From Methyloceanibacter sp. wino2 (lineage in GTDB: Bacteria > Pseudomonadota > Alphaproteobacteria > Rhizobiales > Methyloligellaceae): a DNA stretch of 64,000 nt. The stretch is from assembly GCF_003071365.1 (NCBI RefSeq), contig NZ_CP028960.1, positions 2,046,001-2,110,000 of the forward strand, in the 5' to 3' direction. Numbering within the stretch: position 1 is the first letter of the stretch; each line of letters begins with the position of its first letter. Below the pieces are notes generated by a model. It worked only from the letters and a program-made list of their open reading frames with translations. It did no database searches and was not told the DNA's origin. The position numbers and the translations under genes are program-made. Positions 1 through 64,000 of the stretch are shown here, one piece after another.

Positions 1-141
1 AAAACGCCGATGGAGGCCATGCGCCTCGGGGTCGCCTATTGGTTCAACCATATGGGGGCCGTTCAAACGCAGGCTCGCGAACTGCAAAGCCTGTCGGCCG
101 CCTGGGTCAAGACGGCCAGCGAGCAAATTCGACCGCTCTAA
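1..141 (+). CDS. C-terminal tail of an unidentified protein, possibly a phasin (5' end outside window)
   Basis: An open frame enters from the left edge and stops with TAA at 139-141, giving the last 46 residues of a protein. The tail is amphipathic and helical (FNHMGAVQTQARELQSLSAA), ending SEQIRPL. Helical, Gln/Ala-rich ends of this kind occur in phasin-family granule-associated proteins, and the organism has 3-hydroxybutyrate genes (bdhA here), which would fit polyhydroxyalkanoate metabolism. That is only a resemblance: no diagnostic motif is in view. The frame directly precedes the glutamine-synthetase-like gene after an 85-base gap. Confidence 0.4.
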   Translation, partial: KTPMEAMRLGVAYWFNHMGAVQTQARELQSLSAAWVKTASEQIRPL

Positions 142-226
142 CGGTCCGCCGCCGACAATTGCGGCTCCCTAACGCCGCTGCCTGGCGTAGACTGACACAC
201 TCGCATCGTCGACGTGGGGAGGTGTC

Positions 227-1492
227 ATGCTGCGCGAGGATTTGACGTTCGTCGGGACGTGCGACATTGCCGGCCTCGTTCGCGGCAAGGGGTTTCCCTC
301 CACCGAGCTGCCGGCCCGGCGGAAGCTCGGCATCGGTTGGACGCACTCCAATCTCATGCAGACCTGCTTCGGGCCCATTCTCGATACGCCCTTCGGGACG
401 GCGGGTGACCTCATGATCGTGCCGGATCCGACGGCGGAGGTGCATGTCGATTTCCGCGATGGATCCGCGCCCGAGCACTTCTTTCTCGGCGATATTCGCA
501 ACACGGACGGAAGTCCCTGGGAGTGCTGCGTCCGTGCGTTCCTGCGGCGGGCGATCGGCGCGCTGAATGACGCCTGCGGTCTCGAACTCCTCGCGGCGTT
601 CGAACAGGAATTTGTCTATACCGGCGTCGAGGATGTGCCGGGTCATGCCTACAGCCTGAATGCCTTCCGGCGCCTGGGCGTCTTCGGCGAGATGGTGATG
701 GCGGCCATTCGCGCCGCGAGCGTCCATCCGGATTCCTTCCTGGCCGAGTATGGTCCCCGGCAATTCGAGATGACGGTCGGGCCCGACGCCGCCCTCGCCG
801 CGGCGGATGCAGGCGTGATCGCGCGCGAGATGACGCGCGGCGCCGCTTTCCGCTTGGAGAACCGCGCCATCTTCTCGCCGATGCCCGTGGCGGGTGGCGC
901 CGGCAACGGCGTGCATATCCATTTCAGCCTCCATGACGCTTCGGGCGCGCCGGTGACAAGCGATCCGAACGGTCCCATGGGCCTGAGCACTGTCGCGGCG
1001 CACTTCGCCGCCGGCGTTCTACACCACCTTCCAGCTCTATGCGCGGTGACCGCGCCGTCGCCGGTGTCTTACCTGCGGCTCGTGCCCGACCGCTGGGCGC
1101 CGACCGTGGCCGACATTAAACTGCAGGATCGCGGGGCCGCGCTTCGAATCTGTCCCGTCTTCGACGCAGCGGGAGAGGAGCAGCGGCAGGCGCAGTTCAA
1201 TCTCGAGTTCCGCGTCAGCGATGCGGCGGCCAGCCCCTACATGGCGCTCGGCGCGATGATCTTCGCCGGGGCCGACGGAATCGCGCGCCAGCTTTCGCTG
1301 CCGGAAACGGAGGCGCCATTGCCGGCTTCCTTGAGTGCCGCTTTGGATCTCATGGACGCGAGCGAAGCGATGAGGTCGTGGTTCGGTCCGGTCTTCTTCG
1401 AGGCCTATATGCGGCACAAGCGATCGGAAGTGGCCTATGTGGCGGACTTGCCCGAGGCGGAGCTTTGCGCGCGCTATGCCGAAGTTTATTGA
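227..1492 (+). CDS. Glutamine-synthetase-family ligase (GlnA-like, non-housekeeping)
   Basis: The 421-residue protein belongs to the glutamine synthetase superfamily, which activates a carboxylate with ATP and ligates ammonia or an amine. The catalytic-domain landmarks are visible: EQEF near residue 128 (metal-binding Glu), the GNGVHIHFSL strand around residue 225 (the family's G-x-G-x-H-x-H signature), and NLEFRVSDAAASPYMALG near residue 325, equivalent to the R-x-x-D-A-x-x-NPY region. It is shorter than housekeeping GlnA (about 470) and lacks the adenylylation-site context, so it is more likely one of the GlnA-like enzymes of amine or aromatic catabolism. GGGGAGG at 217-222 places the start four bases on at this ATG. 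Substrate is unknown and no catabolic partner sits beside it. Confidence 0.85.
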   Translation: MLREDLTFVGTCDIAGLVRGKGFPSTELPARRKLGIGWTHSNLMQTCFGPILDTPFGTAGDLMIVPDPTAEVHVDFRDGSAPEHFFLGDIRNTDGSPWECCVRAFLRRAIGALNDACGLELLAAFEQEFVYTGVEDVPGHAYSLNAFRRLGVFGEMVMAAIRAASVHPDSFLAEYGPRQFEMTVGPDAALAAADAGVIAREMTRGAAFRLENRAIFSPMPVAGGAGNGVHIHFSLHDASGAPVTSDPNGPMGLSTVAAHFAAGVLHHLPALCAVTAPSPVSYLRLVPDRWAPTVADIKLQDRGAALRICPVFDAAGEEQRQAQFNLEFRVSDAAASPYMALGAMIFAGADGIARQLSLPETEAPLPASLSAALDLMDASEAMRSWFGPVFFEAYMRHKRSEVAYVADLPEAELCARYAEVY

Positions 1493-1585
1493 GCCGGCTG
1501 GGGATAACGCTCCGTCAACGGTGTTTCCGAGCCGAGCCGGCCGCTAGGGATTTCCGTGATAGGGTGGAACGGGAGGACTACGATC

Positions 1586-2140
1586 ATGTGGAAGCGGATT
1601 ATCGCTTTTTCTTTTGCCGCGCTGGGCTGTCTTGCGCTCGCCGGATGTGACGAGGACTCGAAGGATAGCTTCGTTCTTTGCGAGAGTACGTATGCGTTGT
1701 GCACGACGGCGGCTTGTACGCCGGCCGACGGTAGCACCGAAACGGTCTCCTGCGCTTGCGATGTGAAGACGGGGTATTCCGCGGGCCAGAAGCCATGCAC
1801 CGGCACCGTGGAGACCGACAAGGGCACAGAGATCAGCTCACGGTACTATCCCATCAAGAGCTACGCGGCTTGCAACAACGACCGTCCCTGGGCGTGGTGT
1901 CTCGACAAGCCCTGCATTGTCGACAAGGACGATCCGACGAAAGCGTCGTGTGCTTGTACGGTCGACAGAGATCAGGGGCCGTATCTCGTTGTGACCGATA
2001 CCTATACCGACACGACCTGCACGACGAACCTATGGTCGTCGGCTACCGTGGACGGCGTGAATGAGATCACCGATTTCCTCAAGACCACCAAGGAACTGAA
2101 GCCCTACGACATCAAGGTCCTGAACACGCCGAGCCAGTAG
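1586..2140 (+). CDS. Cysteine-rich lipoprotein of unknown function
   Basis: Starting at this ATG (GGGAGG lies about ten bases upstream) the 184-residue product has a lipoprotein signal: MWKRII, a hydrophobic stretch, then a lipobox L-A-G-C with the lipidated Cys at residue 21. The mature part is unusual in carrying more than ten cysteines, several in close pairs (SCACD, WCLDKPC, SCACT), in two loosely similar halves, suggesting a small disulfide-stabilised domain duplicated in tandem. It should be anchored in the periplasm or outer membrane. I recognise no family. An in-frame ATG 30 bases upstream (1556) would add residues before the signal and is less likely. Confidence 0.75.
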   Translation: MWKRIIAFSFAALGCLALAGCDEDSKDSFVLCESTYALCTTAACTPADGSTETVSCACDVKTGYSAGQKPCTGTVETDKGTEISSRYYPIKSYAACNNDRPWAWCLDKPCIVDKDDPTKASCACTVDRDQGPYLVVTDTYTDTTCTTNLWSSATVDGVNEITDFLKTTKELKPYDIKVLNTPSQ

Positions 2141-2143
2141 CGC

Positions 2144-2764
2144 TCAACCGCCGGAGAGCATGCTCAGCACATCCTTCGTGCTGAGCATCCGGCAATAGCC
2201 GTGAAAGCAGGAGAGCGCCGCTTCGTGGCGCGCCTCCGTCTCTGCAACGCAGGCATCGTGGATGCATGTCATGTAGTAGCCGCGATCCGCGCCGTCCTTC
2301 ACCGCATGGTCGATGCATTGATCCGTGAGACAGCCGACGACGAAGACGTCCTCGATGCCGATATTCCGCAACACATAGTCGAGCATCGTCGAGTTGAAGA
2401 CGGACGACGACGATTTGGGGAGGACAAGCTCGTCCTCCTTGGGGGCGAGTTGCGGGATCACTTGCGCTTCGTGCGAGCCTTTTTGGAATCCCATGCCGGA
2501 GAGCTTGTAGTCGAGGCTTCTGTCACGGCCGTTAAACGTCAGGTTCTCGATGACCGTGAAGATCACCTCCATACGGGCGCGCCGGAAGGCATGGAGCAGG
2601 CTCTCGATATGGGGCACGACGCGGTCCGTTAGCGCCGCGCGAAACTCGGGACGGTCGTCGGCCTCCTCGGGCCCGCAGGTGCCGTTCTGCACGTCGATGA
2701 TGAGCAGGGCGGCCTTGCCCCTAACGATCGGCCGGCCGCGGCTCAGGAAGTCTGAAGATGTCAT
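2144..2764 (-). CDS. Isochorismatase-family cysteine hydrolase
   Basis: A 206-residue isochorismatase-fold hydrolase. The family's catalytic triad is present: Asp24 in LLIIDVQNG, Lys117 in VLPKSSSS, and Cys150 in VVGCLTDQCID, the last preceded by the characteristic turn. Relatives hydrolyse amides (nicotinamidase, N-carbamoylsarcosine and ureidoacrylate amidases) or isochorismate; the FNSTMLDYVLRNIGI segment resembles the amidase branch but the substrate cannot be told. It is transcribed alone and divergently from the SnoaL-like gene 85 bases away. The predicted protein is cytoplasmic with no signal sequence. Confidence 0.88.
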   Translation of the reverse strand: MTSSDFLSRGRPIVRGKAALLIIDVQNGTCGPEEADDRPEFRAALTDRVVPHIESLLHAFRRARMEVIFTVIENLTFNGRDRSLDYKLSGMGFQKGSHEAQVIPQLAPKEDELVLPKSSSSVFNSTMLDYVLRNIGIEDVFVVGCLTDQCIDHAVKDGADRGYYMTCIHDACVAETEARHEAALSCFHGYCRMLSTKDVLSMLSGG

Positions 2765-2848
2765 GGCGTGGAGGGTCTGTTGTGCTAGTCCGTAGGTCGG
2801 GATGAAATAGCAAGTGTCACTCGGTACCGATCTGGACAGGAGCCTAGC

Positions 2849-3289
2849 ATGATCAAATCACTCGCCGCACTTTTTACGTGTGTCTTTCTCATAGTGCCGG
2901 CGTTCGCGGACGACCGTCTCGCCGATGTCGAGGCGATCGACAATGCCGTGGGCCAGCTGGATGAGGCTTTCGCAACGAACGATCCGGACGCGCTCAAGGC
3001 GCTCATGACCGAGGATCACATCGCCGTTTTGCCTTTTCACAAGGGGCCGGAGACGGTCGAGCAGATGATTGCCGGATTGCCGAAGACCGATATCAAGCAG
3101 ACCGACCTCAGCGAGCCCACCGTCGTCTTCCTGGGGCCCGATAGCGCCATGCGCACGCTGACCGCAAAATTCGAAGGGACCTATGAGGACAAGCCTGTCG
3201 ACAGCACGGTCTTCATCACGTCGATCATGACGAAGAAAGACGGCAAATGGCTGGAGAGCTTCTACCAGGTGACGACGATTGCCCCTTGA
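2849..3289 (+). CDS. Secreted SnoaL/DUF4440-like protein
   Basis: The 146-residue product starts with a clear signal peptide (MIKSLAALFTCVFLIVPAFA, cleavage before DDR). The remainder has the layout of the NTF2-like SnoaL/DUF4440 fold: a first helix with a long acidic run, ATNDPDALKALMTEDH followed by a strand, a central half with GPDSAMRTLTAKFEG, and the terminal DGKWLESFYQVTTI strand typical of the family. GGAGCC at 2839-2844 supports the start. Function unknown; such domains act as small-molecule-binding or isomerase-like folds. The end overlaps the start of the cupin gene by 11 bases, so the two are probably co-translated. Confidence 0.7.
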   Translation: MIKSLAALFTCVFLIVPAFADDRLADVEAIDNAVGQLDEAFATNDPDALKALMTEDHIAVLPFHKGPETVEQMIAGLPKTDIKQTDLSEPTVVFLGPDSAMRTLTAKFEGTYEDKPVDSTVFITSIMTKKDGKWLESFYQVTTIAP

Positions 3290-3659
3290 GCGCGACGGCC
3301 GGGTGCTGTCGGGGGCGCTGAACGCCGGGCTCCCGACCCGTCCGCAAACCGAAGAACTCTTCGACGGGCTCTTCGAGGGGCCTGGCATTCGCATCGAGCG
3401 GATCGTCTCGACGGGTCAGACGACACCCGACGGCGAGTGGTACGATCAGAGCCGCGATGAGTTCGTGCTGCTCGTCTCGGGCGCCGCGCGCCTGCGCATC
3501 GACGGCGAAAGTCGCGACCGCGAACTCGCCCCCGGAGACTGGCTGCTGCTGCCCGCCCATTGCCGCCATCGTGTGACCTGGACACAGGCCGAACCGCCCA
3601 CCATATGGTTGGCAGTCCACTTTGATGCGGCGCCGGCAGGCGCCGGCGATAAGGAGTAA
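3279..3659 (+). CDS. Small cupin-domain protein
   Basis: Reads from a TTG that overlaps the previous stop codon, with AGGTGACGACG just upstream; 126 residues. One cupin barrel is visible: YDQSRDEFVLLVSGAARLRI (motif 1 region with an Asp/Glu pattern instead of a full His-His-Glu set) and ELAPGDWLLLPAHCRHRV (motif 2, with P-G-D-x-x-x-x-P and His residues). Such single-domain cupins often bind a metal; which reaction, if any, is unclear. It sits between the SnoaL-like gene and an 87-residue gene with little spacing, forming a three-gene unit. Confidence 0.8.
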   Translation: MPLERDGRVLSGALNAGLPTRPQTEELFDGLFEGPGIRIERIVSTGQTTPDGEWYDQSRDEFVLLVSGAARLRIDGESRDRELAPGDWLLLPAHCRHRVTWTQAEPPTIWLAVHFDAAPAGAGDKE

Positions 3660-3664
3660 CTCCT

Positions 3665-3928
3665 ATGGAAGCGACGTGGATGCCCCATACCGAGCACGGC
3701 GAGATTCACGACCGTGCCGAACTTCCCGAAAGCGTTTACGCCTTTCCCCGCCAGCGCAAAGAGCCGCTGACGGACGCGACGCATGTAAAGAATGCGCTGG
3801 CCCGTTTCGATCAAGTCGAGGGTGTCTCTGACGCCGACCGGGATCTTGCCTTCGCCAATATCAAGAAGGCCGCGGCGCATTACGGTGTCGACCTGCACGA
3901 GACCAATTGGCGGGAGCTCGGCGGCTAG
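3665..3928 (+). CDS. Small conserved-looking hypothetical protein (DUF6582-like)
   Basis: 87 residues, preceded by AAGGAG nine bases before the ATG and only five bases after the cupin stop. The sequence has an acidic, helical character (LPESVYAFPRQRKEPLTDATHVKNALARFD) followed by DRDLAFANIKKAAAHYGVDL. The pattern of Y-A-F-P, then a helix beginning at D-A-x-H-V and a second A-x-x-N-I-x-x-A-A-x-x-Y helix, is one I associate with small DUF6582-type proteins, but the assignment is from memory and function is unknown. Confidence 0.65.
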   Translation: MEATWMPHTEHGEIHDRAELPESVYAFPRQRKEPLTDATHVKNALARFDQVEGVSDADRDLAFANIKKAAAHYGVDLHETNWRELGG

Positions 3929-3941
3929 GCGCGGCCCCCGT

Positions 3942-4412
3942 TTATCGGTGAAGAATCAGGAGCCCTATCAGGAGCGTGAGTGGGGTCAGGATGTCCCACC
4001 AGAAGATCGGCCCGGCATTGTTGATGGCGAAGTTCTTGCGCCGGATCATGTCGGCGATGTGGACCGATGCCGCGCTCCACAGGAAGCCTGCCGCCATGAA
4101 CGTCATCGCCCACGCCGCTTCCGGGCCCAGGATGGATGCCGCGATAGCCCCGAGGCCGATGCCGAGATTTGCGCCGGCAATTTCCTTCTGAAAGGGGCTC
4201 GGGGCCCAGCCGATGGACTGGGCGACGTGATCGGAGAACACGGCATGGGAGAACGCGGCCCATAGACTGGGCACGCCAAGCCCGAGGGACAGCATCCATT
4301 GCAAGGTCGGCCCGAGGCTCTCGGCTCCAAACGGCTGAGGGACATCGAGAAAGCCCAGCGTGAGGGCGGCCGCATAGCAGAGAGCGGGAAGCGCGGCGAT
4401 CAGTTGCTTCAT
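3942..4412 (-). CDS. Small multi-pass membrane protein, function unknown
   Basis: From the ATG at 4412 the product is 156 residues with about four hydrophobic segments: 3-19, 38-58, 88-108 and 137-154. Between them lie short loops, including an amphipathic stretch with FQKEIAGANLGIGLG. The architecture resembles small DUF6790-type inner-membrane proteins but I would not insist on that. It is read away from the P450 gene, with only about 60 bases between the two starts, so they share a divergent promoter region. A longer frame upstream of 4412 is the antisense of the P450 and is not used. Confidence 0.65.
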   Translation of the reverse strand: MKQLIAALPALCYAAALTLGFLDVPQPFGAESLGPTLQWMLSLGLGVPSLWAAFSHAVFSDHVAQSIGWAPSPFQKEIAGANLGIGLGAIAASILGPEAAWAMTFMAAGFLWSAASVHIADMIRRKNFAINNAGPIFWWDILTPLTLLIGLLILHR

Positions 4413-4472
4413 GGGTCCGACGCTCCAAGAGGTTTGATGATGAAACGAACGACTGATTCGGAGGTCCCTTCG

Positions 4473-5744
4473 ATGGCTGCAGGCTATCAGAAATCCTATT
4501 CGTTGCGCGCGCCGTTGCGGGTCGACCTGCAAAGCCGGGCGAGCAAGCAGGATCCTTATTCGTTCTTTGCGGGGCTTCGCGAGAAAGGCCCGGTCGTCCC
4601 GTTGAAGCTGCCTTTCGTCGGAAAGGTCTGGGCGACCACGACCTACGAGGCCACGGCCGCCATGCTGAAGGACAATGCCCTGTTCGTGCAGGAGGGCCGC
4701 CATGCGGGGAAGTCCGGTGTTGCGGGCCTGTCCTGGTGGATGCCACACGCCATCAAGGTTCTCAGTAACAACATGCTGCTCAAGGACGAGCCGGATCATC
4801 GGCGCTTGCGCAAGCTGGTGGACCAGGCCTTTCAGCGGCGGCTCGTCCGGGACATGCGCGCCGAGATCGAGGGGCTGGCCGACCGGATTCTCGACGACAT
4901 CGACGGGCGTGATGAAATCGACCTTGTGGGTTCCTACGCGCGCAGGTTTCCGTTGGAAGTCATCTGCTGGCTTCTGGGCCTGCCGGAGGAGAACCGCGGC
5001 AAGTTCGAGGAATGGGCGGGACACATGACGTCCGCCTTGCGTGGGTTCGCCGCGATACGGGTCGTGTTCACCATGCCCGGCGTCGTGAATTACGTCCGTG
5101 AACAGATCGAAGAGTGCCGCCGAAACCCGCGCGAAGGGCTCATCAGCGAATTGGTTCGGGCGGAGCAGGACGGCGACAAGCTCAGCGAGGACGAGCTGCT
5201 GTCCATGGTCTTCCTGCTGCTGTTCGCAGGCTTCGAGACGACGACGCATCTCATCGCCGACAGCGTGATCGCGCTGGAGCAGAACCCGGCGCAGAAGGCG
5301 TTCCTGTTCGCCGACCCGGCAACGCGGATGGAGCGTGCGGTGGAGGAGCTCGGCCGCTACATGACGCCGGTGCAGAGCACCAAGCCGCGTTACGTGGCAC
5401 GGGACTGCGAGTTCTTCGGCCAGAAACTTCAGCGCGGCGAGAACATTGTCGGGCTCCTGGCGGCCGCGAATTCAGACCCGGCTGCCTTCGACGGGCCGGA
5501 CACGCTCAAGCTCGACCGCCTGCCCAATCCGCATCTCGTGTTCGGGACGGGCATCCACTTTTGCCTCGGCATGCAGCTTGCGCGCGTCGAGGCACAGTCG
5601 GCGCTGGCCCGGCTCTATGGCCGCTATCCCGACCTGGAGCTCGCGGCGCCGGACGATCTTCCCTGGATCGAACGCTTCGGACTGCGCGGCGTGTTCGCGC
5701 TGCCGGTGCGGTTGAATGCCAGTAGCCGCCGGAAGGCGGCGTAG
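4473..5744 (+). CDS. Cytochrome P450
   Basis: A bacterial cytochrome P450 (haem-thiolate monooxygenase), 423 residues from the ATG at 4473, which has GGAGG eight bases upstream; in-frame ATGs at 4437 and 4440 behind AAGAGG are alternatives. Diagnostic parts in order: I-helix LLLFAGFETTTH with the A-G-x-E-T-T oxygen-activation motif, the K-helix E-x-x-R (ELGRY), and the haem loop FGTGIHFCLGMQLAR whose Cys is the iron ligand. It is soluble and needs a ferredoxin/reductase pair, which is not adjacent (FdxA is 50 kb away). Substrate is not predictable from sequence alone. Confidence 0.95.
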   Translation: MAAGYQKSYSLRAPLRVDLQSRASKQDPYSFFAGLREKGPVVPLKLPFVGKVWATTTYEATAAMLKDNALFVQEGRHAGKSGVAGLSWWMPHAIKVLSNNMLLKDEPDHRRLRKLVDQAFQRRLVRDMRAEIEGLADRILDDIDGRDEIDLVGSYARRFPLEVICWLLGLPEENRGKFEEWAGHMTSALRGFAAIRVVFTMPGVVNYVREQIEECRRNPREGLISELVRAEQDGDKLSEDELLSMVFLLLFAGFETTTHLIADSVIALEQNPAQKAFLFADPATRMERAVEELGRYMTPVQSTKPRYVARDCEFFGQKLQRGENIVGLLAAANSDPAAFDGPDTLKLDRLPNPHLVFGTGIHFCLGMQLARVEAQSALARLYGRYPDLELAAPDDLPWIERFGLRGVFALPVRLNASSRRKAA

Positions 5745-5747
5745 CTG

Positions 5748-6101
5748 CTAGTCGTCGTAGTGGCAGCCTTCCTGAGCGTTCCACACTTGTCCGGCCGGAC
5801 ACCCGCGCGAGCCTTTGGAGGAACCCTGGTAGGCGCCTTGGACGCACTTGTCGCCTTCGACGCGATAACCCGGACCGCAGTAGCCAGCGGCCTCACTCTT
5901 TTTGATGCACCGTCCTTCGAGCAGGATGGAACGCGGGCCGCATCTCTTCTTGATGAGCACCAGCGGCGGGCCGGAGCGCATGGCTTCCAACGACTGGGGC
6001 AGTCCCGCGCCCACGTCGCCGGCGGGGAAGGCGCGGGCGGCCGACGCTGCAATCAACAGTGCAAGCGTCATTATAACGAGGCGTAGGGCCCTCATCGGCA
6101 T
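5748..6101 (-). CDS. Small secreted Cys-rich protein
   Basis: Read from the ATG at 6101, which has AAGGA seven bases upstream (the ATG at 6107 is too close to it), the product is 117 residues: a signal peptide (MPMRALRLVIMTLALLIAAS, ending near ARA) then a mature domain containing six cysteines in the pattern RCGPRSILLEGRC, GYCGPGYRVEGDKC, GCPAGQVWNAQEGC. The three C-x-x-G-x-x-x-x-x-x-C-like units look like short disulfide repeats. No enzyme motif is seen. It lies back to back with the 3' end of the P450, with only a few bases between stops. Confidence 0.65.
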   Translation of the reverse strand: MPMRALRLVIMTLALLIAASAARAFPAGDVGAGLPQSLEAMRSGPPLVLIKKRCGPRSILLEGRCIKKSEAAGYCGPGYRVEGDKCVQGAYQGSSKGSRGCPAGQVWNAQEGCHYDD

Positions 6102-6220
6102 TGGCATGTCCTTCCGATCGTTAGGTGGACTCGAATCGCTGCCGGCCGGCAGCGCATTATCCGTCATGTGCGAGCGTGGGCCGGGACGCGCCGGATTGCA
6201 ACCGGCGTCGACGTCAACGC

Positions 6221-7339
6221 TCATCGAAGCGCGGTCCAGACAACAACCGCGCTCGCAATCAGATAGATCGACAGTGCCCAGATCGCCCAGCGGCGGTCCT
6301 GCGCCTTGGTCTCGGCTTCGCTGGCCTCGCCGCGCCAGGATGTGGCGACGACGCGTGCCAAGGCGACGATGATGAAGAGGTAGGCGAGCATGAAGATCTT
6401 GTCGATCATCATGAGGTAGTCGACATCCGGCAGCGACGATGTCGCCGTCAGCTGGATCGCCACCAGGGTCAGCAAGGCGGTGATGCCAAGACCGATCCGG
6501 CCCTCGACATAAACGGGGCGCACGAAATAGACGAGCAGGGCGCAGACCACGATCAGGGCAATGGGGATGAAGGTCTTGATCGACATGGCGACCATGGGAC
6601 GCGTCACCGGGATTGAGAGGACGATGCGCGAGTAGGGCTCGGCATCGGACACGGACAGATCGCCGAAGTTCGTCGGATAGGTATTGGTCGTGATCTTCAT
6701 CGTGGGCGTCCCCACGTGGAAGCCCGGCAGGGTGATCACAGGGTCGACGATGACGGGCGTCTTGCCGTCGGGCACGTAGACCTGCTCTCCGGTCCCTGCG
6801 AGCGTGTCCTCCATGATGACCGTCAGATACTGGGTGTCGAACGGGAAGGTCGCGAGCTGAAACTTCGTCGAGAAGAGTCCCTGATAGCGCAGGATCGAGT
6901 AATACCCGCCGTCGGGCATCCGTTCGGGTTCTTCGGTCAGCGCCTCGCGCAGATTATCGTCCGACGCGAACCGGTTCATGAACTCCATGCTTTTGGACGG
7001 GTCGATGTCCGGCGACGTCCAACGGAACCAGACATACAGATCGATGACGTAGTTGTTCGCCTTGAAGTCGAGTTGCTGAATGTCGTTGATATAGGCGCCG
7101 ACGACGACTTCCTCCGGCCCGGGCGCCGGCGCGCCCTTGATCGCCTGCTGGACCGGTTTCGGGACGCTGGCCGGCGGTGTCTGGGCCATCGCCATTGGCA
7201 AGGTTGCTGCGGCCGCACAAATGAAGGCGACGAGGGGTGCCGCGATCACGGCAGCGGCGCGCGGCGCGGCGCGGCCCAAAGCGTGAAGCAAGGAAGCCAA
7301 GCGGTGGCTTTGCTCCGCTCGTCTAGGCGCCAGGGCCAT
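6221..7339 (-). CDS. Bacterial pentameric ligand-gated ion channel (Cys-loop receptor homologue)
   Basis: 372 residues, start with AAGGAG seven bases upstream. After a long signal peptide (to about residue 52) comes an all-beta ligand-binding domain: VVVGAYINDIQQLDFKANN, YVWFRW, and FPFDTQYLTVIMED, the position of the Cys-loop, which here has no flanking cysteines as in other prokaryotic members. Four membrane helices follow: M1 around SIPVTRPMVAMSIKTFIPIA, M2 EGRIGLGITALLTLVAIQLT with a Glu at the cytoplasmic mouth and the conserved Leu at 9', M3, then a short loop and M4 at the C-terminus. This is the GLIC/ELIC architecture; cation permeability is inferred from the Glu. The first 17 bases overlap the end of the esterase gene. 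Confidence 0.9.
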   Translation of the reverse strand: MALAPRRAEQSHRLASLLHALGRAAPRAAAVIAAPLVAFICAAAATLPMAMAQTPPASVPKPVQQAIKGAPAPGPEEVVVGAYINDIQQLDFKANNYVIDLYVWFRWTSPDIDPSKSMEFMNRFASDDNLREALTEEPERMPDGGYYSILRYQGLFSTKFQLATFPFDTQYLTVIMEDTLAGTGEQVYVPDGKTPVIVDPVITLPGFHVGTPTMKITTNTYPTNFGDLSVSDAEPYSRIVLSIPVTRPMVAMSIKTFIPIALIVVCALLVYFVRPVYVEGRIGLGITALLTLVAIQLTATSSLPDVDYLMMIDKIFMLAYLFIIVALARVVATSWRGEASEAETKAQDRRWAIWALSIYLIASAVVVWTALR

Positions 7340-8267
7340 CGAGTTGCTCCTTCAGCCAGGTGCTCATGCGCAGGCGCATGCTCTTGTACGCCACGCGCAG
7401 CATCCGGCCCATGTTCATGAAGCCGTGCACCGTGCCTTCATAGCACTCGTATTCGACCGGAACACCTGCGGCCGCAAGCCGTTGGGCGTATTCGAAGCCC
7501 TCGTCTCGGAAGGGGTCGAAGCCGGCGGTTATGATCAACGTGGGCGGCAGGCCGGAATCGTCCTCGTACAGCGCCGGAATCGCCCTTGGGTCCGCAATCG
7601 GCCAGGCCAGACCGAAATAGTGGTTGAAGAACCAGTAGAGCATGTCCTCGGGGATCGGGAACTGGTCGACGAGGTCTTTGCGCGACGGCTGTTTCGCGCG
7701 CAGGTCCAGGGCCGGGTAGATCAGGAGTTGGGCCGCCGCGGGCGCCACGAGCCGTCCCTTGGTCTCGTGCAGCGCGACGGCGGCCAGCGACCCGCCCGCA
7801 CTGTCACCGGCAACGGCGATGCGCGCCGGGTCGATGGACAGCTCGGGCGCGGCTGCGGTCAGCCACTTGAGGGCCGCGACGCCGTCGTAGACTGCGGCCG
7901 GGAACGGGTGCTCGGGCGCGAGGCGGTAGTCGACGGAAAACACTGTTGCGCCCGTATCGAGGCAGAGGGCCCGGCAGAGCGTGTCATGGGTATCGATATC
8001 GCCGAGCACACCGCCGCCGCCATGGAAGAACAGGATGCCAGCGCCGCTGGGGACCGGGGCGATATACTCACGGATTGGAATGGCGCCCGCGGGCGTCTCG
8101 ATCTCGAGGTCCCGCGTGGACCCGATCTCGATCGGGCCGACCTCGGTCTTGGAGATCGAGCGGCGGTATTCCGCCCGAGCGGTCTCATGGTCCATCTGCC
8201 ACAGAGGCTTGGTCGTGGATGACGAAACCCAAAAGAGCAGCGCCTCGGTCTCGCGGTCTAGTTTCAC
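7323..8267 (-). CDS. Alpha/beta-hydrolase esterase (hormone-sensitive-lipase family)
   Basis: Chosen start is GTG at 8267, with AGGACGG about eight bases upstream and a typical N-terminus KLDRETEALLFWVSS; an upstream GTG at 8333 gives 22 extra residues of poor quality. 314 residues. HSL-type esterase features: oxyanion motif HGGGGVLGD, nucleophile elbow GDSAGGS, catalytic Asp in ITAGFDPFRDEG, catalytic His in GTVHGFMNM. It hydrolyses short-chain esters, substrate unknown. Its 3' end overlaps the start of the pentameric channel gene, implying co-translation, an arrangement that might pair a ligand-metabolising enzyme with the channel; this is speculation from position only. Confidence 0.9.
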   Translation of the reverse strand: MKLDRETEALLFWVSSSTTKPLWQMDHETARAEYRRSISKTEVGPIEIGSTRDLEIETPAGAIPIREYIAPVPSGAGILFFHGGGGVLGDIDTHDTLCRALCLDTGATVFSVDYRLAPEHPFPAAVYDGVAALKWLTAAAPELSIDPARIAVAGDSAGGSLAAVALHETKGRLVAPAAAQLLIYPALDLRAKQPSRKDLVDQFPIPEDMLYWFFNHYFGLAWPIADPRAIPALYEDDSGLPPTLIITAGFDPFRDEGFEYAQRLAAAGVPVEYECYEGTVHGFMNMGRMLRVAYKSMRLRMSTWLKEQLDGPGA

Positions 8268-8567
8268 CGGTGCCCGTCCTGATGGTGCAATACGATATTG
8301 AATGCCGCGCGCAGCAAGGAAGAAAAGCGACACCGTACCTAGCGGACTTGCGCCCCTCGGGTAAAGCTTTTCGGTGCTCTAAAGCCAGCCCAACCCCGAC
8401 TAAAGCAGGTCTCTACATAAGCCCTTCTGACGAAGATTGAAGAGGCTTGGGGGGCGTTTCTCGCTACACCTTCTCAGGGACCGCCGAAACGTCCCGGATA
8501 GTTCGCGGCTCGTCCTGTTCAGCTTTGGGCCGGGGGCCACGCTGCATTCCGGCGCGCCGACCACGGA

Positions 8568-9113
8568 TCAGTTGAGATAGCGGCTGTTCACCCAGCCGGC
8601 GGTGCCGTCCTTGGCGATCTTGAACCAGCGTCCGCGCTTGGCGATGACCTCGACGAAGCATGTGTGGTTCGTCAGCCGTCCAACAATTGCGTAGCTTGCG
8701 CTGGGGCCCGAGCGAACATTCAGCACGTCGTTCGAGGCGACGCCCACGACGCAGCGGAAAGCCGGGTCGTCGGCGTCTCCGCGCTGGCCTCCACCATGGT
8801 TGCCATCGCCGCCTTCGTCTTGCGCCCTCAGGTAGGCCGAATGGACGAAGCCGCCCCGGCCATAGTCGACCCAAATCCAGTTCCCCTCGCGGCGGCCGGT
8901 GACGACGCCGCATTCGCCGGGCCGGATAAAGCCCACAATGTTGTAGCTGGAGGCGGGGCCGGTGCGGATGTTGAGCACGTCGTTGCTGGCCACGCCCGAG
9001 ACGCAGGCGGCGTGGGCGGGCGTGACGGCAGCGGGAGCCGAGACGGCAAAGAACGCCGCGCCGAGGGTGAGTGCGGCCAGCAGACGGCCGGAATTTTCGA
9101 ACAGGGTTTTCAT
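8568..9113 (-). CDS. Secreted protein with two bacterial SH3 domains
   Basis: From the ATG at 9113 (GAGGC upstream) the product is 181 residues with a signal peptide ending AHA. Two SH3b repeats follow: the first runs VSGVASNDVLNIRTGPASSYNIVGFI, with WIWVDYGRGGFVHSAYL; the second repeats GVASNDVLNVRSGPSASYAIVGRL and ends GTAGWVNSRYLN. SH3b domains usually bind peptidoglycan peptides or metals. Between them is a charged Gly/Asp/Gln linker (DEGGDGNHGGGQRGDADD). Likely periplasmic. Its role is unknown. It is a lone gene; the tRNA-Leu gene lies upstream on the same strand. Confidence 0.85.
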   Translation of the reverse strand: MKTLFENSGRLLAALTLGAAFFAVSAPAAVTPAHAACVSGVASNDVLNIRTGPASSYNIVGFIRPGECGVVTGRREGNWIWVDYGRGGFVHSAYLRAQDEGGDGNHGGGQRGDADDPAFRCVVGVASNDVLNVRSGPSASYAIVGRLTNHTCFVEVIAKRGRWFKIAKDGTAGWVNSRYLN

Positions 9114-9268
9114 GGTCGTTGCCTCTCTCGATTTGGCTTCCGTCGCTACGGAAGAACCTTGGACGACCAAGTACTGGCCGATGAGTAGAAGCTAATCCGG
9201 CGCTGCGGCAGGCTCGATAGGGTGGATCCCCTATTCGATGATCAGTGATGGAGAGGGATGGATGGTGG

Positions 9269-9354
9269 TGGTGCCCCAGGCCGGACTCGAACCAGCACGC
9301 CCTTGCGGACAACAGATTTTGAGTCTGTCGCGTCTACCATTCCGCCACTGGGGC
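9269..9354 (-). tRNA. tRNA-Leu (anticodon CAA)
   Basis: On the minus strand a complete cloverleaf runs from 9354 to 9272 with an encoded CCA at 9271-9269. The acceptor stem is seven perfect pairs (GCCCCAG with CTGGGGC), the anticodon stem is ACAGA/TCTGT with loop CTCAAAA, giving anticodon CAA, which reads UUG. The long variable arm (GTTGTCCGCAAGGGCGTGC region) is the class II hallmark of leucine tRNAs, and the T arm contains GGTTCGAGTCC. Confidence 0.95.
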
Positions 9355-9439
9355 CAAAGTCCTTCAGACCAAAAGGCCATCGAGACCAAGGGGGCGGAAC
9401 ATGGGCCAAGGCCTGCGTCGGGTCAATATCTTCGCGGTG

Positions 9440-10129
9440 CTACATGGTGGCCCGGTCGTCCCACCGGCTTTGCAGGCCCCGACAGACCGCGACGACAAGG
9501 CTCGCGGCACCGGCCACGGGCATCAGCAAGGCTTCCGGCGACCCCATGGTGATGAGGGTGGCGCTGGTGACCGCGCACCATAACAGCGGTATCGGCAGGA
9601 GCTCCCAGCGTATGCGGTCGGCGGCTAGGAGCGCGCCGAGCGTGGCCAGAACCGTTGGATCGGGCGCGATGCCGGCGATCTCCGCCCCGGTCCAGGGGTG
9701 CCCCAACGCCGGGCCGATCAGAGGCTGGAGAAACAGCGCGAAAACCAGCAGCGCCACACCAAAGTGTTGCAGCCCTGTCCGGCGCTCCGTGTAGCCGAGC
9801 CGGCCAAACCCCACACCGCTGAGGAGGAGCAGCACAGCTTGGGTCGCGAAGGCCCAACAGTAATACGGCGCGGCAAGATTGATGGAGGCGTAGCGGGTGT
9901 GGAAATACCCGAAGGCGACGGCCGCCCACGCCACGGCCAGCAGCGCCGCGACGATCCGCCCGGCCGAGGGTGCGCGGCGGGCGATCAGTACGAGACCCGC
10001 AAGAAATGCCCCAACGGCCAGGATCTGGGCTGGCCAGAGGTCCGTATTTTGGAGTTCGAACAGGCGGTAATAGACGTCCGGCGAGAACATCAAGAGATCG
10101 CGGGGCTCGTAGGTCCACCACTCCGACAT
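9440..10129 (-). CDS. DUF6064-type membrane protein
   Basis: 229 residues, almost wholly hydrophobic, with six to seven predicted membrane helices (for example 38-54, 57-77, 83-103, 113-133, 160-176, 181-200). The N-terminus MSEWWTYEPRDLLMFSPDVYYRLFE and the ALRRxxSAGRIVAALLAVAW pattern match what I recall of the DUF6064 family of bacterial integral-membrane proteins; function unknown. Its start codon overlaps the stop of the aldo/keto reductase (TGATG), so the two are translationally coupled and in one transcript. Confidence 0.75.
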   Translation of the reverse strand: MSEWWTYEPRDLLMFSPDVYYRLFELQNTDLWPAQILAVGAFLAGLVLIARRAPSAGRIVAALLAVAWAAVAFGYFHTRYASINLAAPYYCWAFATQAVLLLLSGVGFGRLGYTERRTGLQHFGVALLVFALFLQPLIGPALGHPWTGAEIAGIAPDPTVLATLGALLAADRIRWELLPIPLLWCAVTSATLITMGSPEALLMPVAGAASLVVAVCRGLQSRWDDRATM

Positions 10130-11043
10130 CAGACGGTTTCGATGTAGTCGGCCATGCGCTTTCGTAGCCTCGCATCCGGAAGCGGCCCGCTGGCCGAGGC
10201 GAGGTTCTCACGGACGTGGTCCACCCGTGTCGTGGCGGGTATGGCGCAGGTGATGGCCGGGTGGGAGATGACGAATTTGAGCAGGAACTGCGCCCAGCTG
10301 TCGGCGTCAATTTCGCTGGCCCAGGCCGGCAGGTCCTTTCCCTCGAACCGGTAGATCAGTTCCTTGCGGCGGAACGGCCGGTTGGCGATTACCGCGATAC
10401 CCTTCTCCTTCGCGAGCGGGAGAATGCGTTCCTCAACGTCGCGGTCGGCCATGTTGTAGGTGGCTTGCACGAAGTCGAGATCGTGCTTCTGCATGATCTG
10501 TTCGAACTCGGGGTGCCGGCGGCCATGGGATGTGGTGATGCCGACATAGCGGAGTTTTCCCGCATCCTTCATCGCGAACAGCATGTCGAGATGCTCCTGC
10601 CAGGCGAGCAGGTTATGAACCTGCAAGAGGTCGAAATTGTCGACACCCCAGTGCGCACGCGATTCTTCGATCTGCGCCGGTCCGTCTCCGGGCTCGCTCG
10701 TCCACACCTTGTCGGCGGAGAAAAGCTGGTTCGGGTAGCCGAGCTTTTCGAGCGCATGGCCGATGACCGGCTGCGCCGAGCCATACATGGGTGAGGAGTC
10801 GATCATGCGCCCGCCGTCTTCGAAGAACGCGCGCATGATCTCGGTGCGCGCGTCGCGGGCTACGTCATCGTCTCCGACGTTGAAGGTGATCCAGCTTCCG
10901 AGCCCGACGATGGGGATGTCCTCGCCGGAGGAGGGAATGGGCTTCGTGAGCGGCGCCGTCTGCGCCCGTCCCAGCCCCGGCATCAGCGCGGCGGTGCATG
11001 CTGCGGCCATCGTTCCCAACATCTCGCGCCGAGTCAAAACCAT
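10129..11043 (-). CDS. Aldo/keto reductase with Tat signal
   Basis: 304 residues. An N-terminal twin-arginine-like segment, LTRREMLGTMAAACTAALMPGLGRA, precedes the enzyme and suggests export to the periplasm. The AKR barrel is recognisable: DSSPMYGSAQPVIG (active-site Asp/Tyr), LFSADKVWTS (Lys), then the HWGVDNFDLLQVHN strand (His), and NRPFRRKELI as the cofactor-loop region. A periplasmic AKR is unusual, because NADPH is not available there, so either cofactor is bound before Tat export or the substrate differs. Coupled to the downstream DUF6064 gene. Confidence 0.85.
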   Translation of the reverse strand: MVLTRREMLGTMAAACTAALMPGLGRAQTAPLTKPIPSSGEDIPIVGLGSWITFNVGDDDVARDARTEIMRAFFEDGGRMIDSSPMYGSAQPVIGHALEKLGYPNQLFSADKVWTSEPGDGPAQIEESRAHWGVDNFDLLQVHNLLAWQEHLDMLFAMKDAGKLRYVGITTSHGRRHPEFEQIMQKHDLDFVQATYNMADRDVEERILPLAKEKGIAVIANRPFRRKELIYRFEGKDLPAWASEIDADSWAQFLLKFVISHPAITCAIPATTRVDHVRENLASASGPLPDARLRKRMADYIETV

Positions 11044-11167
11044 GATCGATCCTCACGCTAGGGGTTGTCCGCGTCTGCCGCTCGCGGGTCTGCCGAGCCT
11101 CCAAGGGCCCGGAACCGCCGCGCGGTTAGAATAGACAGGCGATGCGCGCCCCGCTAAAGGAAGCGCC

Positions 11168-11749
11168 ATGCTGAAGCGCGCTTACGACAAGATGATGGAT
11201 CTCGCGGCGCACCGCAACGCGCCGTGGGCGCTTGCGGGGGTGTCCTTTATCGAGAGCTCCGTTTTCCCGCTCCCCCCGGACATCATGCTAATTCCGATGG
11301 TGCTGGCGGAGCGGCGCAAGGCCTGGCTCTTCGCCACCATCGCCACCATCGCCTCCGTCCTCGGGGGCATCTTCGGCTACATCATCGGCTATTTCCTGTT
11401 CGATACGATCGGCCAGCCGATCCTGAACTTCTACGGCTACGGGGAGAAGTTCGAAGACTTCGCCGCCCGCTACAACGATTATGGCGCCTGGATCGTGTTC
11501 ATCGCCGGCGTGACGCCCTTTCCATACAAGGTCATCACGATCGCCAGCGGCGTGACGCAGTTGAACTTCTTCGTGTTCATGGTCGCCAGTGTCGCCGCGC
11601 GCGGCATTCGCTTCTTCGCGCTCGCAGGTCTGCTCTATTGGTTCGGCCCGCCGATCAAGAACTTCATCGACAAGTATTTCGGCATCCTGTCGGTCGTGTT
11701 CGTGGTGCTGTTGATCGGCGGCTTCGTGCTCATCAAATACGTGATGTGA
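11168..11749 (+). CDS. YqaA/DedA-like (VTT-domain) membrane protein
   Basis: 193 residues starting at an ATG behind AAAGGAAG. Hydrophobic segments are around 17-35, 50-72, 83-93, 112-134, 140-158 and 172-190. The motif FIESSVFPLPPDIMLIPMVLA, followed by G-x-x-x-G-Y and FAARYNDYGAWIVFIAGVTPFPYKVITIASGV, is the VTT (SNARE-associated) signature of DedA/YqaA proteins, which act in lipid scrambling and membrane homeostasis. It is followed by dsbB two bases after its stop, so both are one unit. Confidence 0.88.
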   Translation: MLKRAYDKMMDLAAHRNAPWALAGVSFIESSVFPLPPDIMLIPMVLAERRKAWLFATIATIASVLGGIFGYIIGYFLFDTIGQPILNFYGYGEKFEDFAARYNDYGAWIVFIAGVTPFPYKVITIASGVTQLNFFVFMVASVAARGIRFFALAGLLYWFGPPIKNFIDKYFGILSVVFVVLLIGGFVLIKYVM

Positions 11750-11751
11750 CC

Positions 11752-12249
11752 ATGGACGATACGCGCGACACGCTGGCGGGGCGGATGATGGCGGCGAGCG
11801 CCGTTGTGTTCGGCGGCGCGCTGCTGATCATTCTCACGGCGCACGCCTTCGAGCACATCGGCGGCTATCCCCCGTGCCCGCTCTGCCTCCAGGAGCGCTA
11901 CGCCTATTACTTCGGGGTGCCGGCCGCCGTGGTCGCGTTTCTCGCCGCCCGCAGCGAAACCTTCGGCTTCGCGCGCCTGGTGCTTGTGCTTATCGCGATC
12001 GGCTTTCTCCTCAACATGGGGCTTGGCGTCTACCACGCGGGGGCCGAGTGGAAGTTCTGGCCGGGGCCTGAGACCTGCGCCGGCGGATTCGATCTGCAAT
12101 GGAGCCAGGAGGGCATTGTCGATACGCCGGTGATCCGCTGCGACGAGGCGTCCTGGCGGTTCCTCGGCCTGTCCTTCGCCGGCTGGAATGCGGTGGTTTC
12201 GCTGGGACTCGCCGGGATTGCCCTGTGGGGCGCGACGCGGCGCCGTTGA
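11752..12249 (+). CDS. dsbB: Disulfide bond formation protein B
   Basis: 165 residues, four membrane helices. The first periplasmic loop carries the redox pair Cys42-x-x-Cys45 (PPCPLC), the second loop the pair Cys109 and Cys130, the exact layout of DsbB, which re-oxidises DsbA and passes electrons to quinone. The ATG lies two bases after the YqaA-like stop. No DsbA is next to it; the following two genes are a thioredoxin-like protein and CcdA, which work in the opposite, reducing direction. Confidence 0.92.
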   Translation: MDDTRDTLAGRMMAASAVVFGGALLIILTAHAFEHIGGYPPCPLCLQERYAYYFGVPAAVVAFLAARSETFGFARLVLVLIAIGFLLNMGLGVYHAGAEWKFWPGPETCAGGFDLQWSQEGIVDTPVIRCDEASWRFLGLSFAGWNAVVSLGLAGIALWGATRRR

Positions 12250-12356
12250 CCGGCCTTTTCAGGCCCTGCTCACGACAATTTCAAACACCTTGATTGGCGG
12301 CCGGGCCGGGCCGGCTGGTACCAAGATGGGGAATTTATCCCTTCTTGGAGGTTGAA

Positions 12357-12749
12357 ATGACCCAGATTCGCGCTCTGTTTGCCGGCCTTGTGGCCGTGTT
12401 TCTCGTGGCGGCGGTTCCTGCATCGGCCGCCGACGTTCAGCCCTACAGCCCCGAGGCGCTGGCCGAGGCTCAAAGTGCCGGCAAGCCGATCTTGGTGGAT
12501 GTCTACGCTGCCTGGTGCCCCACCTGCCGGGCGCAGAAGCCGATCATCGAGGATCTGACGCAGCAGTCGAAATACAAGAACCTGCTGATCCTGAGGGCCG
12601 ACTTCGACAAGGACAAGGACGTCCTCAAGGAGCTGAACGTGCGCTCCCAGAGCACGCTGATCGTGTTCAAAGGCAAGGACGAGCTGGTCCGGTCGGTCGG
12701 GTCGACGAGCCCGGTGGCCATCGAGGGCATGCTGGACCTGACGCTGTAA
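12357..12749 (+). CDS. Periplasmic thioredoxin-like protein
   Basis: 130 residues from an ATG behind GGAGG. A signal peptide (MTQIRALFAGLVAVFLVAAV, ending SAA) leads to a thioredoxin fold with the redox motif Cys54-Pro-Thr-Cys57 in YAAWCPTCRAQKP and the cis-Pro strand region NVRSQSTLIVFKGKD. The Q-S-T-L sequence replaces the usual x-P-T at the cis-Pro position, an oddity. It precedes ccdA by 21 bases and is very probably reduced by it, like the C-terminal domain of DsbD. Target proteins are unknown. Confidence 0.88.
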   Translation: MTQIRALFAGLVAVFLVAAVPASAADVQPYSPEALAEAQSAGKPILVDVYAAWCPTCRAQKPIIEDLTQQSKYKNLLILRADFDKDKDVLKELNVRSQSTLIVFKGKDELVRSVGSTSPVAIEGMLDLTL

Positions 12750-12770
12750 GCGTTCCGCGGGAGCCGCACC

Positions 12771-13490
12771 ATGGTCGCAACACTCGGGCTCGCGCTTTTG
12801 GCCGGCATCCTGTCTGTGCTGTCGCCGTGCGTCCTGCCGCTCCTCCCCATCGTGTTCGGCACGGCGCAGAGCGAGCACAGGATGGGGCCGGCCGCCCTTG
12901 CTCTGGGCGTGGCGATTTCCTTCACCCTTATCGGCCTATTCGTGGCGACGATCGGCTTCGCGATCGGCTTGGATACGGATGTGTTCCGGCTCGTGGCAGC
13001 GGTGCTTCTCATTGCCGTGGGCGTCGTGCTGCTCGTGCCGCGCCTGCAAGCCCAAGTGGCCGTCGCGGCCGGCCCGGTCGGGAACTGGGTCGAGGATCGC
13101 TTCGGCGGGTTCTCCGGTACAAGTTTATGGGGCCAATTCGGCGTCGGCGTTCTTCTCGGCGCGGTCTGGGCTCCTTGCGTCGGCCCGACCTTGGGCGCGG
13201 CGTCCGTGCTCGCCGCCAAGGGTGAAAACCTGGGGCAAGTCGCGCTGACCATGCTTGCCTTCGGGGTCGGCGCGGCGCTGCCGCTGATGGCGTTGGGCTT
13301 CGCCTCACGCGAGGCCATGCTGCGCTGGCGCGGCAAGCTGGCCGAGGCCGGCAGAGGCGGCAAGATGCTGCTGGGGATCGTGCTCGTTGCTGTCGGGCTT
13401 CTGGTGGCGACCGGTGGGGACAAGGCGCTCGAGGCCTGGCTCGTCAACGCATCCCCGGACTGGCTCACCAGCCTGACCACGCGCTACTAG
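12771..13490 (+). CDS. ccdA: CcdA-type thiol-electron transporter
   Basis: 239 residues, six membrane helices, homologous to CcdA and to the membrane part of DsbD. Redox cysteines are Cys20 in LSVLSPCVLPLLP and Cys136 in GAVWAPCVGPT, both followed by the conserved Pro. CcdA carries electrons from cytoplasmic thioredoxin across the membrane to periplasmic acceptors such as the thioredoxin encoded immediately before it. Cytochrome c maturation is the usual role, although no other ccm/ccs gene is in view. The arrangement is effectively a split DsbD. Confidence 0.88.
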   Translation: MVATLGLALLAGILSVLSPCVLPLLPIVFGTAQSEHRMGPAALALGVAISFTLIGLFVATIGFAIGLDTDVFRLVAAVLLIAVGVVLLVPRLQAQVAVAAGPVGNWVEDRFGGFSGTSLWGQFGVGVLLGAVWAPCVGPTLGAASVLAAKGENLGQVALTMLAFGVGAALPLMALGFASREAMLRWRGKLAEAGRGGKMLLGIVLVAVGLLVATGGDKALEAWLVNASPDWLTSLTTRY

Positions 13491-13516
13491 CGGCGGTCCG
13501 GGACCGGCGGCAGGCC

Positions 13517-14125
13517 TTACGGCTCCAGTTCCGTATCCCAGTACAGATAGTCGAGCCAGCTTTCGTGGAGATAGTTCGGCGGAAATAGCCGCCCGTTGCG
13601 GTGCAGCTCGAACACGGTCGGCCGATAGGGCGTTTGCGCCGGCCACATCTTGCCCCGGCTCGGCATGTCGCCGCCTTTGGCCAGATTGCACGGCGCACAT
13701 GCCGTGACCACGTTGTCCCACCGCGTCAGGCCGCCTCTGTTCCGCGGAATGAGATGGTCGAAGGTGAGATCCTGACCGGTCCCGCAATATTGGCAGGTGA
13801 AGCGGTCGCGCAGGAACACGTTGAATCGGGTGAATGCCGGATAGAGCGCCGGGCGCACATAGCTTTTGAGCGAGACGACGCTCGGCAGCTTCATCTCGAA
13901 CGAGGGCGAGTGCACCGCGTGATCGTATTCGGAGACGATGTTCACACGGTCCAGAAACACGGCCTTCACCGTGTCCTGCCAATTCCAAAGAGAGAGCGGG
14001 TAGTAGGAGAGGGGCCGGTAGTCAGCATTCAGCACAAGAGCGGGGTAAGTCCCCGGTGCGGCCGATGCTGTTGCGACGTTCAAGGCCCTCAAGTCCTCTT
14101 CGTTGCCCGTCGCACTCGGGCTCAA
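13517..14125 (-). CDS. HNH endonuclease
   Basis: 202 residues, starting at TTG (14125). The N-terminal part, ALVLNADYRPLSYYPLSLW, then the catalytic domain RFNVFLRDRFTCQYCG, the metal-binding H-N-H strand DLTFDHLIPRNRGGLTRWDNVV, and the zinc-type Cys-x-x-Cys ACAPCN. This is a chromosomal HNH nuclease common in Rhizobiales and not tied to a prophage; its target is unknown. It lies downstream of the broken carboxylesterase gene. Confidence 0.9.
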   Translation of the reverse strand: MSPSATGNEEDLRALNVATASAAPGTYPALVLNADYRPLSYYPLSLWNWQDTVKAVFLDRVNIVSEYDHAVHSPSFEMKLPSVVSLKSYVRPALYPAFTRFNVFLRDRFTCQYCGTGQDLTFDHLIPRNRGGLTRWDNVVTACAPCNLAKGGDMPSRGKMWPAQTPYRPTVFELHRNGRLFPPNYLHESWLDYLYWDTELEP

Positions 14126-14201
14126 CCTCAGTTGTCGCGGGAGATACTATAAGCACGTGTCACGAATGTGAAGGACCCTAGATGATGTGATTGTGACACC
14201 C

Positions 14202-14872
14202 TCAATCCGCTACCAGGGTCCCCGCAAACGCCTGCTTGAGGAATTCGCCGCCGAGGCGCAAGCCATCGCCGTCGATCCCGTGGCCGATGCCGCGGCTTAC
14301 ATGCCACTGCACGTTCAAACCCGCCTGACCCAAGGCTTCGCGGGCCATGGTCATTGCCTCGACGGGGATCACTTCGTCCATGTCGCCGTGTACGAGGAGG
14401 ATCGCAGGTCCCTGTCCGGGGGCGGCAAACCCTCCATGGTCGCCAGCGCGCCGGAATAGCCGACAATCGCCGCGGGTCTCGCTTGCCGCGTCAATCCCAC
14501 GGACAGCGCCATCATCGTGCCTTGGCTAAAGCCCACCAGGGCGAGCGATTCGGCAGTCAGCCCCTGACGTTCGAGTTCGGCATCCAGAAACGAATCGAGG
14601 GCGGGCGCCGCGCGTTTGACGCCGGCCGCGATGATCGACATGTCGCCAAGGGACAGATCGAACCATTGGCGCCCCATCGGGGCCATGCCGCAGGGCTCGG
14701 GCGCATGAGGCGACACGAAGGCCGCGTGCGGCAGGAGCGGCGCCCATTCACGTCCGAGGGCGATCAGGTCGTTTCCGTCCGCGCCATAGCCATGGAGGAA
14801 GACGACAAGCTGCTTGGGTGCCCCGCCGGCGGCTGGCGCCAGGCGGGGACCGTCAAGCTCGGAAGTGGTCAT
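14202..14872 (-). pseudogene. Carboxylesterase/phospholipase (alpha/beta hydrolase) with one-base frameshift
   Basis: The first frame (14872 to about 14430) encodes FLHGYGADGNDL, the lid and the nucleophile elbow LVGFSQGTMMA, then goes out of frame. Shifting frame recovers the missing C-terminus exactly: LLVHGDMDEVIP (catalytic Asp), HVSRGIGHGIDGDG (catalytic His), ending FLKQAFAGTLVAD with a stop at 14204-14202. One missing base in the GGG run at 14430-14432 (minus strand, expected GGGG) would restore a complete esterase of about 222 residues. As it stands, the protein lacks its Asp and His. Either a recent inactivation or a base-calling error. Confidence 0.8.
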
Positions 14873-14901
14873 AGAACTGCCGGAACCTGCTTTATTGAGA
14901 C

Positions 14902-15399
14902 CTAGTCGTCGCCGCCGTCCACGTCGTCGGCGGACTTGGCATTGAGCTGGCCGTAGTTCTGAGCGCCGATGTCGCTCAGGAGGCCGAGCTGGGTCTCAAT
15001 ATAATCGATATGGCCTTCTTCGTCCTTCAGAAGGTCCTCGAAAAGCAACATGCTGACATAGTCTTCTTCGTCGCGGCAGGCGGCGCGGGCTTCCATGTAG
15101 AGGGCGCGGGCGCTGTACTCGGCCTTGAGGTCGCACTCCAGGATCTCTTTGACGTTCTGCCCGATCATCAGCGGATCGAGCTTCTGCATGTTCGGGAAAC
15201 CCTCGAGGAAGATGATGCGCGTTACGAGCTTGTCCGCGTGCTGCATCTCCTCGATCGACTCTTCGCGCTCCTTCGCGGCGAGCTTCTGATAGCCCCAGTC
15301 GTCGAGCAGGCGGTAGTGAAGCCAATACTGGTTCACCGCTGTCAGCTCATGCGTCAACGACTTGTTCAAATAGTCGATTACCCGTGGATTGCCCTTCAT
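14902..15399 (-). CDS. bfr: Bacterioferritin
   Basis: 165 residues. All the ferroxidase ligands are in standard numbering: Glu18, Glu51, His54, Glu94, Glu127, His130, and the haem-ligating Met52. Stores iron as ferric mineral in a 24-subunit shell; haem bridges subunit pairs. The upstream region carries an ICE-like motif. bfd, which encodes its electron donor for iron release, lies 58 bases upstream on the same strand, so the two may be co-transcribed. Confidence 0.97.
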
Positions 15400-15422
15400 C
15401 GGAACCTCATCTCCATTATCAG

Positions 15423-15439
15423 TTTAGAATGGTTATAAG
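15423..15439 (-). promoter_or_regulatory. Candidate ICE box (Irr-binding site) before bfr
   Basis: TTTAGAA-TGG-TTATAAG: the first seven bases are a perfect ICE half site, the second matches TTCTAAA at five of seven positions. It lies 24-40 bases upstream of the bfr start. Irr represses iron storage genes in rhizobia under iron limitation through such elements. Identification is by eye. Confidence 0.5.
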
Positions 15440-15457
15440 GTAATTTCCGGAGCGTGG

Positions 15458-15709
15458 CTAGTCTGCAGGTGGGGTGTCGTCGAAAGGAGATCGATGCGGA
15501 AACGAGGCCGCGGAGACGGGTCCTTCCTCATCGTAGCCGACGATGAGTTTCACCACCAAGGGCATGCAATCCCCGCATTTCGGCCGTTTGCCGAGCGTCC
15601 GGTAGATGAGCCCGGGCGTCAACACGACGAACGGGTCCTTCGTCCGCAATGCCGAGACGGCTTCGTGAATCTCCTCCGAGGTGAGGACGGTGCAAGAGCA
15701 GATAATCAT
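15458..15709 (-). CDS. bfd: Bacterioferritin-associated ferredoxin (BFD-like [2Fe-2S])
   Basis: 83 residues. The four iron-sulfur ligands have the Bfd pattern: Cys4-x-Cys6 in MIICSCTVLT and Cys45-x-x-Cys48 in RPKCGDCMP. Bfd donates electrons to bacterioferritin haem to mobilise stored iron. The C-terminal tail (DDTPPAD) is longer than in the E. coli protein (64 residues). Encoded upstream of bfr on the same strand. Confidence 0.92.
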   Translation of the reverse strand: MIICSCTVLTSEEIHEAVSALRTKDPFVVLTPGLIYRTLGKRPKCGDCMPLVVKLIVGYDEEGPVSAASFPHRSPFDDTPPAD

Positions 15710-15953
15710 CGTGTGTTTCTAGGTGCAGCGCGTGCCTTTGTTTCCGGTCCCGCGAGAAGTACGGCGGCCAGCCGGTCGCCATGAGCACGTCAGGCTTCGC
15801 TACGGCCACTTTCGCGCAAGGAAACTGCGGAGTTTCGGGTCTTTAAAGCGGGGGCTTAGGGAATCGTCAACCAAGACACTTAGCGGCCTTTTAAATCATC
15901 TCCCCGATGCTCGGGCTTACGAACATGCAAGCTGACTATCTGGTGGGGCAAAA

Positions 15954-17432
15954 ATGCAGGCTAATGAAATTCGCGCCGACGATCTGTACGGACAGATCGA
16001 AGGCCTGGTCGCACAACTCGAGTCGGAACGGCAGGCGCGCGCGGCCGCGGAGGCGGCGAACGCCGGGACACTGGGGCTTCTCGACGTGGTCAGCAAGAAG
16101 TTGCGCCCGCCGATGGAATCCGTCACGGCGCTGACTGACCGGATCCTGGACGGACCGCTCAACCTTGCGCAGCGGCGCGATGCCGAAACCCTGGCCCATT
16201 CGATGCACCGCATCTTGAGCGCGCTGACCGAAGTGCTGGACTTCAGCACGCTCCAGTCCGGCGAAGCCGACTTTTCGGTGGAGCCGTTCGACTTTCACGC
16301 TCTCGTCCGGGAAACAGCCTCCGCCCTGCAGGCTTGCGCCGCGGCCAAGGGGCTGACCAGCAGCGTCGACATGGCGTCGAACTGCCCCCGCTATATCGTC
16401 GGCGATGCCATGCGCGTCCGCCAGGTGCTCATGGCGTTGATGGAAACATCCATCAAGGCCACGACCGAAGGGTCGATCCGTCTTTACGTCAGCGTCAACG
16501 ACGCGGCGTCCCCGGTGACCGTTCGCTTCGACATCACCGACACCAGCCCCGGCATGACCCCGGAGCAACAGGCAGCGCTGTTCCAGCCTTCCACCGATAC
16601 GTCGCGGTCCGACGGCGGTCTCGGCCTGCCGATCGCGCAGCGGCTGGCCGACGCAATGGGCGGCGAGGTTTCGTGCGATAGCGCCATGGGGCAGGGCGCG
16701 CTGTATTGGTTCACGTTCAAGGCGCTGGTCGCCGAGCAGCAGACCGAGAACCGTCCGGCGGAGTTCGCTCCGGTCGAGATGCTCGAACTCGACGAGGTGG
16801 ACGTTGTCGAGATGGGCGTCGTTGAGGCGGAGGTCGTCGCGCTCGACGAGCCGATGACCGGCAGCCTCGAGGCTCAACGGGCCATGGCGGAGATGCTCGA
16901 GACACCGGCCCCGGAGCCCGAGCCGGATCCGATGCCGGAACCCGAGCCTGATGCGGCGCCCGCGCGCGCGGCGCGGCAAAAACCGGAGACGGTGGAGAAG
17001 CGAGACCATGCCGGATCGCTGGCGGGTCATGTGCTGATGATCGAAGACAATACGGTCAACCGGCTCCTGATCGGCGCCTATCTCGACGAGTTCGGGTTGA
17101 CGTTCGATGTCGCCGAGACAGGCGCAGCCGCGTTGATGTGCCTGGCCCAGCGTCCCTACGACGTCGTGCTCATGGACACGGTCCTTCCCGACTATCGTGG
17201 GCTTCAGCTGGCGCAGCGCATCCGGTCGCAGGAATCGGTCTCGGCGCATGTGCCGATCGTCGCGCTCGCGACGCTATCGGATACCGAAGACGAGAAGACC
17301 TATGTCGAGGCTGGCGTGAACGCCTCGGTGGACAAGCCCATTCAGGGTCTCGAACTCTATGCGGCGCTCGTGCCGCTGGTGCCGGCGCAAAAGGAAGACG
17401 CCGAGGAAGAGGATTGGACCCCGGTCTACTAG
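15954..17432 (+). CDS. Hybrid sensor kinase-like protein with degenerate kinase core and intact receiver
   Basis: 492 residues. A coiled-coil N-terminus (14-36) leads into a HisKA-like helix where the phospho-His is replaced: S47-K48-K49-L50-R51 instead of S-H-E-L-R. The ATPase domain also lost both N-box asparagines (Ala161 and Thr165 in QVLMALMETSIKAT) while G1 (DTSPG) and G2 (GGLGLPIA) are only partly kept. A Glu/Pro-rich linker (PEPEPDPMPEP) joins a receiver domain that looks functional: Asp365, phospho-acceptor Asp408 in VVLMDTVLP, and Lys461 in DKP. Soluble, no transmembrane segment. Likely a pseudokinase that acts as a receiver or scaffold. Confidence 0.88.
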   Translation: MQANEIRADDLYGQIEGLVAQLESERQARAAAEAANAGTLGLLDVVSKKLRPPMESVTALTDRILDGPLNLAQRRDAETLAHSMHRILSALTEVLDFSTLQSGEADFSVEPFDFHALVRETASALQACAAAKGLTSSVDMASNCPRYIVGDAMRVRQVLMALMETSIKATTEGSIRLYVSVNDAASPVTVRFDITDTSPGMTPEQQAALFQPSTDTSRSDGGLGLPIAQRLADAMGGEVSCDSAMGQGALYWFTFKALVAEQQTENRPAEFAPVEMLELDEVDVVEMGVVEAEVVALDEPMTGSLEAQRAMAEMLETPAPEPEPDPMPEPEPDAAPARAARQKPETVEKRDHAGSLAGHVLMIEDNTVNRLLIGAYLDEFGLTFDVAETGAAALMCLAQRPYDVVLMDTVLPDYRGLQLAQRIRSQESVSAHVPIVALATLSDTEDEKTYVEAGVNASVDKPIQGLELYAALVPLVPAQKEDAEEEDWTPVY

Positions 17433-17453
17433 GCTTGGTTGGCAGCCAAGTCG

Positions 17454-19454
17454 CTAGCCGGCTTTGGCCAAAGCGTCGACGTTCTGATCCACGAGATTGA
17501 CAATTCCCGTCATGATCTCGTTGAGCTGGAAGTCCTTGGGCGTGTAGACGGCCGAAGCGCCGCACTGCTTCAGGATGTTGACGTCTTCCTGCGGAATGAT
17601 GCCACCCACCACGACGGGGACATCGTTCATGCCTGCCTCGCGGAGCTTCTGCACGACATCGCGCACGAGCGAAACATGTGATCCCGACAGGATCGACAGC
17701 CCGACGACATGCGCCTTGGACTCCTTCGCTTGCGCGACGATCTCCGCGGGCGTCAGGCGAATGCCGTCATAGACGACCTTCATGCCCACGTCGTCGGCGC
17801 GTACGGCAATCTGCTCCGCGCCGTTCGAATGGCCATCGAGGCCGGGCTTGCCGACAACGAAGGTCAGTGTACGGCCTAGCTTGCCGGAAACTTCGCTCAC
17901 GAGTTCGCGAATCTCCGCCATACGCATTTCGTCGACCGCATGTGCCGCGCCAATCCCGGTCGGCGCCCTGTACTCGCCGAAGACTTCGCGCAAGACCGCG
18001 CCCCACTCGCCGGTGGTGACGCCGGCCTTGGCCGCTTCGATCGACGGCGGCATGATGTTGCGGCCTTCGCTGGCAGCGGACTTCAATTCCGTCAGGGCCT
18101 GATTGACCGCGGCGTTGTCGCGGTTCTGGCGCCATGCCTGGAGCGCGGCGACCTGCTCGATCTCGACCGAGTCCGGCACCGTGAGAATACCTTCCATACC
18201 GGAATCGAGCGGCGAAGGCTCTGTCTCGGTGTAGCGATTGACGCCTACCAGAACCTGATCGCCCCGCTCGATGTCGGCCATTCGCGCGGCGTTCGAGGCA
18301 ATCAGCGCTTCCTTCATATAATCGATGCAGGCCACGGCGCCGCCCATGGAGTCGAGCTTGGCGAGCTCAGCGCGGGCCTGTTCCTTCAACTCCTCGACCT
18401 TGCGGTCGATTACCTCGGAGCCGTCGAAGATATCCTGATACTCCAGAAGGTCGGTCTCGTAGGCGACGATCTGCTGCAACCGCAGCGACCATTGCTGATC
18501 CCATGGGCGCGGCAGGCCGAGCGCTTCGTTCCAGGCCGGAAGCTGCACGGCGCGGGCCCGGGCCTTCTTCGACAGCGTCACCGCCAGCATCGAAAGCAAA
18601 ATGCGGTACACGTTGTTTTCGGGCTGCGGCTCGGTCAGGCCAAGCGAGTTGACCTGCACGCCGTAGCGGAAGCGGCGCAGCTTGGGTTCTTCGACGCCAT
18701 AGCGATTGAGCGCAATTTCGTCCCACAGGTCCACGAAGGCCCGCATCTTCGAGATCTCGGTGATGAAGCGGACGCCCGCATTCACGAAGAAACTGATGGC
18801 CGCGACGACCTTGGGGAATCGCTCGTCGGGAACCTCGCCCGACTCCTTGACGCGGTCGAGCACGGCTTGTGCCGTGGCGAGCGCGAAGGCGAGCTCCTGG
18901 GCCGGCGTCGCGCCGGCCTCCTGCAAGTGATAGGAGCAGACATTGGTCGGATTCCACTTCGGGACGTCCTGGTTCGTGAAAACGATCACGTCCTTGATGA
19001 GCCGCAACGAAGGATCCGGCGGGAACACGTAGGTGCCGCGCGAGAGATATTCCTTGATGATGTCGTTCTGCGTGGTGCCGGTGAGCTTGGTCCGGTCCGT
19101 GCCTTGTTCGTCCGCAAGCGAGACATAGAGCGACAGCAGCCATGCCGCCGGCGCGTTGATCGTCATCGAGGTGTTCATCTCGCCGAGCGGAATTCCGTCG
19201 AGCAGCGTGCGCATATCGCCGAGATGGGAGACCGGCACGCCGACCTTGCCCACTTCGCCGCGCGCCAGCGGAGAATCGGAGTCGTAGCCGGTCTGGGTCG
19301 GTAGATCGAACGCGATGGAAAGGCCGGTTTGCCCCTTGGCCAGGTTCTTTCGATAGAGTTCGTTCGACGCTTTAGCCGTCGAATGGCCCGCATATGTGCG
19401 GAACATCCACGGTTTATCGCGCACCGGCTTGTCGCTGTCTGTGTTGCCGCTCAT
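17454..19454 (-). CDS. ecm: Ethylmalonyl-CoA mutase (B12-dependent)
   Basis: Start chosen at ATG 19454 (MSGNTDSDKPVRDKPWMFRTYAG); the upstream in-frame start at 19502 adds only an unlikely extension. 666 residues. Substrate-binding barrel (residues about 15-520) with TGLSIAFDLPTQTGYDSD and PPDPSLRLI; the C-terminal B12 domain has the cobalamin lower-ligand motif D-G-H-S-N-G in KPGLDGHSNGAEQ. It converts ethylmalonyl-CoA to methylsuccinyl-CoA in the ethylmalonyl-CoA pathway. The call as Ecm rather than methylmalonyl-CoA mutase rests on the single-chain form and on ccr/mcd next door. Confidence 0.92.
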   Translation of the reverse strand: MSGNTDSDKPVRDKPWMFRTYAGHSTAKASNELYRKNLAKGQTGLSIAFDLPTQTGYDSDSPLARGEVGKVGVPVSHLGDMRTLLDGIPLGEMNTSMTINAPAAWLLSLYVSLADEQGTDRTKLTGTTQNDIIKEYLSRGTYVFPPDPSLRLIKDVIVFTNQDVPKWNPTNVCSYHLQEAGATPAQELAFALATAQAVLDRVKESGEVPDERFPKVVAAISFFVNAGVRFITEISKMRAFVDLWDEIALNRYGVEEPKLRRFRYGVQVNSLGLTEPQPENNVYRILLSMLAVTLSKKARARAVQLPAWNEALGLPRPWDQQWSLRLQQIVAYETDLLEYQDIFDGSEVIDRKVEELKEQARAELAKLDSMGGAVACIDYMKEALIASNAARMADIERGDQVLVGVNRYTETEPSPLDSGMEGILTVPDSVEIEQVAALQAWRQNRDNAAVNQALTELKSAASEGRNIMPPSIEAAKAGVTTGEWGAVLREVFGEYRAPTGIGAAHAVDEMRMAEIRELVSEVSGKLGRTLTFVVGKPGLDGHSNGAEQIAVRADDVGMKVVYDGIRLTPAEIVAQAKESKAHVVGLSILSGSHVSLVRDVVQKLREAGMNDVPVVVGGIIPQEDVNILKQCGASAVYTPKDFQLNEIMTGIVNLVDQNVDALAKAG

Positions 19455-19611
19455 AGCTCTTGCTGAAATCGTCCCCTGTTCGTGTGCGGTGCATCGAAGC
19501 ATGCCCGGGGCGTGCGGGCAATATGCCGTTAGAAGCGTTGTAAATCGCCCTGTCGGCCCTTTGAAAGTCCCAAAAGCAGGGGCCGACTGCCGCAGGCGGA
19601 TGCCCCTCCGT

Positions 19612-19642
19612 GCGATTCTTCCTCTGGCAAGAGGCGATTCTT
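19612..19642. repeat. Direct repeat GCGATTCTT x2 in the ecm/ccr promoter region
   Basis: Two exact copies (19612-19620 and 19634-19642), 22 bases apart start to start, about two helical turns. Between them is a small CCTCT/AGAGG hairpin. Such spacing is compatible with a dimeric regulator, though it could be chance. Confidence 0.4.
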
Positions 19643-19675
19643 TTTGCTAACCCTCCTGACCGATTAAGGCAGCCC

Positions 19676-19691
19676 TGCCAAAATTTGGGCA
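19676..19691. promoter_or_regulatory. Near-palindrome, candidate operator of ecm/ccr
   Basis: TGCCAAAATTTGGGCA; 14/16 positions are symmetric. Located 149 bases before the ccr start and about 220 from ecm. Dyads this size are typical of TetR- or GntR-type operators; which protein binds is unknown. Confidence 0.4.
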
Positions 19692-19839
19692 TTTCCATGT
19701 GAGCCCCGGCGCTTTCGGTGCGGGCAGGCCGACACAGTCTGCGGCCCGCAAAGATGTTGCAGTCGCGAGATGGATCGAAGACAATTCTCGCAAATGCAAA
19801 AAAGCGCCCCGACAAATAGAGGACTGGGGGGACAACCGG

Positions 19840-21156
19840 ATGAATGAGATGTCGATAGGTGAAGTTTCAGCGGATGCGGCCGCCCCACGCGGCGAAATCA
19901 AAGATCTTTACGAGGTCGGCGAAATTCCGCCGCTGGGCCACGTGCCGAAGAACATGTATGCCTGGGCTATCCGCCAGGACCGCCACGGTGCACCGGACAC
20001 GGCCATGCAGGTGGAAGTCGTTCCGACCTGGGAGCTGGACTCCCATGACGTGCTCGTCCTCGTGATGGCTGCGGGTGTCAACTACAACGGCGTTTGGGCC
20101 TCTCTCGGTGAGCCCATGTCCGTGTTCGATGTGCATAAGCAGCCCTACCACATCGCCGGTTCGGACGCCTCCGGCATTGTTTGGGCCGTCGGCTCCAAGG
20201 TGAAGCGCTGGAAGGTCGGCGACGAAGTCGTCATCCACTGCAACCAGGACGATGGCGACGACGAAGAGTGCAACGGCGGCGATCCGATGTTCTCCACCTC
20301 GCAGCGCATCTGGGGCTACGAGACGCCGGACGGTTCGTTTGCGCAGTTCGCGCGCGTGCAGGATCGTCAGCTTCTGCCGCGGCCGCAGCACCTCACCTGG
20401 GAAGAAGCGGCTTGTTACACGCTGACCCTCGCGACCTCTTACCGCATGCTGTTCGGCCATCGTCCGCACACGCTGAAGCCGGGACACAACGTCCTGGTCT
20501 GGGGCGCCTCGGGCGGCCTCGGCTCCATGGCCATCCAGCTCTGCGCGACGGCCGGCGCCAACGCCATCGGCGTTGTCTCCGAGGACGACAAGCGCGACTT
20601 CGTGATGTCGCTCGGCGCCAAGGGCGTCATCAACCGCAAGGACTTCAATTGCTGGGGGCAGCTGCCCAAAGTAAATACGCCGGAATACAACGCTTGGGCC
20701 AAGGAGTGCCGCCAGTTCGGCAAGGCCATCTGGGAGATCACCGGCAAGGGCGTGAACGTGGACTGCGTGTTCGAACACCCGGGCGAGGCGACGTTCCCGG
20801 TCTCGACCTTTGTCGTCAAGCGCGGCGGCATGGTCGTCTTCTGCGCCGGCACCACCGGTTTTAACCTGACCATGGATGCGCGCTATGTCTGGATGCATCA
20901 GAAGCGCGTTCAGGGTTCGCACTTCGCGCATCTGCAGCAGGCGAGCATGGCGAACAAGCTCGTGATCGAACGTCACATCGATCCGTGCATGTCCGAAGTC
21001 TTTCCTTGGGAGCAGATCCCCAAGGCCCATATGCGCATGTGGAACAACGAGCACCGTCCCGGCAACATGGCCGTGCTGGTGAGCGCGCCCGTCACGGGTC
21101 TTCGGACATTCGAAGACGTGATCGAGGCGAGCGAAGAGACACACGGCAAGGCGTAA
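19840..21156 (+). CDS. ccr: Crotonyl-CoA carboxylase/reductase
   Basis: From the ATG at 19840, with GGGGGG upstream, 438 residues. A medium-chain reductase family enzyme that reductively carboxylates crotonyl-CoA to ethylmalonyl-CoA using NADPH and CO2. Seen: N-terminal VMAAGVNYNGVWASLGEP, the NADPH-binding G-A-S-G-G-L-G-S, VFEHPGEA, and MHQKRVQGSHFAHLQQA, matching the CO2-binding residues (Asn, Phe/Glu pair, His) described for this family. It is divergent from ecm and precedes mcd, so the pathway's three specific enzymes are adjacent. Confidence 0.96.
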   Translation: MNEMSIGEVSADAAAPRGEIKDLYEVGEIPPLGHVPKNMYAWAIRQDRHGAPDTAMQVEVVPTWELDSHDVLVLVMAAGVNYNGVWASLGEPMSVFDVHKQPYHIAGSDASGIVWAVGSKVKRWKVGDEVVIHCNQDDGDDEECNGGDPMFSTSQRIWGYETPDGSFAQFARVQDRQLLPRPQHLTWEEAACYTLTLATSYRMLFGHRPHTLKPGHNVLVWGASGGLGSMAIQLCATAGANAIGVVSEDDKRDFVMSLGAKGVINRKDFNCWGQLPKVNTPEYNAWAKECRQFGKAIWEITGKGVNVDCVFEHPGEATFPVSTFVVKRGGMVVFCAGTTGFNLTMDARYVWMHQKRVQGSHFAHLQQASMANKLVIERHIDPCMSEVFPWEQIPKAHMRMWNNEHRPGNMAVLVSAPVTGLRTFEDVIEASEETHGKA

Positions 21157-21177
21157 AGCCCGGCCGGTTCTAGAATT

Positions 21178-21195
21178 CGGCTGCTTCGGCAGCCG
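21178..21195. repeat. Perfect TTCG-tetraloop hairpin after ccr
   Basis: CGGCTGC-TTCG-GCAGCCG: seven perfect base pairs around an extra-stable tetraloop. No T-run follows, so it is not a classical terminator, but it probably stabilises the ccr 3' end. Confidence 0.6.
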
Positions 21196-21199
21196 CAGG

Positions 21200-21236
21200 C
21201 GCGCCTCGGGCATGAAGTCCGGGGCGCGTTGTACTT
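21200..21236 (+). terminator. Terminator-like hairpin after ccr
   Basis: Ten-pair stem CGCGCCTCGG/CCGGGGCGCG (21200-21209 with 21219-21228, one T-G wobble) followed by a weak T-containing stretch (TTGTACTTT). Could terminate ccr or slow the readthrough into mcd. Confidence 0.5.
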
Positions 21237-21330
21237 TCATGTCCCCCAAGCCGATTGGGGTTTGACTCACACTGCCGCGCGCGGTTCGGTGTGGAACAAA
21301 CCCCGATCGCACGACCGGAGGAACCCGACG

Positions 21331-22998
21331 TTGACCGCCACCGAATCCATGACCGACCGTTTGATCCCGCTCCTCGATGCCGCCGCCGATGCGGCCGGAA
21401 CCTTGGGCGCCGTGGCCACCGAGGCCGTGAAAGCCAAGCTCGCCCCTGACGGCAAAGTCGACAATGCCGCGCTGGAGCGCGAAGAGCATATCGCCCATGG
21501 CCTGGCCTGGATCGCCACCTATGTCGAGGGCATCCGGCAGATGGCTGACTATGCCAAGCGGACCACGGAAGAGGGACGCTTCGGTGAGTTCGAGGGTCTG
21601 CTCACCCAGATCGTGGTTGGCGAGTATCTGGCCCAACTCGCGGGCGGCGTCGTCATGAGCCAAGGCGAGATCGTCCGCCTGCATGAGCTCGGCGTGCCGG
21701 ACTCCGCGAAAGAGGCGTTTCTGTCCGACAATGTCGTGGCCCTGATCCAGGGCGTGACGCCGGAGATGCGCGCGCGCGTTTCCACGTTGATCCAGGATGC
21801 CGAGGGTGCCGCGGCGGCCAATTTCGGTGATCCGGGTCTGGACGAGACCTATGAGGAGATCCGCAACGAGATGAGGCGTTTCTCCCAAGCCGAAGTGGTG
21901 CCACATGCGCAGGAGTGGCACCTCAAGGACGAGTATATCCCGCTCGAGCTGGTCAATCAGATGGCCGAACTCGGCGTGTTCTCGCTGACGCTGCCGGAAG
22001 AGCTCGGCGGCTTGGGTCTCGGCAAGGAAGCCATGTGCGTCGTCTCCGAGGAACTGTCCCGCGGCTATATCGGCGTGGGCTCGCTCGGCACGCGCTCGGA
22101 GATCGCCGAGGAGCTGATCCACAACGGCGGCACAGACGCCCAGAAGGAAGAGTGGCTGCCGAAGATCGCCAGCGGCGAAATCCTGCCCACGGCCGTCTTC
22201 ACCGAGCCGAACACCGGCTCCGACCTCGCTTCGCTCTCGACGCGCGCCGTGAAGGACGGGGACGTCTACAAGATCACCGGCCAGAAGACCTGGATTACCC
22301 ATGCCGCGCGCGCCGATCTCATGACCGTGCTGGCGCGGACCGATCCCAATGAGAAGGGCTATCGCGGCCTGTCGATGTTCCTGGCGCCGAAGCCGCGCGG
22401 CACGGACGACAAGCCGTTCCCGGCGGCCGGTATGTCCGGCGGCGAGATCGAGGTGCTTGGCTATCGCGGCATGAAGGAGTTCGACATCTCCTTCGACAAT
22501 TTCGAAGTGCCTGCGGCGAATCTCCTCGGCGGTGTCGAGGGCCAAGGCTTCAAGCAGCTGATGCAGACCTTCGAGGCCGCGCGTATCCAGACGGCTGCTC
22601 GCGCCATCGGCGTGGCGCAGTCCGCGCTCGACATTGGCCTCCGCTACGGCATGGAGCGTGTCCAGTTCGGCAAGCCGATTATCAATTTCCCGCGCGTGTC
22701 GGACAAGCTGGCCATGATGGCGGCGGAAATCCTGTTCGCCCGTCAGCTCACCTATTTTTCGGCGCGCAAGAAGGACCATGGCGAGCGCTGTGACCTGGAA
22801 GCGGGCATGGCCAAGCTCCTTGCTGCGCGTGTGGCCTGGGCCGCCGCCGACAATGCGCTGCAGATCCATGGCGGCAACGGTTTCGCCCTCGAATACACGA
22901 TCAGCCGGGTGCTGTGCGATGCGCGCATCCTGTCGATCTTCGAAGGCGCGGCCGAGATCCAGGCTCATGTGATCGCGCGGCGTCTGCTCGAGCAGTGA
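21331..22998 (+). CDS. mcd: Acyl-CoA dehydrogenase, (2S)-methylsuccinyl-CoA dehydrogenase
   Basis: Start TTG at 21331, with GGAGGA eight bases upstream; the ATG at 21349 has no site near it. 555 residues, longer than ordinary acyl-CoA dehydrogenases (about 380) by an N-terminal helical extension of about 150 residues, as in the known methylsuccinyl-CoA dehydrogenases. The FAD-core signatures are VFTEPNTGSDLAS, TWITHAARADL, and the C-terminal QIHGGNGFALEY. Oxidises methylsuccinyl-CoA to mesaconyl-CoA and delivers electrons to ETF, whose genes are 3 kb downstream. Confidence 0.93.
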   Translation: MTATESMTDRLIPLLDAAADAAGTLGAVATEAVKAKLAPDGKVDNAALEREEHIAHGLAWIATYVEGIRQMADYAKRTTEEGRFGEFEGLLTQIVVGEYLAQLAGGVVMSQGEIVRLHELGVPDSAKEAFLSDNVVALIQGVTPEMRARVSTLIQDAEGAAAANFGDPGLDETYEEIRNEMRRFSQAEVVPHAQEWHLKDEYIPLELVNQMAELGVFSLTLPEELGGLGLGKEAMCVVSEELSRGYIGVGSLGTRSEIAEELIHNGGTDAQKEEWLPKIASGEILPTAVFTEPNTGSDLASLSTRAVKDGDVYKITGQKTWITHAARADLMTVLARTDPNEKGYRGLSMFLAPKPRGTDDKPFPAAGMSGGEIEVLGYRGMKEFDISFDNFEVPAANLLGGVEGQGFKQLMQTFEAARIQTAARAIGVAQSALDIGLRYGMERVQFGKPIINFPRVSDKLAMMAAEILFARQLTYFSARKKDHGERCDLEAGMAKLLAARVAWAAADNALQIHGGNGFALEYTISRVLCDARILSIFEGAAEIQAHVIARRLLEQ

Positions 22999-23007
22999 GT
23001 GCGAGCC

Positions 23008-23517
23008 ATGAGTAGTGTGGCCGAGCCCATCACCTCCAAACGGTCGCTTGTAGGGCTCGGCGTTGCACTGCTGATCTGTTTTGCCGCATCGCTCGTCGGC
23101 AGCGCGTTCACCACGCCCAATCTCGGCTGGTACGCCACGCTGGAGAAGCCGGGCTTCACCCCGCCGAACAGTGTCTTCCCGATCGTGTGGACGATCCTGT
23201 TCGCCATGATGGCGGTGTCGGCGTGGCTCGTCTGGCGGCAGCCTGCGGACGAGGGCGAGAAGAAGACGGCCCTGACCTGGTTCGGCATCCAGCTCGCGCT
23301 GAACGTGCTCTGGTCTTTCGCCTTCTTCCAGATGCACAGCCCCATCGCCGGTCTTGCGGTGATCTTGTGGCTGCTGGTCGCGATCGTGCTGACCATGGTG
23401 TTTTTCGACCGGGTCAGCCGGGTCGCCGCGCTCCTTCTCATCCCCTATCTGCTCTGGGTGGGTTTCGCCGCCGGCCTGAACTTCGCGATCTGGGCGCTGA
23501 ACGCCGGCGCGGCTTAA
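23008..23517 (+). CDS. tspO: TspO/MBR family protein
   Basis: 169 residues from ATG 23008 (a GTG at 22999 is possible), nine bases after the mcd stop. Five membrane helices with family signatures: GWYATLEKPGFTPPN, W-T-x-L-F-A-x-M-A, WLVWR, ALNVLWSFAFFQ, and PYLLWVGFAAGLNF. TspO binds tetrapyrroles and modulates porphyrin and stress signalling. Its place in the ethylmalonyl-CoA strip, whose mutase needs a corrinoid, may or may not be functional. Confidence 0.95.
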   Translation: MSSVAEPITSKRSLVGLGVALLICFAASLVGSAFTTPNLGWYATLEKPGFTPPNSVFPIVWTILFAMMAVSAWLVWRQPADEGEKKTALTWFGIQLALNVLWSFAFFQMHSPIAGLAVILWLLVAIVLTMVFFDRVSRVAALLLIPYLLWVGFAAGLNFAIWALNAGAA

Positions 23518-23527
23518 AGGAGGCGGC

Positions 23528-24355
23528 ATGGCGCAGCGCTCCGTTCTCATCACAGGCTGCTCTTCCGGCATCGGGCTCGCGGCGGCCGCGACGATGAAAG
23601 ACCGCGGCTGGCGCGTGTTCGCCACGGCCCGCAAGCCGGAAGACCTAGCGCGCCTCACAGACGAGGTAGGCGTCGAGAGCGTCTATCTCGACTACACCGA
23701 GCCCGATTCGATCGCGGCGGCCGCCGATCACGTTCTGACGGCAACGGACGGTACGCTGACCGCGCTCTTCAACAACGGCGCCTACGGGCAGCCCGGCGCC
23801 ATCGAGGATCTCCCGACCGAGGCGCTGCGCGCGCAATTCGAAACCAACGTGTTCGGCTGGCACGATTTGACACGCCGGGTGATCGCGCCGATGCGGGCCC
23901 GCAATGAGGGACGCATCGTTCAGTGCTCCTCCGTTCTCGGCCTGCTTGCCGCACCCTACAGGGGCGCTTATTGCGCCTCGAAATTCGCCATCGAGGCGCT
24001 GACGGATACGCTCCGCATCGAGTTGAAGGACACGGCCATCCACGTGAGTTTGATCGAGCCGGGGCCTATCGCTACGCGCTTCGTCGAAACGGCGATCAAG
24101 CACTACAAGAAGAATATCGACATGGAGAACTCGGCCCATGCCGAGATCTACCGCGAACGGCTTGCGAAGATGGAAGACGGCGGCCAGATGGCGTTCAAGC
24201 TCGAGCCGGAGGCCGTTTGCCGGCGGCTTGTTCATGCGCTCGAGGCGAAGCGTCCCAAGACGCGCTATTACGTGACGGTTCCGACCTTCGTGGGCGCTTA
24301 CCTGCGCCGGATTCTGCCGGCGCGCGCGCTCGATTTTGTGGCCGCGAAGAACTAG
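23528..24355 (+). CDS. Short-chain dehydrogenase/reductase
   Basis: 275 residues. Classical SDR: cofactor loop TGCSSGIGLAAAA (with R-K-P after beta-2 suggesting NADPH), NNGAYG instead of N-N-A-G, catalytic S in CSSVLGLL, and Y-C-A-S-K with YxxxK. Substrate unknown; the C-terminal YVTVPTFVGAYLRRILPARALDF resembles SDRs of lipid and sterol metabolism. Begins ten bases after tspO, so likely in its transcript. Confidence 0.88.
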   Translation: MAQRSVLITGCSSGIGLAAAATMKDRGWRVFATARKPEDLARLTDEVGVESVYLDYTEPDSIAAAADHVLTATDGTLTALFNNGAYGQPGAIEDLPTEALRAQFETNVFGWHDLTRRVIAPMRARNEGRIVQCSSVLGLLAAPYRGAYCASKFAIEALTDTLRIELKDTAIHVSLIEPGPIATRFVETAIKHYKKNIDMENSAHAEIYRERLAKMEDGGQMAFKLEPEAVCRRLVHALEAKRPKTRYYVTVPTFVGAYLRRILPARALDFVAAKN

Positions 24356-24434
24356 ACTCATTTGCTTGGCGCGGATCGCGCCCAAACACAGCCCGTCAAA
24401 CGGGGGCACTCGCACGGGCCACCTGGAGGCCACT

Positions 24435-24635
24435 TTGGAATACGTACTTCGCTGGATTCTGCCGTTCGCGGTATTGCTGGTCGTGATCGTCCTGGTCTTC
24501 GGCCTGTTCAACATGCTCCGGGGCAACAATCCGAATCTCAGCCAGAAATTGATGCGCGCGCGCGTCCTTTTGCAGCTCGCGGCCCTTATCGTGGCGATGG
24601 CAATTGCCTATCTTGCGGGGACGCGTCCCCACTAG
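24435..24635 (+). CDS. Small twin-transmembrane protein
   Basis: From TTG 24435 (GGAGG six bases upstream): 66 residues with two membrane helices (about 4-25 and 42-61) joined by a short basic loop FNMLRGNNPNLSQKLMRARV. This HIG1-like twin-helix layout, immediately before a PduO-type adenosyltransferase, is what I have seen in several Rhizobiales genomes. Function unknown. Longer in-frame starts at 24336 overlap the SDR stop and lack a ribosome-binding site. Confidence 0.75.
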   Translation: MEYVLRWILPFAVLLVVIVLVFGLFNMLRGNNPNLSQKLMRARVLLQLAALIVAMAIAYLAGTRPH

Positions 24636-24764
24636 GCAGGGTTGACCCCTCCCAGGGCAGGGCTACGCTGTTTCGGAATAGTAGGGTAGCGGTCGGCGCG
24701 CCCGGCCCTTCGGGTCATCGTTCCACGGGAGCGATGCCCTCTCCGGGCGATCGTTTGGGGCACT

Positions 24765-25343
24765 ATGGTCAAGCTGAACAAGATCTACACGCGAACCGGC
24801 GACGACGGGACGACGGCGCTCGGCACGGGCGACCGCGTCGCCAAGTACGATTTGCGCGTGGAGGCCTACGGCACGGTCGATGAGACCAATGCAACGATCG
24901 GGCTCGCGCGGGTCCACACCGGCACGTCGGACCCCAAACTCGACGCGATGCTCATGCGCATCCAGAACGACCTCTTCGACCTCGGCGCCGACCTCTGTTT
25001 CCCGGAGGAAATGAAGAAGGGCGAGGCGGCACTCCGCGTCAGCGATGCCCAGATCGCGCGCCTCGAAGCGGAGATCGACGAGATGAACGGCGTGCTCGAT
25101 CCGCTCCGCTCGTTTGTTCTGCCGGGCGGTTCTCCCGCTGCGGCCTATCTGCATCTGGCCCGCACGGTTTGCCGCCGGGCCGAGCGCTTGGTCGTTGCGC
25201 TTGCGGCGCGCCCCGACGAGCCCGTCAGCACGCAAGCGGTCGGTTACATAAACCGGCTCTCGGATTTCCTGTTCGTTGCGGGTCGCTACGCAAACGACAA
25301 GGGTGCGTCCGACGTGTTGTGGGTCCCCGGCCAGAACCGCTGA
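24765..25343 (+). CDS. pduO: PduO-type cob(I)alamin adenosyltransferase
   Basis: 192 residues. Transfers adenosine from ATP to cob(I)alamin, giving the coenzyme B12 that Ecm needs. N-terminal YTRTGDDGTTALGTGDRVAKYD (ATP loop) and the interfacial FVLPGGSPAAAYLHLARTVCRRAER motif with R-R-A-E-R are typical. The C-terminal helix GRYANDKGASDVLW closes the family signature. Physiologically linked to ecm, 5 kb away. Confidence 0.93.
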   Translation: MVKLNKIYTRTGDDGTTALGTGDRVAKYDLRVEAYGTVDETNATIGLARVHTGTSDPKLDAMLMRIQNDLFDLGADLCFPEEMKKGEAALRVSDAQIARLEAEIDEMNGVLDPLRSFVLPGGSPAAAYLHLARTVCRRAERLVVALAARPDEPVSTQAVGYINRLSDFLFVAGRYANDKGASDVLWVPGQNR

Positions 25344-25360
25344 AGCGGGGTGATGCGCCC

Positions 25361-26074
25361 GTGTTCGTCCCCCTCCATGACACCAACCCGCTCAAGAAGA
25401 TCAGCTTTCCCTATGTGACGGTGGGGCTCATCGCCCTCAATGTCGCGGTCTATGTAGTCCTGCAAACGGGCTGGGTGGTGCCGCTGGAGGACGAAGACCT
25501 GTCCGCGTTCGCGGTCGTCCCGGCTCAGTTTCTTGCGAACACCGCGGGCGACACGCCATTTCTTGCGTCGGGCGGCGTTCTGGTCCCCGAACGTCTCACC
25601 CTCGTCACTTACATGTTTCTGCATGGCGGCTGGGTTCACTTGATCGGAAACATGCTGTTCCTGTGGGTGTTCGGTGACAATATCGAGGACGCGATGGGGC
25701 ATATGCGCTTCATCATGTTCTATGTGATGTGCGGAATCTTCGCCGCGCTCTCCCACACCTACATGCTGCCGCATTCGGACCTGCCGCTGATCGGCGCATC
25801 CGGCGCGGTGGCCGGGGTCATCGCGGCCTATTTGATCCTGCATCCGAAGGTGAAGGTCTGGGTGCTGGCGCTCTGGCGTATCCCGATCCGCATCACCGCC
25901 GCCTGGGCGCTGGGCATCTGGATCCTCGCCCAATTCGCCAATCTATTCTTTGCGAGCGAGGAAGCCGTCGCGTGGTGGGCGCATCTCGGCGGGCTCCTTT
26001 CCGGGGCCCTTTTGATCCTCTTCATGCGGCGGCGGGGAGTGGTACTTTTCGACCGTACGCGCGGTGGTGCCTAA
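25361..26074 (+). CDS. Rhomboid-family intramembrane serine protease
   Basis: 237 residues from GTG 25361. Six membrane helices. Catalytic Ser in GASGAVAG and His in AHLGG, which form the rhomboid dyad; the L1-loop motif THFGW-type is seen as FLHGGWVHLIGNM with conserved H-x-x-x-N. Cleaves membrane-spanning substrates; substrate not predictable. Follows pduO by 17 bases. Confidence 0.92.
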   Translation: MFVPLHDTNPLKKISFPYVTVGLIALNVAVYVVLQTGWVVPLEDEDLSAFAVVPAQFLANTAGDTPFLASGGVLVPERLTLVTYMFLHGGWVHLIGNMLFLWVFGDNIEDAMGHMRFIMFYVMCGIFAALSHTYMLPHSDLPLIGASGAVAGVIAAYLILHPKVKVWVLALWRIPIRITAAWALGIWILAQFANLFFASEEAVAWWAHLGGLLSGALLILFMRRRGVVLFDRTRGGA

Positions 26075-26212
26075 GGCTTCACGCGCTGCAATTCGGGACC
26101 CCGTGCCACCATTGACTTGAGACATTTCGGGCTTTACGGTCGCCGCCATTTCGCACGTGCGAGATATTGGTTTTGGGGCAAGTCAAACGCTCTTGGGGAC
26201 CAAAAAGACCAT

Positions 26213-26962
26213 ATGAAAATCTTAGTACCCATCAAACGTGTCATCGATTCCAACGTGAAAGTCCGGGTGAAGTCCGACGGAACGGGCGTCGACCTGGCCA
26301 ACGTGAAAATGTCGATGAATCCGTTTTGCGAGATCGCCGTCGAGGAAGCCGTCCGCATGAAAGAGCGCGGCGAGGCGACCGAAGTCGTGGCCGTCTCGAT
26401 CGGTACCGCAAAGGCCCAGGATACGCTGCGGACGGCGCTCGCCATGGGCGCGGATCGCGCCATTCTGGTGAAGACCGACGAGACCGTGGAGCCGCTGGCC
26501 GTGGCCAAGGTGCTGCAGGCCGTGGTCAAGAACGAGACGCCCGATCTCATTATTCTCGGCAAGCAGGCGATCGACGACGATTGCAATCAGACAGGGCAGA
26601 TGCTGGCCGGCCTTCTGGATGTGCCGCAAGGCACGTTCGCCTCGAAGGTCGAGCTCGACGGCGACAAGGTGAAAGTGACCCGCGAGGTCGATGGCGGTCT
26701 TGAGACCGTGTCGCTCACCAAGCCGGCCGTGATCACCACGGACCTACGCCTGAACGAGCCGCGCTACGCGTCGCTGCCGAACATCATGAAGGCGAAGAAG
26801 AAGCCCATCGACGAGACCACCCCTGCGGACCTCGGTGTCGATATCGCGCCGCGCCTGAAAGTGGTGGCGGTCAATGAGCCCAAGGCGCGCGAGGCCGGTA
26901 TCAAGGTCGACGACGTCGCGACCCTTGTCGACAAACTCAAGAATGAAGCGGGGGTTCTGTAG
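26213..26962 (+). CDS. etfB: Electron transfer flavoprotein beta subunit
   Basis: 249 residues from ATG 26213 (the upstream frame is not coding-like). N-terminus [19 protein letters not shown] and [16 protein letters not shown] are the standard ETF beta features; the AMP-binding and recognition loop [16 protein letters not shown] is present. With EtfA it accepts electrons from acyl-CoA dehydrogenases, among them Mcd, and passes them to ETF-ubiquinone oxidoreductase. Its stop abuts the start of etfA. Confidence 0.96.
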
Positions 26963-27913
26963 ATGGCCGTCCTGCTGCTCGCAGAGCACGATAACAAGAC
27001 GCTCGCACCGGCGACCGCCAAGGCGCTGACCGCCGCGAAGGCATTTGGAAGCGACGTGGATATTCTGGTCTCCGGCGAAGGCTGTCAGGCCGTGGCCGAC
27101 GAGGCCGCCAAGCTCGACGGTGTCCGCAAGGTCCTGCTGGCCGACGCGCCGCAGCTGGCGCACCGTCTGGCCGAAGATACGACGGCGACGATCCTGCCGC
27201 TCATGTCGGATTACTCGGTGCTGCTGGCGCCTGCGACGACCATGGGCAAGAACGTCCTGCCGCGCGTGGCCGCGCTGCTCGACGTGGGACAGATCTCCGA
27301 CATCATCGAAGTGAAGTCGCCCGACACGTTCGTGCGGCCGATCTATGCCGGCAACGCGCTGGAGACCGTGCAGACGTCCGACAAGACCATTGTCGCCACC
27401 GTGCGCACGACGGCTTTCGCGGCGACGGGCGAGGGCGGTTCGGCGAGCGTCGAGACGGTTGGCGCCGGTGACGAGGTGCCGTCCTCCAGTTTTGTCGGTG
27501 CCGAAATCACCGAGAGCGAGCGGCCCGAGTTGACGGCGGCCCGCGTGGTGATTTCCGGCGGCCGCGGCATGGAGTCCGGCGAGAATTTCGAGAAGCTCAT
27601 CGCGCCTGTCGCCGACCGCCTCGGGGCGGCTATCGGTGCGTCGAGAGCAGCCGTAGACTCCGGTTTCATGCCGAACGATTATCAGGTCGGCCAGACCGGC
27701 AAGGTGGTTGCGCCGGAGCTTTATGTCGCCGTCGGTATTTCAGGCGCCATTCAGCATCTCGCGGGCATGAAGGATTCCAAGGTGATCGTCGCGATCAACA
27801 AGGATGCGGAAGCCCCGATCTTCCAGGTTGCGGACTACGGTCTCGTTGGCGATCTGTTCGAGGTCCTGCCTGAGCTCAATGACGAGCTGAAGAAGGCAGG
27901 CTACGGAGACTAG
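26963..27913 (+). CDS. etfA: Electron transfer flavoprotein alpha subunit
   Basis: 316 residues. ETF alpha: N-terminal beta-sheet domain and the C-terminal FAD domain with RVVISGGRGM, AAVDSGFMPNDYQVGQTGKVVAPELY, ISGAIQHLAGMKDS and NKDAEAPIFQVADYG. The D-x-G family Q-V-G-Q-T-G site binds FAD. Starts directly after etfB. Confidence 0.97.
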   Translation: MAVLLLAEHDNKTLAPATAKALTAAKAFGSDVDILVSGEGCQAVADEAAKLDGVRKVLLADAPQLAHRLAEDTTATILPLMSDYSVLLAPATTMGKNVLPRVAALLDVGQISDIIEVKSPDTFVRPIYAGNALETVQTSDKTIVATVRTTAFAATGEGGSASVETVGAGDEVPSSSFVGAEITESERPELTAARVVISGGRGMESGENFEKLIAPVADRLGAAIGASRAAVDSGFMPNDYQVGQTGKVVAPELYVAVGISGAIQHLAGMKDSKVIVAINKDAEAPIFQVADYGLVGDLFEVLPELNDELKKAGYGD

Positions 27914-27999
27914 TCACGTGCGGACAACGCGCGGGACTGGCTGGGTAAGTCACGATGGACGGGCCGGGCGACGGCCCGGTTTCGGAGCAGGAGCGTAGA

Positions 28000-28878
28000 G
28001 TGGAGCCTATTCGTAAAGTGGGCGTCGTTGGCGCGGGCCAGATGGGACGCGGTATCGCGCATGTGGTCGCGCTCAGCGGCTACGATGTGGCCATCAACGA
28101 TCTTTCCAAGGAAGCCTATGACTCGGCCGTCGGGTCGATCACCAAGAACCTCACGCGCCAAGCGTCCAAGGGGAAGATCTCCGAGGACGAAATGAACACG
28201 GCTCTGGCCCGGATTTCCTTTGCGGAGAACTACGAGGGCCTGTCGGACGCCGATCTCGTTATCGAGGCGGCGACCGAGGATGAAACGGTCAAGCGCAAGA
28301 TTTTCGTCGCGGTGTGTCCGTTCCTGAAGCCGGATACGATCCTTGCGACGAACACGTCCTCCATTTCCATTACGCGTCTTGCCGCCACGACCGACCGGCC
28401 CGAGCGCTTCATCGGTATGCATTTCATGAACCCGGTTCCGGTCATGGAACTGGTGGAGATGATCCGCGGTATCGCAACCGACGATGCGACCTTCGTGCGC
28501 GCGAAGGAACTCGTGGGCTCGCTGGGTAAGACCATTGCGGTGTCCGAAGATTTTCCCGCCTTCATGGTCAACCGCATCCTGCTGCCGATGATCAACGAAG
28601 CGGTCTACACGCTTTACGAGGGCGTGGGCTCCGTGGACGCGATCGATACGGCCATGCGGCTTGGAGCAAACCACCCGATGGGGCCCTTGCAGCTTGCCGA
28701 TTTCATCGGGCTGGATACCTGCCTTTCGATCATGCAGGTCCTTTATGAGGGGCTTGCGGATTCCAAGTACCGGCCGTGCCCGCTTCTCGTGAAATACGTT
28801 GAAGCCGGGTGGCTGGGACGCAAGAGCAATCGCGGTTTCTACGACTACCGCGGCGACGAGCCGATGCCCACGCGCTGA
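28000..28878 (+). CDS. hbd: 3-hydroxybutyryl-CoA dehydrogenase
   Basis: From GTG 28000 (AGGAG six bases upstream), 292 residues, the usual length of monofunctional enzymes. Rossmann motif VGAGQMGRGIAHVVA, NTSSISITRLA with FIGMHFMNPVPVMELVE (catalytic His), and the C-terminal domain's NRILLPMINEAVYTLYEG. Interconverts acetoacetyl-CoA and 3-hydroxybutyryl-CoA, feeding crotonyl-CoA for Ccr. A longer start at 27955 would give a poor N-terminus. Confidence 0.95.
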   Translation: MEPIRKVGVVGAGQMGRGIAHVVALSGYDVAINDLSKEAYDSAVGSITKNLTRQASKGKISEDEMNTALARISFAENYEGLSDADLVIEAATEDETVKRKIFVAVCPFLKPDTILATNTSSISITRLAATTDRPERFIGMHFMNPVPVMELVEMIRGIATDDATFVRAKELVGSLGKTIAVSEDFPAFMVNRILLPMINEAVYTLYEGVGSVDAIDTAMRLGANHPMGPLQLADFIGLDTCLSIMQVLYEGLADSKYRPCPLLVKYVEAGWLGRKSNRGFYDYRGDEPMPTR

Positions 28879-28947
28879 GGCGCCAGACTTCATTTGGCAT
28901 TGCGCCGGCGCGCGAGCCTGCCCTGCGGTTCCGATGGGAGGAAAGCA

Positions 28948-29571
28948 ATGAGCACTTCATTCTCGCGTTTCGCCGGCCTTGTGGTGGCGCTGACCGTGCT
29001 CGTTGCGGGTCATGGTGCGTTCGCCGCCTGCGATCCCGAAACCGCCCTGTACGAAGACGAATTCGATTTTCTCGATGTCTCGTGGGGCAGTGCGGATGAC
29101 AGCATTCTCATCAATGACGATGCTCTCCAGATCCAAGGCTCGGGAGGGGTCGTCAATCTCGAGACGAAGACGAAGGCCGCCGACGTCTGCGTCGACGTGA
29201 CGATCGAGGAAGCCGAGAAGGCTTCCGACAGTCCGGCAGGCGTCGTGTTCTGGTGGCAAGATTGGCAGAACTACTACGCGGTCTTCGTGTGGGCCGACGG
29301 CTGGGTCGAAGTCCGCCGCATGGAAGACGGTGAGTCGAAGACCCTGTTCACCCAGGAAGCCGACGCGGTCAACGCGGGCGCCGGCGCTGTCAACAACATC
29401 GAACTCGCGCTGCAGCCGAAAGATGCCACGTTGATCGTGAACGGGACGGAAGTCCGCCGTTTCAAGGCGAAGGGCCCCAAGGATGGCGGTGCGGTGGGTC
29501 TCTACGGCATCTCGCCGGATGGTGCGCCAGCTACTTTCAGCTTCGACAATCTCATCGTCAACGCGCGCTAG
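28948..29571 (+). CDS. Secreted protein with jelly-roll/concanavalin-like domain
   Basis: 207 residues from the ATG behind GGAGGA. Signal peptide cleaved after AFA; the mature part has many beta strands: FLDVSWGSADDSILINDDAL, ETKTKAADVCVDVTI, AGVVFWWQDWQNYYAVFVWADGWVEV, NNIELALQPKDATLIVNGTEV and GGAVGLYGISPDGAPATFSFDNL. This is the pattern of laminin-G/3-keto-disaccharide hydrolase-like (DUF1080-type) jelly rolls that bind sugars. Substrate unknown. Confidence 0.65.
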   Translation: MSTSFSRFAGLVVALTVLVAGHGAFAACDPETALYEDEFDFLDVSWGSADDSILINDDALQIQGSGGVVNLETKTKAADVCVDVTIEEAEKASDSPAGVVFWWQDWQNYYAVFVWADGWVEVRRMEDGESKTLFTQEADAVNAGAGAVNNIELALQPKDATLIVNGTEVRRFKAKGPKDGGAVGLYGISPDGAPATFSFDNLIVNAR

Positions 29572-29574
29572 GCC

Positions 29575-30054
29575 CTAGCGGCCGAACAGCCAGTCCTCGA
29601 AAGTCGCGCGCGACTTTCTAAGATCCTCGGCGGCACTCATGCGCGGCGCGAGGTTCGGATCGCCGCGTTCGGGAGAGGGCGACGACGGCGCCCGCATGTC
29701 CCGTTCAGCCGACCGTGTCATAGCCTGGCGTGGCGCCCCGGGGTCCGTCGCATGCGGACTGACGGTCACGGTCGATCGCGCACCGGCCTGTAGGTCCGTA
29801 TGGGCCAGCCGCGGGTTCGGTCCTGGCGCCGCGCCACGGGGCGACATTCGGATATTGGACAAAGAGTGCCGCCGGCTGCGCGCCTCGCGCTCTGCCCGTG
29901 TGGCCCGTACCTGATTGAGTTCCGCCGGGGCGAGCCGGGGAGCAGGAGAGGGCTGCATGCGGCTGGTGGTTTCTCCGGACGGGGTTTCCGCATGCGCGGC
30001 AGCAGCGCATACGACCAGCGAAACGGAGAGCGTTCTCGCGAGGAGCTTCAGCAT
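29575..30054 (-). CDS. Small secreted Arg/Pro-rich protein
   Basis: 159 residues with a signal peptide (MLKLLARTLSVSLVVCAAAAHA). The mature chain is rich in Arg, Ser, Pro and Ala and low in hydrophobic residues, so probably disordered; the C-terminal segment AAEDLRKSRATFEDWLFGR is the most regular part. Function unknown. Convergent with the jelly-roll gene, the two stops almost touching. Confidence 0.55.
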   Translation of the reverse strand: MLKLLARTLSVSLVVCAAAAHAETPSGETTSRMQPSPAPRLAPAELNQVRATRAEREARSRRHSLSNIRMSPRGAAPGPNPRLAHTDLQAGARSTVTVSPHATDPGAPRQAMTRSAERDMRAPSSPSPERGDPNLAPRMSAAEDLRKSRATFEDWLFGR

Positions 30055-30157
30055 GCCTGTTTCTTACGTCCGGCGGCCCGTTCCAGCAAGCCGTTCCGCT
30101 TGAAGCATCTTGCCCCCTCCAGGTTGCTGAGGAGGGCAGGGCTCTACGGCCTGTCCC

Positions 30158-31036
30158 TCAGGTCCCCTCCCGCTTGGCGTTCGAAAGCAGCGCGCCGGAC
30201 AGGGTCTCGAGGCGCGCCTCGATCCGCGCAAGCCGCGCATCGATGGACGGGGCGGTGATGGGGTTTTCGCTCGCGATCATCTCCGGCGCATGTGCGTCGG
30301 GGTTCCCCTCCAGCTTTTCGTGTTCGGCCTGCAAGGTTTGGATGACGATGCCGATCATCATGTTGAGGAAGATGAAGGCCACCAGGAAGATGAAGCTGAG
30401 ATAGAACAGCCAGCTCAGCGGATAGACCGCCATGGTCTCGTACATCACGTCGGTCCAATCCTCGAACGTCGCCACGCGGAAGAGCGTCAGCATGGCGATG
30501 GAGATGTTGCCCCACAGGGTCGGATTGATCTCCGCGAAGAAGATGCTGCCGGCGGCGCCGTAGATGTAGAAGATGATGAACATCAGAAGCGTCACGTAGC
30601 CCATGCGCGGGATCGCCTGGAGCAGCGCATTCAGCAGCACCTGCAGTTCCGGGATCATCGATACGAGCCGCAGCACCCTGAAGATGCGCAGTAGCCGTCC
30701 GAGAAGCGCCATCTCGCTCTCGTCGATGGGAATGAGGCTCGCGGTCACGATCACGAAGTCGAAGATGTTCCACCCTTTCGAGAAGAACCGCTTCAGATTG
30801 TGCTCCGCCGCCATGCGGATGAGCAGCTCGACCAGGAAGAAGATCGTGACGGCATAGTCGAGAGCCTTGAGCCCCGCGGTGAGCTTGGGCCCTAGGGGAT
30901 AGGTGCCGATGCCGACCTTGAGTGCCGAAATCACGATGACCGTGATGACGAACAGCTCGAAAATCTTGTTGCTGCGGATATCGATGAAGAACTTTTTCAG
31001 ACCGGGGGCCCGGTCCAGCACTGTCTTGTCGTTCAT
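30158..31036 (-). CDS. Bacterial voltage-gated cation channel homologue (NaChBac family)
   Basis: 292 residues, a single six-helix subunit: S1 about 26-44, S2 58-76, S3 90-105, S4 about 110-125 carrying Arg114, 117, 120 and 123 at every third position, S5 146-168, S6 206-235, then a C-terminal coiled coil (266-288). The pore has ..LFRVATFEDWTDVMY, so the filter T190-F-E-D-W-T-D196 has acidic residues at the positions equivalent to 177, 178 and 181 of NavAb (TLESWSM). Sodium channels of this family have Ser at the second and a neutral residue at the last; the engineered calcium-selective CavAb has TLDDWSD. Predicted calcium-permeable. Confidence 0.92.
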   Translation of the reverse strand: MNDKTVLDRAPGLKKFFIDIRSNKIFELFVITVIVISALKVGIGTYPLGPKLTAGLKALDYAVTIFFLVELLIRMAAEHNLKRFFSKGWNIFDFVIVTASLIPIDESEMALLGRLLRIFRVLRLVSMIPELQVLLNALLQAIPRMGYVTLLMFIIFYIYGAAGSIFFAEINPTLWGNISIAMLTLFRVATFEDWTDVMYETMAVYPLSWLFYLSFIFLVAFIFLNMMIGIVIQTLQAEHEKLEGNPDAHAPEMIASENPITAPSIDARLARIEARLETLSGALLSNAKREGT

Positions 31037-31232
31037 TCGTCTCTCGGTATCGGGTCCTTCGTGGCGCTCTGTTGATCGGCGATCCTAGCGAGGATTGTGG
31101 TTGAAAGGCGTATGACACCGCGCCGCTCTTTGCCAGCCATACGGGTCGCGCCGGTCCGGGCGTGGACAGGCGCAATTGGCTCCGGGGCGGCCGTCCAGCC
31201 GTCGCCTACGGTCGTCGTGTCGACGCGATCGG

Positions 31233-31517
31233 CTAGGAGGAGAGGCCGCGCTTGAGATCGTCGAAGGTCAGGGCCGGAACGATGTCGATGGCGGCATCCA
31301 GCGCGGCGAACATCATCTCGTTCAATTTCGGCAGGAGAGCCACGTCCTCCAGGTCGAAGAAGATGTAGCCTGTGCGCTCGCCGCCCTCGACCATGAAGTA
31401 GGCGGCCTCGGCCTGAGTTTCGGTGATCACGGCCTGGATGACCTGCCCCAAAGAGCCGTCCTCGAAGGCTTCGTTTCCACGCTCCACGGGAATTGAGAAT
31501 CGCATCATCATTCGCAT
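31233..31517 (-). CDS. Small hypothetical protein
   Basis: 94 residues; MRMMMRFSIPVERGNEAF then a compact alpha/beta protein (AAYFMVEGGERTGYIFFDLED, LPKLNEMMFAALDAAIDIVPALTFDDLKRGL), similar in outline to small dimeric alpha-beta barrel (DUF3303/YciI-like) proteins. No catalytic motif identifiable. Lies 196 bases before the voltage-gated channel gene, same strand. Confidence 0.6.
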   Translation of the reverse strand: MRMMMRFSIPVERGNEAFEDGSLGQVIQAVITETQAEAAYFMVEGGERTGYIFFDLEDVALLPKLNEMMFAALDAAIDIVPALTFDDLKRGLSS

Positions 31518-31671
31518 TGCAGGCGTCTCCTTGGTGTCGGGTCACCATAGCCAATCCGATATGCAGAAGAATGACTTAGGTAGTAATTTCTGTGGCTCGT
31601 CTTGTTGTAAATCTGTCATGAGAGAGCGCTACAGTCGGAACTTCCCTGACTATTATCTAGTCCTCAGAAAG

Positions 31672-31700
31672 CCCCGGGCGCCTCGTGCGGCCGGGGTTTT
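31672..31700. terminator. Bidirectional terminator-like hairpin
   Basis: CCCCGG (31672-31677) pairs with CCGGGG (31691-31696) around a 13-base loop and is followed by TTTT on the plus strand; on the minus strand the stem is followed by CTTTCTG. It lies just beyond the stop of the LssY-domain gene on the minus strand, so it probably ends that transcript. Confidence 0.6.
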
Positions 31701-31729
31701 CTCTCTTCTTTGCCCGTTTGTTGCGGCGC

Positions 31730-32572
31730 TCAGGCCACTGGCGGGGCCGCCTCCGCCGTGAGCGGCGCGACGGCGATGATCCCGTCGGTCACGTAATGGT
31801 TGACCTTTCCGGCCGCCAGTTCCTCGCCCGCCTCGTACAGGTCGACGACACCGATCGTGCCGTGGCGGGAAAGCTCGGCCATGATGAAGTCCCGTTCGGC
31901 GTTGGTGTCCGAGTCGGTCGCATGGGTGATCTGGAAGGTGAGGCGCGTCAGGGAGAAGCCCGTATCCTTGGTGCCGGCGCCGACCCATAGGACGCGCTCG
32001 CGGGTGTCGGGCCGGTTGGTGCCATGCCAAAAAACATCGTCCACGGTCTGCGCCTCGGTCAGGCACTTCGCCCAGAACCGGACATGGTGGCGTTTGCGCG
32101 GGCTGTTGCCGATGGGCTTCTGGAAGCCGATGTCCTGGCCGCGCCCGAACAGGTAGAGCGTCGAGAACGGCGCCTTGGGATAGGACGTGTTAAGGACGAA
32201 CGCCCGGACCATCCCCCAGGAGCTCGACAGCGTGAGCGGGTCGGCTTCGTGCCACCCCGCCTTGGCAAAGGCGGCGCGCAGTTCATCGAAGGTCCCCTCC
32301 AAAGCCAGGTTGACGGGATCGCCCGGCAGGCCGTCGCCGGTAATGGTGAAACTCGGCACGTGCTTGTGCCGGAGGACCATGAGGCCCATCCGCACGGTAT
32401 AGGGAAGGATGACGTAGGCCCCGAGCGCATAGGTAGCCACGAGCGCGAGGACCGACGGCAGTTCCCCGTCGACCCACTGGAATACGTTGACGATCAGCCA
32501 GATACCAACGGCGCCCAGGGCGAGGACCGCCAGACGCTGCAGGATCAGAATCACGAGTCTCACGGCGCCCAA
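31730..32572 (-). CDS. LssY-C-domain membrane protein
   Basis: 280 residues. Two N-terminal membrane helices (8-28, 39-62) are followed by a domain containing DPVNLALEGTFDELRAAF, GWHEADPL, FGRGQDIGFQKPIGNSPRKRHHVRFW and TRERVLWVGAGTKDTG. This is the LssY C-terminal domain (PF14067 in my recollection), named for a Legionella secretion-linked gene; exact biochemical function unknown. Not visibly in an operon. Confidence 0.8.
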   Translation of the reverse strand: MGAVRLVILILQRLAVLALGAVGIWLIVNVFQWVDGELPSVLALVATYALGAYVILPYTVRMGLMVLRHKHVPSFTITGDGLPGDPVNLALEGTFDELRAAFAKAGWHEADPLTLSSSWGMVRAFVLNTSYPKAPFSTLYLFGRGQDIGFQKPIGNSPRKRHHVRFWAKCLTEAQTVDDVFWHGTNRPDTRERVLWVGAGTKDTGFSLTRLTFQITHATDSDTNAERDFIMAELSRHGTIGVVDLYEAGEELAAGKVNHYVTDGIIAVAPLTAEAAPPVA

Positions 32573-32669
32573 TAGAGCACAGATTCGCGCCCGGCGCGCC
32601 GCTGAGAAAATGCTCCCCTGGGGCGGTTAACGGGCTGGTCCGTAGCCGGAACTGTCGGGATCCTAAGAG

Positions 32670-33494
32670 CTAGTGCGCTGTCCAGCCGCCGTCGGCCGAG
32701 ATCGTGGTGCCGGTGATCGAGGTGGCGGCGTCGGAGGTGAGGAAGAGCGCGATGCCGCCCAGCTCTTCCACGGTCGCGAAGCGCTTGTTGGGCTGGCCGG
32801 CCAGGAGGACGTTGCGGATGACGTCTTCGCGGGGGATGCCGTGGGCGGCAGCCTGCTCGCCGATCTGCTTCTCCACGAGGGGCGTATAGACATAGCCCGG
32901 GCAGATGGCGTTGCAGGTGATGCCCTTTTCGGCGGCTTCCAGGGCCGTGACCTTGGTCAAGCCGACCATGCCGTGCTTGGCCGCCACATAGGCGGATTTG
33001 AACGGCGACGCGATCAGGCCATGAGCCGAGGCGACATTGATGATCCGCCCCCAACCCTTCTCCACCATGCCGGGCAGCGCGAGCCGGGTCGTGTGGAAGG
33101 CCGAGCTCAGGTTGATCGCGAGGATCGCGTCCCATTTGGCGACAGGGAAGGTCTCGAGCGGCTCGACATGCTGGATGCCCGCATTGTTGACCAGGACATC
33201 CACCGCGCCGAATTCGCCGAGGATGTACGTGAACATCTCTTCGATGTCCTCGGGCTTGGACATGTCCGCGCCGGAATAGGTCACGGGCACCCCGAATTCC
33301 TCGGCGATCGCGTTCTGCTCCGCGTCGATTGCGTCGGGATCGCCAAACCCGTTGAGGACCACGGCGGAACCGGCGGACGCGAGGGCGCGGGCGATGCCAA
33401 GACCGATGCCGCTGGTCGAGCCGGTGACGAGGGAGACTTTGTCTTTCAGGCTTTGGGGTGTGGCCGTGCCTTGCTCGGGGGTCATGAGGTCCAT
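32670..33494 (-). CDS. bdhA: 3-hydroxybutyrate dehydrogenase
   Basis: 274 residues (start ATG 33494; ATG 33485 is an alternative). SDR with TGSTSGIGLGIA, DVLVNNAGIQHVEPLETF, catalytic Ser in NVASAHGLIASPFKSAYVAAKHG (YxxxK) and GYVYTPLVEKQI. The last two segments match D-3-hydroxybutyrate dehydrogenases, which oxidise hydroxybutyrate from polyhydroxybutyrate to acetoacetate. Fits with the storage and C4 metabolism coded elsewhere in the window. Confidence 0.92.
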   Translation of the reverse strand: MDLMTPEQGTATPQSLKDKVSLVTGSTSGIGLGIARALASAGSAVVLNGFGDPDAIDAEQNAIAEEFGVPVTYSGADMSKPEDIEEMFTYILGEFGAVDVLVNNAGIQHVEPLETFPVAKWDAILAINLSSAFHTTRLALPGMVEKGWGRIINVASAHGLIASPFKSAYVAAKHGMVGLTKVTALEAAEKGITCNAICPGYVYTPLVEKQIGEQAAAHGIPREDVIRNVLLAGQPNKRFATVEELGGIALFLTSDAATSITGTTISADGGWTAH

Positions 33495-33640
33495 CGTCCT
33501 TGCGTCCTTCGCTGTCCAGTACCGGTCACGGCCGGGTCGGGCCGATGCGGGGCACAGGTTAGCGTGCGCAGGCTAGTGGAACTATGACGCAAGCCGTCAC
33601 ACGTGGATGGCCCGTTTGCGGCGCCTGAAGGGCTGCCGGA

Positions 33641-33775
33641 TCAGCTGTCCGTGGGTTCGCCGCCGCCCTGCTGCTCGATCAGCATGCGGTCGCGCTGCAT
33701 CTCCAGCCACATGGCGTTCACGACCGCGAACATCGCGGCCAAGGGCAGCCCGAGAAGCCAAGCAAAATACCACAT
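33641..33775 (-). CDS. cydX: Cytochrome bd oxidase small subunit
   Basis: 44 residues, one transmembrane helix with the typical beginning MWYFAWLLGLPLAAMFAVVNAMW, located directly behind cydB and preceded by AAAGGAG. CydX stabilises the haem arrangement of the bd oxidase. The reading frame is too short to be seen by simple ORF lists. The charged tail (EMQRDRML..) is also usual. Confidence 0.93.
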   Translation of the reverse strand: MWYFAWLLGLPLAAMFAVVNAMWLEMQRDRMLIEQQGGGEPTDS

Positions 33776-33792
33776 TGTGTCGGGCTCCTTTC

Positions 33793-34959
33793 TTAGTAGA
33801 CGGAGTCGGAGGAACCGGTCACCTCCGCCTCGGTCACCTTGCCCCACAGGACCTTGTAGACCCAGGCCGTGTAGGCGAGGACGATCGGCATGAAGATGAC
33901 CGTCGCGATCAGCATGATGAACAGCGTGTTGTGGGACGACGAGGCGTCCCAGACGGTCAGCGAGGAATTCGGATCGAACGACGACGGCAGGATGAAGGGG
34001 AACATCGTCAGTCCGACGGACGAGATGGCGCCGAAGATGCCGAGCTGCGACCACAGCAGCGTGGAAACTTCGCGGTCCGAGCGCAGGTCCCGCACGGCCA
34101 TGATCATGCCGGCGAAGCCCAGGATCGGCGCGATCACGATCCACGGCCGGTCGGCATAGGCCGTCAGCCATGTGCTGGAGCGCGTCACCTCGGAAAAGAG
34201 CGGGTTGGACGGTCCGTCGGTCACGACCTCGCCCACGATGGCGTAGCCCTGGAAGCCGAAGGCGAGCCACAGCCCGGCCAAGGCATAGCCGGCGATGGTC
34301 ACCATGCCCGCCACCGATCCGATGGACCGCGCCCGTGCGGCCACGGGATCCTCGGCCTTCAGGGCGAGCCAGGCCGCGCCATGGGTCAGCAGCATGGCCA
34401 CGGATACAATGCCCGTCAGAAGCGCGAAGGGGTTCAACAGGTCGAGGAATTTCCAAAGGTAGGAGCTGCCCTCGTAATAGGAGACCAGTTCCGGCGACAG
34501 CCTGAAGGGCACGCCTTCGAGGACGTTTCCGACCGCGACGCCGAAGATGAGGGCAGGGACCGCGCCGCCGACGAACAGGGCCCAGTCCCAGGTGCTGCGC
34601 CAGGCCTGTCCGTCGCGCTTGGAGCGATATTTGAACGCGACGGGCCTCAAGATGAGTGCCGCGAGCACGGCGAACATCGCGAGATAAAAACCGGAGAAGC
34701 TGACCGCGTAGACGAGCGGCCACGCCGCGAAGATCGCGCCGCCGCCAAGAATGAACCAGACTTGGTTGCCTTCCCAGACAGGGCCCACGGTGTTGATAGC
34801 GATGCGGCGCTCGACGTCGGTCTTCGCCACGAAAGGCAGGAGCGCGCCGACGCCCATGTCGAAGCCGTCCGTCATCGCGAACCCAATGAGGAGAACGCCC
34901 AGAAGCACCCACCAAATGACGCGAAGAACGTCGTATGTGATCAAGTCGGCAAGGATCAT
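33793..34959 (-). CDS. cydB: Cytochrome bd ubiquinol oxidase subunit II
   Basis: 388 residues, about eight to nine membrane helices. N-terminus [43 protein letters not shown] and [20 protein letters not shown] are hallmarks; Trp-Glu (W-E-G-N-Q) binds haem-side. With CydA it reduces O2 to water with a very high oxygen affinity. Followed by cydX on the same strand, preceded by cydA (stop-start gap of 5 bases). Confidence 0.97.
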
Positions 34960-34964
34960 GACAT

Positions 34965-36626
34965 TTACTCCGCGGGGGCCGGGGCGGCGAGAGCGCCCTC
35001 ATCCATTGCACCCAGCCGGCGCTCATGCTGCGCCTGCCAGGCTTCGGTTTCCTCTACGTCCTGGAACGGCCCTTTCCGGATGTATTTGATCATCAGGGCC
35101 ATCTCGATGATGAAGAGGATCGAGTAGAAGGTGACGAATCCGGCCAAGGTGATGAGGAGATCCTGCACCGAGAGCTGGCTTGCGGACAGCGCGGTGGGAA
35201 GGACCCCGTCGACAGTCCAAGGCTGGCGGCCGAACTCTGCGACGAACCAGCCCATCTCGGCTGCGATCCAAGGCGCGGGGATGAGGAACACCGCGAAGAT
35301 CAAGGCCCAGCGCGGATAGCGCTCGCCGCCGAAGCTCGACTTCCAGAAGAAGTAGGCCATGAAGGCGATGAACAGGAAGCCGAGGCCGACCATGATGCGG
35401 AACGCCCAGAACAGCGGCGCGACCCCGGGGATCGTGTCGTTGGCGGCTTTTTCGATCTGCTCCGGCGTGGCTTTGGCCGGATCGTCCACGTAGCGTTTCA
35501 GCAGGAGCGCGAAACCGAGATTGTCGGAATTGTCCTCGAACGCCTTGCGAAGCTCCGGCGAGATCGTCACGGCGGAGGGGTCTCTATCCGGTCGAATACC
35601 GCTTGCCCGGGCCGCCTCCCGCTCGGCGCGGATTTGCATCAGCGCGTCGTAGGCCACGACGCCGCTTTCGATGCGCTTTTGCGCTTCGGCGACGAGTTCC
35701 TCGATGCCGGGGATGGGGTCGGTCAGGGAGCGCGTGCCGATAATGCCCATGACCCACGGAATGTGGACGGCGTAGTGCGTCTCGCGGGCTTCCTGATCCG
35801 GGAAGCCGATCAGCGTGAAGGAGGCCGGCGGCTTCTCCGTCTTCCACATGGCCTCGATCGCGGCGAGTTTCATCTTCTGGGTGTGGCTGGCCGTGTAGCC
35901 CGATTCATCGCCAAGCACCACGACCGACAGCGCCGAAGCCAAGCCAAAGGCGGCTGCGACCGAAATGGACCGGCGCGACAGCTCCACATGCCGGTCCTTG
36001 AGCAGGTACCAGGCCGAGACGCCAAGGACGAAGACCGAAGCGGTGACATAGCCGGCCGAAACGGTGTGTACGAACTTGGCCTGTGCGACGGGGTTGAACA
36101 GGACGTCGTAGAACGACGTCATTTCCATCCGCATCGTGTCCGGATTGAAGACGGAGCCGACGGGGTTCTGCATCCAGCCGTTGGCGATCAGGATCCACAG
36201 CGCGGACAGGTTCGAGCCGAGCGCCACGAGCCAGGTCACCGTGAGGTGGCCGACTTTCGAAAGCTTGTCCCAGCCGAAGAAGAAAAGGCCCACGAACGTC
36301 GCTTCGAGGAAGAAGGCCATCAGGCCCTCGACGGCGAGCGGCGCCCCGAAAATGTCGCCGACATAGTGGCTGTAGTAGCTCCAGTTCATGCCGAACTGGA
36401 ATTCCATGGTGATGCCCGTCGCGACGCCCAAAACGAAGTTGATGCCGAACAGGGTGCCCCAGAACTTGGTCATCTGCCGCCAGATTGGCCGGCCGGTCAT
36501 CACATAGACCGTCTCCATGATCGCGATGATGATCGACAGACCCAACGTCAGTGGGACGAAGAGAAAGTGATACATCGCGGTCATCGCGAATTGCAGTCGC
36601 GATAGTTCGACGACACCGAGTTCCAT
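34965..36626 (-). CDS. cydA: Cytochrome bd ubiquinol oxidase subunit I
   Basis: 553 residues. Haem ligands and the quinol region are evident: [29 protein letters not shown] (His near residue 20), [38 protein letters not shown] and the Q-loop around residues 250-340 ([23 protein letters not shown]). Oxidises ubiquinol at the periplasmic side. Lies downstream of cydDC by 108 bases, with an inverted repeat in that gap. Confidence 0.97.
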
Positions 36627-36709
36627 GACAAACGGTCTCCCAGCCTTTGGTGCGCACTTCTCAGCTCCGGGACCTTACAGCCACGGCGCGCGGGACGCTC
36701 CTAACACCC

Positions 36710-36730
36710 TGTCACAGAGACACTGTGACA
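36710..36730. promoter_or_regulatory. Perfect inverted repeat between cydC and cydA
   Basis: TGTCACAG-AGACA-CTGTGACA, eight perfect pairs around five bases, 5 bases beyond the cydC stop and 84 upstream of cydA. Could be an operator (FNR/CRP-like half sites inverted) or a weak hairpin. No T-run follows, so a terminator is less likely. Confidence 0.5.
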
Positions 36731-36734
36731 TACC

Positions 36735-38399
36735 TCAAATGCGGGGAGAAACCGTCAGGGCACACCGGTGCCCGAAGACGGGGTGCCCAGCCCCCCGATG
36801 AAGCGCCGCTACAATAGCAGCATCCGGCAGCGCCCGGCGAATGCCAATAAGTACGAGGTGTGAACTTTCATCGTCGAGCCCTTCGGTGGGCTCGTCGAGC
36901 AGCAGCAGGCGGGGGCGTTTCAGCAAGGCGCGCGCGAGACATAGTCTCCTGGCTTGCCCGCCGGAGAGACCGGCGCCGCCCTCGCCGAGTTGTGTATCCA
37001 GCCCACCGCGCGCGTCGAACGTGTGTTGGAGATCCGCTGCCGCCAAGGCCGCCCACATCTCGTCGTCGGTCGCGTCGGCGGCCAGGGCCAAATTCTCACG
37101 CACCGTGCCGCGCAGAAGCGCGCTGCGCTGGGGCACCATGGTGACGACTTCCCGGAACGCCGAATCTTCCCAGTCGCATGGGGGTTTTCCCAGAACGGCG
37201 ATTTCCTGGCCGCCGTCCTGCGGGCCCGCCGCCAGGAGCCCGGCGATCTGCAGCAGGAGCGTCGTCTTACCGATGCCGCTTGCGCCCGTGAGAGCGGCGG
37301 TGTCGCCCGCGCGCAGGTCGAGGCTGAAATCGGGGCGCCAAATGGTGAGCACGGCCGGCTCATCTCCACGCGTGGGAGCCGGCGCTGGCTGGCTGGCGCT
37401 GCTTGTGGGAATCGCGGTGCGTAAAGGCTGGGCCGCATCGAAGCCGCCGATACGCTGCGCGGCGCCCGCCATGCGGCCGAGTTCGGCGAAGCCGCGCCGC
37501 AACGGCAGGACTGTCTCCGCGAGGGCTAGGGCCACGAACACGCCGATGGCGGCGACGGCCGGGCCGGTCCCGTTGTCCGTTACCAGCCAGACGCCGATCG
37601 CGAGCGCCGCCCCGGCGACGAGGGTGACGAGAACGCTCAAGCGGAACGCGGCCGCGCGCTCCGCCTCATCGAGTTGCCGGGCCGCCTGCCTCAGTCTTCC
37701 GTCGGTCTTCAACAGCACGTCTTCCCGTGCGCCAATGCGGCCGCGCAGGATCAGGGCTTCGCGGTCCCGGATCGTGTCGATCAGCCCACGCCGCAGGTCT
37801 TGCGCCTCGATCTCCGCGGTGTGCGATGGGTGTAGACCTTCGCGACCGAGGCGCCACAGGATCAGCGCCGCGAACGGCACGTAGCCGATGAGGATGGCCC
37901 AGGCCATGGGCCATCCAACGAGCCATCCCAGTACCCAGAACACAGCGAGATGAGCCAACAGTGCCGCCATGACCGGGAGCAGCAGGCGCAAGGCAAGCCC
38001 GTCCAGCGCGTCCACGTCGGCGACGATGCGCGTCAGAACGCCTTCGCTGCGCAGTTGCATGAGGCCGCGCGCGTCCCGCGTCGCCTCCTGTTCCAGGAGC
38101 CTGACGCGCAGCTTCGCCAGCGCGCGTAAGGTCGCGTCGTGGGTGAGGAGTCTTTCTCCATAGCGGGCCGCGGCGCGGCCGAGCGCCAGGAAACGGACGC
38201 CCGCCGAGGGACGAAAGAAATCGAAGGCGATGCCGATGCCGGCGATCCCGGCAAGGCCCGAGGCCGTGATGAACCAGCCCGACAGGCCAAGCAGGGCCGC
38301 GCCCATGAGCAGCACCGTGATCGAAAGCAGGGCGCCGCGGGCCATGGCCCAGGGCGCGGCGCTCAGCAGGAAGCGCAGGACATGGACGAGCGCCTTCAT
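36735..38399 (-). CDS. cydC: Thiol reductant ABC exporter subunit CydC
   Basis: 554 residues. N-terminal six-helix ABC transporter membrane domain, then the ATPase with Walker A TGASGIGKTTL, Q-loop VPQRSALL, signature GLSGGQARR, and Walker B RLLLLDEPTEG. CydDC exports cysteine/glutathione and is needed for bd oxidase assembly. Its start overlaps the cydD stop by 4 bases. Confidence 0.95.
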   Translation of the reverse strand: MKALVHVLRFLLSAAPWAMARGALLSITVLLMGAALLGLSGWFITASGLAGIAGIGIAFDFFRPSAGVRFLALGRAAARYGERLLTHDATLRALAKLRVRLLEQEATRDARGLMQLRSEGVLTRIVADVDALDGLALRLLLPVMAALLAHLAVFWVLGWLVGWPMAWAILIGYVPFAALILWRLGREGLHPSHTAEIEAQDLRRGLIDTIRDREALILRGRIGAREDVLLKTDGRLRQAARQLDEAERAAAFRLSVLVTLVAGAALAIGVWLVTDNGTGPAVAAIGVFVALALAETVLPLRRGFAELGRMAGAAQRIGGFDAAQPLRTAIPTSSASQPAPAPTRGDEPAVLTIWRPDFSLDLRAGDTAALTGASGIGKTTLLLQIAGLLAAGPQDGGQEIAVLGKPPCDWEDSAFREVVTMVPQRSALLRGTVRENLALAADATDDEMWAALAAADLQHTFDARGGLDTQLGEGGAGLSGGQARRLCLARALLKRPRLLLLDEPTEGLDDESSHLVLIGIRRALPDAAIVAALHRGAGHPVFGHRCALTVSPRI

Positions 38400-40108
38400 C
38401 GGCCCCCCTCGGAGGCGTGAAGTGCGTGCACGAGCGGCAAATGCACTTGGCGGTCCATGGCGGAAGCCAGCGCCGGGTCGTGGGTCGCCACGATAAGTGT
38501 ACGTCCTTGCTCTTTCAGCCGGACGAGCGCCTCGATCACGCGTTTCGCGGTATCCGCGTCGAGGTCCGCCGTCGGTTCGTCGGCAAGAATCACGTCGCTA
38601 TCGTCGAGAGCCGCGCGTGCGATCATCAGGCGGCGCGCCTCGCCACCCGATACGCCGCCGCCGGTCTCGCCAAGCGTCGTCGCAAGGCCGTGGGGCAATC
38701 GCTCGACGACGTCGCGCGCGCCGGCGATGTCGAGCGCGGGGGCAGGGTCGCGTCCCGTATCGTCCGGGTCGAGCCAGGCGGCAAGCGTCTCGTCGGGAAA
38801 ATGCGGCCGCTGAGGGATCAGCGACAAGCGTGCGCGCCAGGCGTCCGCCGTCTCGGCCCCAAGCGCCCGCCCGCAGACCGTGATGGCGCCCGCATCCAGC
38901 GGCACGAGCCCGGCGATGCTTGCGAGCGCCGTCGTCTTGCCGGACCCGCTGGGACCGGTCAGCGCGACGGACTCTCCGGCTTTCAGCGCGAGGTCGGGGA
39001 GGGGGAGCGCGCGGCCGGGCAGGGCGGCTACTGCTTTCGACAGCGCGACGGACGCCGGTCCGTCGAGCGGCGCGGCGCGCATGCCCGTACCCACCAAAGC
39101 CACGCGTTCCGCTTCATCGAGCGCGTCGAGGTCGGCGACGACCGCGAAGCCTGCCGCTCGGTCATGCCAGGCGGCGGCAAGGTCGCGCATGGGCTGGAAG
39201 AATTCCGGCGCGATCAAGAGCAGGAATATGCCTTCCCGCAGCGTAAGCGGCGTGCCCCAAGTGCCGAAATTGAGTTCGCCGAGGAGGGAGAAGCCGACGA
39301 ACACGGCCATCATCGCGACGCCGATGGCCGCGAACAGTTCGAGCACCGTCGAGGACAGGAAGGCGATGCGCAGCACCGCCATGCTCTTCTCGCGCAGGCT
39401 TTCGGCACGCGCCTCGAAATCGCGGGCGGCCCGTTGTGTGGCTCCGAGCAGGCGGATGTCGAGCATGGCAGAGAGCCGCTCCATCAGCATGTCGTTCATG
39501 GTGCCGATCTCGCGCATCTGCTGGCGCGAGGCGTCTTCCGCCGCCATGCCGACCAGCGCCATGAAGATCGGGATCAGCGGGCCGGAAATCAGAAGGAGCA
39601 GGCCCGCAGCCCAGGACACCGTGATGACGAGCGCTGCCAGCGCCAGCGGCAGGATCGCCGTGCGCATCATGGCGACGTGGTAGCGCGTCACCCATGCCTG
39701 AAGCAGCGGCAGTTTCTGCACGGCGAGGGCTGCGATCTCGGCCGAGCCCGCCTCGGACGGGTTGCGCGCCTCGCGCCGGATCAGGATCTCGCGCTCACGG
39801 GCGATGGTGCGGTCGGCGGCGTCGAAAAGAAGACGGCCCGAAAGCCGGTCGAGACCGGCCCGGATGACGCCCAACACAACAAAGCCCGCGATCGCGAGCA
39901 GTGTGTTGTCCGCCATACTCGCGTCCGAGCCCGAGCCCGCGACCCCGACCGAGATGATCCAGGCGATCAGTGCGGCTTGAAGCGGCCAGATGAGCCCCGC
40001 GGCCACGGCGAGCAAGGCGGCACGACGCAACGTATCGCGAACGGGCGCAATGATCCGGGCTTGTGCGCGCTGCCGGCTGTCGTCGTGCTCCGTGCTGTCT
40101 TCCATCAC
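38396..40108 (-). CDS. cydD: Thiol reductant ABC exporter subunit CydD
   Basis: 570 residues, first gene of the cydDCABX operon. ABC transmembrane domain (six helices within 28-300), ATPase with Walker A TGPSGSGKTTAL, Q-loop IPQRPHFP, signature GVSGGEARR and Walker B DVILADEPTADLD. Partner of CydC. The divergent ivy gene lies 152 bases upstream. Confidence 0.95.
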   Translation of the reverse strand: MMEDSTEHDDSRQRAQARIIAPVRDTLRRAALLAVAAGLIWPLQAALIAWIISVGVAGSGSDASMADNTLLAIAGFVVLGVIRAGLDRLSGRLLFDAADRTIAREREILIRREARNPSEAGSAEIAALAVQKLPLLQAWVTRYHVAMMRTAILPLALAALVITVSWAAGLLLLISGPLIPIFMALVGMAAEDASRQQMREIGTMNDMLMERLSAMLDIRLLGATQRAARDFEARAESLREKSMAVLRIAFLSSTVLELFAAIGVAMMAVFVGFSLLGELNFGTWGTPLTLREGIFLLLIAPEFFQPMRDLAAAWHDRAAGFAVVADLDALDEAERVALVGTGMRAAPLDGPASVALSKAVAALPGRALPLPDLALKAGESVALTGPSGSGKTTALASIAGLVPLDAGAITVCGRALGAETADAWRARLSLIPQRPHFPDETLAAWLDPDDTGRDPAPALDIAGARDVVERLPHGLATTLGETGGGVSGGEARRLMIARAALDDSDVILADEPTADLDADTAKRVIEALVRLKEQGRTLIVATHDPALASAMDRQVHLPLVHALHASEGGR

Positions 40109-40260
40109 GCCTTTATTATGCCACTCAACGGACCGCCCGCCGTGCGTCCGGCAGGGAGACCGATCGCGGGAGAAGTTTTGACATAGCAGATTGATCTAGG
40201 GGGATCTGAACTGCTTTCCGGCTCCTGTTCGCATGCTAAGGTCGGCCTCCCTTTTTCGTC

Positions 40261-40677
40261 ATGGAGCGACCAATGCTTGCCAGATTCCTGCTCACTCTTC
40301 TTCTGTTTGGGGCCGCTCCGGCCATGGCGCAGGCCCCCGAGGGCCCGTATCTCCCCGATCTGATGAATGAGCAGCCAGCCTACCTCACGGCCTGGAAAGA
40401 GATGGTCGCGAGCGAAAAGCTGCCGGCATGGGTCGACACCTTCACCAAAACTCAAGGCGCAGTCTCCACGCCGGTGACGACGGTTCCGGTGGCGGGGCAG
40501 TCCTATACCCTTGGCTGGATTTGCAAACCGCACGATTGCGGCGGCAACGAAGTCTATGTGCTGTTCGCGCCCGAAGCGCGGCAGGCGTGGGGCCTTCTGA
40601 TCAGCGACGACAAGCGCAGCTGGCTCGGCAATCCGGACGCGGCCGTTCAAGCCGCGATCGAGAGCGGCGTCCAGTAG
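40261..40677 (+). CDS. ivy: Ivy-type inhibitor of vertebrate (C-type) lysozyme
   Basis: 138 residues. Signal peptide MERPMLARFLLTLLLFGAAPAMA, then a compact domain with the Ivy lysozyme-blocking loop C-K-P-H-D-C (ICKPHDCGGN) and the strand NEVYVLFAPEARQAWGLLIS. It protects periplasmic peptidoglycan from host or protist lysozymes. Divergent from cydD; presumably a lone gene. Confidence 0.93.
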   Translation: MERPMLARFLLTLLLFGAAPAMAQAPEGPYLPDLMNEQPAYLTAWKEMVASEKLPAWVDTFTKTQGAVSTPVTTVPVAGQSYTLGWICKPHDCGGNEVYVLFAPEARQAWGLLISDDKRSWLGNPDAAVQAAIESGVQ

Positions 40678-40678
40678 T

Positions 40679-42067
40679 TTAGGCTTCGCGCGCCGGATTG
40701 AGCCGGATCACGGCGGCTTCTTTTGCCGGGATCGACATCGTCACACAAAATTGCCGTTCCGCCGTCTTGAAGGACAGGTCGGCCGACCAAACGTCGACGA
40801 TGTCCTTGACGATGGCGAGGCCAAGCCCCGTGCCGGGCACGGATGTATCGAGGCGTGCGCCCCGCGTCAGCATCCTGTCCCACTGCTCGGCAGGGATTCC
40901 GGGCCCGTCGTCGCTCACGACGATGCTGGTCGTGTCCGCGTCGCGCCGCGCGGCAATCGCGACCGTGGATTTGGCATGGCGCACGGCGTTCTCGGTCAGG
41001 TTTCCGATGGCTTCGGACAGATCGTCGGGGTCGATACGCGCGACGATCTCGGACGGAAGATCGAGCTTCCATTTGAGCCGTCGCCCTTCCGGGGTCCGCT
41101 GCATAACGCGCGCCACGCGCGCGGCGACCTCGCCGACATCCGCGGCGACGTTCGGATTGGGCGATGCGATGCGCGCCCGCGAGAGCTGATGGTCCGCGTG
41201 GCGCTGCAGCGCCTGGACGATCTCCTCGATCTCCGCGGCGACCTCGAACTCGCCCTTGCGCTTCAACTGATCCGCGTCGCTCAGAAGCACCTGTAGCGGC
41301 GTCTTGAGACCGTGCGCGAGATCGGCGGCGCGAAGTCGCGCCCGCTCGACCTGCTGGTCGCGGGCATCGAGCAGCGCGTCGACTTCCGACGCAAGCGGCT
41401 GGACTTCGTCCGGAAAGCCGCCGCCCAGGCGCCCGCGCTTGCCGGTTCGAATGGCGCCGAGTTTCTGCTGCATGGCGGCGAGGGGCCTCAAGCCGACGCG
41501 AACCTGGAACCAGGACGCGAGAACCAACAGGACGCCGATAAAAAGAAGAAACGGCGCGAGCACCGAGGCGAAGCGGTATACGGCCGCGGAGACCTCGGCC
41601 GCATCGACGGCGACGGCGGCCTGCGCCGTGGCCCCGCCGAGACGGTCGGAGAGCGCAACGCGGCGCTGCAGCAGATAGAGTTGGCTGCCGTCCGGTCCTG
41701 CCACACGGGAGTGATGGGCCGCGTCGTCGACGTCCCCGTCGGACGGCAGATCGATCTCGAAGTCCCAGAGCGACCGCGAACGCAGGACAGGTCCGTCCGG
41801 CACGACCACGATCTGCCAGTACCGGCCCGACAAGGGCTGTTCGAAGCGCGGATCCGCAGGGGGCGCGGTCACGGTGAATGTGCCGTCGGCATCTTTGTCG
41901 ATACCGGCGATCACCTGGTCGAGATAGCCGTCGAGTTCGCCATCCACCCAGCGCTCGACGTGATCCCTGAAGAGAAATGTCAGGCCGCCGGCCGCGAGCG
42001 CCAGGGCTGCGAGGACAAAGCCAACGGCACCGAGGAGCAGCCGAAACCGCAAGGACGAGAAGCTCAT
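40679..42067 (-). CDS. Sensor histidine kinase (PhoQ/QseC-like)
   Basis: 462 residues. Two membrane helices (about 8-30 and 164-186) bracket a periplasmic sensor of about 130 residues with little conservation. HAMP-like linker, then HisKA with DLAHGLKTPLQVLLSDA (phospho-His), N-box NLTENAVRHA, G1 VSDDGPGIP and G2 GTGLGLAIVK. Overlaps the response regulator stop by 4 bases. Catalytic residues are intact, unlike the pseudokinase at 16 kb. Confidence 0.94.
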   Translation of the reverse strand: MSFSSLRFRLLLGAVGFVLAALALAAGGLTFLFRDHVERWVDGELDGYLDQVIAGIDKDADGTFTVTAPPADPRFEQPLSGRYWQIVVVPDGPVLRSRSLWDFEIDLPSDGDVDDAAHHSRVAGPDGSQLYLLQRRVALSDRLGGATAQAAVAVDAAEVSAAVYRFASVLAPFLLFIGVLLVLASWFQVRVGLRPLAAMQQKLGAIRTGKRGRLGGGFPDEVQPLASEVDALLDARDQQVERARLRAADLAHGLKTPLQVLLSDADQLKRKGEFEVAAEIEEIVQALQRHADHQLSRARIASPNPNVAADVGEVAARVARVMQRTPEGRRLKWKLDLPSEIVARIDPDDLSEAIGNLTENAVRHAKSTVAIAARRDADTTSIVVSDDGPGIPAEQWDRMLTRGARLDTSVPGTGLGLAIVKDIVDVWSADLSFKTAERQFCVTMSIPAKEAAVIRLNPAREA

Positions 42068-42732
42068 GCGCTCTCTCCGTTGGCGATGGAATAGCCGAAC
42101 CCGCGCCGGGTCTCGATGGCGCCCGCGCCGAGCTTCTTGCGCAGACGGGTGATGACGGCCTCCAAGGCGTTGGCGTCGCGCGAATCGTCGTCGCCGTAGA
42201 GATGCTCCAGGAGTTCGCCCGCCGGAACGACGCGGCCCTTGTGGTGCATCAGATACGCCATCAAGCGGTATTCGAGCGGGGACACCTGAACCTGGACGCC
42301 GTCCACGGCGAGGTGCATCTGCTTGGTGTCGAGCCGCATGTTCCCGGCTTCCAGTATAGGTGTTCCGTGGCCGGCAGCGCGCCGGATCAACGCGCGCACG
42401 CGCGCCACGAGTTCCTCCATGCGGAAGGGTTTGGCGAGGTAGTCGTCGGCGCCGGCGTCAATACCCTCGACGCGTTCGGGCCATGCGCCGCGGGCGGTCA
42501 GCACGAGAACGGGCACTTGGCGCCCTGCGGCGCGCCAGCGCTTCAGCACGACCAGCCCGTCCATCTTCGGCAAGCCCAGATCGAGGATGATGAGATCGTA
42601 TGCCTCGGTTTCGCCCCGGAACCAGGCGTCCTCGCCGTCGGTGGCCAGGTCGCAGCCATAGCCGGCGGCCGAAAGGGTCCGCTCGATCTCCGAGCGGATG
42701 CGCGCGTCGTCCTCCACGATCAGTATTCGCAT
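42064..42732 (-). CDS. OmpR/PhoP-family response regulator
   Basis: 222 residues. Receiver MRILIVEDDARIRSEIERT with acidic triad, phospho-Asp in DLIILDLGLPKMDG and Lys in LAKPF; C-terminal winged helix with QMHLAVDGVQVQVSPLEYRLMAYLMHHKGRVVPAGELL and EAVITRLRKKLGAGAIETRRGFGY. Translationally coupled to the kinase and to a PepSY protein. Candidate target: tandem CTGACAT repeats at 43089-43106. Confidence 0.95.
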   Translation of the reverse strand: MRILIVEDDARIRSEIERTLSAAGYGCDLATDGEDAWFRGETEAYDLIILDLGLPKMDGLVVLKRWRAAGRQVPVLVLTARGAWPERVEGIDAGADDYLAKPFRMEELVARVRALIRRAAGHGTPILEAGNMRLDTKQMHLAVDGVQVQVSPLEYRLMAYLMHHKGRVVPAGELLEHLYGDDDSRDANALEAVITRLRKKLGAGAIETRRGFGYSIANGESA

Positions 42733-43064
42733 CAGTCGTCGTCCTCGATATCGAGGATCTTTCCGGTCGGCGCATCGACCTCGATTTCCCTCACCTTGCC
42801 GTCCGGCCCCAGGATCTTGAGCTCGTAGACATAGGCGCCGTCGTCGAGTTCGAGCTCGACTTCGAGCAGGTCGCCGGACGCCTTGTCGCCTGCGCGCTCG
42901 AGGATTTCGGCAAGCGGCAGGACACGACCTTCCTTCACGAGGCGCCGTGCCTCCTGGTGGCCGATATCGTCACCGCCATAGGCGGCTCCGGTGGCTATCG
43001 CCACAGCAAAAACCAGCGCCATTGCGGCAAGCCAGGCGCGGTGTTCGAAAATAGGTCCGGACAT
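42732..43064 (-). CDS. PepSY-domain membrane/periplasmic protein
   Basis: 110 residues from ATG 43064 (the longer start at 43106 overlaps the repeats that look like an operator). Signal/anchor helix RAWLAAMALVFAVAIATGAAYG, then QEARRLVKEGRVLPLAEILERAGDKASGD and a PepSY core VELELDDGAYVYELKILGPDGKVREIEVDAPTGKILDIEDDD. PepSY domains of this size act as periplasmic inhibitors or modulators of proteases and two-component sensors. Starts the operon PepSY-RR-HK, its stop overlapping the regulator start. Confidence 0.85.
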   Translation of the reverse strand: MSGPIFEHRAWLAAMALVFAVAIATGAAYGGDDIGHQEARRLVKEGRVLPLAEILERAGDKASGDLLEVELELDDGAYVYELKILGPDGKVREIEVDAPTGKILDIEDDD

Positions 43065-43088
43065 AAAAGTGAATGTGGGTGGGAATGG

Positions 43089-43106
43089 CTGACATTTCAC
43101 TGACAT
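43089..43106. promoter_or_regulatory. Tandem CTGACAT repeats, candidate response-regulator site
   Basis: CTGACAT at 43089-43095 and again at 43100-43106: 11-base period, one helical turn, as OmpR/PhoP family dimers require. It is between the divergent PepSY genes (minus-strand start 43064, plus-strand start 43188). Confidence 0.5.
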
Positions 43107-43187
43107 GGCGGGTCAGGGCGCCGTCAGAGAGGTTCTGGCAGGTTCGGCGCAGGCAACAGAACACCGAAAAAACTGAGGAGCAAAACC

Positions 43188-43472
43188 ATGAAGAAGTATG
43201 CCACCAACGCCGTGCTCGGTCTCTCGATGCTGATCGCCGTTCCCACCCTGGCCTTGGCCGATCGGGACGCCAATCGCTTGAATGTGCCCCGGGATCAGTG
43301 GCTGGCCCCGTCGGAGATTGCCGATCGTCTCTCTTCGAAGGGCTACAAGGTCACCGAGATCGAGGCGGACGACGGTGCCTACGAGGCCGACGTCGTCAAG
43401 AACGGCACGCGCATGGAGGTCCATGTGCATCCGGCCACCGGCGAGATCCTCGTGGGCTACGACCGCGACTAG
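43188..43472 (+). CDS. Secreted PepSY-domain protein
   Basis: 94 residues: signal peptide MKKYATNAVLGLSMLIAVP ending ALA, then a PepSY motif VPRDQWLAPSEIADRLSSKGYKVTEIEADDGAYEADVVKNGTRMEVHVHPATGEILVGYDRD, where W-L-A-P and G-x-Y-x-A-D-V-V fit PepSY-2-type (DUF2874-like) repeats. Divergent from the operon of its relative; probably under the same two-component control. Followed by a strong terminator. Confidence 0.87.
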   Translation: MKKYATNAVLGLSMLIAVPTLALADRDANRLNVPRDQWLAPSEIADRLSSKGYKVTEIEADDGAYEADVVKNGTRMEVHVHPATGEILVGYDRD

Positions 43473-43548
43473 TAGCGTAGGGATATCGCGCGGCGAAATC
43501 GGCCGATGTCTCGGTATCCCAAGTGCTGGCCGTGATTTTCATGGCCGC

Positions 43549-43590
43549 CCCGCTCCGAGCCCTTAGAGAGCTCGGGGCGGGCTTTTATTT
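43549..43590 (+). terminator. Rho-independent terminator after the PepSY gene
   Basis: Twelve-pair stem (CCCGCTCCGAGC at 43549-43560 with GCTCGGGGCGGG at 43570-43581, one wobble) followed by CTTTTATTT. Confidence 0.85.
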
Positions 43591-43663
43591 GCCTCACTGG
43601 TCGGACGCGGACGCGGGCGAGAGCCTTCGCAAGAGTCCGCGTTCTGTTTTTCCTTGCGAGACG

Positions 43664-45064
43664 CTACCAATCGAGCTGGGCGCGCATGCCGACACCGGTG
43701 ATCTCGGCGCCGTCGTTGACCCCACCTGAGATCTCCGACTGGTTCACGTTCAGCATCAGCCGCGCGTAGTCGTTGAGATACCAATTGAGACCGATCAGCC
43801 AGGTCTCCTGCTCGCCGCAGCCGGTACAACCCGGGATGAGCGCCGACTGGTCGGAAAGATCGATCACGTCGTAGCGCCCGGCGATCTGCCACGCGCCCCA
43901 GCCGCCGCTTCCGTCATAGACGGGGTTCTGCACCTTCACGCGTACGAATTGGCCTTTGGAATAGGGCCTCGATTCGCCCGTGAGGAACCAGCTCGCATCG
44001 ACATACCAGCCGTTATAGGTCGGGTCGGCACTCCCAAGCGCCGTCGGGGCCTCGACCGTGTCTTGCGCGTATTCGCCCTGAACGGAGAACGGTCCGAGCA
44101 CGACCGCGCCTTCCAAGGCCCATAGCGTATCGGAGTCGCCGAATTGCGGCGTGTATACAAAGCGATCGGCGAGATGCAGGTCCGCTCCCCGGGCGCGATA
44201 GCGGAACAAGGGATCGTCGCTGCCGTCGCGCGACTCGCCCGAGGCGTCGCGGTGGCGGACGCTGCCGCCCAGATGGACGACTTGGCGGTCCCGGTTGATG
44301 GGCGCCGCGGTGATCCGTGCCGAGAAGGTCGTGCCGTCATCGAAATACGCCGTCTGGTTCGCTTCCGCCGCCGTGCCGAAAATGCCGGCTTCAGCCGTCC
44401 AGTGCTTGTTCTCGTAGTAGGACACGCCGCCGCCGATCAGCCGTTCGATGCTGAAGGCATCGATGAACGACGCCTTCTCCATGAACGTGATGTAGTTGGC
44501 GCTCATGAGAGCTTCGAGCGAGTTGTACGTCTTGAAATGACCTGCTCTCAGATTGACGGGCAGTCCGGTGTATTCGATGTAGGCATCCTTGATGGCCGTA
44601 TTGTCGCCGGCGAAATCGAGCTCGAACTTGTAGGTCCAGTCGTAGAACAGGACGCCCTCGACGCCGAGCCGCGCGCGGCGTAGCTCGACCGCGCTGACGT
44701 CTGGGTCGCCGGTGATCGCCGTGTCCTGATTGATGCCGTTGTAGTCGACATTGATCCGTCCACGTACTTTGAACTTGAACTTTCCGTCGTTGTTGGAAAG
44801 CTCCGGCGCGCCTTTCCATTTGACCTTCAAGTCGAGAGGCTCGGCGGCCGGGGTGCGGTTCGACGAACGCGCTGCTGCGGCTTGGGCCTTGGCCTCGTCG
44901 ACTTGGCGTTTCAGTTCTTGCATCTGGGCCTCCATGGCCCGCATCTGCGCTTCGAGCTCGTCGACATTGGCAGCCTTGGCCACCGGTGCGTTCGCGATTG
45001 AGACAGCAAGCACAGCGATGCTTGCGAGCAGACACAGTCCGCCCTTGTGCAGTTTCCGATTCAT
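43664..45064 (-). CDS. Outer-membrane porin (phosphate-selective O/P type)
   Basis: 466 residues. Signal peptide (about 1-32), then a coiled-coil like segment (NVDELEAQMRAMEAQMQELKRQVDEAKAQ) and a 16-strand-type barrel: LKVKWKGAPELSNNDGKFKFKVRGRINVDY, LRRARLGVEGVLFYDWTYKFELDFAGDN, ending at a C-terminal aromatic (MRAQLDW), matching porins O/P. It should let oxyanions through the outer membrane. The start lies 70 bases downstream of the ModE-like gene on the same strand, so the two may form an operon. Confidence 0.88.
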   Translation of the reverse strand: MNRKLHKGGLCLLASIAVLAVSIANAPVAKAANVDELEAQMRAMEAQMQELKRQVDEAKAQAAAARSSNRTPAAEPLDLKVKWKGAPELSNNDGKFKFKVRGRINVDYNGINQDTAITGDPDVSAVELRRARLGVEGVLFYDWTYKFELDFAGDNTAIKDAYIEYTGLPVNLRAGHFKTYNSLEALMSANYITFMEKASFIDAFSIERLIGGGVSYYENKHWTAEAGIFGTAAEANQTAYFDDGTTFSARITAAPINRDRQVVHLGGSVRHRDASGESRDGSDDPLFRYRARGADLHLADRFVYTPQFGDSDTLWALEGAVVLGPFSVQGEYAQDTVEAPTALGSADPTYNGWYVDASWFLTGESRPYSKGQFVRVKVQNPVYDGSGGWGAWQIAGRYDVIDLSDQSALIPGCTGCGEQETWLIGLNWYLNDYARLMLNVNQSEISGGVNDGAEITGVGMRAQLDW

Positions 45065-45134
45065 TGAAAAAGCCCCCGCTTCTTTGCTAGACGCCGACGT
45101 TCGGTTTTCGGCGTGCCAAGACTTCCGTGTGTTC

Positions 45135-45575
45135 CTAGTCGTCCCTCATGTCGTGCCCGATGCGGGCGAACTCTTCTTGCATGGCTTGATTGGATCGCGC
45201 GTCCGCGCGCCGATACGCGTCGATGACCGCTCGGCCGAAGTCGGTGACTTGCGCGCCGCCTCCGCCTGAGCCGCCGGGCGACGTGCTTACGAGCATCTTG
45301 CCGAACATCTCGTTGAGTGCGCTGACGAGAAGCCATGCACGCCGGTAGGACATGCCGAGTTCGCGCCCTGCGGCAGAGATGGAGCCCACGCGCTCGATTG
45401 TTTCGAGCAGATCCACTTTTCCGGGCCCCAGCACGAGGCCCGGCCGCACCATGATGCGGAGCCGGGGAAAAGGACGCGGCTGAGCCATGTCCTGGACGGA
45501 CGACGCCCGCGCACCAGTTGCCTCATCCTTCTTCGTCACCGGCCTCGGATTCATCGCGGTCGCCTTGCTCGACAC
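45135..45575 (-). CDS. ModE-like LysR-type regulator (DNA-binding domain only)
   Basis: 146 residues. After a loose 40-residue N-terminus the ModE winged-helix domain is clear: LRIMVRPGLVLGPGKVDLLETIERVGSISAAGRELGMSYRRAWLLVSALN, then VSTSPGGSGGGGAQVTDFGR. The molybdate-binding Mop domains of full ModE (262 residues) are absent, so the ligand-sensing mode differs or is missing. Upstream, 19 bases away, is a 26-bp palindrome resembling a ModE operator, so the gene is probably autoregulated. The porin follows. Confidence 0.9.
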   Translation of the reverse strand: MSSKATAMNPRPVTKKDEATGARASSVQDMAQPRPFPRLRIMVRPGLVLGPGKVDLLETIERVGSISAAGRELGMSYRRAWLLVSALNEMFGKMLVSTSPGGSGGGGAQVTDFGRAVIDAYRRADARSNQAMQEEFARIGHDMRDD

Positions 45576-45593
45576 TCATGAGAACTGCTGCAT

Positions 45594-45619
45594 CCGCTAT
45601 ATCTGATCAGATATAGCGG
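45594..45619. promoter_or_regulatory. 26-bp perfect palindrome, ModE-type operator
   Basis: CCGCTATATCTGA followed by its exact reverse complement TCAGATATAGCGG. The outer CGCTATAT/ATATAGCG halves match the ModE operator pattern seen in E. coli (CGNTATAT..ATATNNCG). It ends 19 bases before the ModE-like start codon, overlapping the expected promoter. Confidence 0.75.
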
Positions 45620-45929
45620 AGTCCAGTGCTGTGTTTGGAGACTTGACGGGGAACCCGCAGATTGCGTGCGGCTCGCGCGCTCGTCGCTTGTGCAAATGCG
45701 CGCAGGACGGCGTGGCTGCACATACTTCGAGGTATGTAGCTGTGGAAGGTGTGTCTCGCGGTGACTGCTTCGTGCCGAAGACCGGCAGGAGGTCGGCAAG
45801 TTTCGTCACGATGCCTGCCATAAGACGGGAACGATTTTTACCAAGCTCTTCGGATGGACGGGCCTATCGCCCACAAACGGCCCAAGTTCGCACTGCATAC
45901 CGTACGGACAAACCAAGAGGAGGCGCTGG
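45620..45929. other. Intergenic region, no gene
   Basis: 310 bases between the palindrome and the Cys-rich secreted gene. Open frames here have no ribosome-binding site or recognisable product. It should hold the plus-strand promoter of the Cys-rich/solute-binding pair; I could not pick a promoter with confidence. Confidence 0.5.
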
Positions 45930-46226
45930 ATGACGTTCAAAGGTTCGAGATCGGCGATCGTGTTTTCCGTGCTCGCGTGTTTTGCGGGTGCGAGCCCATC
46001 GGTGGCATGGGCACAAGCCGGCAATATCTCCAAGGATATGGAGACGTATTGCGTCAACGACTACAAGAAATTCTGCGGCGATTACGGGCTGCAAACCTCG
46101 GCACTCAATCTTTGCATGAGGAAGGCTGGTCCGAGCCTGTCGCCGGCGTGCGTCAAAGCACTGGTCCGGGCTGGAAAGATTTCGCAAGCCGAGGTGGATC
46201 GCATCAAGGCACAGATGGGTCGTTAG
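45930..46226 (+). CDS. Small secreted Cys-rich (GLG1-repeat-like) protein
   Basis: 98 residues. Signal peptide MTFKGSRSAIVFSVLACFAG with cleavage near AQA, preceded by AAGAGGAGG. The mature chain has one C-x(5-7)-C... unit: YCVNDYKKFCGDYG, LNLCMRKAG, LSPACVKALV. This four-Cys pattern matches the bacterial versions of the cysteine-rich (GLG1-type) repeat. Function unknown, possibly periplasmic redox or metal handling. Followed after 9 bases by a solute-binding protein gene. Confidence 0.75.
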   Translation: MTFKGSRSAIVFSVLACFAGASPSVAWAQAGNISKDMETYCVNDYKKFCGDYGLQTSALNLCMRKAGPSLSPACVKALVRAGKISQAEVDRIKAQMGR

Positions 46227-46235
46227 AGGGTTTCA

Positions 46236-47024
46236 ATGATGAACAAATTTGCTTGTTTCGCTATTACCGCCGCCCTTGGACTTGCCTGCAGCAATGCCTT
46301 TGCGGATGAGAGCTGCACCAAGATTACGGCCACGGGCCATCCGGCCTATCCTGTCATCGCGTTCAAGGACGGCGACAACATCGCCGGCGCAGCGCCCGAG
46401 CTCGTCGCGGCGATCGCCAAGACCCTCAAGGTGCCGCTCGAGTCGAAAGACATGGGCACCTGGGAAGAAGCGCAAGCTGCAACGCGCGACGGCAAGGCCG
46501 ATCTCATCTTCGGCATCTACTACAACGATGAGCGTGCCGGTTATCTCGACTACGTCCAACCCGCGTTCATGTACGACGACGTGGCGGTCTTTGTGCTCAA
46601 GGGCAAGGAGTTCCCTTTCAAGGACAAGAACGATCTGGTCGGCAAGAAGGGCGTGACGAACAAGGGCGAGAGCTACGGCAACGAGTTCGATGCCTTCATG
46701 AAGGACAAGCTCGATGTCACGCGCACGAACGGCATCGGTGAAGCGTTCGAAGCGCTTACGTCGGGGAAGGCCGACTATCTGATCGCGGGCTACTATCCCG
46801 GCACCGCCGAGGCGGCAAAGGACGGGTTGAAGGACAAAGTCGTCCCGCTCGACCAGGCATTGCTGACCGCCGAGATGTTCGTTGCCTTCTCCAAGAAGTC
46901 GCCGTGCCGGTCTTTGGCCTCAGGCTTCGGCGAGGGCATCACGACCCTGACCACGGACGGCAGTTTCGACGGGATGATCAAGGACGCCACGTCCACCTGG
47001 GACAAGGCGCAGACGAAGAACTAG
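46236..47024 (+). CDS. Periplasmic family-3 solute-binding protein
   Basis: 262 residues. Signal peptide MMNKFACFAITAALGLACSN ending FA, then a two-lobe binding protein: ATGHPAYPVIAFKDGDNIAGAAPELVAAIAKTL, WEEAQAATRDGKADLIFGIYYNDERAGYLDYVQPAF and the second half VTRTNGIGEAFEALTSGKADYLIAGYYPGTAEA. This family binds amino acids and other small ligands for ABC uptake or signalling; no ABC permease genes are adjacent. Two Cys (SCTK and KSPCRSL) may form a disulfide. Closely behind the GLG1-like gene. Confidence 0.9.
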   Translation: MMNKFACFAITAALGLACSNAFADESCTKITATGHPAYPVIAFKDGDNIAGAAPELVAAIAKTLKVPLESKDMGTWEEAQAATRDGKADLIFGIYYNDERAGYLDYVQPAFMYDDVAVFVLKGKEFPFKDKNDLVGKKGVTNKGESYGNEFDAFMKDKLDVTRTNGIGEAFEALTSGKADYLIAGYYPGTAEAAKDGLKDKVVPLDQALLTAEMFVAFSKKSPCRSLASGFGEGITTLTTDGSFDGMIKDATSTWDKAQTKN

Positions 47025-47324
47025 GCCGCAAGGCAAGGTGAGCTTGAAAGCGACGCCTTGCCTGTGCTCACGATCGGGTCGCAGCCCGAGACGTCTGTCT
47101 GACTTTGGCGCGGCGCCCGCTCTTTGACCCGGAGCGGGCGCAAGCGCGCCAGGACAACGATGGTGCCCAGCGATAGACCACGCGGGCATCTCGCTTCGCT
47201 CCAACACTTTGGAGTGCGCCGCTGCGTCATTTCTTCCGATCAACGACAACACACTCGTTGGATCAGAATACTCTGATCAGGGCCTGAACACCTATAGGCC
47301 GTCGAGAACGGAAGGACGCCGACG
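47025..47324. other. Intergenic region before the MscS gene
   Basis: 300 bases with no supported gene. The only structured element I see is the inverted repeat at 47261-47278. Confidence 0.5.
47261..47278. promoter_or_regulatory. Inverted repeat, candidate operator of the MscS-type gene
   Basis: GATCAGA-ATAC-TCTGATC, perfect 7-bp arms, 46 bases upstream of the MscS-type start. Its inner CTGATC is also at the centre of the ModE-like palindrome but the outer bases differ. Confidence 0.4.
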
Positions 47325-49016
47325 TTGATTAGAAGATTCTGGCATCGGGCCGCTCTCTTCAGCACGTTGTTTCTTCTCGCAAGCGGGGCTTGGGCCGATA
47401 CGGCCAAGCCTCTTCTTGCGATCGACACGTCGAGCCCGCGGGCGACGATGCAAACGTTCCTCGACGTCACCCAGGCCCTCGAGTCCGCCGCGATCAAACT
47501 GCGTTCCGAACCCGGTCCTGCGGCCCAGGCCGAAGCGGAATCTTTGATGCGCAAGGCGCTCAGAACGCTCGATCTAAGCCAAGTGCGGCCTAGTGCACGG
47601 CGCGAAATAGGCGGCGACGCGGTCGTCTTCCTCGTCGATATCTTGCGCCGCATCGACCTTCCTCCTTTGGACTCGATCCCCGATGCCGCCGATTTTCCGG
47701 ATGGTGACACACCTGCCAGCTGGACCATCCCCGGCACCGAGATCACCATCAGCCGGGTGATGGAGGGGCCGTCGAAAGGGCAATTCCTCTTCAGTCCTGA
47801 CACAGTCACCAGGGCCGGTGAGTTCTACGACCTAACGAAGCAGCTTCCATTGAAGATGCCCTCTCAGGTGCCGAACTGGCGCGAGGCGCAACTTCAGTTC
47901 CACGGCTGGATGATTCCGCCGGATCTGACGCGCTCCTTGCCGCGCACGTTGAAACAGCCCGTTCTCGACACGCCTATATGGAAGATCATTGCCGCGATCG
48001 GCATCTTCGCTGTTTTGGCGGTTGCCTTGCTGCTGCTCAGACAGGTCACGAAGCCAAAGCCGAAGGCACGTGCGCTTGGGCGCTATCTGCGCCGCCTCTT
48101 GCTGCCCGTTGCCATGTTGATCGGGATCTTCGGCGCCGAGGTGCTGATCACCGAACAAGTCATGGTCCTCGGCACCTTCGCCGACATGGTCGATCTCTTT
48201 GTCGAGATCGCGTTCTACGTAGCGGCCGCGTGGGTCGCGTGGCTCTTCATCTCGATCCTCGTGGAATGGGTGATCACGTCGCCCCAGATTCCGGAAAAGA
48301 GCTTGGATGCCAATCTCCTCCGGCTGCTCGGCCGTGTCCTTGGGATTTTGGCGGTGGCAAGCATCGCGGCTTATGGCGCGCAACAGTTGGGTCTGCCGGT
48401 CCTGGGTGTTTTGGCCGGCCTTGGTGTCGGTGGTCTTGCCGTGGCGCTGGCCGCTCAGAACAGCCTGGAGAATCTGATCGGCGGGCTCAATCTCTACGCG
48501 GATCGCCCCATACGCGTCGGTGACTTTTGCGACTATGCCGGCATCAAGGGGACGGTCGAGTACATCGGGCTCCGGTCGACGCGGATACGGGGAGCCGACC
48601 GCACCGTAACGTCGGTCCCCAACTCGATGCTCGCCAAGACGCAGGTGACGAACTATGCGCTGCGCGATCACTTGCTGTTCCGGCACGTGCTGGACTTGCG
48701 GTACGAGACGACCACCGAACAGCTGCGCACGGTGTGCAACAGCATCCGCGAGCTTTTGTCGTCACATCCGAATGTGAGTCAGAGCCTCGCGCCGCCGCGG
48801 GCGCATGTGGTCTGCTTCGGCGAGTGGTCAATTCAGGTCGAAGTCCAGGCCTATCTCGATGTGGCGCCGGGCAAGTTCCTTGCAACACAGGAGGAACTGC
48901 TCTTGGCGATCGCCGAGATCATTGGTGAGACCGGCACTACCTTCGCCTTCCCGTCGCAGACCAACTACGTCGTCACAGAGACGGCCGGCGAGGACTCGTC
49001 GAGTCCACGGGCGTAG
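47325..49016 (+). CDS. MscS-type mechanosensitive channel (large, with periplasmic domain)
   Basis: 563 residues. Signal peptide (1-25), a periplasmic domain of about 190 residues, membrane helices near 220-240, 262-280, 290-315 and 340-360, and the MscS pore helix GLGVGGLAVALAAQNSLENLIGG, followed by the beta-domain RPIRVGDFCDYAGIKGTVEYIGLRSTRIR. Pore sequence with alternating Gly/Ala packing is characteristic. Releases solutes on membrane tension. Regulation: inverted repeat upstream. Confidence 0.93.
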   Translation: MIRRFWHRAALFSTLFLLASGAWADTAKPLLAIDTSSPRATMQTFLDVTQALESAAIKLRSEPGPAAQAEAESLMRKALRTLDLSQVRPSARREIGGDAVVFLVDILRRIDLPPLDSIPDAADFPDGDTPASWTIPGTEITISRVMEGPSKGQFLFSPDTVTRAGEFYDLTKQLPLKMPSQVPNWREAQLQFHGWMIPPDLTRSLPRTLKQPVLDTPIWKIIAAIGIFAVLAVALLLLRQVTKPKPKARALGRYLRRLLLPVAMLIGIFGAEVLITEQVMVLGTFADMVDLFVEIAFYVAAAWVAWLFISILVEWVITSPQIPEKSLDANLLRLLGRVLGILAVASIAAYGAQQLGLPVLGVLAGLGVGGLAVALAAQNSLENLIGGLNLYADRPIRVGDFCDYAGIKGTVEYIGLRSTRIRGADRTVTSVPNSMLAKTQVTNYALRDHLLFRHVLDLRYETTTEQLRTVCNSIRELLSSHPNVSQSLAPPRAHVVCFGEWSIQVEVQAYLDVAPGKFLATQEELLLAIAEIIGETGTTFAFPSQTNYVVTETAGEDSSSPRA

Positions 49017-49093
49017 AAGGCGAATCCAATAATCCGGGTCGTGCTGGGATAAGGTCCCGGCATTGCTGACGAGACGTCAGCGGCTGTCTTGTT

Positions 49094-49170
49094 TGGTGAC
49101 CCCGACAGGATTCGAACCTGTGACCCTCAGATTAGGAATCTGATGCTCTATCCTGCTGAGCTACGGGGCC
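49094..49170 (-). tRNA. tRNA-Arg (anticodon CCT)
   Basis: Minus-strand cloverleaf with acceptor GGCCCCG/CGGGGTC (one G-T), D arm TAGCTCAGCAGGATAGAGC, anticodon loop TTCCTAA (anticodon CCT, reads AGG), T arm GGTTCGAATCC and encoded CCA. Ordinary length of 77 with CCA. Confidence 0.96.
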
Positions 49171-49343
49171 ATTGCCTTTAGTAGCTACACCGGGGTCTCG
49201 GTTTTCGCCACCCCGTATGCCGCGATCCTGGCTCCCGCACCCGACAACGTGACGCGGGTCTCGGGTCCGCTCTCCCTCTGGAATCATGCGGTTTGAGCGG
49301 GTAGGGTCTCGCATAGATCGTTGAAAACATTGGAAATATTCTA

Positions 49344-50753
49344 ATGAAAAAGAGTCCGGAGATGGATCGCCGGTCGTTCCTGGCGCTGGCCGGGGCAGGC
49401 GCGGCTGGCCTTTGGCTCCCGGTTGGCGTCTCGGCGCTTGCCAAGTCCGCCGAGGCGACGCCATCGACATTTCGGATCCAGACCGCGCGCTACCGTCTGC
49501 GCGACGCGGTGACCGAGAATCTGGTCAGCGTGTTTCCCGACGCGCCGCCGCCGGTCTTGCGTATGACGCAAGGGGTGCCGTTCTCGATCGATGTGACGAA
49601 CACGCTGGAGGAGGCCACGACGATCCATTGGCATGGCTTGCGCGTGCCGAACAAGATGGATGGCGTTCCGTATCTCACCCAGTTTCCGATCCAACAGGAC
49701 GAAACCTGGCGCTACAGCTACACGCCTGACGATGCCGGGGTGTACTGGTATCACCCCCATTGCCGCACCATGGAGCAGATCGCGCGCGGGCTCACCGGGA
49801 TCATCGTCGTCGCGGAAAGGGACGACCCCGGGTTCGACGGGGAGACGGTCCTGAACCTGCGCGACTTCCGCATAGGCAAGGACGATCAGTTCATGCAGCT
49901 CTATTCGGCGCGGGCGGCCGCGCGCGCCGGCACGTTCGGCACGGTGATGACGGCGAACTGGGAACAGAACCCGGTCTACGAGCATCCGGCCGGTTCGCTG
50001 GTGCGCCTGCGCCTCGGCGCGACCGACACCACGCGCTTTTATCCGCTCACCTTCGACGGCGGGGAGGGACGCATTATCGGCGCTGACGGCCATCCGTTGC
50101 GCGAGGAGTTGCCGTGGCCGACCGGGGAGGCGCCCATCCTGGTCGCGCCGGGACAGCGGCTCGACGTGGCGCTGCGGATGCCGGACACCGAAGGCGAGGA
50201 GATCGTGGTGACCTACCGGTCCCTCCAGAAGACGCGGAAGCTGGCGACGCTGCGTGCGACGGGATCAAGCCTCGGCCGCTCGCTCGATGAGTTGACGCCG
50301 CTACCGCCCAACGACGTCCCCGACTTCGATCCGAGGGGGCTGGAAGTGGTGGAGATGGTTTTCGGCTGGTCGCCAGACGGATTGAAGCCGAACAACGGCT
50401 TTTGCGGTTCGTTCGGCTATACGTTCTGGTCCATCGACCGCAAGCCTTGGCCCGGTGACGCGGCCAAGGGGATCGCGCCGGTCGCGGAGCTGAAGCTCGG
50501 CAAGGCCTATGTCCTGCGCTTACGCAATTCGAGCCCGAACCGGCACCCGATCCATCTCCACGGTCAGGTGTTTCGCCCCTTGCGTTCGAACAAGCGCGTG
50601 CTGCCGTCCAACTGGACCGACACGGTCGTCCTGGACAAGGAAGAGACCATCGACATCGGCTTCGTGGCCGACAACCCGGGCGATTGGGCCTTCCACTGCC
50701 ACGTGATCGAGCACCAGAAATCCGGCCTCGCGGGTTTCATCCGCGTGAGCTGA
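49344..50753 (+). CDS. Multicopper oxidase (Tat-exported)
   Basis: 469 residues. A Tat-type signal MDRRSFLALAGAGAAGLWLP at the N-terminus (the internal ATG at 49362 is a possible start). Copper motifs: His95-Trp-His97, WYHPHC (His137, His139), HPIHLHG near residue 420 and HCHVIEHQKSGL near 453. The axial residue five past the last His is Leu, a laccase/high-potential feature. It oxidises phenols or metals such as Cu(I); partner unknown. Confidence 0.92.
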   Translation: MKKSPEMDRRSFLALAGAGAAGLWLPVGVSALAKSAEATPSTFRIQTARYRLRDAVTENLVSVFPDAPPPVLRMTQGVPFSIDVTNTLEEATTIHWHGLRVPNKMDGVPYLTQFPIQQDETWRYSYTPDDAGVYWYHPHCRTMEQIARGLTGIIVVAERDDPGFDGETVLNLRDFRIGKDDQFMQLYSARAAARAGTFGTVMTANWEQNPVYEHPAGSLVRLRLGATDTTRFYPLTFDGGEGRIIGADGHPLREELPWPTGEAPILVAPGQRLDVALRMPDTEGEEIVVTYRSLQKTRKLATLRATGSSLGRSLDELTPLPPNDVPDFDPRGLEVVEMVFGWSPDGLKPNNGFCGSFGYTFWSIDRKPWPGDAAKGIAPVAELKLGKAYVLRLRNSSPNRHPIHLHGQVFRPLRSNKRVLPSNWTDTVVLDKEETIDIGFVADNPGDWAFHCHVIEHQKSGLAGFIRVS

Positions 50754-50788
50754 GGCGGCGCGCGGCGTCCGCTTCTTCGTAGGCTCAC

Positions 50789-51718
50789 TTAATAGATCTT
50801 TGGCACGTAGAGTTCGGGCGACAGTGTCTTGCGGTCATAGTCGGGGCTGAAGACACGGTCCGGCAGCTCGATCTTGTCGTAGGGCACGTCCTCATAGGGG
50901 ATCTTGGACAGAAGGTGCTCGATGCAATTGAGCCGTTCGCGCTTCTTGTCGTTGCCTTCCACGATGTACCAAGGCGCTTCGGGGATGCTCGTGCGCGCGA
51001 ACATCTCTTCCTTGGCCTTGGTGTACTGCTCCCAGCGGACGCGCGACTGCAGGTCCATCGGCGACAGCTTCCATTGCTTCATGGGATCGTGGATGCGGAT
51101 CATGAACCGCAGCTGCTGTTCCTCGTCGGTGATCGAGAGCCAGTACTTCAACACGATGATGCCGTTACGCACGAGCATGCGTTCGAATTCCGGGACGTCC
51201 TGAAAGAACCGTTCGACCTGGTTCTCGCTCGCGAACCCCATGACGCGTTCGACGCCGGACCGGTTGTACCAGGAGCGGTCGAACAGAACGATCTCGCCGC
51301 CCGATGGAAGGTGCGGGACATAGCGCTGGAAGTACCACTGCGTCTGTTCGCGCTCGGACGGTTTCTGCAAAGCGACCACTCTGGCGGTGCGGGGATTGAG
51401 CCGCTGCGTGATGCGTTTGATGACGCCGCCTTTGCCGGCGGAGTCACGACCCTCGAAAATGATCAGAACCTTGGAACCGGTCGCCTCGACCCAGCTTTGC
51501 ATCTTGATGAGCTCTGCCTGGAGACGGAGGAGATTCCTGAGATAGATGCGCCGGTCGAGAGCGTCGGGGTGGGCCTCTTTGTAGATCTCCCGCAGCTCCT
51601 CACTCAGCATCGGCTCGGAGAGTTCGGCTTCAAGGGTCTCGTCGAGAGTCTCTTCGAGTTCTGACTCAACCCAGTCCTTCATGTTCTTTCGGCCCGTCTC
51701 ATTCGGATCGTCGGTCAT
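50789..51718 (-). CDS. ppk2: Polyphosphate kinase 2
   Basis: 309 residues. PPK2 class I: FEGRDSAGKGGVIKRITQRLNP (Walker A), PSEREQTQWYFQRYVPHLP, LFDRSWYNRSGVERVMGF (Walker B and lid) and the C-terminal YDKIELPDR. Uses polyphosphate to phosphorylate GDP or ADP. The N-terminal 50 residues are acidic and extra, as in many Rhizobiales forms. Upstream region lacks an obvious Pho box. Confidence 0.95.
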   Translation of the reverse strand: MTDDPNETGRKNMKDWVESELEETLDETLEAELSEPMLSEELREIYKEAHPDALDRRIYLRNLLRLQAELIKMQSWVEATGSKVLIIFEGRDSAGKGGVIKRITQRLNPRTARVVALQKPSEREQTQWYFQRYVPHLPSGGEIVLFDRSWYNRSGVERVMGFASENQVERFFQDVPEFERMLVRNGIIVLKYWLSITDEEQQLRFMIRIHDPMKQWKLSPMDLQSRVRWEQYTKAKEEMFARTSIPEAPWYIVEGNDKKRERLNCIEHLLSKIPYEDVPYDKIELPDRVFSPDYDRKTLSPELYVPKIY

Positions 51719-51919
51719 CGGAGATCTCTCGTTGTTCGTCGTCTATGTGAGGTCGTCGGCTCAGCTGTAACTCTCGCCAGCGAGATTAAAACTTTTGTGT
51801 CAGCGGCAACACTTCTCCGAACAGGAACCCGACAAAGTCAACCGCGCGATGACATTGGGGGAACTTGAGGGTGCTTGCGTGCCCTGTTCGAGTGCTTGCG
51901 GCCTCCGTAGAATGCATGA

Positions 51920-52753
51920 ATGCGCATCCGGGCTCTCCTGATCAGTGTCGGACTTGCTCCTGTCGTTGCTCTCGGCGCGCTCGCGTCCGAGGCGTTGGCC
52001 GGCGCGTGCGACCTGCCGGCGGGCGAAACGGTAGCGGTATCCTCTGTTATCGACGGAGAGACGCTGGAACTCGATGATGGCCGCGCGGTGCGGCTGCTGG
52101 GGGTGCTGGCGCCGTCACCGCCGGCGGATTGGGACGGGGTCGAGCCGTGGCCTTTCGCGGCGCAGGCGCAGGAGGCGCTCGCCGAGTTGGTGCAAGGCGC
52201 TTCGGTCAGCCTGCATTTCGATGCGCGGCAGGAGGACCGGTACGGGCGTCTGCTGGCGCAGGTCTTCCTTACCCGCGACGCCGAGCCGGTTTGGGTTCAA
52301 GAGGCGCTGGTCGCGAAAGGTCTCGCCCGCGTGGCGGCGCAGCCCGACATGAGCGCCTGCCTCGATCCGCTCCTCGCCGCGGAGGCTGAGGCGCGGGAAG
52401 GAAGGCGCGGGGTCTGGCGTTCTCTGACCTATCAGGTCCGCGATGCGCACGATCCCAAGTCGCTCGGCTACCGGCGTCACACCTACCAGCTCGTCGAGGG
52501 CAAGGTGCATGGCATCGGCGAGGGAAAGACACGCGTCTACGTCAATTTCGCAGAAGACTGGCGCGAGGATTTCACCGTGGTCATCAAGCGCAAGCGGCTC
52601 CCGGTTCTGGAGGCCGCGGGCCTCGACCTGATGAGCTTGCCGGGTCGGCGCGTGCGCGTGCGGGGCTGGGTGGAATGGTGGAACGGCCCGATGATCGAGA
52701 TCTCACACCCGGAAGAAATCGAGATCCTGGAGACTTCGTCCGGCGCGGGGTGA
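51920..52753 (+). CDS. Thermonuclease-fold (SNase) exported protein
   Basis: 277 residues. Signal peptide about 1-27, then an SNase-like domain: GETVAVSSVIDGETLELDDGRAVRLLGVLAPSP, ASVSLHFDARQEDRYGRLLAQVFL and VWVQEALVAKGLARV. The catalytic Asp/Arg/Glu set is represented by DGETLEL, RLLG and D-R-Y-G-R. The second half (170-277) is a distinct region, HVYVNFAEDWREDFTVVI. Periplasmic or extracellular nuclease, substrate unproven. Confidence 0.85.
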   Translation: MRIRALLISVGLAPVVALGALASEALAGACDLPAGETVAVSSVIDGETLELDDGRAVRLLGVLAPSPPADWDGVEPWPFAAQAQEALAELVQGASVSLHFDARQEDRYGRLLAQVFLTRDAEPVWVQEALVAKGLARVAAQPDMSACLDPLLAAEAEAREGRRGVWRSLTYQVRDAHDPKSLGYRRHTYQLVEGKVHGIGEGKTRVYVNFAEDWREDFTVVIKRKRLPVLEAAGLDLMSLPGRRVRVRGWVEWWNGPMIEISHPEEIEILETSSGAG

Positions 52754-52793
52754 GGCCCGCGTCAGCGTCAGGCACGAGTCTCCCGAAAATGAA

Positions 52794-52830
52794 AAGGCCG
52801 GGCGCGAGGCCCGGCCTTGTCTCATCGTGG
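52794..52830. terminator. Strong bidirectional terminator between the SNase gene and carD
   Basis: AAGGCCGGGC (52794-52803) pairs perfectly with GCCCGGCCTT (52809-52818) around a five-base loop. On the minus strand the stem runs into TTTTCATTTTC, 29 bases beyond the carD stop codon; on the plus strand it is followed by GTCTC. Confidence 0.88.
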
Positions 52831-52846
52831 CAATAGGAAGCTTACC

Positions 52847-53416
52847 TTAGGCGGCGGCTTTCCCGGCCTCGGCGGCCTCGGCGGCGGCCTTGATCGTGCG
52901 CGCCGACTTCGCGAGGATGTCGTCGATCTTGGCGACGGCGCTTTCCTCGTCCAGCTTCTCGACGGCGGCCAGTTCGCGCGCCATACGGTCGAGCGCAGCT
53001 TCATAGAGCTGACGCTCCGAGTAGGACTGCTCCGGCTGAGCCTCGGACCGGTACAGGTCGCGGACCACCTCGGCGATGGAAATCAGATCGCCGGAGTTGA
53101 TCTTGGCTTCGTACTCCTGGGCGCGGCGCGACCACATGGTGCGCTTCACGCGGGCCTTGCCCTTCAGCGTGGTCAGGGCCTTCTTGACGATCTTGTCTTC
53201 GGAAAGCTTGCGCATGCCGACGCTCTCGAGCTTCGTGGTCGGCACCCGAAGGGTCATCTTGTCCTTGTCGAAGCTGATCACGAACAGCTCGAGCTTCGCG
53301 CCGGCGATCTCCTGCTCTTCGATGGACGTGATGCGGCCCACGCCATGGGCCGGGTACACGATGTATTCGTTCGTCCGAAAACCGTTCCGCTGCTGGGGTC
53401 TCTTCTTTTCCGCCAT
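52847..53416 (-). CDS. carD: CarD-family transcription factor
   Basis: 189 residues from ATG 53416, where MAEKKRPQQRNGF begins. CarD/CdnL N-terminal domain: GFRTNEYIVYPAHGVGRITSIEEQEIAGAKLELFVISFDKDKMTLRVPTTKL, which contacts RNA polymerase beta, and an Ala-rich helical C-terminus (KAAAEAAEAGKAAA). CarD stabilises open complexes at rRNA and other promoters, and in alphaproteobacteria it influences growth. Start at 53461 would add a non-conserved leader. Confidence 0.93.
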   Translation of the reverse strand: MAEKKRPQQRNGFRTNEYIVYPAHGVGRITSIEEQEIAGAKLELFVISFDKDKMTLRVPTTKLESVGMRKLSEDKIVKKALTTLKGKARVKRTMWSRRAQEYEAKINSGDLISIAEVVRDLYRSEAQPEQSYSERQLYEAALDRMARELAAVEKLDEESAVAKIDDILAKSARTIKAAAEAAEAGKAAA

Positions 53417-53805
53417 ATGCTCGCCTCGCTGTTTGAAAGTCGTGGGGCGCGTCGGAACCAAGGCGCTTGAGCTTGTCTGCGTCGATTTCGGCCAGCGACG
53501 GGGTCGCTGGCGTCGCCCGGTGGGGGCGGTCTCGCTGACAATAAGGAAGCGTTCGATCAGGGGCCCTGATCGCTCAACTCCTTGGAAGCTCAGAAAAAAA
53601 GCGCGCCCAACCGGCTCGCCTCTCTTGGTGCCTCACGCGCCGACAGTTTGCGCCATTTCGAACACACCATATCACAAAAAACGCCAAATCGGAAGTCGCC
53701 CGCTCCGGCGGCATGGCCAATTTCAAGGCAGTGACTGTGGCATTTTGACCGAAAGGTTAACGCGAGACCGCATTTTGGGGCCGCGTTCAGGCAGGCGTTC
53801 GGGCC
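53417..53805. other. Intergenic region between carD and fdxA
   Basis: 389 bases without a gene. The AT-rich stretch near 53665-53690 (CACACCATATCACAAAAAAC) is the likeliest carD promoter, but no confident -35/-10 can be given. Confidence 0.5.
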
Positions 53806-54144
53806 CTAATCGCCCTCGCCGGGCTCCGCGGAGAAGTACTTCTCGAATTTGCCCTGCTCGGACACCTTGTCGTCCGCGCCTTCCATGGCCGGCTTCTTCG
53901 TCGTCAGGTTCGGCCAGATCTCGGCGTACTCGCGGTTCACGTCGAGCCACTTCTCGAGATCGGGTTCGGTGTCCGGCTTGATGGCGTCCGCGGGGCATTC
54001 CGGCTCGCAAACGCCGCAGTCGATGCACTCGTCCGGATGAATGACGAGCATGTTTTCGCCCTCGTAGAAGCAGTCCACGGGGCACACCTCAACGCAGTCG
54101 GTGTACTTGCATACAATGCATAAATCCGTGACGACGTATGTCAT
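53806..54144 (-). CDS. fdxA: Seven-iron ferredoxin FdxA
   Basis: 112 residues from ATG 54144. Cluster ligands: [24 protein letters not shown] (for the [3Fe-4S] and [4Fe-4S]) and [17 protein letters not shown]. Azotobacter FdI-type ferredoxins of this length serve oxidative metabolism, and it could serve the P450 or other monooxygenases. The C-terminal helix ([15 protein letters not shown]) is typical of the family. Confidence 0.96.
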
Positions 54145-54368
54145 CGATTCCACATGCCATGGGGCTGTCCCAGCCCGGTTGCTTAAGCCCAGTACGGGCT
54201 CTCAGCAAAGCCCGGGGAGAAGGAGCCCTGCCTATAGCAATAGTGTCGGCAGCACAAGGCGTGGAGCCTGCCGGGAAACCCCAATTTTTAGGATGGATTT
54301 GCGGCTTTCTGCCGCTCGTTGAGGCGGAATTTCTGCCGCCCGCGCCCGCGCGCACGCGGGAACCGTTT

Positions 54369-54734
54369 TCAGCTCCAAAACGACCGGAACGTGTCGATGC
54401 GCCGGCGGTCCTTCTTGGTGGGCCGCGCGCCTACGCGGGCCTCGCCGGCAGGCCCGCCTTCGGTCTCGTCGGCCGGCGGGGTCAGGTCCTCGTAGAGGGT
54501 CCGGGCCAGGGGCGCCGGGCCGCGCCGGTCGGCGGCATCGAGGATGCGCCAAACCACGAGCCGCCCGGGCGGTGTTGCCGTGATGACATCGCCGAGTTGC
54601 ACGATCCGGCTGGGCTTCCGCACCCGCTCGCCGTTGATCCGGACCTTGCCGTCCGCGATGAGACGGGTCGCTGCCGAGCGGGTCTTCACGGCCCGCGCGC
54701 ACCAGAGCCATTTGTCGAGGCGCTGGCCCGTCAC
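54369..54734 (-). CDS. S4-domain RNA-binding protein (HslR-like)
   Basis: 121 residues from the GTG at 54734. S4 domain QRLDKWLWCARAVKTRSAATRLIADGKVRINGERVRKPSRIVQLGDVI is evident; the basic C-terminus (ARPTKKDRRRIDTF) binds RNA. The HslR protein rescues stalled 50S subunits after heat shock. It is 11 bases after the helicase stop codon, and thus in its transcript. Confidence 0.9.
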   Translation of the reverse strand: MTGQRLDKWLWCARAVKTRSAATRLIADGKVRINGERVRKPSRIVQLGDVITATPPGRLVVWRILDAADRRGPAPLARTLYEDLTPPADETEGGPAGEARVGARPTKKDRRRIDTFRSFWS

Positions 54735-54745
54735 GCGGCCGCGTC

Positions 54746-57700
54746 CTAGCTCCGGCCCGAGCGGCCGCGTGCCGCCAGGCTGTCGCGCAGATCCTTGAGG
54801 GCCGCGAACGGCGAGTTCTCCGCTGCCTGCTCCCGTTTGGGCGAGGCGCTCCATTCCTTGCTTTTGCCTTGGCCACCGAAGCGATCGCCCTTGCCGCCTT
54901 TGCGGGGCGGTTTTCCGTGTTGGCGGTTCTTCTTATTGGGCTTGCCCTGGTGGTCGCCCTGTTGGCCACGCTGACGGTGCGGACGCTCCGCGCCGTCGCT
55001 GGCCTGCTTGCCGTCGGCACGGCCCCCGTGGCGGCCCTTGCCGCGCTGGTGCTGGCCTTGCTGATGCCGGCGTTTCGCCGGGCGCCAGATCTCGTCGAAG
55101 ACGGGCTCGGGCTCCGCTGGGGCAGCGGCTGCACCGGCATTCTCGTCTTGGGCCGGAGCGTCTTGGGCCGGGGCATCTTGGGCGGGAGGCTCTTGAACCG
55201 CGACTTCGCCGGTAGCGGCATCCGGTTCGGAAGCGGCCGGCGCGTCCTCGGACGGCGCTGCTTGTAGTTGCGGCTCGGCAGGGACGTCGATCTTCCGCCG
55301 TTCGAGACGGAAGCCAAGACCGCGCAGGATCGAGGCGAATTCCTCGCCGGAGCAACCGACCATGGACATGAGTTCCGGCACGACCCGGAAACCGCCGTCG
55401 CCGGTCGCGCCGGACGGCGGCGTGGGTGTCGCGGCGGCCTTTGCTGCCGGTGCGGCTTGCGGCGTTGGGGCGGCCTCGGCGGGCACGCTCTCCGTTTCGG
55501 TAGCCGACACCTCCGTTGGTGCCGCCCCGGTCTCCGAGGTCTCTGCCGTAGGTTCTGCTGCGGTTGCCGCCGCCGGCTCGGGCGTCTCGGTCTTCGGCGC
55601 GGGCCGCCAGGTGACGCGGGCGCGGATCAGGTCCGACAGCCGCTCGAGCATGTCGATCCGAACCGCACGGCTGCCGGCCACGTGAAAACCGGCCGCGCGC
55701 CAATAGGGCTCGGGCAAGGCGCCGTTCGCCGGCACGGAGGTGAGGCCCTGCTGGGGCCGCTCCGGCATGGCGTCGATATCGATGCCGTACTCGGCGCCGC
55801 CGTGGAGCGCCCAGAGCTGCAACAGCAGCTCCGCCGCCGCCGGCTTCAGAAGCGCGGGGAAATACAGATTGAAGGCTCCGAACCGGACGCCGTATTTGCG
55901 CAACTGTCCGCGATCGGACTGGTCCAGCGCCTTGATGTCGTCGGCTGCCCCTTCGCGGCGGAGCACGCCGAGATTCTCCGTGAGACGGAACGCGAGGCCG
56001 CGTGCGAGACCCGTGAGATCCTCTGCGCGGTTGAGATCCATCAGCGGCTTGAGCTTTGCGTCGAGATGCGCCGTGAGCCAGGCATCCAGACGCGCGGCGA
56101 CCCGTTCCCGGTCCGGCGCGCTCAAATTCTCGTCGGCGAACACTTCGATGCGCGGCTTCAGGGCCGTATCGCCCGCCACCAGACGGCCGATCTCGCAGCC
56201 CTGCCACAGGATGCGGCCATTGCCCGACAGGGTGATCGCCTCGTCGGCCGCCGAGCCAAGTGCATCGGCGCGCTGCGCAAGCTCGCTCGCCAGGATCTGC
56301 GTGGCGGCGTTGCGCGCGGCCTTGCCGTGAATACCCTCGCCCGCCGCATCAGGGGTGAAGCGGAAGCCGTCGAGCCGGCCCACGAAATGGTTCTCGACCA
56401 GGATCTGTCCGTCGTCGCCGATCTCGGCCATCATCTCCTCCTTGTCGCGCAGCCGCCGCATGAGCACGCTGGTTCGCCGGTCGACGAAACGTTGTGTCAG
56501 GCGTTCATGAAGCGCGTCGGACAATTTGTCCTCAATCGATCGGGTGCGCTCTTGCCAGTGCTCCGGATCGTGCAGCCATTGAGCGCGGTGGGACACAAAT
56601 GTCCAGGTGCGAATTTGCGCAAGGCGATTGGAAAGTGTGTCTATGTCGCCTTCCGTCCGGTCCGCCTGCGCCACCTGGCGGGCGAACCAGTCCTCGGGGA
56701 TTTTGCCTTCGTCGCTCATGACGAAGCCGAACAGCGCCCCGACCAGGTCCGCATGGTCCGCCGGTGAGACGCGCTGATAGTCCGGAATCTGGCACATGTC
56801 CCAGAGCAGGCCGACCGCCGCCGGCGACTTGGCCATGTCGCACACGGCCTCGTCGCGCGTGACATTCTCGAGCGCAATCACGTCGTCCACCATCCGGGAC
56901 CGGGTGAGGCGCGGGTGAATGGGCGTTTCCCGCAGGCTCTCTTTCAGGGCCTCGATGGAGGCCATGTCCAGCGTGCGGCTGCGCCATTGCAGGACGCCCA
57001 CCTGGTCGAAGCTGTGGGTTTCCAGGCGCTCGATCAATTCGGCGTCGAACGGCCCGGCCTGACCCGTGACCCCGAACGTGCCGTCATTCATATGGCGACC
57101 GGCGCGGCCGGCGATCTGTCCGATCTCGGACGGGGTCAGGTTGCGATGGGTATGGCCGTCGAACTTCCGCACGCCCGCGAAGGCCACGTGATCGAGATCG
57201 AGATTGAGCCCCATGCCGATGGCGTCGGTCGCCACCAGATAGTCGACGTCGCCGTTCTGATAGAGCGCGACCTGCGCATTGCGGGTGCGCGGGGAGAGGG
57301 CGCCGAGTACGACGGCCGCACCGCCGCGCTGGCGGCGCACGAGTTCGGCGATGGCGTACACATCGTTTGCCGAGAAGGCGACGATGGCGGAGCGGCGGGG
57401 CAGGCGCGTGATCTTCTTCTCGCCCGCATAAGACAGGCTCGACAGGCGCGGCCGGGAGACGAGATTGGCGCCGGGCAGCAGCTCGCGGATGGCATCGCGC
57501 ATGGTCGCCGCGCCGAGCAGCAAGGTCTCGGACGTGCCGCGCGCATGGAACAGGCGATTGGTGAAGACGTGCCCACGCTCGCCGTCGGCGGCGAGCTGGA
57601 TCTCGTCGATGGCGACGAAGTCGGCCTCCAGCTCGCGCGGCATGGCTTCCACGGTGCAGACATAGAAGCGCGCGCGGGGCGGCTTGATCTTCTCTTCGCC

Positions 57701-57961
57701 GGTGATGAGGGCGACCTGGCCGGCGCCCGCCTTGGCGACGACCTTCTCGTAGACCTCGCGGGCGAGCAGGCGCAGCGGCAAGCCGATGACCCCGACCTCG
57801 TGGGCGAGCATCCGCTCGATGGCGAGATGGGTCTTGCCGGTGTTGGTCGGACCGAGCACGGCGGTCACGCCACGCCCGCGATTGGGCGGACCGTGAGCCC
57901 CTGTCGTCGGCGCACCCGTGGCCGGGCGGCCTGTGGATTGTGTGGATAAGGCTTTGGACAT
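54746..57961 (-). CDS. SUV3/MgpS-like DExH helicase with repeat-rich C-terminus
   Basis: 1071 residues. Helicase core: Walker A AVLGPTNTGKTHLAIERML, DEIQLAADGERG (DEIQ box of SUV3), GAATMRD, VVLGALSPRTRNAQVALYQ, VATDAIGMGLNLDLDHVAF and the Arg-finger region EIGQIAGRAGRHM. The rest is less conserved and ends in a disordered tail with APAQD repeats (15-bp DNA repeats, about 55140-55190) and a basic GKGDRFGGQGKSKEW segment. An RNA helicase involved in RNA decay or ribosome maturation. Followed by the S4 protein. Confidence 0.88.
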   Translation of the reverse strand: MSKALSTQSTGRPATGAPTTGAHGPPNRGRGVTAVLGPTNTGKTHLAIERMLAHEVGVIGLPLRLLAREVYEKVVAKAGAGQVALITGEEKIKPPRARFYVCTVEAMPRELEADFVAIDEIQLAADGERGHVFTNRLFHARGTSETLLLGAATMRDAIRELLPGANLVSRPRLSSLSYAGEKKITRLPRRSAIVAFSANDVYAIAELVRRQRGGAAVVLGALSPRTRNAQVALYQNGDVDYLVATDAIGMGLNLDLDHVAFAGVRKFDGHTHRNLTPSEIGQIAGRAGRHMNDGTFGVTGQAGPFDAELIERLETHSFDQVGVLQWRSRTLDMASIEALKESLRETPIHPRLTRSRMVDDVIALENVTRDEAVCDMAKSPAAVGLLWDMCQIPDYQRVSPADHADLVGALFGFVMSDEGKIPEDWFARQVAQADRTEGDIDTLSNRLAQIRTWTFVSHRAQWLHDPEHWQERTRSIEDKLSDALHERLTQRFVDRRTSVLMRRLRDKEEMMAEIGDDGQILVENHFVGRLDGFRFTPDAAGEGIHGKAARNAATQILASELAQRADALGSAADEAITLSGNGRILWQGCEIGRLVAGDTALKPRIEVFADENLSAPDRERVAARLDAWLTAHLDAKLKPLMDLNRAEDLTGLARGLAFRLTENLGVLRREGAADDIKALDQSDRGQLRKYGVRFGAFNLYFPALLKPAAAELLLQLWALHGGAEYGIDIDAMPERPQQGLTSVPANGALPEPYWRAAGFHVAGSRAVRIDMLERLSDLIRARVTWRPAPKTETPEPAAATAAEPTAETSETGAAPTEVSATETESVPAEAAPTPQAAPAAKAAATPTPPSGATGDGGFRVVPELMSMVGCSGEEFASILRGLGFRLERRKIDVPAEPQLQAAPSEDAPAASEPDAATGEVAVQEPPAQDAPAQDAPAQDENAGAAAAPAEPEPVFDEIWRPAKRRHQQGQHQRGKGRHGGRADGKQASDGAERPHRQRGQQGDHQGKPNKKNRQHGKPPRKGGKGDRFGGQGKSKEWSASPKREQAAENSPFAALKDLRDSLAARGRSGRS
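55143..55190. repeat. 15-bp tandem repeat inside the helicase gene
   Basis: A 15-base unit of the type GGAGCGTCTTGGGCC occurs three times in succession (the last slightly divergent), encoding APAQD on the minus strand. Variable copy number is likely, since the region is in a disordered tail. Confidence 0.7.
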
Positions 57962-58058
57962 ACGGAGAAATTCTTAAGGCGATCCGGTGTCAGCCGCGAA
58001 CGGGGGGAGAACGAATCCCGTCCGAATCGCTGACTCCAGCGTATTCGACTTATGTTCC

Positions 58059-58073
58059 GTTCCAAACTGGAAC
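58059..58073. promoter_or_regulatory. Inverted repeat upstream of the helicase gene
   Basis: GTTCC-AAACT-GGAAC, five-base arms, 98 bases before the helicase start. LexA boxes of alphaproteobacteria are GTTC-N7-GTTC direct repeats, so this is not a LexA box; unknown regulator or chance. Confidence 0.35.
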
Positions 58074-58181
58074 AACGACGCAGGTGTGGAGCGCCTCGCT
58101 CACATGTAAGCGGCCTTGGGCCCGTGCGCTATATGTAGTTTTCTTTTCTCTCACGGGTTTGCCCACGCCGGGTCGCAACGG

Positions 58182-58267
58182 GAACAGAGCAGGGGCGAAT
58201 CAGGGGATCGTAAATTTTCGCGCACCGTTCCCTACGACATGTTGTGGTTTTGGGGGGCCGCGTTAAC
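58182..58267. repeat. 86-bp dispersed repeat, left copy
   Basis: Same orientation and length as the copy at 59300-59385; 74 of 86 bases match (86%), with 29 identical bases at 58227-58255. Lies about 120 bases beyond the stop codon of the AT-rich gene. Confidence 0.88.
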
Positions 58268-58387
58268 GAAGCCCGGTGGCGCGCCTCTCTTCGTCACCCC
58301 CGGGCTTGTAGGGTCCACTAGGGCGGTCCGACCATAGTCGTCGCTTCTAGGAGGCGGTGGACAGCCCCTTGTCCGCTTTGGTGCCTG

Positions 58388-59143
58388 TCACTCCTTGTCC
58401 ACCACCCACGACCACTCTTGCTTGGTGGAATTGCAGTTTTCGTCCAGTGTGATGGTGAAGCGCATAGCTGGCTTCAAATGATGCACTAGCTGCCCGGGTG
58501 GGCCATACGCAATGTCGGTCGAGAAGGTCCCCAGTACCTTGTCACAAGGGACACCGCCCAGTTCAACCTTTGGCCCTTCATAGGTAATAACTTGCCCTGG
58601 CTGCATGACCGGACCTTTGCTGGGGTACTCCGTCTTTTTCTCGGGTACCTTCTCTAGAACTCTGAGATCAAAATTGTTGATCGCGTACTGAATGTCCGAT
58701 TGCGCGTCGTTGCGGATCACGATGGAAATCTGAACACGCTCAAGAGTCTTTTTGCCACCTTCTTCTCGGATATCTCTTCTGAAGAGGGGGTCCACGAATT
58801 TGAGCTGACTCTTGATTGCCAGTATGTCGGGGGAGACTTTGCCTTGCGCGCTCCAGTCTTCCCGGAGCATCACAATGCCCAAGGCCAGAATAGCCGTCCC
58901 AATGGCTATCAATGCCACTGCGAGTAGCATCCTTGTTCTCCTGGTGAGAGGCCCGACCACTGTCTCTACAAGGGGCCAGAGTGAGTATCTAAATGGCCTG
59001 ACGACGAACCACGCAAAATAGGCAAACAGGCCGGCCAAACCTCCCCAGAACATTATCTGTCCGAGCCAGAACGGCAGTTGGGGGAACGCTTGCGAAGCGC
59101 CCATCACAACGATGTCCGCAAGCAAAAAGAGCACATGCATCAA
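58388..59143 (-). CDS. AT-rich orphan membrane protein between repeats
   Basis: 251 residues: three membrane helices (about 2-18, 27-47, 72-93), then a non-membrane domain with strands (LERVQISIVIRNDAQSDIQYAINNFDLRVLEKV, YEGPKVELGGVPCDKVL, FTITLDENC). No family recognised. Base composition is clearly lower in G+C: I count 86 of 180 (48%) in 58621-58800, compared with 72% in the line at 59581-59640. Flanked by the 86-bp repeats. Suggests acquisition from elsewhere. Confidence 0.7.
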   Translation of the reverse strand: MMHVLFLLADIVVMGASQAFPQLPFWLGQIMFWGGLAGLFAYFAWFVVRPFRYSLWPLVETVVGPLTRRTRMLLAVALIAIGTAILALGIVMLREDWSAQGKVSPDILAIKSQLKFVDPLFRRDIREEGGKKTLERVQISIVIRNDAQSDIQYAINNFDLRVLEKVPEKKTEYPSKGPVMQPGQVITYEGPKVELGGVPCDKVLGTFSTDIAYGPPGQLVHHLKPAMRFTITLDENCNSTKQEWSWVVDKE

Positions 59144-59299
59144 GCTGACCCCCGCGTAGGTTGCGCCCTCAGCGTAGCACGCCCCAAGGGCTGGTATTCG
59201 CCAACGGGATGTATGCCTCGATGTCCGTCCGGATCACGATGTGGACTAGATATTGTCGCCACACGGTCGCGAGGCGGCGCTTTCGCAGGTTCACACCGT

Positions 59300-59385
59300 G
59301 AACAGACCGGCGACGAATCAGGGGTTCGTAAATCTTCGGGCCCTGTTCCCTACGACATGTTGTGGTTTTGGGGTCGCGCGTTAAC
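59300..59385. repeat. 86-bp dispersed repeat, right copy
   Basis: Matches 58182-58267. Lies 45 bases beyond the stop codon of the DUF3108 gene and 157 bases before the start codon of the AT-rich gene (both on the minus strand). Confidence 0.88.
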
Positions 59386-59430
59386 CACGCCGTCCCGACC
59401 GGGCCACGAAGTGGCTCAGCGGGCTTTGGC

Positions 59431-60522
59431 TCAGCGCGCCTCGGCGCGGCCGGCGCGGCCCACGCGCATGGACGTGGCCACTGCCACGGCGGTGTAGCCG
59501 CCGAAGGCAGGGATCGTGATTTGGTAGGGCACATACATGCCCGTGCCCCGCAAGGGGACGAGCCAGGCTTCGATGCCGCCCGCTTGGCGCAGCTCCTCGA
59601 TCCCCGGGTCGCCGCGCGGATAGCCGGAGATCGGCACGAACTTCACTTGGCACACGGCGGCGGGCCCGGAGTAGTTGCCCTTGCCCCGGTTCTGCACCAT
59701 CACGCGCTTCTTCGGCTTGAGGACAAGATCGTAACGGGAGCGCCCGTCGAACACGGGAATCACCTGGTTGCAGACGCTGAGATTGGCGCGGGTGTCGTTG
59801 GAGCGCGCCGTCAGAAACGCGCCGGAGAGCGGGTCCACCACGCGCTGAACCTGTTCCTTCGTGACCTTGATCTCTCCGGGATAGGGGCGGGGCTTCGGCC
59901 AGATCTTCACCGACTGCACATAGCCGTCTCCGAAGTCGATGCTGAGGCGCTCCTGGTATTTGCCGTCGCTCTGGCTGAACGAGTAGGAGCGGGGGTTCGC
60001 GCCGTCTGTGGTGGCCTCGCCCGAGCCGTGGAGGCGGCCCTGCCAGTTGAACACCCAGCCCTTCAGCACGGAGAAGGTGCCGTTGCCGCGCAAGGAATAT
60101 TGGCCGTTCTGCACCGTGCCCGAGATGCTGAAATTGCCGAGGTTGAAGCGGCCGAGGCTGACATTGTAGACGGCCTGGAAGCGCGCCGAGGTGTCGACCG
60201 GGCCGGCCCGTTGTTCAGGTTCTACGGGGGCGGGCTCCAGGTTCGGTTCCGCGAACTCGCTGTCGTCCTCGTCCCCCGGCTTGTTCTTGTCGTTGTAGAG
60301 GCCTTCGATGGGGAAGGGTTCGGTCTCGTCCAGGATTGAGCCGCGGGCGCCAAAGTTGGCGTCAGCGTCCGGCGCCGGGCCGTCGGGGCCGGTTTCGGCC
60401 CGCGCGATGCCATGGGGGGATGCGTCCAGCGCGACCAACGCCAAAACGGCGATGCCAAGCGCTAGCCCGGCCACCGCGGCGACTTTGGCCGCAATACTCA
60501 AGACGTGTCGTGCGACCCGCAT
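59431..60522 (-). CDS. DUF3108-domain secreted/periplasmic protein
   Basis: 363 residues. N-terminal hydrophobic segment (about 10-34), an acidic Pro-rich linker, then DUF3108: ARFQAVYNVSLGRFNLGNFSISGTVQNGQYSLRGNG, FSQSDGKYQERLSIDFGDG, LTARSNDTRANLSVCNQVIPVFDGRSRYDLVLKPKKR and the C-terminal AWLVPLRGTGMYVPYQITIPAFGGYTAVAVATS. These domains form beta-rich, envelope-associated proteins; function unknown. Start preceded by a weak ribosome-binding site. Confidence 0.85.
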   Translation of the reverse strand: MRVARHVLSIAAKVAAVAGLALGIAVLALVALDASPHGIARAETGPDGPAPDADANFGARGSILDETEPFPIEGLYNDKNKPGDEDDSEFAEPNLEPAPVEPEQRAGPVDTSARFQAVYNVSLGRFNLGNFSISGTVQNGQYSLRGNGTFSVLKGWVFNWQGRLHGSGEATTDGANPRSYSFSQSDGKYQERLSIDFGDGYVQSVKIWPKPRPYPGEIKVTKEQVQRVVDPLSGAFLTARSNDTRANLSVCNQVIPVFDGRSRYDLVLKPKKRVMVQNRGKGNYSGPAAVCQVKFVPISGYPRGDPGIEELRQAGGIEAWLVPLRGTGMYVPYQITIPAFGGYTAVAVATSMRVGRAGRAEAR

Positions 60523-60764
60523 CTATCGCAGTCCCTCCAGGGCCCCCCGGCCACCTTATCTCTTGACTGGCCAGTGAGCAGGATTAGTCGGATTCGTCAA
60601 TTCGGCCAACACAGGCGGGAAACCCTCTGAATGGCTGAAAAGCGTATGGCACCTTGACCGAAAACGGTCATCCCCGTATATGTCCCGGCCTTGAGCCTCG
60701 CGCTGGTGAAACGTCACGAGCTGCGACAGGTATTCACAAGATTTTCGTTAGAAGGACAAGGACC

Positions 60765-61073
60765 ATGGCCCGTCGCTGCGAGCTGTCCGGCAAAGCCGTG
60801 CTCACCGGCAACAATGTGAGCCATGCAAAGCGCCGCACGCGGCGCCGCTTCCTGCCGAATCTGAGCAATGTCACGCTTCAGAGCGACACTCTGAAGAAGG
60901 CTGTCCGCCTCACCGTCTCCGCCAGCGCCCTGCGCTCGGTCGAGCACCGTGGCGGTCTGGACGCCTATCTGCTCAAGGCCGGCGACGACGAACTCTCGCT
61001 GAAGGCACGCCGCCTGAAGCGCGAGATCGCCAAGGCGAGCGAGAAGGCGACCGAGGCGCAGGCGGCCTCTTAA
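60765..61073 (+). CDS. rpmB: 50S ribosomal protein L28
   Basis: 102 residues from ATG 60765 (AAGGACC upstream). [33 protein letters not shown] is the conserved L28 N-terminus; longer than E. coli L28 (78) with a Lys/Ala-rich tail ([18 protein letters not shown]) usual in alphaproteobacteria. Structural protein near the exit tunnel. An upstream frame from 60654 is not needed. Confidence 0.97.
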
Positions 61074-61107
61074 GGCTTTCGCCGCGCCGCGACCTCGCCG
61101 CGTCGCC

Positions 61108-62154
61108 CTACGGCAGCGTAAACTGCATGATCAGCGAGCGCTGAAAAGCGCTGAAGTTATCGTCCGACATGAGCGTCAGGACGGTGGTGCCGTCTTGCGC
61201 GCGGTGAACCGCGATCGCTTCCATATTGTCGATATTCAAAAGATCGTCGGTCTCGAGCAGCGTCTCGCCGGTGATCAGCTTGCCGGGCTTGAGGTCCGCA
61301 GGCGAAATCCGCCGGATACGCATCTTGACGCCTTCGCTATAACGGAAGCGCCGCTCCAAGAGCAGCAATCCGCCATCGGGCAATCCGGCGGCGTCCGTGA
61401 TGTCGAACCCCCCGAGCCTGCGTATCGTGATCGCACCGGGCGAAGGCCCGCCGATCAGCCAGCCGATCAGATTGCCGGCCCGGTCTCGCAGATACTCCGG
61501 CAGCGCCACCACCGTTCCTTCCATGCGCCCCGACCGGATCGTGGCGACCGCCTCCAGCCCTTGGTTGGCGTTCATGGCGCGTGCCGCCTTGGGCAGCGGA
61601 ATGGTCCCGTTCGGCGGGCCGAAGCGGTCCGGCGTGAAGGGATAGCGCATGATGCGGTGATCCCGCTCGAACGAGACGAGGGCGCTGCCGCTGTTCGTGT
61701 TGCTTGAAAGAAGGGCCATGCCTTCGGCGTCTTGCTCCGCCTCGGAGCGCAAGGGGCTGCCGTCCTTGTCGAGGATGGGTCCGAGCATGACGTTCGACAG
61801 GCTCGCAAGACGGCTCCCATCGTATTCGAGGGTCGCGCGCATCCAGGAGCCCGCGTCGGACAGGGCCAGGAGCGTGGTGCCGGTCGGATCGAGCGCCATG
61901 GCCGAATAGCCGCCGAAATGCACCGAGCGGGCGAACAGGTTGAGCCCGCCGCGATAGATCAGCTTGCCGAACCGCGTCTTCGTGGGGTCGTCGCGATCGA
62001 AAGTGATCGGGACCACGGAGACGCGCGTCTCCGTCGGACCCGACAGGGGCGTGGAGGGCTTCGCCACCAATGCGGATGCGCTGAGATATAAGACGGCGAT
62101 GGCGGCGAGCCCTGCTGCCAGAGCCGCCGTGGTCTTGGCCGGGATCAGCCGCAC
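61108..62154 (-). CDS. Esterase-like activity of phytase-family protein
   Basis: 348 residues from GTG 62154, which abuts the cobT stop. A hydrophobic signal helix (10-30) then the repeat-blade domain: VVPITFDRDDPTKTRFGKLIYRGGL, HFGGYSAMALDPTGTTLLALSDAGSW, EQDAEGMALLSSN, ANQGLEAVATIRSG and DDLLNIDNMEAIAVHRAQDG. This is the phytase-esterase-like beta-propeller family (PF13449); substrate unknown. Co-transcribed with cobT on the minus strand. Confidence 0.87.
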   Translation of the reverse strand: MRLIPAKTTAALAAGLAAIAVLYLSASALVAKPSTPLSGPTETRVSVVPITFDRDDPTKTRFGKLIYRGGLNLFARSVHFGGYSAMALDPTGTTLLALSDAGSWMRATLEYDGSRLASLSNVMLGPILDKDGSPLRSEAEQDAEGMALLSSNTNSGSALVSFERDHRIMRYPFTPDRFGPPNGTIPLPKAARAMNANQGLEAVATIRSGRMEGTVVALPEYLRDRAGNLIGWLIGGPSPGAITIRRLGGFDITDAAGLPDGGLLLLERRFRYSEGVKMRIRRISPADLKPGKLITGETLLETDDLLNIDNMEAIAVHRAQDGTTVLTLMSDDNFSAFQRSLIMQFTLP

Positions 62155-64000
62155 CTAGTGCAGCACCTTCCGTTTCGCGCGGGCGGCGCTCGGGTTGGCG
62201 CGTTGCAGCGCGCGCAGGGCCGCGTCTTCGTCGAAGAGTTCGGCGAGTTTGTCGGTCATCGCGCCGGCGAGTTCCTCCGCGTCCGTGATGGTGACAGCGC
62301 GGCGGTAATAGCGGGTCACGTCGTGACCGATGCCGATGGCCAGTAGTTCGATGGGGGAGCGGGTCTCGATCTCATGGATCACTTGGCGCAGGTGCTTTTC
62401 GAGATAGGCGCCCGAATTGACCGACAGCGTGGAATCGTCGACCGGCGCGCCGTCCGAGATCATCATCAGGATGCGACGCTGTTCGGGCCGCGCCAACAAG
62501 CGCTTGTGCGCCCAAGCCAGCGCTTCGCCGTCGATATTCTCCTTGAGCAGTCCTTCGCGCATCATCAGGCCGAGATTGCGCCGCGCCCGGCGCCAGGGCG
62601 TGTCCGCCGCCTTGTAGACGATGTGCCGCAGATCGTTCAGGCGTCCCGGGAAGGGAGGCTTCATGGCGTTGAGCCAGGCTTCGCGCGCATGGCCGCCTTT
62701 CCAAGCGCGCGTGGTGAAGCCCAAAATCTCCACCTTCACGCCGCAGCGCTCCAGGGTGCGCGCCAGAATGTCGGCGCAGCAGGCCGCGACCATGATCGGT
62801 CGCCCACGCATGGAGCCTGAATTGTCGAGCAGCAAGGTCACGACCGTGTCGCGGAATTCGGTGTCGCGTTCCTGCTTGAAGGTCAGCGGGTGCATGGGAT
62901 CGATGATGATCCGCGTGAGGCGCCCCGCATCGAGCGTGCCTTCTTCGAGGTCGAAGTCCCAGCCGCGATCCTGCTGAGCCAGCAACCGGCGTTGCAGCCT
63001 GTTGGCGAGCCGCGCCACCGCGCCTTGGAGCGAGACGAGCTGCTTGTCCAGGAACGACCGAAGCCGGTCGAGTTCGTCGGGGTCGCACAGATCCTCGGCG
63101 GTGACGATCTCGTCGAACGCCTCCGTGAAAATTTTGTAGCCGAACGCAGACGGGTCATCGAGAACCGAGAAATTGGGCCGCCAGGGATCGGAGCGGCGCG
63201 GCAGATCGGCCGAGTCCGCGTCGTCGTCCAGCTCGTCGGTCGGTCCGTCTTCCTGGTCCTCGAGCGTGTCTTCGGCGGTGTCGTCGGGTTCGGCTTCGGA
63301 CTCTTGTGCGAGTTCAGTGCCGTCCTGCGCCTCGGCCGCGTCCCCTTGGTCCTCGGTCTGATCCGGCTCGGACTCGCCGTCCTCGGAGGACTCTTCATTC
63401 TCTTCGCCCTGATCGAGCTGGTCGGCCATGTTCAGCGCCGTCAGGAGGTCGCGCGCGAGCTGACCGAAGGCTTCCTGATCGAGCACGGTGCCCTGCATCC
63501 GGTCGAGCTGCGTCTTGGCGCGCTCCTCGACCCACGGACGCCACAGATTGACCAGCGGCCGCGCCCGGGCCGGCGGCGCCTCGCCTGTCAGCCGTTCCCG
63601 AACCATGAGGGCAAGGGCGTCGGGCAGGGGCGCTTCGGAGCGTTCGGTCTCCTCGGTGATGCGGCTGCGCGCGTAACGCTGCTCCGTGCGGGCGGCGAGA
63701 TTCTGGGAGACCCCTTCCATCCGCGTCGCGCCGATCGCCTCGACACGGGCTTGCTCGAGGGCTTCGAATACGGCCCGGGCTTCGCCGCCCGAGGGTGCCA
63801 GGCGCCGGTGCAGCGCTTCGTCCCGGCAGGAGACCGTGAGCGCCGCGGCATCCGCGTGGCCGCGAATGGCCGCCAACTCCTCACGCGTGGGTACGCGGGG
63901 CGGTTCGGGGATCCGCGCCGTTTTGCCGGAAAGTCCGGGCGGTTCGTTCGAGAACACGACTTCCACGCCGCTATCGGCGGCGATCGCTCGCGTCGCCAGC
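62155..64000 (-). CDS. cobT: Cobaltochelatase subunit CobT (N-terminus outside window)
   Basis: The frame is open through the right edge (minus strand), so the protein continues beyond base 64000; 614 residues are visible. [21 protein letters not shown] matches the beginning of CobT, so only about the first 20-30 residues are missing. The long acidic linker ([20 protein letters not shown]) and the C-terminal VWA domain with the MIDAS motif DNSGSM and S-D-G-A-P are diagnostic. CobT with CobN and CobS inserts cobalt into hydrogenobyrinic acid diamide in aerobic B12 synthesis. This B12 serves Ecm. Confidence 0.93.

Follow-up and report, generated by a model that had tools for sequence, protein, structure and literature searches.

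A predicted voltage-gated channel with an acid-rich TFEDWTD selectivity filter in Methyloceanibacter

The window analysed here, a 64,000-nucleotide stretch of DNA from Methyloceanibacter sp. wino2 (contig NZ_CP028960.1), encodes a six-helix channel with the selectivity filter TFEDWTD. We moderately favour the reading that the gene product forms homotetramers, opens on depolarisation and belongs to the AnclNav group of cation channels; it would pass Na+, be blocked by Ca2+ and have come from marine Gammaproteobacteria. The interest lies in a testable question of pore type rather than in the channel gene itself. Two things make it testable: an arginine is found behind the filter in all aligned EDWTD pores, and channels of the Halomonadaceae differ from one another mainly in the pore loop.

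Gene, fold and voltage sensor

The channel gene (Table 1) is read on the minus strand from an ATG at window position 31036 down to 30158 and encodes 292 residues, with no internal stops. Residues 23-241 match the Pfam family Ion_trans (PF00520; E 1.2e-45), and the AlphaFold2 model finds fold matches in NavRh, NavAb, NavMs and CavAb. Across residues 141-240 the block means of pLDDT are 85-94, and the model places a filter turn (residues 190-193) between the P1 and P2 helices. As TFEDWTD is modelled between two confident pore helices, it sits in the filter, which confirms the first-pass annotation of a channel carrying this motif at residues 190-196.

The same annotation had described an S4 with four arginines at every third position. 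These are R114, R117, R120 and R123, and all four are invariant in an alignment of 46 sequences (the channel and 45 relatives). E70 and D93 share this invariance. The gene is predicted to supply one subunit of a homotetramer that would open on depolarisation. The modelled C-terminal helix carries the heptad ladder I-L-I-L-L-L and probably forms the coiled coil of the tetramer. There is one copy of the gene in the genome. Compared with five relatives in the genus, its dN/dS is 0.06-0.13; the protein is therefore kept under purifying selection.

Table 1. Features of the channel and its surroundings, in window coordinates
Feature	Position	Strand	Basis
Channel gene, six transmembrane helices, PF00520	30158..31036	-	ORF, Pfam, AlphaFold2 model, fold matches
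S4 helix, residues 110-127, putative gating Arg R114/R117/R120/R123	30656..30709	-	Alignment and model
P1 pore helix, residues 178-189	30470..30505	-	Model
R187 codon, place of NavAb Gln172	30476..30478	-	Alignment; PMC12919392 (as reported there) for the role of Gln172
Selectivity filter T190 F191 E192 D193 W194 T195 D196	30449..30469	-	Sequence, alignment, model
P2 pore helix, residues 194-204	30425..30457	-	Model
S6 inner helix, residues 206-243	30308..30421	-	Model
C-terminal helix, residues 263-291	30164..30250	-	Model (pLDDT block means 52-77) and heptad register
LssY_C-domain gene near the channel	31730-32572	-	Pfam

Distribution and origin

Frequencies were taken from an evenly drawn set of 398 genomes of Pseudomonadota, the channel's own included, because the best 80 of 580 loci had been found in part by the filter itself, one of six search patterns. 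Some match is present in 166 of the 398 genomes. At an identity of at least 53% there are 44 places in 43 other genomes, with the filters TFEDWTD (38), TFESWATA (4) and TFESWTS (2). At 38-45% identity, 27 of 29 places gave TLEDWTD (24), TFEDWTD (1), TLSSWET (1) and TLESWTS (1). The earlier description of a rare native calcium filter thus fails on rarity, with TFEDWTD in 38 of 44 close relatives and T(L/F)EDWTD in 25 of 27 at middle distance; the acid-rich filter type is common among marine bacteria. Among the best 80 of 580 loci, own gene excluded, 75 carry TFEDWTD, one TLEDWTD, three TFESWAT and one TFESWTQ. A match also occurs in 39 plasmid records; of the seven that were read, one has TFEDWTD (Pseudoalteromonas), another TLESWSM, and the remaining five carry Gly or Asp at position 4.

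Within the genus, a close copy is found in 8 of 17 genomes, and all seven copies with a readable filter have TFEDWTD. One genus copy (L090/L093, genome G015) reads as two fragments, one match containing a TAG; either the gene is broken or the assembly is wrong there.

A careful tree was built from 87 rows; its bootstrap had not fully converged. There the genus copies make up a single clade (100/100) that joins Chromatiales and Sedimenticolaceae rows at 99/77, with other Gammaproteobacteria around them. A quick tree gives them a similar place with fewer rows, and has the NavRh-type rows (nearest solved chain 4dxw) as a sister clade. In the host's order (397 genomes), matches of at least 75% identity are confined to the host's genus; the next are NavRh-type at 42-44%, and the remainder lie lower. 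Given the tree position and the restriction to one genus, the simplest account is transfer from Gammaproteobacteria, and the gene probably entered the Methyloceanibacter lineage in this way. Two copies titled Candidatus Polarisedimenticolaceae (Acidobacteriota by NCBI ranks) group with the gammaproteobacterial ones, which is perhaps a matter of naming.

No operon partner was found when seven neighbouring proteins were compared with loci of at least 3 kb; they are conserved only within the genus. Pfam names among six of the neighbours include the LssY_C gene, a 3-hydroxyacyl-CoA dehydrogenase and an SDR. This neighbourhood, LssY_C gene included, persists in the genus, and no such arrangement was seen around the gammaproteobacterial copies. 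Window positions 30000-31700 contain no match resembling a promoter or a terminator.

Relatives of the channel, 65% alike to each other, are also encoded on two IMG/VR viral contigs of 97 kb and 27 kb: one (L217, 6001-6834) with TFEDWTD and one (L208, 2968-3822, on a contig shared with L216) with TFDNWSE. The 97-kb contig carries a phage-type GroEL (PHROG). The 27-kb contig has a frame that is GroEL-like by eye, together with a gene that hits a PHROG named NAD synthetase and has a weak match to a homing endonuclease. These are possibly phage-borne voltage-gated channels. Neither contig gave a match to terminase (PF03237) or to Gp23 (PF07068); controls gave no Gp23 match either, making that search uninformative. 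A literature search returned no relevant paper on phage-encoded sodium channels.

Arginine 187 and the Halomonadaceae pore loop

Position 187, on the P1 helix, aligns with NavAb Gln172. As described in PMC12919392, Arg185 of the P2 helix steadies Gln172, which forms a hydrogen bond to the Glu177 backbone and is close to Met181 (filter position 7) in the adjacent subunit; Q172N gives no current. In a count of 199 aligned rows, residue 187 is Arg in each of the 146 channels with D193. It is another residue in 49 rows (Gln 47, Thr 2), and Arg occurs without D193 in four (ESWTS, ESWTQ). None of the 19 NavAb-like rows has Arg at this position. The count leaves aside the channel's own copies (L081, L082), a row that stops before the filter (L091), one with the same open frame as L090 (L093) and four that gave no alignment (L083, L084, L094, L203).

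Within eight residues after the filter Trp, Arg or Lys is present in 0 of 146 D193 rows versus 19 of 19 TLESWSM rows. The idea that an arginine moved from P2 to P1 holds only for this comparison: neither a P1 Arg nor a post-Trp Arg/Lys is found in NavRh-type rows (0 of 14) or in ESWATA rows of the Halomonadaceae (0 of 7), so such pores can do without an arginine behind the filter. A strict salt bridge between R187 and the acids is likewise weakened by the ESWTS and ESWTQ rows, since Arg persists there without D193. Two further channels, both from other clades, resemble CavAb in having Asp at positions 3 and 4 and carry Gln at the Gln172 place: L210 (Nonomuraea, TGDDWGN) and L213 (Microvirga, TFDDWSGG). 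As these pair Asp-4 with Gln, the link between R187 and D193 is a property of the channel's lineage and no law. Independent-pairs tests of the link yielded four pairs, too few for significance.

Taken together, the alignments suggest that R187 supports or offsets the acidic filter. One hypothesis is that, from the back of the filter, it counteracts the extra acids in part or alters their orientation; EDWTD would then be electrically unlike the EDWSD engineered into NavAb. The word "arginine" does not appear in the main text of PMC7041947.

The Halomonadaceae supply a natural comparison. The best 80 of 580 loci include 17 other channels of this family; these share 56-63% identity with the channel, and 14 of them have TFEDWTD. 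In seven Halomonadaceae channels R/EDWTD has given way to Q/ESWATA, and the pore loop has gained one residue. In the 87-row tree, three Q/ESWATA channels form a clade (100/99) nested in the EDWTD ones (99/91); the seven ESWATA rows lie in two nearby places of the quick tree, which is wider, so there may have been one switch or two.

When the seven ESWATA rows are compared with 15 EDWTD rows from the same family, all eight fixed differences fall within residues 173-219, a segment that holds 27 of the 113 variable columns (hypergeometric p 4.3e-6). With the filter columns, on which the choice of sets was based, excluded, five of five still fall there (p 3.5e-4). Outside the pore loop, identity between the sets (0.82-0.84) is close to that within them (0.82-0.87), whereas inside it identity is 0.65 between and 0.88-0.93 within. 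Similarity to 19 canonical BacNavs increases only in the pore loop, from 0.31 to 0.42. Recombination of the pore loop and concerted change both fit this pattern of a natural filter swap.

A more speculative proposal, to which we give little weight at present, is that native EDWTD is a third kind of filter: an acid ring held or offset by R187, in a Na+ channel throttled by external Ca2+. On this proposal the module could be exchanged as a block in evolution, as hinted at by the Halomonadaceae switch. R187 would then possibly touch D196 of the adjacent subunit, and the mutation R187Q would make the native filter a calcium filter.

Ion selectivity and comparison with known channels

How one-domain channels discriminate between Ca2+ and Na+ is still argued. 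A review of the "beacon" is reported to hold that Asp at position 4 is always calcium-selective in one-domain channels (PMC10120453), a rule in conflict with NavPp (PMC7041947), and PMC8002053 states that selectivity in this class is no longer predictable from filter acids alone. As reported in PMC7041947, NavPp, with native TLEDWTD, is Na+-selective (PCa/PNa 0.308) and subject to low-affinity Ca2+ block. The block remains in the T6S mutant (TLEDWSD, calcium-selective in NavAb), and TLEDWAD in NavPp gives no inward current with divalents present. As the closest measured filter is thus Na+-selective and Ca2+-blocked, the acids alone are no predictor, and the filter points to Na+. The excerpts of the literature examined report no current from a TFEDWTD channel.

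By analogy with NavPp, the channel is rather more likely to be Na+-preferring and either Ca2+-blocked or weakly selective. At low external Ca2+ it would pass Na+ with some Ca2+; rising external Ca2+ would block it progressively, as in NavPp, instead of revealing Ca2+ selectivity. Phe at position 2 is described in some BacNav and AnclNav members, and NavAb L176F produced no Ca2+ block (both PMC10349818), so this residue alone is no predictor of block.

The strongest alternative is a true calcium-selective channel, in which a ring of four E192 and four D193, with D196 outside, would bind Ca2+ tightly and exclude Na+ like CavAb. Three acids per subunit are also found in calcium-selective NavAb and NaChBac mutants (PMC7041947), the position-4 Asp is tied to calcium selectivity in PMC10120453, and the unblocked NavAb L176F fits as well. 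A further point in its favour is that CavMr carrying the NavPp filter still has a PCa/PNa of about 13.8 (PMC7041947), which indicates that the pore backbone matters. However, the pore backbone of the channel differs from that of NavAb by a one-residue deletion and by Gln to Arg at 187, and both the native and the TLEDWSD filters of NavPp are Ca2+-blocked. PMC7041947 also identifies Gly at position 4 as key to the Ca2+ selectivity of CavMr (G4D loses it, NavPp-D4G gains it), and the channel lacks this Gly. The earlier step from acids to native calcium selectivity is therefore unsupported, and the accompanying claim of a Ser at the second of the three positions and of no final acid in sodium-selective relatives is incorrect for AnclNavs such as NavPp. 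Calcium selectivity stays in contention, but it is less likely than the Na+ reading and on balance unlikely.

Less probable still is a channel that is poorly selective or mostly silent in heterologous cells, with a native role that needs a special lipid, pH or salt. In Sf9 cells no current could be detected from the AnclNavs of Halomonas elongata or Teredinibacter turnerae, according to PMC7041947, as would be expected of such a channel. Both the low dN/dS and the identical filter of the seven readable genus copies argue instead for a working pore. That the acids are mainly structural, capping the P2 helix or making subunit contacts, is very improbable: D196 does lie in the first turn of the modelled P2 helix, and in 196 of 199 rows Asp is either present at positions 4 and 7 alike or absent from both, as in a packing unit, but position 4 governs selectivity in CavMr and NavPp (PMC7041947).

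The channel shares the fold of NavAb and CavAb. The annotation had described acids at the three positions changed in NavAb to make CavAb (TLDDWSD). Acids do stand there; those at positions 4 and 7 are Asp as in CavAb, whereas position 3 is Glu as in NavAb, so two of the three changes are present. The channel thus departs from the CavAb-type filter, which has Asp at 3, 4 and 7 in a NavAb backbone. Arg replaces Gln172, and the channel is one residue shorter after the Trp than NavAb and the canonical TLESWSM channels, with no counterpart of Arg185-Pro186. D196 is at Trp+2, like NavAb M181, although the backbone beyond differs in length. Model and alignment alike lead us to reject a displacement of the acids from the filter, subject to one reservation: other placements of the gap after Trp are conceivable.

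CavMr (Meiothermus ruber, TLEGWVD) belongs to the AnclNav group and shares acids at positions 3 and 7; its position 4 is Gly, that of the channel D193. Eight other Pseudomonadota channels do have Gly there (TMEGWPD, TLEGWPD, TLEGWVE, TLEGWTND, TLDGWSSE) and by motif alone are nearer to CavMr than the channel is; they lie on the NavAb-like side of the tree, where Gly need not mean calcium selectivity. NavRh (PDB 4dxw) differs in its TLSSWE filter and in Gln at 187. The canonical BacNavs have TLESW(S/A) and a clade of their own, and in the quick tree the channel, with EDWTD, branches apart from the TLESWSM rows; CavMr, NavPp and the H. elongata channel were compared by description.

The AnclNavs, as described in PMC7041947, are a group with extra filter acids. 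The channel has the one-domain six-helix BacNav fold (PF00520; NavRh, NavAb and NavMs matches), and TFEDWTD holds more acids than TLESW in the TL(E)(D/S)WTD-like pattern. By fold and filter it therefore fits the published group, of which it is a probable new member. The filters of the H. elongata and T. turnerae AnclNavs are described there as NavPp-like; these two differ in giving no current in Sf9 cells. NavPp of Plesiocystis pacifica is likewise a one-domain voltage-gated channel with a native three-acid filter, T-x-E-D-W-T-D (PMC7041947), and, compared by its published filter only, differs in having Leu at position 2 where the channel has Phe.
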